DNA of 32,009 nt from Klebsiella pneumoniae (GTDB lineage: Bacteria; Pseudomonadota; Gammaproteobacteria; Pseudomonadales; CAMAPQ01), in contig CAMAPQ010000028.1 of the NCBI GenBank assembly GCA_945860125.1, forward strand, positions 1-32,009, in the 5' to 3' direction. This document shows, in pieces, positions 1 to 32,009 of the stretch. Below the pieces are notes generated by a model that saw nothing but the letters and a program-made list of their open reading frames with translations, did not search any database and had not been told where the DNA came from. A program made the position numbers and the translations under genes. The stretch's first letter is position 1, and every line of letters starts with the position of its first letter.

Positions 1-124
1 TCTTATTTTCATGGGATTCACGTGCTAATAATCCAGGAGGTGCAGAACATAATATTAAATCTAAATGAAAACCATGCGTTGCTGATCGAATTAATGGGGC
101 AAAAATATAAAAAATATTATGCAT
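1..124 (-). CDS. Possible 5' end of an unrecognised gene, cut by the window edge
   Basis: Read on the minus strand from an ATG at 124, this stretch stays open for 41 codons to the window edge. Its codons mostly end in A or T, like the neighbouring genes. The peptide is hydrophobic and ends in ...LLARESHENK at the edge; I do not recognise it. The plus strand is also open here in one frame (positions 1-123, stop at 124-126), so strand and reality are both uncertain. It sits just upstream of a broken hydrolase gene, so the area may simply be decayed. Confidence 0.25.
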   Translation of the reverse strand, partial: MHNIFYIFAPLIRSATHGFHLDLILCSAPPGLLARESHENK

Positions 125-231
125 GATTCAAAACGCCGGTATGCGGAATATGAGATAATAATTACCTATCGCCGAATGCAGCTGAAAAAGCTGCGTGAAA
201 TAGTTATATCTTGCTGTACAAATTTACTTGA

Positions 232-980
232 CAACTACAAGCACCGGCAATTGAAATTAAAAACTTACCGCCTATCGACTGCGTGCTTGTTAGCCATAAC
301 CACTATGATCATCTCGATATTGACGCATTAGTTAAAATTGACAAAGCATTTAGCCCTTTATTTTTAGTTGGCTTGGGAGATAAGGCGCTATTAACAAAAA
401 AAGGAATTCAACAGGTTCAAGAGCTTGCATGGTGGGATACTGTAACGCTTAAAGCAAAAAAAACATCGCTGAACAAAACACATCCGCAACTCACGCAAGC
501 AAAGAATTAACTGTTCATTATGTTCGATCACGTCATTGGTCTGCACGCGGTCTTAAGGATCAATGTCGCTCATTATGGGGTGGTTTTATTATTGAGCAGG
601 CAAATATAAAAATCTATTTCGCAGGAGATACCGGCTACGGGCAATTTATTGATGAGATTAGCGCGCGCTTTAAAAAATTTGATATTGGCCTTATTCCCAT
701 TGGGGCTTATTTACCGCGTCGGTTTATGAAAGAGGCGCATATTAACCCTGAAGAGGCGGTTAAACTACATCAGCAGCTTAATATTAAGCATTCCATTGCA
801 ATTCATCACGCCACATTCCAGCTCACAGCGGAAGCAATTGATGCCCCCTTTCATGATTTACAACAGGCACTTAAAAAAGCCAATCTTTCATCCGCTAATT
901 TTACTGTGCCTGAGTTTGGCACTGAGAATCTTTATGATACACAACATAAAATACTAACGGCCGCACCATCTCTTTATTAA
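232..980 (+). pseudogene. MBL-fold metallo-hydrolase, truncated and frameshifted
   Basis: The remains encode a metallo-beta-lactamase-fold hydrolase of the NAPE-PLD / YtnP-like type. The zinc motif SHNHYDHLD is read around 289-318. After a frame change come HWSARG, LWGGF, YFAGDTGY, IPIGAY, NPEEAV and a C-terminal EFGTENLY. The first part reads in one frame to about 456-463 (eight A), and the rest follows in the -1 frame up to the stop at 978-980. Upstream, stops at 229-231 and before remove the usual N-terminal third (the WIGHAT-like strand), and I find no trace of it in any frame. A single -1 slip at the A tract would rejoin the two halves, but the missing N-terminus makes a pseudogene far more likely than programmed frameshifting. 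The annotated pieces are fossils, not small genes. Confidence 0.75.
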
Positions 981-982
981 TG

Positions 983-996
983 AGGACTTACGCAGA
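983..996. repeat. End fragment of the 101-bp palindromic repeat
   Basis: AGGACTTACGCAGA matches the first 14 bases of the complete copy at 5765-5865. The rest of the element is not recognisable here, so this is a remnant or a solo end just after the broken hydrolase gene. Confidence 0.5.
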
Positions 997-1054
997 GTCT
1001 TATAATTGATTGTTTTTAGTTTTTTTCGTCATCCTCGCGCAATCTCATTCAAAA

Positions 1055-2128
1055 CTAAACGGCTTTTTTTAATCGTTTACGAAATAATGGCCGCATAGGT
1101 TTTTTTGCCCATCCCGTTATTTCCGCAGTTAAAGTAGGCTTCTTAGTTTTCACACGAATCCTGCCCCACTTGATATCATGCGCTAATTGCACCACATTTT
1201 TAACCAAGAGAATGGTGCCTAATGAGTCTATTACTTCAAAATAGCCTTGGACATTAGACACTAATTTACCTCTGATTTCCTCTCCTAACACAGAACGATA
1301 GGTAACTGCATTAGATTTTAATAAAAGATTAATTTTTTTTGAGGAGTCAGACAAAATTTCTCTTTCATATTCTGCTTGTCGATCAATGGCTGTTTCCACG
1401 CCCTCTTTTTTTCTTTTTTCCTGAAGGATTAAAATACTTTTTTCTTTTTCCCATTGCTCTATTTCTTTTTTATTAATCTGTTCTATTTTATTATCTTCGA
1501 TAACCATGTGAGAAAGCTTTTCAGTTGCCCCAAAAAGACTCACAAGAAAAATCGTGTAATCAGACATAAAACTCAATATAAACTGTTGAGAAAAATCAGA
1601 TATCCATTGAAATGGCATTTGTTTTTTAAGCCATGAAAAAATAAAATTTAAAGCATAAAAAGGATGAAACTGATTAAGTATCAAAGCAAAATTATCTGCT
1701 ATATCTGACTCTTTTTTATTTCGCTTTTTATTCAAGTGCTGAAAAATATTATTATTATTCTTCATAACATCCAGAATATTTTTTTTGAGCTCAAAAGAGG
1801 GTTCTTTTATAAAAATCTGAATCATAAAATCAGCTTCTTCTTTTAAAATAACCTGTTTATTTTCATCTTGATAATAAGGAATGTTTATATTTTTTTTCGG
1901 AAGTAGCTGCGCCCATTTTCTGAAAAAAAGAGGTAATTTTTTTTCAGTTTGCTCTTGCTTAAACCATAATTGAAATGCTTTTAATTCATTTTCATATGAA
2001 TTTCGCTCATCATTTTTCATGCATTTATGCGTAGATAAAAGCGACTTTATTGTTAACCGATGAAAATGTACAGCGATCCAATTAATTAATAATTCTTGTT
2101 GCATGCTTTCTCGTTTTTCTACATTCAT
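1055..2128 (-). CDS. Hypothetical protein, 357 aa, charged and helical
   Basis: I do not recognise this protein. I chose the ATG at 2128, not the longer reading from 2254, because AGGAGAG lies just upstream (2134-2140) and an extended -10 lies beyond it. The sequence is rich in Lys, Glu and Asn. Its middle has long predicted helices and a KKEGVETAIDRQAEYERE-type coiled stretch. The C-terminus (about residues 260-357) is basic, with beta-like segments (VLGEEIRGKLVSNVQGYFE, then IRVKTKKPTLTAEITGWAKK). There is no signal peptide and no clear membrane segment, so it is probably cytoplasmic. It stands alone, divergent from the Crp-like gene. Codon use matches the neighbours. Confidence is high that it is a gene; its function is unknown. 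Confidence 0.75.
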   Translation of the reverse strand: MNVEKRESMQQELLINWIAVHFHRLTIKSLLSTHKCMKNDERNSYENELKAFQLWFKQEQTEKKLPLFFRKWAQLLPKKNINIPYYQDENKQVILKEEADFMIQIFIKEPSFELKKNILDVMKNNNNIFQHLNKKRNKKESDIADNFALILNQFHPFYALNFIFSWLKKQMPFQWISDFSQQFILSFMSDYTIFLVSLFGATEKLSHMVIEDNKIEQINKKEIEQWEKEKSILILQEKRKKEGVETAIDRQAEYEREILSDSSKKINLLLKSNAVTYRSVLGEEIRGKLVSNVQGYFEVIDSLGTILLVKNVVQLAHDIKWGRIRVKTKKPTLTAEITGWAKKPMRPLFRKRLKKAV

Positions 2129-2162
2129 AGTAACTCTCCTCTTTAACCTAAACATGGCCAAA

Positions 2163-2171
2163 AATATAGCA
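2163..2171 (-). promoter_or_regulatory. Candidate extended -10 promoter for the 1055-2128 gene
   Basis: On the minus strand TGCTATATT forms an extended -10 (TGn plus a 5/6 hexamer). It would start transcription about 28 nt before the ATG at 2128. No good -35 hexamer is at the right distance. Prediction by eye only. Confidence 0.3.
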
Positions 2172-2347
2172 TGATCAAAATAGCTTTTGCTCGCCCATTG
2201 ACAACTTACCCACAAAACCGATTTAACCTCCCTATAACTGTAACCACAAAACAATATTATATTGATACAGGTTACTTTTTTTGGCTGATTTTGTTTGGAA
2301 CTGTTAAACTGTGTTAAGCATTTTCATAGATATCAAGGATTATATAC

Positions 2348-3001
2348 ATGAGCGCACTTTCTGATATTTCCCTTTTTAGCGGCCTTGCTGAACAGACTAT
2401 TCAAGCAATAGATAGCATGATGATAACCCGTTCATTTCCTAAAAACAGCGTGCTCATTAGCGAGGGCGATCGCTCAAACACACTTTATTTTATATTGTCT
2501 GGACGCGTTAAAGTGTATGTAAGTGATGATGAGGGGCGTGAATTTATTCTGAACACTTTGCAAATAGGCGATTATTTTGGTGAACTTGGCATTTTAGATG
2601 ATGATAATCGCACTGCTTCTGTTATGGCACAAGAACCTGTTTCATTTAAAATTTTACAAAAAAAAGATTTTGATTTATTACGAAAAGAATTTCCTGAAAT
2701 AGATCAAGCCTTAATAAAAAATTTAGTTTATCGTGTAAGGCAGTTAACAGATAACGTTAAAACACTCGCACTTCACGATGTTTATGGCAGAATTCGTAAA
2801 CTTTTTCAGCATCTGATGGATAAAGATAAACAAAGCAGTAAAGTAATCGCAGAAAAGCTAACACAACAAGAAATTGCTAATCGTGTGGGTTCTTCACGCG
2901 AGATGGTTGCTCGTATTTTGAAAGATTTAGAAGAAGGCGGTTATATACGCATGGAAAAAAAACAACTGGAACTATTAAAAGCCTTACCTGAACACTATTA
3001 G
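2348..3001 (+). CDS. Crp/Fnr-family transcriptional regulator
   Basis: This is a 217-aa DNA-binding regulator with the CRP layout. An N-terminal cyclic-nucleotide-binding beta roll covers about residues 5-120. It contains GDYFGELGILDDDNRTAS, in which the Glu and the Arg-Thr of the phosphate-binding cassette are kept, so cAMP or another cyclic nucleotide could bind. A long dimerisation helix follows (about 120-145). A winged HTH covers about 150-210, with recognition helix VGSSREMVARILKDLEEGGY. There is no Cys cluster of the FNR type, which argues against an iron-sulphur oxygen sensor. The gene is 30 bp upstream of msrA on the same strand, so the two are probably co-transcribed. Whether it is the global CRP or a paralogue cannot be told here. 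The ATG at 2348 gives a normal family length. Confidence 0.88.
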   Translation: MSALSDISLFSGLAEQTIQAIDSMMITRSFPKNSVLISEGDRSNTLYFILSGRVKVYVSDDEGREFILNTLQIGDYFGELGILDDDNRTASVMAQEPVSFKILQKKDFDLLRKEFPEIDQALIKNLVYRVRQLTDNVKTLALHDVYGRIRKLFQHLMDKDKQSSKVIAEKLTQQEIANRVGSSREMVARILKDLEEGGYIRMEKKQLELLKALPEHY

Positions 3002-3031
3002 TAGTTAGTGACTTAACTCAAGGAAGAAATT

Positions 3032-3682
3032 ATGCCTTTTTTTCAAAAAAACACGAAAATTAAAGATAGATTACCGACAGAGGAAGAAGCGACTGCTGGT
3101 AGAAATTCACCGATTATAAGTGAAGCTTGGCATCCTATTTTTAATTGCTCTTTACGCCCACCCTATCCACCGGAATATCAGCAGGCCATTTTTGGCTTGG
3201 GGTGTTTTTGGGGTGCTGAAAGATTATTCTGGAAAATATCAGGTGTTGCGATAACTGCGGTAGGTTATGCAGGTGGTATCACCCTTAATCCCACCTATGA
3301 AGAAGTCTGTAGCGGATGGACGGGGCATAATGAAGTCGTTTTAGTGGTCTTTAATCCTATACAAGTAACCTATAACGAACTACTTGCAGCTTTTTGGGCA
3401 AATCATGATCCCACACAAGGCTTTAAACAAGGAAATGATCAGGGCACACAATATCGTTCTGGGTTATATTGTTTTACGCAAGAACAACAAGAACTAGCAG
3501 AATGTAGCAAGGAAAAAATGGCACGTGCTTTTTATCAAGCAAAATGGCCAAGATTAATCACAACAGAAATACAGCAAAATCCACCCTTTTATTTTGCTGA
3601 AGATTATCACCAACAATACCTTGCAAAAAATCCGCAAGGTTACTGCGGCTTAAAAGGAACAGGTGTTTCGTGCTTTGATTAA
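3032..3682 (+). CDS. msrA: Peptide-methionine (S)-S-oxide reductase MsrA
   Basis: MsrA reduces methionine-S-sulfoxide in proteins and free methionine and protects the cell against oxidants. The 216-aa protein follows the E. coli MsrA pattern closely. The catalytic GCFWGAERLFW has Cys58. Further matches are GYAGG, NPTYEEVCSG, TGHNEVV, FWANHDPTQG and GTQYRSGLY. The C-terminus is NPQGYCGLKGTGVSC, with two more Cys for the resolving and recycling steps. The N-terminal extension (about 50 residues, with GRNSPI) also matches the long enterobacterial form. It follows the Crp-like gene by 30 bp and converges on the acetyltransferase gene with only 8 bp between the stops. No MsrB domain is fused. Confidence 0.95.
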   Translation: MPFFQKNTKIKDRLPTEEEATAGRNSPIISEAWHPIFNCSLRPPYPPEYQQAIFGLGCFWGAERLFWKISGVAITAVGYAGGITLNPTYEEVCSGWTGHNEVVLVVFNPIQVTYNELLAAFWANHDPTQGFKQGNDQGTQYRSGLYCFTQEQQELAECSKEKMARAFYQAKWPRLITTEIQQNPPFYFAEDYHQQYLAKNPQGYCGLKGTGVSCFD

Positions 3683-3690
3683 TTGAATAA

Positions 3691-4350
3691 TCAGCTATCA
3701 ATATCTTTACGCAAAATTGCATACTGGTATACATCGAGCCAATTGCGATTTTTAGCGGCATGCTGACGAAAAATACCCTCAAGTCTCATGCCAATTTTTC
3801 GCATGATATGGCCAGAGCGTTCATTGTTTGATAAATGTTGCGCATAAACACGATTGAGCCCTAAAGAAAATAAGCCATGCGCTGTAACCGCTTGCGCTAC
3901 TTCGGTGGCCACGCCCTTACCCCAAGAAGATTCAGCAACCCAATAGCCAAGCTCAGCATGACTAAAGGCATGATTAACCACTAGCGATACACCGCCCACA
4001 AGCGATTCGCGCTTATCCAAAACAAGATAAACACCATAATAAAAACCAAGCTGCGACTGCCAAGCTTTATGCATACTTGCAATATATTCTCGCGCCATCT
4101 CTTCCGTATAAGGATAAGAAAACCCAAGCGTTGTCTCTTGAAGACGCTCATTATTAATCAGTAAAGAGAGTGCATAAGCATCAGCCTCGCTAAATACTTT
4201 CAAAGTAAAACGCGCTGTTGTAAATTCAGAAGGCATTGCTTTCCTAGCCCTCATGCCACGACGAAGATACTTTAAAAAAGGGGTATACGCTTGCTTAAGC
4301 TGAGACTGCGTTGGAATCGTATAAATATCTGGTTGCATAGTGTGATTCAT
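3691..4350 (-). CDS. GNAT acetyltransferase, RimJ/RimL type
   Basis: A 219-aa GCN5-related N-acetyltransferase that moves acetyl from acetyl-CoA to an amine. The RimJ/RimL pattern is clear. FTTARFTLKVFSEADA opens the fold (about residue 43). YPYTEEMAREYI is the usual early helix. ELGYWVAESSWGKGVATEVAQAV is the acetyl-CoA loop (Q/RxxGxG-like). LGLNRVYAQHLSNNERSGHIMRKIGMRLEGIFRQ is the C-terminal core. The real substrate could be a ribosomal protein N-terminus or a small molecule. The first 40 residues are an extra N-terminal segment. No strong ribosome-binding site precedes the ATG at 4350, so the start could lie slightly downstream (Met at 4338). It lies just downstream of mpl on the same strand, with a 19-bp gap. 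Confidence 0.85.
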   Translation of the reverse strand: MNHTMQPDIYTIPTQSQLKQAYTPFLKYLRRGMRARKAMPSEFTTARFTLKVFSEADAYALSLLINNERLQETTLGFSYPYTEEMAREYIASMHKAWQSQLGFYYGVYLVLDKRESLVGGVSLVVNHAFSHAELGYWVAESSWGKGVATEVAQAVTAHGLFSLGLNRVYAQHLSNNERSGHIMRKIGMRLEGIFRQHAAKNRNWLDVYQYAILRKDIDS

Positions 4351-4369
4351 TTTTTTATCAGTAAATAAT

Positions 4370-5716
4370 TTATCTCTTTTCTAGCCTAGCCAATAGACGT
4401 TGATGTAAACCACCGAAAGCACCATTACTCATGATAATAACGACATCATCAGACTGAAGCTTTTCTAATAGCGCCTCAATAATGCCCTCAATATCTTGCT
4501 TAACAATAAAACGATTTGTGGCTTCTACTGATAATTCACTGCGAATATCCCACTTTGATTGCTCTGGCTGATACCACACAATATAGTCAGCCGCCAGCAA
4601 AGAAATTTCGAGTGACTGCTTATGCAAACCCATCTTCATCGTATTTGAGCGCGGCTCAACAACCGCAAATAATCTGCCGGTTTTTTTTTCATTTTTCATC
4701 CTCTCCCTGAGCGCCTCCAACGTGACTTGAATCGCCGTAGGATGATGCGCAAAATCATCAAATACTTGAACACCTGCAATACGACCGATTAGCTCTAGCC
4801 TACGTTTTACACCTTGATAGCAATCAAAAGCATCAAGCCCTACGGTAATAGGCACCCCCACATGATGAGCTGCTAATAAACTAGCAATTGCGTTTTTAAC
4901 ATTATGCTCGCCTGTTAAAACTGATGTTAAGCGCTCTATATGCGCAGATGTAATGTAACCTTGTGAATCATGACTGCCGGAAAAAAACTGGCAAGGCGTC
5001 CAAGCCCCCATGGATAAAACACGCTGAACACTTTCATCTTTTTCAGGTGCAATGAGCAAGCCTTCACTGGGAACCAAACGTACTAAATGATGAAACTGTC
5101 TTTCAATTGATCGTAAGTCGTCGAAAATATCGCCATGATCAAATTCAATATTATTAATGATGAGTGTTCTAGGATGGTAATGAATAAATTTTGAACGTTT
5201 ATCAAAAAAAGCAGAATCATATTCATCTGCTTCAATAACAAAAAAAGGTGTATTGCCTGCTCTAGCAGAGACCGTAAAATTTTTTGGCACGCCGCCAATT
5301 AAAAATCCTGGTTTTAAACCTGCATATTCTAAAATCCAAGCCAACATAGAAGTTGTCGTTGTTTTACCATGCGTGCCAGAAACCGCTAGCACCCAGCGAT
5401 CTTGTAGCAATTTTTCACTTAAAAATTCTGGGCCTGAGCAATACGGTAATTGTTTATTTAAAATCCATTCAACAAAAGGATTCCCTCTAGAAACAGCATT
5501 ACCAATGACATATAAATCAGCTTTTGGCTGATTTATATGATCAAACCCTGGAATAATATTGATACCTTGCTCTTCAAGTAATGTGCTCATGGGAGGATAA
5601 ACATTGGTATCGCATCCTGACACAACAAAACCTAACTCTTTTGCAATCAACGCAAGGCCACCCATAAATGTGCCACAAATACCTAAAAGATGAATATGTA
5701 ATACGTGAGAAGACAC
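4370..5716 (-). CDS. mpl: UDP-N-acetylmuramate:L-Ala-gamma-D-Glu-meso-DAP ligase Mpl
   Basis: Mpl re-attaches the recycled murein tripeptide to UDP-MurNAc using ATP, in the cytoplasm. The Mur-ligase signatures are all present: HLLGICGTFMGGLALIAKELG at the UDP-binding N-terminus, SGTHGKTTTTSML (ATP loop), FFVIEADEYDSAFFDKRSKF, LIINNIEFDHGDIFDDL, GEHNVKNA, FDDFAHHPTAI and EPRSNTMKMG. I place the start at the GTG at 5716 because AGGAGT lies seven bases upstream and the protein then matches the E. coli start closely (448 aa; the family is about 455). The longer reading to 5815 runs into a 101-bp repeat and adds 33 unrelated residues. The reading frame contains a 13-bp perfect hairpin (5509-5539) and a nine-A run. 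Confidence 0.95.
   Translation of the reverse strand: MSSHVLHIHLLGICGTFMGGLALIAKELGFVVSGCDTNVYPPMSTLLEEQGINIIPGFDHINQPKADLYVIGNAVSRGNPFVEWILNKQLPYCSGPEFLSEKLLQDRWVLAVSGTHGKTTTTSMLAWILEYAGLKPGFLIGGVPKNFTVSARAGNTPFFVIEADEYDSAFFDKRSKFIHYHPRTLIINNIEFDHGDIFDDLRSIERQFHHLVRLVPSEGLLIAPEKDESVQRVLSMGAWTPCQFFSGSHDSQGYITSAHIERLTSVLTGEHNVKNAIASLLAAHHVGVPITVGLDAFDCYQGVKRRLELIGRIAGVQVFDDFAHHPTAIQVTLEALRERMKNEKKTGRLFAVVEPRSNTMKMGLHKQSLEISLLAADYIVWYQPEQSKWDIRSELSVEATNRFIVKQDIEGIIEALLEKLQSDDVVIIMSNGAFGGLHQRLLARLEKR
5509..5539. other. Perfect 13-bp inverted repeat inside mpl
   Basis: CATATAAATCAGC at 5509-5521 and its exact reverse complement at 5527-5539 are separated by five bases. The structure lies wholly inside the mpl coding sequence, at the segment encoding HINQPKADLYV. 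It would form a stable hairpin in mRNA or DNA. No T-run follows in the mpl direction, so it is not a canonical terminator. Confidence 0.8.
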
Positions 5717-5764
5717 AACAACACTCCTGTGAAAAAAAGAAAAAAGCGTAAATCCTAATAAAAT

Positions 5765-5865
5765 AGGACTTACGCAGAATTGTTCCAGCAAGGCGTCCTG
5801 ACGAAGACAGTACACGCTGTATGGCGAGGCAGGACAACAAAGCTGGGCGATTTTGCGTAAGTCCT
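5765..5865. repeat. 101-bp palindromic repeat (MITE-like), copy 1
   Basis: The element begins AGGACTTACGC and ends GCGTAAGTCCT. With the flanking AT on each side the perfect terminal inverted repeat is 13 bp. Inner arms also pair (CCAGC/GCTGG, GTCCTG/CAGGAC), so the whole unit can fold into a long hairpin. It is not coding. It sits between mpl and the upstream membrane-protein gene and covers the leader of mpl. About 88 of 101 bases match the copy at 27297-27397. A non-autonomous mobile element (MITE) is the best reading; no transposase that would move it is in the window. Confidence 0.8.
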
Positions 5866-5873
5866 ATAAAAAG

Positions 5874-6413
5874 CTAATTAATATAAAGAGGCATTATCAC
5901 CTTAAGCTCAATCCATTGATTCATAATCAATAAGCTAATGGCTAATGACAAGCCCAGTAATAACCTCACATTTAAGGCTCGCTGAAAAATAAAGCCCTCA
6001 ATAAAAACATCCCATGAATATAGCAACAAAAATAATAAACTAAAGAATGCCCCCCCTAAAGAATTAGGCCGCATATTAAAAAAATCGCTCGCAAGTAATG
6101 CAATAAAAATAAAAAAGGTAAAAAGTACTTCTTTACCCATTAAGGCAGAAAATGTTTTACTGAATCGTTGCTGTTCGCCTTTAAAACGTAACATGCATGA
6201 CACTTGCAAAGCATATAGAAAAATCAAAAGCGCACGGCCAAAAAAATAGCCAAAAAAAGATGCTTTTTTATCAAAAAAAAACAGCGCCAAGGCATCAAGC
6301 ATAATGAGCAAAAACATCAGGCAGCCAATCCATAAAGGATGCTGGGGCATATTCTCCGGCCCTTCTCTGAACAAACATAATCGCCAGTACAACGAAAAAA
6401 GCGCTTTTAACAA
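5874..6413 (-). CDS. Multi-pass inner-membrane protein, unknown function
   Basis: A protein of about 180 aa with four to five hydrophobic segments (starting near WIGCLMFLLIML, FFGRALLIFLYALQV, VLFTFFIFIALLAS, AFFSLLFLLLYSW and LLLGLSLAISLLIM). The N-terminal LFSLYWRLCLFREGPENMP resembles, from memory, a family of small Yip1-like membrane proteins found in many gammaproteobacteria; I cannot name a function. The start is uncertain. I prefer the TTG at 6413, which has GAGGGAG upstream. The frame is open to a TTG at 6458, and an ATG at 6353 with GGAG in front is also possible. It lies upstream of mpl on the same strand, but a palindromic repeat separates them, so co-transcription is doubtful. Confidence 0.7.
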   Translation of the reverse strand: MLKALFSLYWRLCLFREGPENMPQHPLWIGCLMFLLIMLDALALFFFDKKASFFGYFFGRALLIFLYALQVSCMLRFKGEQQRFSKTFSALMGKEVLFTFFIFIALLASDFFNMRPNSLGGAFFSLLFLLLYSWDVFIEGFIFQRALNVRLLLGLSLAISLLIMNQWIELKVIMPLYIN

Positions 6414-6503
6414 TCTTATGCTCCCTCGTTTCAACTTAAATTTATAAACCAATTCCAATCCGCATTATAATAATATCAGCATACTTATAGCGGTAGTATA
6501 TAG

Positions 6504-6532
6504 TTAACTTTAACGCATAATTTCAGTACAAT
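6504..6532 (+). promoter_or_regulatory. Candidate sigma-70 promoter of acnB
   Basis: TTAACT (4/6 match to -35) and TACAAT (5/6 match to -10) are separated by exactly 17 bases. The predicted start would be near 6539, leaving a leader of about 88 nt before the acnB start codon. It is the best promoter-like pair in the 6466-6626 gap. Confidence 0.5.
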
Positions 6533-6626
6533 ACGCGCTTAATTTATACCAAGCTGAATGATATTAAAAAACCATCTCACACTGCATCATCCATCAACCT
6601 AACCACCTAAAACAGAGGAACTGATT

Positions 6627-9203
6627 GTGCTTGAACAATATAGACAGCATGTTGAAGAAAGAGCAGCCCTTGGCATCTCACCTAAACCCTTAGATGAAAA
6701 ACAAGTTGCTGAACTTATTGTCTTGCTAAAAAACCCACCTAAGGGTTGTGAAGAAGAATTATTAAATCTCATCGTTCACCGTGTACCACCTGGCGTGGAT
6801 GCAGCCGCTTACGTTAAGGCTGCCTTTCTTGCTGATGTTGCAAAAGGTACAACGGCTTGCCCTTTAATTAATCAAAGAAAAGCCACTCAACTATTAGGTA
6901 CCATGCTAGGCGGATATAATATTGAGCCACTCATTGAGTTACTTGATAACAATGCTGTTGCCGATATTGCAGCAGAAAGCTTAAAACATACGCTGCTTAT
7001 TTTTGATACCTTCCATGACGTAGAAGAAAAAATAGCGACAAATAAATGGGCCAAAGAAGTTGTTGATGCATGGGCGGCTGGTGAATGGTTTACATCAAGA
7101 AGCGAAGTACCTCACATCATCACTTGCACTGTCTTTAAAGTAGAGGGTGAAACAAATACGGATGATTTATCACCCGCCCCTGACGCTTGGTCACGACCTG
7201 ACATCCCCCTTCATGCGCTCGCAATGTTGAAAAACCCACGCCCAGGCATTAATAATGCGCTAGAGCAGATTAAAACACTTAAACTAAAAGGCTTTCCTTT
7301 AGCTTATGTGGGCGATGTCGTAGGAACAGGTTCTTCCAGAAAATCAGCCACAAACTCCATTTTATGGCATATGGGACAGGATATTCCTTTTGTGCCTAAT
7401 AAACGTTTTGGTGGTGTGGTAATTGGCGGGAAAATCGCCCCTATTTTCTTTAATACCATGGAAGACTCTGGCGCACTGCCGATTGAGTGTGAAGTTGCAG
7501 AGCTTAAAATGGGCGATGTTATTGATATTCATCCTTATGAAGGAAAAGTAACAAGGCATGATACTGGCGAAATTATCTCAACTTTTGCTTTAAAAACAGA
7601 CGTTATTCTAGATGAAGTACGTGCTGGCGGTCGTATTCCACTGATTATTGGTCGTGGTTTAACCTCAAAAGCCAAAGAAGCGCTTAAACTGCCTACAACA
7701 AATCTATTTCGTACACCTGGAACAGTAGAAGATAACGGCAAAGGTTATACGCTTGCGCAAAAAATGGTTGGCCGTGCTTGTGGTGTTACGGGCATACGCC
7801 CTGGCACTTACTGCGAGCCTAGGATGACCACCGTGGGCTCACAAGATACAACGGGCCCCATGACACGAGATGAGCTAAAAGATTTAGCCTGTGTTGGTTT
7901 TTCAGCCGATCTTGTTATGCAATCTTTTTGTCATACGGCAGCTTATCCTAAGCCTGTTGATGTTGAAACCCACCACAGCCTGCCTGACTTTATTATGAAT
8001 CGTGGCGGCGTTTCATTACGCCCTGGCGATGGCATTATCCATTCTTGGTTAAATAGAATGTTAATGCCTGATACAGTCGGAACAGGGGGAGATTCACACA
8101 CCCGCTTCCCTATCGGTATTTCTTTCCCAGCGGGGTCAGGTTTGGTTGCGTTTGCTGCGGCAACAGGTGTTATGCCGCTAGATATGCCTGAATCTGTTCT
8201 TGTAAGATTTAAAGGGAAAATGCAGCCTGGTATTACACTCAGGGATCTTGTGAATGCCATTCCCTATGCTGCGATTCAACAAGGATTGCTAACCGTTGCT
8301 AAATCAAACAAAAAAAATGTGTTTTCAGGACGCATTCTTGAAATAGAGGGCTTGCCTAATTTAACGATTGAACAAGCATTTGAGTTAAGCGACGCTTCTG
8401 CTGAGCGATCAGCGGCAGGTTGTACCGTAAAACTAAATCAAGCACCGATTATTGAATACCTCAATTCAAATATCACACTTTTAAAATGGATGATTTCAAC
8501 CGGCTACGGTGATTCAAGAACGATCGAGCGCCGTATCAAAGCCATGGAAGCCTGGTTGGCAACACCTACCTTACTGGAAGCTGATAAAGATGCACAATAT
8601 GCTTTCACAATTGATATTGACTTGAATGATATTGCAGAACCTTTGCTTGCGTGCCCTAATGATCCAGATGATGTTAAAAAATTATCTGATGTTGCGGGTA
8701 ATAAAATTGATGAAGTTTTCATTGGCTCTTGCATGACTAATATTGGTCATTATCGTGCAGCAGGTAAGCTGCTTGATAAAGCAGGTTACATCCCCACTCG
8801 TCTTTGGATTGCCCCTCCCACCCGCATGGATGAGGCTCAATTAATTGAAGAAGGTTATTACAGTATTTTTGGTAAAGTCGGCGCTAGAACAGAGATGCCA
8901 GGATGCTCACTGTGCATGGGTAACCAAGCACGCGTGGCGCCAAATAGTACAGTCGTTTCAACCTCTACTCGTAACTTTCCTAATCGTTTGGGACAAGGTG
9001 CGAATGTTTATCTGGCTTCTGCTGAGCTATCAGCTGTTGCCTCTATCCTAGGAAAACTACCTACCGTTGCAGAATACATGGAATATGCAGGTAGCATTGA
9101 TACAATGGCAGCTGATGTGTACCGTTATCTGAACTTTCACTTAATGCCTGCTTATAAAGAAGTAGCAGACGCATTGAAAATTCAAGTTGCACAAAGAACC
9201 TAA
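6627..9203 (+). CDS. acnB: Aconitate hydratase B (AcnB)
   Basis: AcnB interconverts citrate and isocitrate in the TCA cycle through a [4Fe-4S] cluster; the family also carries 2-methylisocitrate dehydratase activity. The 858-aa length matches E. coli AcnB (865). The N-terminal HEAT-like domain opens the protein ([20 protein letters not shown]). The swivel domain follows ([36 protein letters not shown]). Later come the catalytic domains ([37 protein letters not shown]). The cluster Cys motifs are [15 protein letters not shown] and [14 protein letters not shown]. Translation begins at GTG, preceded by GAGG. The last codons and stop lie in an 18-bp tandem duplication (9184-9219). It is probably monocistronic, with its own promoter and a strong terminator. 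Confidence 0.97.
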
Positions 9204-9219
9204 GTTGCACGAAGAACCT
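9184..9219. repeat. 18-bp tandem duplication spanning the acnB stop
   Basis: Two units, AAGTTGCACAAAGAACCT and AAGTTGCACGAAGAACCT, differ by one base. They cover the last codons and stop of acnB, and a third partial unit (AAGTTGC) follows. The first stop codon is still used, so the duplication only adds to the untranslated region. Confidence 0.85.
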
Positions 9220-9240
9220 AAGTTGCTTAGATTCTTTTTA

Positions 9241-9270
9241 GGGCAGACTAATATAAAAGTCTGCCCTTTT
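9241..9270 (+). terminator. Rho-independent terminator of acnB
   Basis: GGGCAGACT and AGTCTGCCC form a perfect 9-bp GC-rich stem with an 8-base loop, followed by TTTT. It lies 38 bp after the acnB stop and is the clearest terminator in the window. Confidence 0.88.
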
Positions 9271-9288
9271 AGGACTTACACAAAACTG
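9271..9288. repeat. End fragment of the 101-bp palindromic repeat
   Basis: AGGACTTACACAAAACTG matches the left end of the complete copies with one base change in the GCG core. It abuts the acnB terminator. No matching right end follows within 140 bp. Confidence 0.45.
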
Positions 9289-9317
9289 CCTAACAAACAT
9301 ACAATAAAAACTGAACC

Positions 9318-9418
9318 ATTCTATATTCAGATCAATTATGCACGAAGCCTAGACGCAAAATAGCGCTAAATGCACAGTAAAAATAGGCAAAAAATCAAAA
9401 TTGATCCAGAAATGGAAT
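9318..9418. repeat. Imperfect inverted repeat between acnB and the hybrid kinase
   Basis: The arms 9318-9337 and 9399-9418 pair at 15 of 20 positions and begin/end with ATTC/GAAT. The enclosed span is 101 bp. It may be a decayed mobile element or a regulatory structure ahead of the kinase gene (start 9430). No clear -10/-35 pair was seen in this gap. Confidence 0.3.
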
Positions 9419-9429
9419 GAGCACGCCAG

Positions 9430-12400
9430 ATGAAACTCAATGAAATTAAAACATACACATTAATTACAACGCTTGCCCCAGGCTTAATCAGTTGCCTACT
9501 GATTGCCTGCTTTGTTATTTTTAATCAAATTGCTTTACTTAAAAAACAAACAATGAGCGAAGGCATCGCTTCTTTAGAGCGCTTTATTCCAGCTATTTAT
9601 CAAGTTTTAGATAATCGACAACCAAATAACTTACAAGAAAATCATACAAGCGCACCGTTCACTCAAAAATACTTACAGGAACAAGAAACGCCTGATCTAA
9701 CGCATCAACTACAAAAAATTATTAGTCGAATTTTAGAAGAAAAGAATGTTCGCGCAGTAACCTTACTCACTCAAAATAATAAAGTGCATGTACATGTTGG
9801 CCCCAATATGTATATCAGGAAAAAGACTGTTTTTTCAGCGAAAAATGACGTCGATCAAAAATTTTTCTCTATTGTTGAAACAGCCTCTTCTAGTCGATTT
9901 TTATATAAAATTAGAAAGGAACACCAATATGTGGAAGATTTACCACTCGTCCAAGAAATAGAAGATACATTTTCTATTTCTGAGAAATTTCTGTATTGGT
10001 TAATACTACCCTCTGAAGTTGAAATTCAAAATATAATTAAAAAAAACAACTTAACAACTGAAGTACCTTATCAAAAAAATCAAAGTGTATTAGGGTCAAT
10101 TGAAATTGAAATAACACACATCCAACGAAATATTGAGCTTTTTAAGCTAGCGCTTTCCTTTTTAATTTTACTGCTTCTTAGTCTTATCAGTGGATATATT
10201 CTAAGCAGTCAATTAATTAAAAAATTAATTATACCCATTGAGAAAATCGGCAATATTGCTGAACAGGTACGCCTGGGTCATTTTGACGTGAGAATTGCCA
10301 TGTTTGGCTTTATTGAGTTTAGAGAAGTCTTTAGCAAAATAAATACAATGGTGCATTACATCAATACAACCTATCGTCAAATGCAAATGGATGTTGATCA
10401 ATCAACACAAGATTTACGTGAAACACTAGAAACCATTGAAGTGCAAAATATTGAGTTGAATCTTGCTAAAAAAGAAGCACTAAAAGCAAGCAAAATTAAG
10501 TCTGCTTTTTTAGCGAATATGAGCCATGAAATTCGCACGCCACTTAATGGCATTATTGGCTTTTCTAAAATACTGCGCAATACCGAATTAACCTCACGAC
10601 AGCTTGATTATGTTGAAACAATTTATAAGTCATCACAAAATCTGCTTGCAATTATTAATGACATTCTTGATTTTTCAAAAATGGAAGCGGGTAAATTACA
10701 ACTTGAAAAAATTCCTTTTTGCTTACCAGAATGTGTTGAAGAAGTTGCTATGATTCTTGCGCCGCACGCTCATGAAAAAAAAATTGATATTATTTTAGAT
10801 ATTGATCCGCACCTACCTAAATTTTTAATGGGTGATCCTTTACGAACTAAACAAGTATTAACAAATCTTGTTAGCAACGCGGTGAAATTTACCCATATAG
10901 GTCACGTGCTAGTTGAAATTAAAATTTTAAAAAAATACAACAATCAAATGAAAATAGAGTTTTGCATTACAGATACTGGAATTGGTATTTCTTTGAAAGA
11001 AGAGCCCCATCTTTTTGAGCCCTTTGCCCAACTTGAAAAAAGCACCTCAACACGTGGCAGCGGCACAGGATTAGGTTTAGTGATTTGCAAGCATTTAGTA
11101 TCACAAATGAATGGTGATATAGGCATTCGTCATAAACCTGAACATCAAGGCGCTTGTTTTTGGTTTTCAATTAGCTTTTTACAAGATTCAAATAGAGAAG
11201 AAGAAGAAAAAAAAATAATGATTCACTTTTCTTTGCCTATTTTAGTCATTGAAAAAAATGAGGCGCAACAAAAAACGCTTAAAAAACATCTTGAATATTT
11301 AGGTCTAAATTTTCATATTATCAGTGATATTGAAAAAGACTTTATAAGTTACAATCAAAAATATGCTTGTCTTATTTGGGATGGTTTTAGTGGAAACGGG
11401 TTTAGTTTAGAAAATAAACAAGCAAGCAGCCTATTTATTGATGCCTTAAAAATTCCCATTATTATTCTTACCTCTTCGCTTTTCGTGCTTTATTTTGATA
11501 ATTCTGCAAAAGCAGAGCATAGGTTTGAGCATCATGATAAAAAAATTAAATTTCTTTCAAAGCCATTTGAGCAAAAAAAATTAATTGCCGCACTAGATGA
11601 AGCTTCTCGCGATTCATCTCATCAACTACAGACATCTCATCAACTACAGACATATTCCAAAACAGATATAACGACGTTTAGTCCCACTCAACAGCCAAAC
11701 GTTAATCAAAAAATATCACTCTTAATCGTCGATGATCATGCCGCCAATTTAAAACTTATTCTTGCTTTATTAAGTGATTTTAATCTTAATTTACAAAGTG
11801 TTGCAAATGGTCTTGAGGCTGTGAACAAATGCAATCTAGAAAAATTTGATCTAATTTTAATGGACATTCAAATGCCAGTTATGAATGGATTGGAAGCAAC
11901 GAGACAAATTAGACTGCACTCTCTCAACCAAGCAACACCTATTATTGCAGTAACAGCGCATGCACTGCATCATGAAAAACAAAATTTACTTAATCAAGGA
12001 ATAAATGATTACCTAACAAAACCACTGGATGAACAAGCTTTATTTTATGTTATTAAAAAATGGACAACTATCCGCGTTCCTCATAGTGTTATTGTTAATG
12101 AGGATATTGAACAAGATTATAATAAAAAGCCTGAATCGCTTTTCTATCCTGATGAATTAGCACGTTTTTCATGGGAAGAAAGTTTAAAACTTGCAAATAA
12201 CAACACAAAGCTAGCATTTGACTTATTTCATCTACTGATCAAAAGTTTTCCAGCAACCATTGAACAAATCAAAACAAGCTGGGAAGAAGAACAATATATT
12301 CAATTAGGCGAAATTATTCATAAACTACAGGGCGCTTCACGTTACTGTGGCGTACCTAAACTCAGACACCTACTTAAAATGATGGATAATGCCCTTAAGC

Positions 12401-12486
12401 ATAATCGTTTTACACTCCTGCCTGAGCTAATAAAAATGATTATCCAAGAAATGGAAAAAATCCCAGAAGAAGCGCCTACAGCTTAA
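9430..12486 (+). CDS. barA: Hybrid sensor kinase, BarA/GacS/LetS type
   Basis: A 1018-aa inner-membrane phosphorelay kinase. In related bacteria BarA/GacS/LetS passes phosphate to UvrY/GacA/LetA and, through small RNAs, controls CsrA. The order seen is: TM1 (about 10-32), a periplasmic domain (to about 235), TM2 (about 238-260) with HAMP, a HisKA box FLANMSHEIRTPLNGIIGF with His366, then an HATPase (N box NLVSNAVKF; DTGIGI; GSGTGLGL). A receiver-like domain of poor consensus follows (about 600-720). A good receiver comes next (LLIVDDHAANLK, Asp812 in LMDIQMPVMNG, KP at the end). A C-terminal HPt has HKLQGASRYCGVPKLRHLL and His964. The HPt matches BarA well. An in-frame 18-bp duplication gives SHQLQT twice before the second receiver. 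No cognate regulator is nearby. The gene is monocistronic and is followed by repeats. Confidence 0.85.
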   Translation: MKLNEIKTYTLITTLAPGLISCLLIACFVIFNQIALLKKQTMSEGIASLERFIPAIYQVLDNRQPNNLQENHTSAPFTQKYLQEQETPDLTHQLQKIISRILEEKNVRAVTLLTQNNKVHVHVGPNMYIRKKTVFSAKNDVDQKFFSIVETASSSRFLYKIRKEHQYVEDLPLVQEIEDTFSISEKFLYWLILPSEVEIQNIIKKNNLTTEVPYQKNQSVLGSIEIEITHIQRNIELFKLALSFLILLLLSLISGYILSSQLIKKLIIPIEKIGNIAEQVRLGHFDVRIAMFGFIEFREVFSKINTMVHYINTTYRQMQMDVDQSTQDLRETLETIEVQNIELNLAKKEALKASKIKSAFLANMSHEIRTPLNGIIGFSKILRNTELTSRQLDYVETIYKSSQNLLAIINDILDFSKMEAGKLQLEKIPFCLPECVEEVAMILAPHAHEKKIDIILDIDPHLPKFLMGDPLRTKQVLTNLVSNAVKFTHIGHVLVEIKILKKYNNQMKIEFCITDTGIGISLKEEPHLFEPFAQLEKSTSTRGSGTGLGLVICKHLVSQMNGDIGIRHKPEHQGACFWFSISFLQDSNREEEEKKIMIHFSLPILVIEKNEAQQKTLKKHLEYLGLNFHIISDIEKDFISYNQKYACLIWDGFSGNGFSLENKQASSLFIDALKIPIIILTSSLFVLYFDNSAKAEHRFEHHDKKIKFLSKPFEQKKLIAALDEASRDSSHQLQTSHQLQTYSKTDITTFSPTQQPNVNQKISLLIVDDHAANLKLILALLSDFNLNLQSVANGLEAVNKCNLEKFDLILMDIQMPVMNGLEATRQIRLHSLNQATPIIAVTAHALHHEKQNLLNQGINDYLTKPLDEQALFYVIKKWTTIRVPHSVIVNEDIEQDYNKKPESLFYPDELARFSWEESLKLANNNTKLAFDLFHLLIKSFPATIEQIKTSWEEEQYIQLGEIIHKLQGASRYCGVPKLRHLLKMMDNALKHNRFTLLPELIKMIIQEMEKIPEEAPTA
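11615..11650. repeat. In-frame 18-bp tandem duplication in the hybrid kinase
   Basis: CATCTCATCAACTACAGA occurs twice without a change. It adds six residues to the linker between the degenerate and the intact receiver domains. Identical copies suggest a recent event. Confidence 0.9.
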
Positions 12487-12507
12487 AAGACTAGCTTAAG
12501 AGAGTCT

Positions 12508-12632
12508 ATACCCAAAGTAATTGGAATCACGGTGAGGCGGCAAGCAAGTGAACTCCATGCGCATAGATAAACTATGTAATTGGGGTGAATGAGCGCTGCC
12601 AACAATGCCGTGTTTTCAAGTACGAAGGGTAT
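12508..12632. repeat. ERIC-like palindromic element, full length
   Basis: The 125-bp unit begins TATACCC and ends GGGTATA. Its core reads like the enterobacterial ERIC consensus: GTGAACTCCATG, then CATAGATAAACTATG as central hairpin, then TTGGGGTGAATGAGCGC and GCCAACA. ERIC elements are about 126 bp and are thought to be non-autonomous MITE-like elements inserting at TA. Length, ends and core all fit. It occupies the gap after the hybrid kinase and may act as a hairpin at the 3' end of that transcript. Confidence 0.75.
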
Positions 12633-12633
12633 A

Positions 12634-12646
12634 TTTTGCGTAAGTC
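12634..12646. repeat. End fragment of the 101-bp palindromic repeat
   Basis: TTTTGCGTAAGTC matches the right end of the complete copies. It abuts the ERIC-like element, as a similar fragment does at 27270-27281. Confidence 0.5.
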
Positions 12647-12689
12647 ATAAAAGTTTCTATACTCAAATAAATAGTCAAAATAACAAATC

Positions 12690-12734
12690 TACTTGACCAC
12701 CTAATACTTGACCACCTAATACTTGACCGCTCAA
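12690..12734. repeat. Three 15-bp direct repeats upstream of the pilus regulator
   Basis: TACTTGACCACCTAA occurs twice exactly and then once as TACTTGACCGCTCAA. The array ends 53 bp before the start of the response-regulator gene. Each unit carries TTGACC, which could serve as a -35, though no convincing -10 follows at the normal distance. It could be a cluster of regulator sites or a slippage product. The rest of the 12487-12787 gap holds the ERIC-like element and a repeat fragment. Confidence 0.8.
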
Positions 12735-12787
12735 TAGTTCCCTATTGCTATTTTAATCTAGAAATAGATAAGGATGATCGTAGTTCA

Positions 12788-14239
12788 ATGGAAGAAGAAC
12801 GCAATAAGCAGCCGACCGCGTTACAGCAAGCTGCCAATCAAAAAAATGCTCAACTACTCATTATTGATGATGATTTTTTAATATCTGATACGTTGGGGTT
12901 TTTTTTAGCCCCTTATTTTAAGGTTTCTATTGCCAGCAACCCGCTAGAAGCTAATGCGCTACTAGGCGCAAAAATACCATTCGATATTGCTTTAGTTGAC
13001 TTAGGTTTACCGCCCAATCCTCACCAGCCTGATGAAGGCTTTAAACTCATTGAAAAGCTCATTCAGCATCATAACAATATTAAAATTGTTATTTTATCCG
13101 GACAAAATGACGAAAAAAACATTGCTTACGCGCTATCTTTAGGGGCAGTTGATTTTATTGCAAAGCCTGCGGATCCTAAAAAAATACTCGCAATACTCAT
13201 GCAGCAATGGCAAATAACGGTACTTGAAAACCTGACTAAAGATAATGAAAAAAATAAAATTATTGGTCAAAGCCGTGCAATTTTGCAAGTTCAAAAATTA
13301 ATTGAGCAATTTGCAGATCTGTGCTTCCCACTCCTCATCGAAGGCGAATCTGGCACGGGAAAAGAACTTGTTGCACAATCATTGCATCTAAATTCTAAGC
13401 GCGCAAAAGAACCTTATCTTGCCATAAACTGTGCTGCTCTTAGCCCAGAACTACTTGAGTCGCAATTATTTGGCCATAAAAAAGGCGCTTTTTCAGGTGC
13501 TATTCAAGATCATATTGGTTTTTTTGAAAAAGCGAAAAATGGCACTTTATTTTTAGATGAAATTGGTGAAATGCCGCTTGGTTTACAAGCAAAATTATTA
13601 CGCGTGTTAGAAAACGGTGAGTTTTATCCCGTGGGTTCTAGCGATACTAAAATAGCTCTATGTCGCGTTGTTGCCGCTACTAACCGATCCTTACACTCAC
13701 AAGTGAAGCAGAATGATTTTCGTATTGATTTATATCATCGCCTGGGCACATTAGAAATTCAATTACCCCCACTCAGAGACAGAGAAAACGACTGGCTACT
13801 GTTATTTTATTATTTGGCAAAAAAACTAGAAGCGCAAATCGGTACCGTTTGCTTAAGCGAAGAAGCGCAGCTTTTTTTAAGCCATTATAGTTTTCCAGGT
13901 AATGTCCGTGAATTGAAAAATATTGTCATAAGACTAGGCTCTAAGCATAAGAATCAACTGATTAAGAAAGAACATTTAATTAATGAAATAGAGCCTCAAC
14001 AAAACATAAGTCATGCCTCTTTAGAAGCAGTCATTAATGAAAACAGCATTAAATATAAAATAGAACAGGGAATATTTGATCTTAATCAGTCTTTAGTTGA
14101 CTTTGAGAAAACCTGTATTGAGCTTGCAATGAAAATAAATAATCAAAACTTAAGCCAAGCAGCACGAGACTTGCATATTAATCGATCAACGTTACACAGC
14201 AGAATACAAAAATATGACGGCAATCATCATGAGAAGTAA
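12788..14239 (+). CDS. Sigma-54 response regulator, PrsR-like
   Basis: A 483-aa enhancer-binding protein that would activate sigma-54 promoters when phosphorylated. The N-terminal receiver has LLIIDDD, the acceptor Asp71 in [12 protein letters not shown] and a conserved Lys in FIAKPADP. The AAA+ domain (about 155-385) has GESGTGKE, then GAFSGA where most family members have [24 protein letters not shown] and a [10 protein letters not shown] end. The C-terminal HTH (about 450-478) reads [22 protein letters not shown]. The LGLPPxP...EGF receiver pattern is that of PrsR/PEP-CTERM-box regulators as I remember them. It is 9 bp before mshM and so heads the pilus operon. A PrsK-like kinase lies at 27396-29153. 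Confidence 0.88.
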
Positions 14240-14248
14240 GGAGTTACG

Positions 14249-15106
14249 ATGTATCTTAAGCATTTTGGATTGACAAAAATGCCCTTTCAGATCACGCCAG
14301 ACACTGATTTTTTCTATGGCGGTGGCGAAAGAAGCACGATTTTAGAAGCACTTAAATACACCATATTAAGTGGCGAAGGCATTATAAAAGTCATTGGTGA
14401 AGTAGGCTGTGGTAAAACAATGCTTTGCCGCATGCTGTCACAGAGTTTGCCGCTTTCTGTTGAAATTGTTTATATTGCCAATCCTTCGCTATCACCTGAA
14501 AATATTCTGCATTCTATTGCACATGAAATGCATATTATGGTTTCAGCGACCACCCCTAAAATTGAAGTGATGCAAAGAATCACTTCGCATTTGGTAGAAA
14601 GCCATGCGAAGCATAAACGCGTTGTCGTTTTTGTGGAAGAGGCGCAAAGCATGCCACTTGAAACACTTGAAGAAATACGTCTGCTCTCTAATCTTGAAAC
14701 ACAACAAAGCAAATTAATGCAGATTATTTTATTTGGCCAGCCTGAATTAGATATGAAGCTTTCCGTTCCATCTATTCGTCAATTAAGAGAAAGAATTGCT
14801 TTTGGTTTTGAAGTCTGCCCTCTTAATGCTAAAGAAAGCCTTGAATATTTAAACTTTAGAATGCATATGGCAGGCTATAGAGGCAGCACGCTTTTTGATA
14901 AAAAGCAGGCTGTATTAATTCATCAATACACTAAAGGCTTAACACGTCGTATCAATATACTATGCAATAAAGTGCTTATTCTTGCCTATACCGCCAATAG
15001 ATTTGAGATTACAACAAAAGATATTAAAACAGCCGCAAATGATTGTGATTTTATTAAAAAGAATAATAGCTTTTCACGCGGCTTAAAATGGGAATTTATC
15101 AAGTAA
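14249..15106 (+). CDS. mshM: MSHA-type pilus ATPase MshM (ExeA/GspA family)
   Basis: A 285-aa AAA+ ATPase of the ExeA/GspA/MshM family, which helps place or assemble the secretin. The opening YLKHFGLTKMPFQITPDTDFFYGG is the family signature. Walker A is GEVGCGKT (about residues 50-57), Walker B is VVVFVEEAQSM, and LRERIAFGFEVCPL with LTRRINILCNKVLI closes the AAA fold. Unlike ExeA/GspA it has no C-terminal peptidoglycan-binding domain or membrane segment, which is the MshM form. It has a good ribosome-binding site (AAGGAG) and sits 9 bp after the regulator and 12 bp before the secretin gene. Confidence 0.88.
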   Translation: MYLKHFGLTKMPFQITPDTDFFYGGGERSTILEALKYTILSGEGIIKVIGEVGCGKTMLCRMLSQSLPLSVEIVYIANPSLSPENILHSIAHEMHIMVSATTPKIEVMQRITSHLVESHAKHKRVVVFVEEAQSMPLETLEEIRLLSNLETQQSKLMQIILFGQPELDMKLSVPSIRQLRERIAFGFEVCPLNAKESLEYLNFRMHMAGYRGSTLFDKKQAVLIHQYTKGLTRRINILCNKVLILAYTANRFEITTKDIKTAANDCDFIKKNNSFSRGLKWEFIK

Positions 15107-15118
15107 AGGGCTTAAGTA

Positions 15119-16960
15119 ATGGAATACCCGATAAAGGAATCTACAGATAAAAAGCAATGGCTAATTTTTGCTTTTCTATGCTTTTTGCCCAGCTGTAATA
15201 CCGTTCATAACAAACCAACCACGTCTGAAACGCTCATTACGTCTTCACAAAAAGCAATGGCAGAGCCTATTCCTTCTGTTATAAATTCCATGAATCTTAT
15301 TCCTGCGCCCATGACTTATAAGAAAGAGCAAACCTACACGGTTGTCGTTCAGAACGTGCCAGTGCGTGAATTGCTGTTTTCACTTGCACGCGATGCTCAA
15401 ATGAATCTGGATATTGATGCAGACATTTATGGTGATGTAACACTAAACGCGGTAAGTCAAACGTTACCTAATATTTTGCAGCGCATTACAGATCTTGTTC
15501 CTATTCGCTACCAGGTGACACCACAAAGCTTAAAGGTACAGTGGGATTCCGCCTATCTTAAAATTTATCGTATTAATTATTTAAATATGAGTCGTGAATC
15601 ACAAAGCGCCGTTAAAATTTCGACGACGGTTAGCTCAACAGGTGGTAGTTCAGATTCTTCTCAGGATAATTTATCAGATACAGAAGTAAAAAATACTTCT
15701 AACAATTTATTTTGGGCGACATTAGAAGGTAATCTTAATAATATTTTAAAAGCCACGACAGTAAAAAAACCAGCAAAAGAATCAGCGATCTTATTGGTTG
15801 AACAAAACACAAAAAATAATGCTGCAGTTACAGAAAAACCAGCACAGAGTGAAGGAATAAACACAAAAGAAGACGTAAAAAATAGCACATCAAATAATAA
15901 TGAAGGTGAAAAAAATAAAATCAATGAGGCTGAAACAACTCAAGATAGCCCAAAAACAGAAACTAAAACAAGCGCAAAAACAACAGCCAATACGGATGAC
16001 AAAAAAAGTACCAGTAGCGCGGCGGCAACAGAAGTTGCCTCGCCTATTATTGTCAATAAAGAAAGTGGCATCGTCGCTATTTTTGCAACGCAGAAACAGC
16101 ATAAATCTATTCAGACTTTTTTAGATGAAGTATTAAGCAGTGCGATGCGTCAGGTTTTAATTGAAGCAACGGTTGTTGAAGTAAGTTTAAGTGATGAATA
16201 TCAATCAGGTGTTGATTGGCGACTTATCCAACCTGCGGGTGAAGCTGCTATAAATAGTAATACTAACCCGACTGGCTTTAACCTTTTTAATGAGTTTAGC
16301 AATGGGAATTTAAGTAGCGCACCCCACGCGCTCCTTAAATTAACCGATACAGCGATAGATAAAAAAAGATTAGACGTCACCATTAAAGCACTTGAAACAT
16401 TTGGTGATGTAAAAGTTATGTCACGTCCAAAACTCACCGCAATTAATAATCAAACTTCATTACTTAAAGTTATTGATAACATCATCTATTTTGCAATTAC
16501 CTCTGATAAAACAGTGACAGATAATGTTGTTGAGATCGATGTCACCTCAGAAATAAAAAGTGTACCTGTAGGGCTTGTCATGTCTGTCACGCCGTTTATA
16601 GATGAATTTGAAAATGTTACTTTAAATATTCGCCCTACTATTTCAAGAATTATTGATACCGCGCTTGACCCTACACCAACGCTTGCAGAAGCGGGCATTA
16701 CTAATAAAATCCCCATTGTTCAAGTACGTGAAGTGGAATCATTATTAACCGTAAAAAGCGGTGAAACAGCGGTGATTGGCGGTTTAATGCAGGATGATAA
16801 TCGAAAAGAATCTGTCGGCATTCCTTTTTTAGGAAAAATTCCTTATTTGGGCAGATTGTTTAGTTATAAAGAAGACATTAAACGAAAAACAGAACTCGTT
16901 ATTTTTATTCGCCCAGTTATTGTTGAAGAACAAGCACGTCCTCAACAAAATTTATTTTGA
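15119..16960 (+). CDS. mshL: Secretin MshL (outer-membrane pilus channel)
   Basis: The secretin forms the outer-membrane ring through which the pilus passes. This 613-aa protein opens with a lipoprotein-like signal ending LPSC, with Cys26 as probable lipid site; the Pro before Ser is unusual for a lipobox. An STN/N0-like domain follows (YTVVVQNVPVRELLFSLARDAQMN). The C-terminal secretin domain has ATVVEVSLSDEYQSGVDWRL, VPVGLVMSVTPFID, IRPTISRI, VREVESLLTVKSGETAVIGGL and GIPFLGKIPYLGRLFSYK. Between them is a low-complexity stretch (about residues 230-307) rich in Lys, Thr, Asn, Glu and Ser that looks like a flexible insert. The order mshM-mshL-mshN differs from Vibrio, where mshL precedes mshM. 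Confidence 0.92.
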   Translation: MEYPIKESTDKKQWLIFAFLCFLPSCNTVHNKPTTSETLITSSQKAMAEPIPSVINSMNLIPAPMTYKKEQTYTVVVQNVPVRELLFSLARDAQMNLDIDADIYGDVTLNAVSQTLPNILQRITDLVPIRYQVTPQSLKVQWDSAYLKIYRINYLNMSRESQSAVKISTTVSSTGGSSDSSQDNLSDTEVKNTSNNLFWATLEGNLNNILKATTVKKPAKESAILLVEQNTKNNAAVTEKPAQSEGINTKEDVKNSTSNNNEGEKNKINEAETTQDSPKTETKTSAKTTANTDDKKSTSSAAATEVASPIIVNKESGIVAIFATQKQHKSIQTFLDEVLSSAMRQVLIEATVVEVSLSDEYQSGVDWRLIQPAGEAAINSNTNPTGFNLFNEFSNGNLSSAPHALLKLTDTAIDKKRLDVTIKALETFGDVKVMSRPKLTAINNQTSLLKVIDNIIYFAITSDKTVTDNVVEIDVTSEIKSVPVGLVMSVTPFIDEFENVTLNIRPTISRIIDTALDPTPTLAEAGITNKIPIVQVREVESLLTVKSGETAVIGGLMQDDNRKESVGIPFLGKIPYLGRLFSYKEDIKRKTELVIFIRPVIVEEQARPQQNLF

Positions 16961-16979
16961 GTTAATAGCAGGTTATAAA

Positions 16980-18728
16980 ATGAGTTTATTGCTTGATGCC
17001 CTAAAAAAGGCAGAACAAGATAAAGATAAAGAACTTTCTGAAATAGACAAAAATGATCTTTTTTCTGCACTCAATGCGCATGATATTGAAGATGAATTAC
17101 TTGCAATTGAACAACAAAATTTTGGGCAAGCTCCCACGCTCAATCATAAAATAACAGAACAAATGACAAGCACTTCAGTTGAAATGAGTGAAGAAGATGA
17201 TTTTGATTTAGACGATTTTTTATCGAATAATCACGCTGAAATGCCACGCCTTCCCTTAAAAAATCATCACGAGGCGGCGACACTTTCTGAAGATTTATCT
17301 TTTGATCTAGAGCTGCATGAAGAAGGCTATCTTGATGATAAAGAAGATGAAAACAATGAAGAAAAAGAACAGTTTTCACCTGATTTTTTAGCATTAGATG
17401 ACATAACACAAGAAGATATAACGCTTGCGCCTTTTAGAGCAAATCAACACACAGCCTCACTTGAGTTATCAGAACAAGAACTGATTCATTCAGTACAAGA
17501 AGTGGATGCTAGTACGGCTCATATAAAAGATAAAAAAGCAGCGCCTGAAGCGCTGATAAAGAATGAAGCAGTAGAAGAAGAAGATATTACCCATGGTATT
17601 TCTGCACAAGCCATTAAAACGCTAATGGAAAATGCTTCCATTCATAGCAGAAAAAAAGTATGGCGTATCGCGCTTCTTGTTTGTGCAGGCTTAATGAGTA
17701 TTTCCGTTATTATTTTTATGTATTTTATTTTTTTATATAAAAGCTCTTCGCTGATGCTCATCACGCCTGAAAATGCAATTATCGAAGAAGACAAACAATA
17801 TATTGAAACGCAAAGTCAGCAACTGATGATGCCAGAAAATCAACTCATTTCAGAAAGTGAAACACCACAAGAAGCGCAAAAAAAACCTGCAATAATATCG
17901 CAAGAAGAATTAAATACGATTCCAACAGAAGAAAAAATTGCAGAAGAAAACATTAAAAAAGACATGCTAACTAAAAGTAACGTATCTGCGCGCACTTACC
18001 TACCAACACGCACGTACTTACCAACAAAAATAAGCAGCGTAAGTGATGATAAAGCAGAAAAAGAACCAGGGGAAAATAATATTGAGCAAAGCAGCGTTCA
18101 ACAACATGTAACAAGACAAGAAGTAAAAATCTCGCCAGAAGCACGCACAACGTCCATGCTTAAAGAAGCATATGCTGCTTTTCAGCAAGGACAATATTAT
18201 CAAGCAAAAAAAATCTACACTGATCTAAATCAATTTGAACCCAATTTGCGCGATGCCCTACTCGGCCTTGCCGCTGTTGAGCATAAATTAGGTTATTCAG
18301 AAAATGCGCTTAAATATTATGAAAGCGTTCTTAGAAACAATCCTGAAGATGAATTAGCGCTAACAGGGGTTATTCAGCTTTCTCAAGCAGGAAACCAAAT
18401 TGAATTAATTACTAAATTAAAATTATTGTTAGAAACAAATGCTAGTTCTCCTGTGATTCACTACGCACTGGGCAATCTTTATTCAAGACAAAAAGACTGG
18501 CCCGCTGCATGCCGTCACTATGAACAAAGCGTTGAAATGTCACCGATTAATCCTGACTATATGTTTAACTTAGCCGTTTGTCTTGATCAAATTAATCAAA
18601 AAGAAAAAGCTTTGAAAATATATAAAAGCTCAATTAAAAATGCGAAAAATCAAGATTATAATTTTAATATTGAAGGGGTATTAAGAAGAATAAGTTCACT
18701 CGAAAAAGAAGCGATGGTTAAACCATAA
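16980..18728 (+). CDS. mshN: MshN-like TPR protein
   Basis: A 582-aa inner-membrane protein with cytoplasmic N-terminus and periplasmic TPR domain. I start at the ATG at 16980 because MSLLLDALKKAEQ is the usual opening of this family and AGG lies just upstream. The frame itself is open to 16920 inside mshL. Residues 1-220 are acidic and low in complexity. One membrane segment lies at about 226-253 (IALLVCAGLMSISVIIFMYF). A linker follows with a diverged 18-bp duplication giving RTYLPT twice. TPR repeats fill about 395-575 (AYAAFQQGQYYQAKKIYTDL, ALLGLAAVEHKLGYSENALK, YALGNLYSRQKDWPAACRHY). It ends one base before mshE starts. MshN probably links the secretin and the inner platform; this role is inference. 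Confidence 0.85.
   Translation: MSLLLDALKKAEQDKDKELSEIDKNDLFSALNAHDIEDELLAIEQQNFGQAPTLNHKITEQMTSTSVEMSEEDDFDLDDFLSNNHAEMPRLPLKNHHEAATLSEDLSFDLELHEEGYLDDKEDENNEEKEQFSPDFLALDDITQEDITLAPFRANQHTASLELSEQELIHSVQEVDASTAHIKDKKAAPEALIKNEAVEEEDITHGISAQAIKTLMENASIHSRKKVWRIALLVCAGLMSISVIIFMYFIFLYKSSSLMLITPENAIIEEDKQYIETQSQQLMMPENQLISESETPQEAQKKPAIISQEELNTIPTEEKIAEENIKKDMLTKSNVSARTYLPTRTYLPTKISSVSDDKAEKEPGENNIEQSSVQQHVTRQEVKISPEARTTSMLKEAYAAFQQGQYYQAKKIYTDLNQFEPNLRDALLGLAAVEHKLGYSENALKYYESVLRNNPEDELALTGVIQLSQAGNQIELITKLKLLLETNASSPVIHYALGNLYSRQKDWPAACRHYEQSVEMSPINPDYMFNLAVCLDQINQKEKALKIYKSSIKNAKNQDYNFNIEGVLRRISSLEKEAMVKP
17991..18026. repeat. Diverged 18-bp tandem duplication in mshN
   Basis: Two adjacent 18-base units both encode RTYLPT with a few silent differences. 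It is the third 18-bp tandem unit found in the window and the oldest-looking. Confidence 0.75.
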
Positions 18729-18729
18729 T

Positions 18730-20928
18730 ATGAACAATGAAACTAATCCAAAATTACAAGCCAATGAAATCCCAATGAGCAGAGGAATCATCACTAAAAA
18801 TCAACGTCTTAGTACTATTGGCGAATATTTTCTTGCAAAGAAAATTATCACTAAAGAACAGCTACTTATTGCAATTGAACAACAAAAAAAAACAAACTCT
18901 TCTTTATCAATGCTGGTTGTTGAGCTGGGCTTTGTTCAAGAAACTATTTTATGTAATACTTTAGGAGAGCTATTTGGGGTCAAGATAATAGTTGACTTAA
19001 AATTAATCACACCACAACCAGATGCAATAAGACTCATCGCTAAAAATACTGCGATTCAATTCAATGTTTTACCTATAGCCTATTATCATTTAGAAAAAAA
19101 ACTTGAACTTGCGATGCCAGAGATATATAGCGAGGCAGTTTTAAAAAAAATTCCTGCTATTTTTGAACAAGAAATTGAGATAATCCCCATTCTCACCAGT
19201 AGAAATGAGATAAAAAAATCTATTGATCGTTTTTATAATCCCCCTAAAAAAAAGATGGGAGACCAACTAATTGAAAAAGGACTGGTAACAAAAGATCAAA
19301 TTGATATTGCCTTGAGCGAACAGAAAAAAACAGGCTTTGCACTTGGCAGACTTCTCGTTGAATTAGGGTTTGTCAGTGAATCCGTCATTCGCGACATGTT
19401 AGGTGAAACCTTTGGTACACAAATCCTCGATTTAAAAGCAATTATTCCTGATCCTGAAGCGATTAAATTTATCCCAAAAGAGATTGCTTTAAGATTTAAT
19501 GTTGTTCCTATTGTTTATCATCGCAGCCTAAAAACATTAGATGTGGCTATGTCAGATGTCCATGATCTTATTGTGCTCGATAAAATACGTTCACTGCTTG
19601 ATCTTGAAATAGAGATTAACCCCATTCTTTCTGGTGAAAGCGAGCTTAGATCATCTGTTGATCGATTTTATGGTTATGAAATGTCAATAGATGGCATTAT
19701 CAAAGAGCTTGAAACCGGCATTGTGGACTATGCCAGCTTAAAAAATGAAGCGGAATATAGTCAGCCGCTGGTAAGGCTTGTGAACTCTATTTTAACCGAT
19801 GCCGTAAAAAGAGGCGCATCAGACATTCACTTTGAGCCTGAAGAACGCTTTTTACGTCTACGCTATCGTATTGATGGTGTCATGCGTCAAATTCGTAGTT
19901 TGCCTAAAGATTATTGGTCACCCATGACAGTACGTCTTAAAGTCATTTCCAATATGAATATTACGGAAACACGCGCCGCACAAGATGGCAGAATTAGCTT
20001 AAAAGTCAGTGGTCGACAAGTTGATTTCAGGGCGGCAAGCCAACCGACAAAATGGGGCGAAAATATTGTTCTTCGTATTTTAGATCGCGAAAAATCACTG
20101 GTGCCCTTAGAAAATATGGGCTTATTTGCAGATAATTTACAACTTCTAAAAACAATGATGGCGCGCCCTGAGGGGATTATCTTAGTTACAGGCCCCACTG
20201 GCTCAGGAAAAACCACCACTCTTTATTCAATGCTCAACTTTAGAAAATCTATTGCGATTAATATCATGACATTGGAAGACCCCATTGAATATCCCATGGA
20301 TTTAATTCGCCAAACAGATTTAAGTGAAACGACCCGCATGGATTTTGCTTCAGGCATTAAATCATTAATGCGGCAGGATCCTGACGTCATTCTTATTGGC
20401 GAAATTAGAGATGAAGAAACCGCTCAAATGGCTTGCCGAGCGGCAATGACAGGCCATCAAGTTTTTGCGACTCTACATACTAATTCTGCACTCGGTGCTA
20501 TTCCAAGACTTAAAAATATTGGCGTTAAACCAGATATTTTAGGTGGTAATATCATAGGTTCCATTGGGCAACGATTACTAAGAAAAGTATGTTCTGCCTG
20601 TAAAATCGCTAAAAAGCCCGATGATACTGAGAAAAAACTTTTAGGGCTTGCGCTCACAGATAATGAACAGATTATCTACGAAGCGAAAGGGTGTGATAAG
20701 TGTGAGTTCATTGGTTACAAAGGCAGAATTTCTATTCTTGAGATTTGTAAATTTGATGCAGGCATGGAAGCACTGGTATCTGCGGATGTGAGCTTAGGTG
20801 AAATTAAAGAGTATGCTATTAAACATGGATACAAAATGCTTGCTGATGATGGGTTACGTCGTGTTTTATCTGGCGATACTTCGATTAGTGAAGTCGCACG
20901 CGTCGTCGATTTAACGGATAGAAAATAA
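18730..20928 (+). CDS. mshE: Pilus assembly ATPase MshE with two MshEN domains
   Basis: The motor ATPase for pilus extension, a GspE/PilB homologue of 732 aa. Most relatives have one MshEN domain; here two lie in tandem (about 26-170 and 173-315), each ending in an SIDRFY or SVDRFYG element. The second has the 24-5-24 motif layout of the c-di-GMP-binding MshEN fold (KMGDQLIEKGLV... at 175-198; ALGRLLVELGFV... at 204-227). The first keeps the spacing but lacks several motif residues. The ATPase part has SDIHFEPEE, Walker A GPTGSGKTTT, Asp box, Walker B VILIGEIRDEETA, His box TGHQVFATLHTNSA and two CxxC pairs (CSAC, CDKC) for zinc. It overlaps mshG by one base. Confidence 0.93.
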   Translation: MNNETNPKLQANEIPMSRGIITKNQRLSTIGEYFLAKKIITKEQLLIAIEQQKKTNSSLSMLVVELGFVQETILCNTLGELFGVKIIVDLKLITPQPDAIRLIAKNTAIQFNVLPIAYYHLEKKLELAMPEIYSEAVLKKIPAIFEQEIEIIPILTSRNEIKKSIDRFYNPPKKKMGDQLIEKGLVTKDQIDIALSEQKKTGFALGRLLVELGFVSESVIRDMLGETFGTQILDLKAIIPDPEAIKFIPKEIALRFNVVPIVYHRSLKTLDVAMSDVHDLIVLDKIRSLLDLEIEINPILSGESELRSSVDRFYGYEMSIDGIIKELETGIVDYASLKNEAEYSQPLVRLVNSILTDAVKRGASDIHFEPEERFLRLRYRIDGVMRQIRSLPKDYWSPMTVRLKVISNMNITETRAAQDGRISLKVSGRQVDFRAASQPTKWGENIVLRILDREKSLVPLENMGLFADNLQLLKTMMARPEGIILVTGPTGSGKTTTLYSMLNFRKSIAINIMTLEDPIEYPMDLIRQTDLSETTRMDFASGIKSLMRQDPDVILIGEIRDEETAQMACRAAMTGHQVFATLHTNSALGAIPRLKNIGVKPDILGGNIIGSIGQRLLRKVCSACKIAKKPDDTEKKLLGLALTDNEQIIYEAKGCDKCEFIGYKGRISILEICKFDAGMEALVSADVSLGEIKEYAIKHGYKMLADDGLRRVLSGDTSISEVARVVDLTDRK

Positions 20929-22130
20929 TGAAAAATTTTAAATATAAAGCCCTTAATAATACGAGCCAAATGCAAAAAGGCACCATGACTGCCTCAAACG
21001 TATTAGAGTTAGAAAAAAAACTAGAAAATAGCCAGCTTACTTTAATTTCCTCTGAAGAAATTGATGAAAATAAAGGACTGCATAAAAAAGGCGTCTCTAG
21101 AAAAGAGATTATTAACTTTTGTATGGATATGGAACAGTTAACCAGAAGTGGCGTCCCCCTTATTGAAGGGCTTGAAGACCTCAAAAACTCACTACCGCCC
21201 TGCCGATTTAAAAGTGTGCTCGCTAATATTTCAGAATCAATTCAAAGTGGAAAAAAATTCTCTGAAGCTTTAAGTGATTTTCCTGGCATCTTTGATAAAG
21301 TTTTTGTATCGCTTATTCATGTTGGTGAAGAAAGTGGAAAATTAAGCACTATTTTTGAGCAAATGGCAGCATCACTTAAGTGGATTGATGAACTCTCCTC
21401 TCATACTAAAAAGATTATGATTTATCCTGCCATTGTCTGTTCTGTTATATCTGCAGTGGTTGCTTTTTTAATGATTTTTTTAGTTCCAAAAATGGTTCCT
21501 TTTTTAAAAGAAATGGGCGTTGATTTACCCATACAAACAATATTACTTATTAGCTTTTCACACTTTATGGTGAACTATTGGTATACCCTTTTTTTAGCAC
21601 CTGTTTTTTTAGTCGTGCTTATTAAAACATTAAAAGCAAAATTTCCAGCATTTCAACTTGAGTGGGATCGTTTAATGCTTAAGCTTCCTCTTTTTGGTGA
21701 GCTCACATTTAAAATTAATCTGGCACGTTTTGCAAATTATTTAGCGCTAATGTATGCCTCTGGCCTCAACATTTTAGATGCCCTAAAAATTTGTCAAAAT
21801 CTCACCACGAATATTTACTTAAGAAATGCTTATCAAAATGCAATACTCTTTATCGAAGAAGGTAATCAGCTTAGTGACGGTTTTGCCAAAACCAATATTT
21901 TTCCACCACTGGTGATTAGAATGCTTAGAATTGGCGAAAACACAGGAAAGTTAGATGAAACATTAAAGAATGTCAGCTATTTTTATGATCGCGATGTAAA
22001 AGAAACCATATCAAAAATTGAACCTGCCTTAGAGCCTTTAATGACAGTCATCATGGGCGGTATCATGATGTGGATCATGACAGCAATTATGGGGCCTGTA
22101 TATGATATTATGAGCAAGGTGAAAGTATAA
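20928..22130 (+). CDS. mshG: Inner-membrane platform protein MshG (GspF family)
   Basis: A 400-aa GspF/PilC-type platform protein that works with the assembly ATPase at the inner membrane. It has the family duplication: two cytoplasmic helical domains (FCMDMEQLTRSGVPLIEGLEDL with SGKKFSEALSDFPGIFDKVFVSLIHVGEESGKL, and FANYLALMYASGLNILDAL with GNQLSDGFAKTNIFPPLVIRMLRIGENTGKLDE). Each is followed by membrane segments (near IVCSVISAVVAFLMIFLVPKMV, WYTLFLAPVFLVVLI and PLMTVIMGGIMMWIMTAIMGPVYD). The length is normal for the family. Its ATG overlaps the mshE stop, so translation is probably coupled. It is followed after 2 bp by the mshI-like gene. Confidence 0.93.
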   Translation: MKNFKYKALNNTSQMQKGTMTASNVLELEKKLENSQLTLISSEEIDENKGLHKKGVSRKEIINFCMDMEQLTRSGVPLIEGLEDLKNSLPPCRFKSVLANISESIQSGKKFSEALSDFPGIFDKVFVSLIHVGEESGKLSTIFEQMAASLKWIDELSSHTKKIMIYPAIVCSVISAVVAFLMIFLVPKMVPFLKEMGVDLPIQTILLISFSHFMVNYWYTLFLAPVFLVVLIKTLKAKFPAFQLEWDRLMLKLPLFGELTFKINLARFANYLALMYASGLNILDALKICQNLTTNIYLRNAYQNAILFIEEGNQLSDGFAKTNIFPPLVIRMLRIGENTGKLDETLKNVSYFYDRDVKETISKIEPALEPLMTVIMGGIMMWIMTAIMGPVYDIMSKVKV

Positions 22131-22132
22131 CC

Positions 22133-23755
22133 ATGCGTGTACTGTACTTTAATGGTAAAGATTTAAAATGTTTTCACTGGTCTGATCAGGGGCTGGTCGG
22201 GTCATTTTTTTTTGAAAAAAATGAACTATCGCTGCCTATTTTTGAAACCTATTTAACGCAAACCAATACCATTCCAACTAGAATACTCGTTGATATCATG
22301 GAGGAGGATTATAAACTTGAATCTATTCCTCACCTGCTTGGTAACAATCAAAAATTACTTATTAAAAATATTTTAAAAAAATTCTTTAGGGAAAACATTT
22401 TTACTTATTATGCCTACCAAAATAAAGATCCTAAAACTCATAAAAATAACATCTACTTATTAAGCTGTTTAGAGAACATGGGCGCTTTAAATACTTGGCT
22501 TACCTTATTTGAAAAGCATAATATTCCTGTTCTAGGAATTTATTCTTTGCCTATTTTATCGATTGATTTAATGAGAAAAATAGCACCAAGCAAAGATCCC
22601 ACCCTTCTTTTGTCTATTAATGCACCTTTATTATTAAGGCAAACTTTTTTTGATCATAATCAATTTAAATTTAGCCGTCTTGTTAAGCTTAGAAAAGAGC
22701 ACGGTGAGGCACAAGATGCGACAACTTTAACCGGAATTTTTATTAGTGAACTGCAAAATTTAAGTAGATTTTTTTCTAGCCAAAAATTATTTTCCCATGA
22801 TAAAACGCTACAAGTTTATATTTTATGTAAAGATCAAATCATTGATGAAATGAAGCGAAATTTTCCAGATATATTACAAATGGAAATAAAAATAAAAGTT
22901 CATTTTTGTAGCATTGAAAGCTTACTTAAAAAGTATGAAAAATCAAAAGCAACATGGAAATATGCAGATGGTTTATTTTCAAGACTATGCGAATCAACCA
23001 AAAAAAGCTCTCATTATTCAACAGCTTTTATTAAAAATAATATTCAGCTTTTTTTAATAAAAAAAATATCTTTATTTTCTGCAACTGCTTTTATTACGAT
23101 TGCACTGCTTACATTACAAACAACACTCATCCTTACTTACAATATTAATCAGAATGTTAAAAAAATTAATGCGTATACAGATCAGTTTGAAAAGAAATAT
23201 AGCGATGATTTTTATAAAATAAAAAGAAATCTTATAGCTTCATCTGTCATGGAAAAAGCCTACCATAAAACTGAAGAGATTTTGATTAAAAGCGATCTTC
23301 ATCCTGTTCATTTTATGAATGATTTTTCCTCTATTTTATCAAAGCCTGAATTTAAAAAAATTACCATCGCTAGAATCAACTGGATGAGAGCGGAAAATGA
23401 AAAAGATCCGAAAAATCCCAATGAAAACACACAAAAAATAGCCCCTACTTCAACTACAGAATCAACAAGCATAAATAACAGCGTAACGTCACCTGTTATA
23501 GCCGCACAAATTGCTGAAGTAGAAGGTTTCATTAATATTGATGACCTCCCTTATGGAGAGGTGGTAAGTAACATTGAATCTTTTATATTAGGGCTTAAAA
23601 CTTTGAATAAAGTTATTTCTGTAAAGGTAATAACATGGCCTATAGATTTAAGATCAAAAATGGCTTATCAAGATAGTAGCGGCTATACCGTAGATAATCT
23701 TGAAAATAAAAAACATTTTCTTATAAAGATTAAAATGGAAAAAAATAGCCCATGA
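22133..23755 (+). CDS. mshI: MshI-like protein: PilM/GspL-like domain fused to PilN-like part
   Basis: A 540-aa component of the inner-membrane assembly complex. Residues 1-300 form a cytoplasmic domain in the position of PilM/GspL. The stretch ILVDIMEEDYKLESIPHLLG and later LSCLENMGALNTWLTLFEKHNIPVLGIYSLPIL match a conserved pattern I remember from pilus/T2SS-like loci of other proteobacteria. A membrane segment lies at about 308-332 (SATAFITIALLTLQTTLILTY). After it come a coiled region and a PilN-like periplasmic domain, interrupted by a low-complexity Asn/Thr/Ser stretch (about 425-460). It starts 2 bp after mshG and overlaps mshJ by 4 bp. The symbol is assigned by position and architecture, not by strong sequence identity. 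Confidence 0.68.
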   Translation: MRVLYFNGKDLKCFHWSDQGLVGSFFFEKNELSLPIFETYLTQTNTIPTRILVDIMEEDYKLESIPHLLGNNQKLLIKNILKKFFRENIFTYYAYQNKDPKTHKNNIYLLSCLENMGALNTWLTLFEKHNIPVLGIYSLPILSIDLMRKIAPSKDPTLLLSINAPLLLRQTFFDHNQFKFSRLVKLRKEHGEAQDATTLTGIFISELQNLSRFFSSQKLFSHDKTLQVYILCKDQIIDEMKRNFPDILQMEIKIKVHFCSIESLLKKYEKSKATWKYADGLFSRLCESTKKSSHYSTAFIKNNIQLFLIKKISLFSATAFITIALLTLQTTLILTYNINQNVKKINAYTDQFEKKYSDDFYKIKRNLIASSVMEKAYHKTEEILIKSDLHPVHFMNDFSSILSKPEFKKITIARINWMRAENEKDPKNPNENTQKIAPTSTTESTSINNSVTSPVIAAQIAEVEGFINIDDLPYGEVVSNIESFILGLKTLNKVISVKVITWPIDLRSKMAYQDSSGYTVDNLENKKHFLIKIKMEKNSP

Positions 23756-24474
23756 ATAAAAATAAAATAAAAATACCCAAGCATTATATTTATCTTTTTG
23801 TGAGCATTGTATTTTCTATCATGATTTTATATGGGTGCTTTAAGCTATATAATGATGCCGAACGACATATTCATCAATCAGAAGCAGCCTTTAAAAAAAG
23901 TAAAACTGATTATTTTAACTCACTTGCTTTGCTTAAACAGTATTTTGAATACTACCCTTTTATTCAATCACTTTATGATGATAATGTCCTGGGCCAAGAA
24001 GATCGTTTAAGTTGGATTGAAAACTTACAATCTATTGCTTTTGAGCATTATATTCCCACTATTCAATATCAAATAAATGTTGCTGAAGATCTTTCATTAA
24101 CAGAAAATAATACAGGCAAGCCGACTGAGCAAAGTAGCGCTAATGCAGCGTTTAGCTCAGATGAAGAGATAAACGATGCGAGCGTGCCTACTCAACCACT
24201 CACTATCAAAAAAAGCTTAATGACACTTAGCTTTGACATGGCTCATGAATCCGATCTATTTTCATTGTTATACCTTATGGAAGAAAAAACAAAAGCCTTT
24301 CCCATCATTGAATCGTGCATGATTGAAAATAAAAAAATAAATATAATAAAAGCAAATAAAGAAGGTAAAAGAACCGAATTTTCATTAATGGGCGGAGAAT
24401 GTAAATTAAGCTGGTATACTTTAAATATTAATAAAGAAGCATTATTAGGTCTCAGTGGCGATAATGGCACTTAA
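23752..24474 (+). CDS. mshJ: MshJ/PilO-like alignment-complex protein
   Basis: A 240-aa bitopic membrane protein in the PilO/GspM/MshJ position. One membrane segment lies at about residues 12-29 (YIYLFVSIVFSIMILYG). A helical, coiled-coil-prone stretch follows (to about 80), then a periplasmic domain with a short Ser/Asn-rich break (about 120-150). The end reads LSFDMAHESDLFSLLYLMEEKTKAFPIIESC, typical of PilO-like ferredoxin folds. The start ATG overlaps the mshI stop (ATGA), so the two are translationally coupled. Sequence identity within this family is low, so the call rests on order, size and topology. Confidence 0.65.
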   Translation: MNKNKIKIPKHYIYLFVSIVFSIMILYGCFKLYNDAERHIHQSEAAFKKSKTDYFNSLALLKQYFEYYPFIQSLYDDNVLGQEDRLSWIENLQSIAFEHYIPTIQYQINVAEDLSLTENNTGKPTEQSSANAAFSSDEEINDASVPTQPLTIKKSLMTLSFDMAHESDLFSLLYLMEEKTKAFPIIESCMIENKKINIIKANKEGKRTEFSLMGGECKLSWYTLNINKEALLGLSGDNGT

Positions 24475-25111
24475 GAAAATGACACTTAAGAAAAAAAGAA
24501 AATATCAAAAAAATAACTTACTTAAAATAATATTTTTTATACTTTTATTTTTTGCTCAAAGAAACGCTATGGCAGATCTTGCAATAGAAAATTCTTTGGA
24601 AGAAAATAAAAAGATCAGAATCAATTATAGAGAAAGAATAAATTTAAAAAGAATTGCTTTAAAAAATAGCATGGCGTCTATTGATCTCATTTTTTCAACT
24701 GAAGAAGAAAGAAAAGTTCTCACTGAGGAAAAAAAAGAATTTTATAAAAGCGCTAAATTCTCTCAAGTGATTAAAGGTAATAATATTCATATTGTTCAAA
24801 TACCAAGATCTATTGAAACTTCTCAAACAAACAAAGAAAGCCAAAAAAATAAAAAACAAGAAGAAATAAGCCATGCCGGCAATATACTATTTAAAGGTAT
24901 TGTGAAAAGATCTGACGGAAAAAGCTTTATTTGGGTCAATAACCAGCAACCTTCACCCCTCATTGCCACAGATAAAATAAATCAGATTAATAAAATCTCC
25001 TCTAAAATTTCAAATGGTGAATATCAAGTTGAGTTACGACCAGGGCAGGTATGGCTGAAAAGCAGTAAAAAAATTACGGAAGGGTATCTAATTTCTGACC
25101 CCACACTATAA
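24464..25111 (+). CDS. mshK: MshK/PilP-like periplasmic protein
   Basis: A 215-aa exported protein in the MshK position. The N-terminus is basic, then hydrophobic (LLKIIFFILLFFAQRNAMA), a likely signal peptide cleaved after AMA. The C-terminal part reads ILFKGIVKRSDGKSFIWVNNQQ, then YQVELRPGQVWLKSSKKITEGYLI. This is the short beta-domain with a closing GQVW...EGY element found in MshK/PilP-like partners of the secretin. The gene overlaps mshJ by 11 bp. I prefer the ATG at 24464; a GTG at 24455 and an ATG at 24479 are also in frame. The middle is Lys/Gln/Asn rich. It ends the tightly packed run; a 91-bp gap follows. Confidence 0.65.
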   Translation: MALKKMTLKKKRKYQKNNLLKIIFFILLFFAQRNAMADLAIENSLEENKKIRINYRERINLKRIALKNSMASIDLIFSTEEERKVLTEEKKEFYKSAKFSQVIKGNNIHIVQIPRSIETSQTNKESQKNKKQEEISHAGNILFKGIVKRSDGKSFIWVNNQQPSPLIATDKINQINKISSKISNGEYQVELRPGQVWLKSSKKITEGYLISDPTL

Positions 25112-25202
25112 AAATAGCTAAATTAAACGGCTTATTAACATAACACTTAAGCCTAAGCACCTATAATTAGATAAAGGCAGGTAAGCGTCAGGGTAAGAAC
25201 AT

Positions 25203-26369
25203 ATGCGTCAATACATCTCAACACGTTATAAAAGCAATAAACCTCAGCGAGGTTTTATTGCTTTTGCGCTTCTTACGCTCATACTCTCAGGTTCTGCCAT
25301 AGTTGCTTTAAATAGTAGCTCTGCCAATTTAAGTTTACTGGCAACCAATCAAGCTGATACGGCAAAACTGCAAAATATTAAAAAAAGTCTTCTGGCTTAT
25401 GCCTCCATACCGCAAAAAAATATACCTTGGCGACCTGGTACGTTACCCTGCCCAGATAGCGACAATGATGGCATAGAAAACAAAACCGGCACTGCCTGCA
25501 CCGTTAGCCAAGGCTGGCTACCCTTTCTTACGCTTAACTTAAGCGATATAAGAGATAGCAGCAAAGAACGATTTTGGTATAGCGTTACGCCTACTTATGC
25601 AAATACAGCACTTATCTTGCAAAATCATACGCCCCCTACGCTCACGTTAATGACGCCTACACCTGCACACCCTGAAGTCATTGCGGTTGTGATTGCCCCG
25701 GGCACCGCCGTTGGCGCGCAGTCAACCCGTATAAATCACACACTCACACCTTGCCCTACAACCTGTGCTTATGCCAGCAAATATCTTGAAGGCAGAAATA
25801 GTGATTCAAATAACACGACTTTTGAAATACGCAAAGAATTTTCTAATGAGTTTAATGATCAACTGATCACACTCAAACCAGCTGATTTATGGCCCATAAC
25901 AGAAAGATTTGTTTTAAAAGAAGCAAAAAATGCCCTTTTAAAAAATAAAACATGCAATGGCGGCAACCTACCTGATCCTGCCCCTATTACCCTTCTAACC
26001 CCTTTTGACTCACAAGCAGGCTTGACGTTTGGCAAGCTGCCTTTAAATAATCCCACATGGCAAAACTGCGCGGCTATTCCAACAGAATTTAAAAGCGCGC
26101 TGAGTTGGTTTTATGTAAACTTTTGGTACCAATCTATTTTTTATACCAGAAATACCAGCGGTATTAATATTGTGAATAAAGCAGGCTTGCAAACAGCCGC
26201 ACTTATTGCCAGCGGCCCTGATTTACAGCTCCCCTCACAAAGACCCAGCACGCAAATTAATCATTATTTAGAAGATGAGAATGTCACCCCTAATGATAAC
26301 CAATTTAAGCATGAATTTCCTTTTAAGGATTATGCCTTATTTAATGATTTAATTGAGGTTGTAGAATAA
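25203..26369 (+). CDS. Minor pilin-like protein with LPCPD motif (MshP/GspK-like position)
   Basis: A 388-aa protein with a class III-like leader: 16 mostly basic residues, then Gly-Phe (KPQRG/FIAFALLTLILSGSAIVAL). Position +5 is not Glu, as in GspK and PilX/MshP-type pilins. After the hydrophobic helix come KLQNIKKSLLAYASIP, then LPCPDSDNDGIENKTG and GWLPFLTLNL. The core is Thr/Pro/Asn rich with three Cys pairs, likely disulfides outside the membrane. The next gene has a related LPCP region after a canonical pilin leader, so the two may be paralogues or partners. It has a ribosome-binding site (AGGG) and starts after a 91-bp gap with a TATAAT at 25162-25167, so it may have its own promoter. 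No exact family name is claimed. Confidence 0.7.
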   Translation: MRQYISTRYKSNKPQRGFIAFALLTLILSGSAIVALNSSSANLSLLATNQADTAKLQNIKKSLLAYASIPQKNIPWRPGTLPCPDSDNDGIENKTGTACTVSQGWLPFLTLNLSDIRDSSKERFWYSVTPTYANTALILQNHTPPTLTLMTPTPAHPEVIAVVIAPGTAVGAQSTRINHTLTPCPTTCAYASKYLEGRNSDSNNTTFEIRKEFSNEFNDQLITLKPADLWPITERFVLKEAKNALLKNKTCNGGNLPDPAPITLLTPFDSQAGLTFGKLPLNNPTWQNCAAIPTEFKSALSWFYVNFWYQSIFYTRNTSGINIVNKAGLQTAALIASGPDLQLPSQRPSTQINHYLEDENVTPNDNQFKHEFPFKDYALFNDLIEVVE

Positions 26370-26371
26370 AT

Positions 26372-27214
26372 ATGAAGGAGATCGAAGTCAGGCTTATTAA
26401 AAATAAAAAATCTGGTTTTACATTACTGGAAATGGCTGTTGTTATGGCAATAATGGGTATTTTGCTAATGGGATTGGTATCACCTTTTTCAGCACAAAAA
26501 GAAAGTGAAAATATTTCACGTACAGATAAGCAGCTTAACGAAATTAAAGATGCAATTATGGGTTTTTTAAGAGCACAAGGCAGACTACCTTGCCCTGCTT
26601 TTCCAACCATTAATCCCGCTCTTAGTGGCCGCGAAAATGTGGGGGCAAATACTTGCCTAAATGCCGCTAATCAAGTTTTTCAACATGGTTTTGTGCCAGG
26701 CAATACCTTAGGTTTAAAAGGTACCTATAATGCCGATGGCTTATTATTAGATCCTTGGAATAACCCTTATCGTTACTCCATCACACGCTCAAATGGCAAT
26801 GGCGGTGGGAAATGGGATTTTATTGATATTGCAGAAATGAGAGCCGTGGGCATTAATAACTTACTAACGAACAATCCTATTCTAGTCTGCGCGGTCGCAA
26901 GCCCTAATGCTGTTGACTGTAATGCGCCTGCGGGTAATTCACCTATTGTGAGCGCCATTCCGCTGGTTTTCTTTTCAATGGGTAAGAACTGGGAAAATCT
27001 CACTTCACCTAATCAGCTGGAAAATGCAGGCGAAACAGGTGCTAACATCGCAAGTACCGCAACCGCTTTAACATACCCTATTGCAACGGATGATACGTTT
27101 GCTTCATCGGTTAGAAGTGGTGCAAACCCTAACACCACCTTTGATGATCTTGTCTACTGGATTTCACCTAATGAAATTTATTCGGCGTTATATCAAGCAG
27201 GGCAATTACCTTAA
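26372..27214 (+). CDS. Prepilin-like minor pilin with LPCP motif
   Basis: A 280-aa type IV pilin-like protein. The leader is 14 residues, cleaved at KKSG/FTLLEMAVVMAIMGILL, with Glu at +5 of the mature protein. The hydrophobic helix is followed by DKQLNEIKDAIMGFLRAQGRLPCPAF, then GLLLDPWNNPYRYSITRSNGNGGGKWDF and two Cys in ILVCAVASPNAVDC. The LPCP segment in the same place relative to the membrane helix recalls the preceding gene. It begins 2 bp after that gene, with no ribosome-binding site of its own, so it is probably translated by coupling. It is likely a minor pilin that primes or caps the fibre; the role is inference. Repeats follow its stop. Confidence 0.82.
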   Translation: MKEIEVRLIKNKKSGFTLLEMAVVMAIMGILLMGLVSPFSAQKESENISRTDKQLNEIKDAIMGFLRAQGRLPCPAFPTINPALSGRENVGANTCLNAANQVFQHGFVPGNTLGLKGTYNADGLLLDPWNNPYRYSITRSNGNGGGKWDFIDIAEMRAVGINNLLTNNPILVCAVASPNAVDCNAPAGNSPIVSAIPLVFFSMGKNWENLTSPNQLENAGETGANIASTATALTYPIATDDTFASSVRSGANPNTTFDDLVYWISPNEIYSALYQAGQLP

Positions 27215-27227
27215 AATATTTTCTTTT

Positions 27228-27267
27228 ATACCCTTCGTACTTGAACACTTCCAATTACTTTGGGTAT
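27228..27267. repeat. 40-bp internal-deletion derivative of the ERIC-like element
   Basis: ATACCCTTCGTACTTGAA and TTCCAATTACTTTGGGTAT are exact reverse complements of the two ends of the element at 12508-12632, in inverted orientation. Only three bases lie between them; the ~88-bp middle is missing. It lies just after the minor-pilin gene, and its arms could act as a weak hairpin. Confidence 0.8.
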
Positions 27268-27269
27268 AT

Positions 27270-27283
27270 GTGTAAGTCCTATT
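27270..27283. repeat. End fragment of the 101-bp palindromic repeat
   Basis: TGTGTAAGTCCTAT matches the right end of the complete copies with one base change. It lies between the short ERIC-like derivative and complete copy 2. Confidence 0.5.
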
Positions 27284-27296
27284 TTATTTCCATCTT

Positions 27297-27397
27297 AGGA
27301 CTTACGCAAAATTGTTCCAGCAAGACGTCCTGACGAAGACAGTACAAATCGTACGGCGAAGCGTGACAACGAAGCTGGGCAGTTTTGCGTAAGTCCT
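27297..27397. repeat. 101-bp palindromic repeat (MITE-like), copy 2
   Basis: The element begins AGGACTTACGCAAAATTG and ends CAGTTTTGCGTAAGTCCT, so the terminal inverted repeat is 18 bp with one mismatch. It matches copy 1 (5765-5865) at about 88 of 101 bases; most changes lie in the central loop. Its right end overlaps the stop codon of the kinase gene on the minus strand. It separates the convergent minor-pilin and kinase genes and may serve as a two-way hairpin terminator. Confidence 0.85.
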
Positions 27398-29153
27398 AGA
27401 TCTGATTGGAATGAGACGAAATCATGAAACAAACATTACCTGCTTCATTACACACTAAACTGAGCTGATAATTATTTTTAAGTGCTAAACGATAAGACTG
27501 TAAAAGCCCAATACCAAAACCTTCTTTAGAAGAAAGCATTTCTTTAAAAAGATAACGCTCAATATCATGAGGAATAATGCCGCCTGTATCCTTAACCATC
27601 ACATGAAAGTAAGTCTCGCCCACCTCTAAACTGACCACAATTAAAATACCAGGATCATTCATCCTTTTATAGCGTGCATTTTCAATTAAATTATCAAAGA
27701 TAGTATCTAATACTTCATCAAAAATAAGATAATTATTTTTTATTTTCCCCTCAATTTCTTTATGAAAAATGATATTACGATCTGACAATCTTTCTTTTAT
27801 TTCAGCCCACCACTGCTCAATCTGTTTTTTTTGTATTTCATCTTCAACTTTATTCGGCACTTTAAATTTATCAAGCGTTACTTGAAGCCTTTGAGCTAAT
27901 AAAGGTAGTTGTCGTTGCATTAGCCTTATTTCATCAAGACCTACTTGTTCAATTTTCACAATTTGAATCATTGCATAAATAGACTGTAAAATATTTTTAA
28001 CATCATGGGTAAGCTTTGAACCAGTTTCATATACTGCTTTTAAGTGGCTTTGTTGACGCAATTGCTGCTCACGTTCTTTTGAAAAATAAAGCAGTAATAC
28101 CATACGAATCAGTAATTGATAATGAAGGCCAGACACTGCGCCAAAAGGCGTATGAGCATAAACAATTGCACAAATGTCTCTTTCTTTTATTTTAAGTTCG
28201 TTTTGAGATAAAACGCCACTTTCAGAAATAAGCTGATAAGTTATTGAGGGTGTTTTTTTATCCTCAATAAAAATTTTAATGCCCGCAACAGGTAGCTCTT
28301 TGACAATATGATCAATTGATTGAAATAAAAACTCATCAGGCTGAATTTTTTTATTTGATGCAAGCTCTGTTAAATAGGTGGTCCAATCCTCATATTTAAT
28401 GCCCGAGTAAAAAACATATCTTAGCCACAGCTGTTTAATACCTGAATTGGTTTGCCCGACATTTAAGAACATTTCTGAGAATAAAATAAAGAAAGCAATA
28501 AAGATAATTGAGAAAAAGACAGATTTTAAATAATCAAGTTGAAAAGAGTAAAAAAACAACATGATGATCATGCACAACACTGAAATGCCAATGATAGCAA
28601 AAAAGCCTAAAGTATAATCAAGCTTATGATGCTTATTTTTTTCTCTTGCGAAAAAAAATAATCCAGCAAGAGAAAATAAAAAAATAACATCATAAACTCT
28701 TTCAATTTCAACAATAAAAATAGTGATATTAAGCAATTTTTCAGGGATGATTTCTAATAGTAAAAAACAGAAGACAAGACTAATCCCAATGATATCGATG
28801 ATACAATTTAGCCGTGACTCATGTAACTTTCCGGCCATCATGCCTATAATAATCAATAACCAACAACTAATAATCCACCAAGAGCCTGTAAAAAAGAAAG
28901 CAAGTAGCACAATAATAATTGCCACCATTTTCTGTAAAGAGAGACTATTTTTTTGATCAACGATAGGTTGCCACAGCAAGAAAAAGCCCATATGAACCAT
29001 TAAAAGACTTAACAAGCCAATACGAGAGAGATCACCAAACATTGCCGCAATTTTAATTGATAGAAGCATCATAGAAAAAGCGACATTATTTGATAGAAAA
29101 TAATTAATAAAAAAAGAGAAAAATGATTCTACTTTTATTTGATTATTAAGCAT
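27396..29153 (-). CDS. Membrane sensor histidine kinase, PrsK-like
   Basis: A 585-aa kinase (ATG at 29153, GGGGAA upstream; a TTG at 29159 is also in frame). The first ~245 residues are a sensor of about eight membrane segments. A GAF-like cytoplasmic region follows (about 255-360). The H box is SKLTHDVKNILQS, with His383 in the HDxKN form typical of PrsK, not the HExRTP form. The N box is DTIFDNLIENARYK; then VKDTGG and GFGIGLLQSYRLA close the HATPase. It is the natural partner of the PrsR-like regulator at 12788, although the whole pilus operon lies between them. The TAG stop lies within the end of a 101-bp repeat, so the last residues may have been changed by the insertion. Confidence 0.83.
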   Translation of the reverse strand: MLNNQIKVESFFSFFINYFLSNNVAFSMMLLSIKIAAMFGDLSRIGLLSLLMVHMGFFLLWQPIVDQKNSLSLQKMVAIIIVLLAFFFTGSWWIISCWLLIIIGMMAGKLHESRLNCIIDIIGISLVFCFLLLEIIPEKLLNITIFIVEIERVYDVIFLFSLAGLFFFAREKNKHHKLDYTLGFFAIIGISVLCMIIMLFFYSFQLDYLKSVFFSIIFIAFFILFSEMFLNVGQTNSGIKQLWLRYVFYSGIKYEDWTTYLTELASNKKIQPDEFLFQSIDHIVKELPVAGIKIFIEDKKTPSITYQLISESGVLSQNELKIKERDICAIVYAHTPFGAVSGLHYQLLIRMVLLLYFSKEREQQLRQQSHLKAVYETGSKLTHDVKNILQSIYAMIQIVKIEQVGLDEIRLMQRQLPLLAQRLQVTLDKFKVPNKVEDEIQKKQIEQWWAEIKERLSDRNIIFHKEIEGKIKNNYLIFDEVLDTIFDNLIENARYKRMNDPGILIVVSLEVGETYFHVMVKDTGGIIPHDIERYLFKEMLSSKEGFGIGLLQSYRLALKNNYQLSLVCNEAGNVCFMISSHSNQI

Positions 29154-29310
29154 TTTCAAAATTCCCCATTATAATATTTAAAGGATTGAATGATTTTCAT
29201 CATCAGAAGCATCGTTTCTTAGGTGTATCTTTGTATGTATCGTTAAATGATGTCATTTTCAATAAAAAAGGGACTTTTCAAAAAACAATATTTAATGACT
29301 AAATAAAACT

Positions 29311-30066
29311 ATGTTAAGCACCATTGCACGTTACACGATACTTGAATCTTTAAGAAATAGAATGAGCTTTACCGCACTCTTCTTTTTTATCGTTAGTTTC
29401 TTTATAGCAGAATTTGTGGGATCTTTAGTTTTAACTGAAGCTGTTTTTTTTCAAACGACATTGCTGTCAAGTATGATGCGTACGGTGTCCGTTTTTGTAT
29501 TATCTTTATTTGTTATCTCTTCATGCCTCAAAGAAAGACAAGACAGACAACTTGAACTACTGCTTTCTTTGCCTTTGCATCGCTACCAATATTTGCTGGG
29601 AAAAATAACAGGTTTTTTTGTAATGGCTTTTTTATTAAGCTTTTTTCTCTCTTGGCCTATTTTAGTTTATGGCTATTGGCAAGGAAGCCTTATCTGGTTT
29701 ATATCTCTCTTACTTGAACTAATGATTTGCGCCTCTTTTTGCTTTTTTCTTGTTTTTACATTTCAGCATTTAGTGCCAGCACTTACCGCTTTTTTTATTT
29801 TTTATCTATTATCAAGATCAATGAGTGCCATTCAAAACTTAGCAGAAAATCCGCTTGATATTATTTCTAGTGCAGATCAATTTATGATATTAATCATTAA
29901 AGGCATTAATTTTCTTCTGCCGAATCTTGATCATTTCTGCCAAAGTATTTGGCTCGTGAGTTATCCGGAGTTTTCTATTCTTTTACCACTTTTAAGCGAA
30001 GCATTTTTATATATTTGCTTAATTAATTTAGCAACACTAATTGATTTTTACCGAAAGAATTTATAA
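29311..30066 (+). CDS. ABC-2 type transporter permease
   Basis: A 251-aa inner-membrane protein with six hydrophobic segments in the ABC-2/NosY-like layout. Features are a short N-terminal IARYTILESLRNRMSFTALFFF, a cytoplasmic KERQDRQLELLLSLPLHRYQYLLGK between helices 2 and 3 (the usual ATPase-coupling element), then GFFVMAFLLSFFLSWPILVYGYW and further helices. Such permeases need an ATP-binding partner, and none is in the window. The stop is 4 bp before the next gene's ATG, so the two form a pair. Its presence between the pilus regulator kinase and the pilin genes suggests a role in the pilus or in exporting something related; substrate unknown. Confidence 0.82.
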   Translation: MLSTIARYTILESLRNRMSFTALFFFIVSFFIAEFVGSLVLTEAVFFQTTLLSSMMRTVSVFVLSLFVISSCLKERQDRQLELLLSLPLHRYQYLLGKITGFFVMAFLLSFFLSWPILVYGYWQGSLIWFISLLLELMICASFCFFLVFTFQHLVPALTAFFIFYLLSRSMSAIQNLAENPLDIISSADQFMILIIKGINFLLPNLDHFCQSIWLVSYPEFSILLPLLSEAFLYICLINLATLIDFYRKNL

Positions 30067-30070
30067 AAAA

Positions 30071-30862
30071 ATGAAATTAAAATCATTGAGAATTGAAAAA
30101 AACCCGCAAAGACCACTTTCTAGCGTACCAACTAGCATTATTATTTTATTTATACTCTTTATTATTTTACAAGTTACTTTTTCAATTCAACAAGAAAATA
30201 ACCCAGATAAAATCCCCGCTATGCCACCGGCACTTTCCTTGAACATGGCAAATATTTTTTCACTAGGCGACCCTCTTTTTTTTCAACGAGTGGGACTTTT
30301 ATGGTTACAGCAATATGACAGGCAAAACGGCGAAAGCTTGAGTTACCATGATCTTGACTATTATAAAATTAAAGACTGGCTCACTCTATTTTCTGACTTA
30401 CATCCTTCAAGTGAATATCCTTTCACCTTAGCCGTCAGAGGTTACGCTGTCGTAAATGATAATAAAAAAAGAAAATTAATGTTTGATTGGGTAGAAGAAA
30501 AGTTTCCAGCCTCCCCGCTCACACGCTGGCGATGGCTTGCAGAGAGCATCGTGATCACCAAGCACGCACTCAATAATGCTGAAGACGCAAAAAGAATGGC
30601 TGACTTACTTTATATCCACGCACAAAATCTTGATATTCCTTTTTGGGCTAAAGACTTAAAAATCATTTTAATGGAAGACTTAAATCAAACAGAGTCTCTT
30701 AAAATATTTATTGCAGGCCTAATTGAAAGCGGTGTTATTACCGATGAACGAGAGCGCGGCTATCTAATTAGAAAATTTGAAGCGCTTGATGAAAAAAATA
30801 AAAACGAGCAAAACAAGCCTGCTGCTGAAAACTCATCGCCTGTGCTTAATTCTCAACAGTAA
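30071..30862 (+). CDS. Membrane-anchored helical-repeat protein, unknown
   Basis: A 263-aa protein with a basic N-terminus, one membrane segment (about residues 19-40, TSIIILFILFIILQVTFSI) and an alpha-helical domain outside. Conserved-looking stretches are GLLWLQQYDRQNGESLSYHDLDYYKIKDWLTLFSDLHPSSEYPF and later FPASPLTRWRWLAESIVITKHAL. This LDY..W....LxP..EYP pattern recalls, from memory, an unnamed proteobacterial family with TPR-like repeats often beside ABC permeases and pilin genes. I start at the ATG at 30071, four bases after the permease stop. A TTG at 30041 inside the permease gene is also in frame. Neither has a good ribosome-binding site. The tail is Asn/Lys/Glu rich. Confidence 0.72.
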   Translation: MKLKSLRIEKNPQRPLSSVPTSIIILFILFIILQVTFSIQQENNPDKIPAMPPALSLNMANIFSLGDPLFFQRVGLLWLQQYDRQNGESLSYHDLDYYKIKDWLTLFSDLHPSSEYPFTLAVRGYAVVNDNKKRKLMFDWVEEKFPASPLTRWRWLAESIVITKHALNNAEDAKRMADLLYIHAQNLDIPFWAKDLKIILMEDLNQTESLKIFIAGLIESGVITDERERGYLIRKFEALDEKNKNEQNKPAAENSSPVLNSQQ

Positions 30863-30921
30863 AATTTAGCGATTTCTCATTAACAGCCAAAACAATCAAT
30901 AAGTTACAGCATTTAAACGAA

Positions 30922-30937
30922 TGGCATACTTCATGAA
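30922..30937 (+). promoter_or_regulatory. Weak candidate sigma-54 promoter of the pilin genes
   Basis: TGGCATACTTCATGAA keeps the TGGCA of the -24 box and the spacing to a TG at -12, but the invariant C of the -12 GC is A. It lies 75 bp before the pilin start. The case is strengthened only by the sigma-54 activator in the same locus. Confidence 0.2.
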
Positions 30938-30949
30938 TAATATTATTCA
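30934..30949. promoter_or_regulatory. Perfect 16-bp palindrome upstream of the first pilin gene
   Basis: TGAATAATATTATTCA is its own reverse complement. It lies 63 bp before the pilin ATG, in the only sizeable gap ahead of the pilin genes. It could be an operator; AT-rich palindromes also arise by chance. Confidence 0.4.
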
Positions 30950-31012
30950 ACAAGCGCCAAGCTTCTTAAAATGACCTTCCTTACCACTCAAGCGCACTTC
31001 TGGAGAAAATCA

Positions 31013-31681
31013 ATGACACCAGCCATGACCCATCTTAAAAGTCTTAATCAAAAAGGTTTTACACTTGTTGAAATTGCAATTGTGCTCGTGATTGTAGGCC
31101 TTCTTTTAGGCGGCGTTATGAAAGGACAAGAGCTTATTAACTCAGCCAAAACACGCGCCCTTGTTTCAAAATTAAAATCAGTCGAAGTTGCATGGAACAC
31201 TTTTACAGATCGTTATCAAGCAAAACCAGGTGATTTTAACCAGGCTGTGCGTGATTTAGGGGGGCCAACCGTTAACGGCAATGGAGATGGTTTTGTTTAT
31301 ATAAATGAAGGAAATGATGTATGGAGTCATTTAAGCGCTGCCGGCCTTGTTTCAGGAAATTATGCGGTCGTTGACACCGGCGATCCATGGAATTGCGGCG
31401 GCTGTATGGAGAATGGCTTTAGCCAAACCATGTTTTTAAGCTGGAATAACTGGGGAATGGCGGTGCCGAATGTTTGGAGACACAGACTGTTATCCGGCTA
31501 CATGGTTCCTTCGGTGATTATTTCTGAAGTTGATAAAAAAATGGATGATGGAAAACCTACCACAGGAATAATTGCTCTAAATCTGAGCACACCAGGCGGC
31601 GGACCCTGCTCTAATGGCATAGAGTATCTTTCAACCCAAGCTGCCCAAGAAAACTGTGCTTTTGTTTACGCTGCCTTCTAA
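31013..31681 (+). CDS. Type IV pilin, MshA-like, copy 1
   Basis: A 222-aa prepilin. I start at the ATG at 31013, which has GGAG eight bases upstream and gives a 15-residue leader; the frame is open to 30971. Processing would be at NQKG/FTLVEIAIVLVIVGLLLGGVMKG, with Glu at +5. After the helix come KLKSVEVAWNTFTDRYQAKPGDFNQAV, then GGPTVNGNGDGF, paired Cys in NCGGCMENG, a DDGKPTTG element and a C-terminal Cys pair region (GPCSNG, QENCAF). DDGxPxxG with Cys pairs is common in pilin and pseudopilin heads. The first ~250 bp of this region are repeated at 31761 in the next gene with two base changes. It is probably the major pilin or one of a set. Confidence 0.88.
   Translation: MTPAMTHLKSLNQKGFTLVEIAIVLVIVGLLLGGVMKGQELINSAKTRALVSKLKSVEVAWNTFTDRYQAKPGDFNQAVRDLGGPTVNGNGDGFVYINEGNDVWSHLSAAGLVSGNYAVVDTGDPWNCGGCMENGFSQTMFLSWNNWGMAVPNVWRHRLLSGYMVPSVIISEVDKKMDDGKPTTGIIALNLSTPGGGPCSNGIEYLSTQAAQENCAFVYAAF
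31049..31297 (+). repeat. Direct repeat between the two pilin genes, left copy
   Basis: These 249 bases match 31761-32009 at 247 positions. The two changes are AAC to GAC and ACA to AAA, both altering the protein. The match starts just before the prepilin cleavage site and is still running at the window end. Confidence 0.95.
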
Positions 31682-31727
31682 TCTAGAAAAACAAGCTGAT
31701 GCCGATTTATCGTGAGGAGAAGATCAA

Positions 31728-32009
31728 ATGAGAGAAAGTAAAAGGCTCAATAGCTTAAGGCAAAAAGGTTTTACACTTGTTGAAATTGCAATTGTGCTCG
31801 TGATTGTAGGCCTTCTTTTAGGCGGCGTTATGAAAGGACAAGAGCTTATTAACTCAGCCAAAACACGCGCCCTTGTTTCAAAATTAAAATCAGTCGAAGT
31901 TGCATGGGACACTTTTAAAGATCGTTATCAAGCAAAACCAGGTGATTTTAACCAGGCTGTGCGTGATTTAGGGGGGCCAACCGTTAACGGCAATGGAGAT
32001 GGTTTTGTT
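31728..32009 (+). CDS. Type IV pilin, MshA-like, copy 2 (runs off the window)
   Basis: A second prepilin gene starts 46 bp after the first, with a strong ribosome-binding site (GAGGAGA). The leader MRESKRLNSLRQKG differs from copy 1, but from FTLVE onward the 94 codons visible encode almost the same protein, with only Asn-to-Asp and Thr-to-Lys changes (AWDTFKDRYQAKPGDF). The C-terminal, surface-exposed part is outside the window, so whether the heads differ is unknown. The start is well supported because the leader length and cleavage site fit class III prepilins. Confidence 0.92.
   Translation, partial: MRESKRLNSLRQKGFTLVEIAIVLVIVGLLLGGVMKGQELINSAKTRALVSKLKSVEVAWDTFKDRYQAKPGDFNQAVRDLGGPTVNGNGDGFV
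31761..32009 (+). repeat. Direct repeat between the two pilin genes, right copy
   Basis: This is the partner of 31049-31297 (offset 712 bp, two mismatches in 249). The repeat unit is a whole pilin gene or its 5' half. Confidence 0.95.

Follow-up and report, generated by a model that had tools for sequence, protein, structure and literature searches.

We propose, with a probability of roughly 0.6, that three or more full-type prepilin genes of an MSHA-type pilus are arranged head to tail in an array which was homogenised after an older duplication, and whose copies are used as alternative or mixed subunits; most likely they encode major pilins that evolve in concert and either replace one another or are assembled together. 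The genome assembly amounts to 2.58 Mb in 125 contigs, and the analysed window comprises contig C28 in full (32,009 bases). Two of the copies (G1 and G2) lie at its end, and the third (G3) is located on contig C52 (18,764 bases), its start being 44 nt from the contig end (Table 1). Since the window is a complete contig, the truncation of G2, already pointed out in the preliminary description, is simply the end of C28 at 32009. Counting the copies beyond this end and aligning the 3' halves had been suggested there as checks, and both could be carried out on G3: it is a third, complete copy in the same assembly, and the two complete genes, G1 and G3, diverge after about codon 146.

Table 1. Pilin gene copies, shared segments and neighbouring pilus genes (positions refer to the window unless a contig is given)
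Feature	Position	Strand	Remark
MshL-type secretin	15119..16960	+	TIGR02519 256.6 bits, cut-off 250.2
MshE-like assembly ATPase with MshE-related c-di-GMP-binding motifs	18730..20928	+	NF053729 90.8 bits, cut-off 38
Further prepilin-like gene of the cluster	26372..27214	+	PF07963 34.1 bits
148 nt, G1 upstream region and first codons	30969..31116	+	exact match to the first 148 nt of reverse-complemented C52 (G3)
G1, complete prepilin gene, 222 aa	31013..31681	+	PF07963 N_methyl 30 bits, cut-off 21.2
249-bp block, G1 copy	31049..31297	+	247/249 identical to 31761-32009
G1 3' third, from codon 147, long diverged from G3	31451..31681	+	silent-site step
G1-G2 spacer, 46 nt	31682..31727	+	contains the G2 ribosome-binding-like site
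G2, second prepilin gene, 94 codons visible	31728..32009	+	truncated by the C28 end
249-bp block, G2 copy	31761..32009	+	final 125 nt exact in G3 on C52
G3, third pilin gene, complete, 220 aa	contig C52 18720-18058	minus	

The N-terminal cleavage and methylation motif of type IV prepilins was recognised in all copies: PF07963 and TIGR02532 scored above their cut-offs in both G1 and G3, and the translation of G2 contains the same motif. On the basis of this motif the G1 leader is expected to be cleaved after G15. Each of the three genes possesses a start codon, a prepilin leader and a ribosome-binding-like site, the last identified by eye. An in-frame ATG at 30971 (30971-31012) would lengthen G1 by 14 residues, and due to the identical sequence upstream of G1 and G3 the start assignment is ambiguous for either gene. 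Mature G1 was modelled with AlphaFold2 from the single sequence, and the model was set aside (mean pLDDT 38.8). Searches of the own genome with the 961-base region, the G1 protein, the G3 region, the spacer and the G1 upstream sequence, which would miss fragments dropped from the assembly, revealed no copies beyond G1-G3, and the G1-G2 spacer had no second occurrence in the assembly.

Judging from the gene content, the pilin array adjoins an MSHA-type pilus system, since both an MshL secretin and an MshE ATPase are encoded beside the pilins; for the ATPase of the cluster the PilB and GspE equivalogs stayed below their own cut-offs. As regards a major pilin of the MshA type, none of the pilin-specific equivalogs exceeded its cut-off and only general prepilin models passed. 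Before the secretin gene there are a sigma-54 type response regulator (12788-14239) and an ATPase (14249-15106) resembling PEP-CTERM/XrtA-associated proteins, below the curated cut-offs. G1 is preceded (29311-30862) by two genes, one for an ABC-2 permease and one without a known family, and the same arrangement exists in another genome (G021, L004 15-2977), where relatives of the permease (37% over 127 residues) and of the 273-aa protein (36% over 231) are followed by a single pilin and then by an ABC ATPase-like gene. The 273-aa protein (30041-30862) matched neither a Pfam nor an NCBIfam model at E 0.01; it is conserved beside a pilin in G021 and also in G061 (36% in the latter). In G061 the contig stops soon after the pilin (17,473 vs 17,415), thus additional copies are possible there.

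The proposed homogenisation of the copies is based on the silent sites of G1 and G3. In codons 1-147 there are 1.83 silent changes in 97.5 sites, and in the whole gene 25.92 in 149.3 sites, so that by difference codons 148-222 account for about 24 in 52 sites. The best silent change point was found after codon 146, with a likelihood gain that was reached by none of 5000 codon shuffles, and among codons whose first two bases agree, the fourfold sites differed at 1 of 63 versus 5 of 20 positions (p = 0.003). For the amino-acid-changing differences the best single change point was codon 95, the shuffling being applied to the silent change only, and silent change remains low past codon 95. Near-identity at silent sites could not be produced by protein-level selection alone; recent exchange over the front two-thirds of the gene can produce it. 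A single recent duplication of the whole gene was rejected as the origin of the G1/G3 likeness, since it does not account for the step near codon 146. In a comparison with 91 further reading frames of pilin type, drawn from the examined loci, G1 and G3 were mutual closest matches in all three segments tested; their 3' thirds share 57-60% identity, the next best by score being 34% for G1 and 42% for G3, therefore the divergent last third fits old paralogy and not a distant donor. According to the proposed model, duplication of the pilin gene would have come first, and later homologous recombination, in the form of gene conversion or unequal crossing-over, would have re-homogenised the upstream region, the leader, the helix and the front of the head, leaving the last third different. 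The copies might then be expressed as alternative or mixed major subunits, in which the assembly helix is constant and the exposed head differs.

The near-identical 5' block of G1 and G2 was described earlier, and the alignment was reproduced here: 247 of 249 positions match, which is beyond chance (counting from the word shared at 31055 and 31767, 241 of 243 positions are equal, and 6 identical bases precede it). Both differences, A/G at position 142 of the block and C/A at position 152, are non-synonymous (N62D and T65K), and the leaders and the spacer do differ, in agreement with the preliminary description. The visible part of G2 falls within the near-identical G1/G3 group. In the 243-nt block present in all three copies, 2 sites differ between G1 and G2, 4 between G2 and G3 and 6 between G1 and G3, and at 5 of the 6 variable sites the amino acid is altered. 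No available outgroup is near enough to polarise these sites. Since four of them set G3 apart from the other two copies and two set G1 apart, a mosaic history is not needed to explain them. As regards the earlier choice between recent duplication and gene conversion, G1 and G2 alone cannot separate the two; it is the G1/G3 step that speaks for recombination between copies.

Other pilin pairs served as a control. A profile was built from six pilins (G1, G2, G3 and three relatives) and applied at E <= 1e-10; it matched in 12 of 390 genomes of the order and in 91 of 369 genomes of the class, the genome under study (G000) being included in both counts. Two or more matches occurred in 17 of the 91, again including G000, with at most 7 candidates scored per genome. 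Thirteen of the other 16 multi-match genomes were taken as control loci and the pairs were comparable in 10. Over the first 30 codons from the motif the silent divergence of these 10 pairs was 0.21-0.73, compared with 0.04 for G1/G3, and near-zero silent divergence was absent from every segment of them, hence it is not a general constraint of the pilin family; the pairs are partly non-independent (G499, G615 and G713 belong to one genus, G399 and G551 to another) and several are distant paralogues. A family-wide nucleotide constraint was accordingly rejected as the only explanation for the 5' identity. In three control pairs the 5' silent divergence was below that of the later segments (G551, 0.21 rising to 0.50; G543, 0.33 at the start and then at least 0.69; G601, 0.37 and then at least 0.68), so that a weak 5' effect in the family is possible. 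Paired pilins do recur in the family; a step as sharp as this at the silent sites is uncommon here, but perhaps not unique. The pilin search of 55 other genomes covered the same order only, none of them being of the same genus or family, and a contig scan of the named relatives gave one weak match (50 residues, 41%). In G063 two matches lie on contig ends (L049 1488-1628 and L043 1-141) that share 141 identical nt inside a pilin gene; it was not accepted as a second array, for the overlap may reflect either a single split gene or a repeat left unresolved.

The arrangement of the three copies has to be deduced from the contig ends. G3 contains the final 125 nt of the window without a mismatch, and C28 ends exactly at the point where the G1/G3 identity ceases; together with the end of C52 this looks like the pattern that a short-read assembler leaves at a repeat it cannot resolve. 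Given the orientation of both contig ends, the simplest order would be G1-G2-(gap)-G3, head-to-tail, with C28 and C52 as putative neighbours. Synteny was tried as a means of joining them and rejected: the gene beside G3 on C52 was weakly matched in 3 of 7 relatives, never on the contig of the pilin. The ABC ATPase-like gene of G021 was likewise discarded as a closer of the gap, since its best match in the own genome (52%) is on C22, in the interior of the contig and not at its end.

The same ends could be explained by a mixture of strains, in which one strain carries G1-G2 and the other, after a deletion between the direct repeats, has a single gene consisting of the G1 upstream part and a different head, represented by C52. 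C52 opens with the G1 upstream region and closes with another head and flank, a shape that a repeat-mediated deletion would give. A comparable case was seen in G592, where the pilin genes on two contigs (L095 1-1300 and L096 1-900) agree over 102 nt from the beginning of the cut copy, and it indicates that a strain mixture is able to produce a similar picture; the G592 copies are also homologous past the gene and could represent either variants from different strains or a duplication of larger extent. However, four bases in the 5' half of G3 are absent from both G1 and G2, the listed contamination of the genome is 0, and the overlaps of 148 and 125 nt seem to fit no single k-mer length. A strain mixture appears rather improbable, while keeping some weight. 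Another rival is a partial duplication, or else recombination with an allele coming in from elsewhere, which would place newly copied 5' two-thirds onto a different 3' end without repeated conversion; a single recombination event is enough for the silent-site step and the donor could have come from an unsampled close relative, but the mutual best match of the 3' thirds is what resident paralogues would show, and we consider this explanation unlikely.

The suggestion in the preliminary description that pilin subunits are switched as in silent-copy systems is not supported. In Neisseria the pilE/pilS system is defined by donor copies without their own 5' end and start, and every copy in the present assembly has its start and ribosome-binding-like site. 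The G4 motif (four runs of GGG, loops 1-12) was absent from both strands of the window and of C52, the latter covering only 44 nt upstream of G3. Because the three copies are full-type genes and the four-run G4 motif was not found, a silent-cassette system is unsupported. Promoter and terminator scans gave chance-level results only, and the single terminator-like site within 30700-32009 is on the minus strand, likewise at chance level. Antigenic variation with donor and expression copies is very unlikely and not supported by what is seen in the sequence, even though the 5' part is constant and the 3' part variable and codons 1-147 show more amino-acid than silent change (0.067 vs 0.019, one-sided p = 0.056), an excess which is not significant at 0.05 and gives only a hint of possible diversifying selection. 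Instead of an antigen-switching system, for which they are not evidence, the data represent a clear case of ordinary gene-family evolution. It is doubtful, though conceivable, that an MSHA-type array of expressed copies, kept uniform by recombination from the upstream region through leader and helix to the front of the head, could shuffle or swap its distinct C-terminal heads by recombination, without silent cassettes or a G4 trigger.

No report of this pilin array was found in the literature searched, and a paper on Neisseria elongata (PMC3120873) had no bearing on it. The nearest known systems are compared here. In Legionella pneumophila the paired type IV pilin genes pilA1 and pilA2 differ along the whole protein (about 72% identity), and PilA2 is described as a competence-associated pilin (PMC13170364). 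The likeness consists of two related full pilin genes in one locus; unlike the Legionella pair, the front of G1 and G3 is near-identical at the DNA level with a diverged last third, and an MSHA-type cluster adjoins. In Francisella, a pilA gene with direct repeats on both sides is described, which is lost when the repeats mediate its deletion (PMC2941502). Both cases have adjacent pilin genes with direct repeats that could recombine, but here the repeats span much of the pilin gene itself, no second strain was found and no deletion was observed. For Neisseria, a G4 element is described as required for pilin variation (PMC3547852, PMC4023411); a constant 5' part, a variable 3' part and recombination between copies are the shared features, whereas G1-G3 are full-type genes with no G4 motif found.

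The array provides a clean natural example in which silent sites tell recombination from selection among pilin genes. Pilin arrays of such kind break short-read assemblies and conceal copies. If the copies recombine today, they would offer a simple model for pilin diversification without dedicated silent cassettes.
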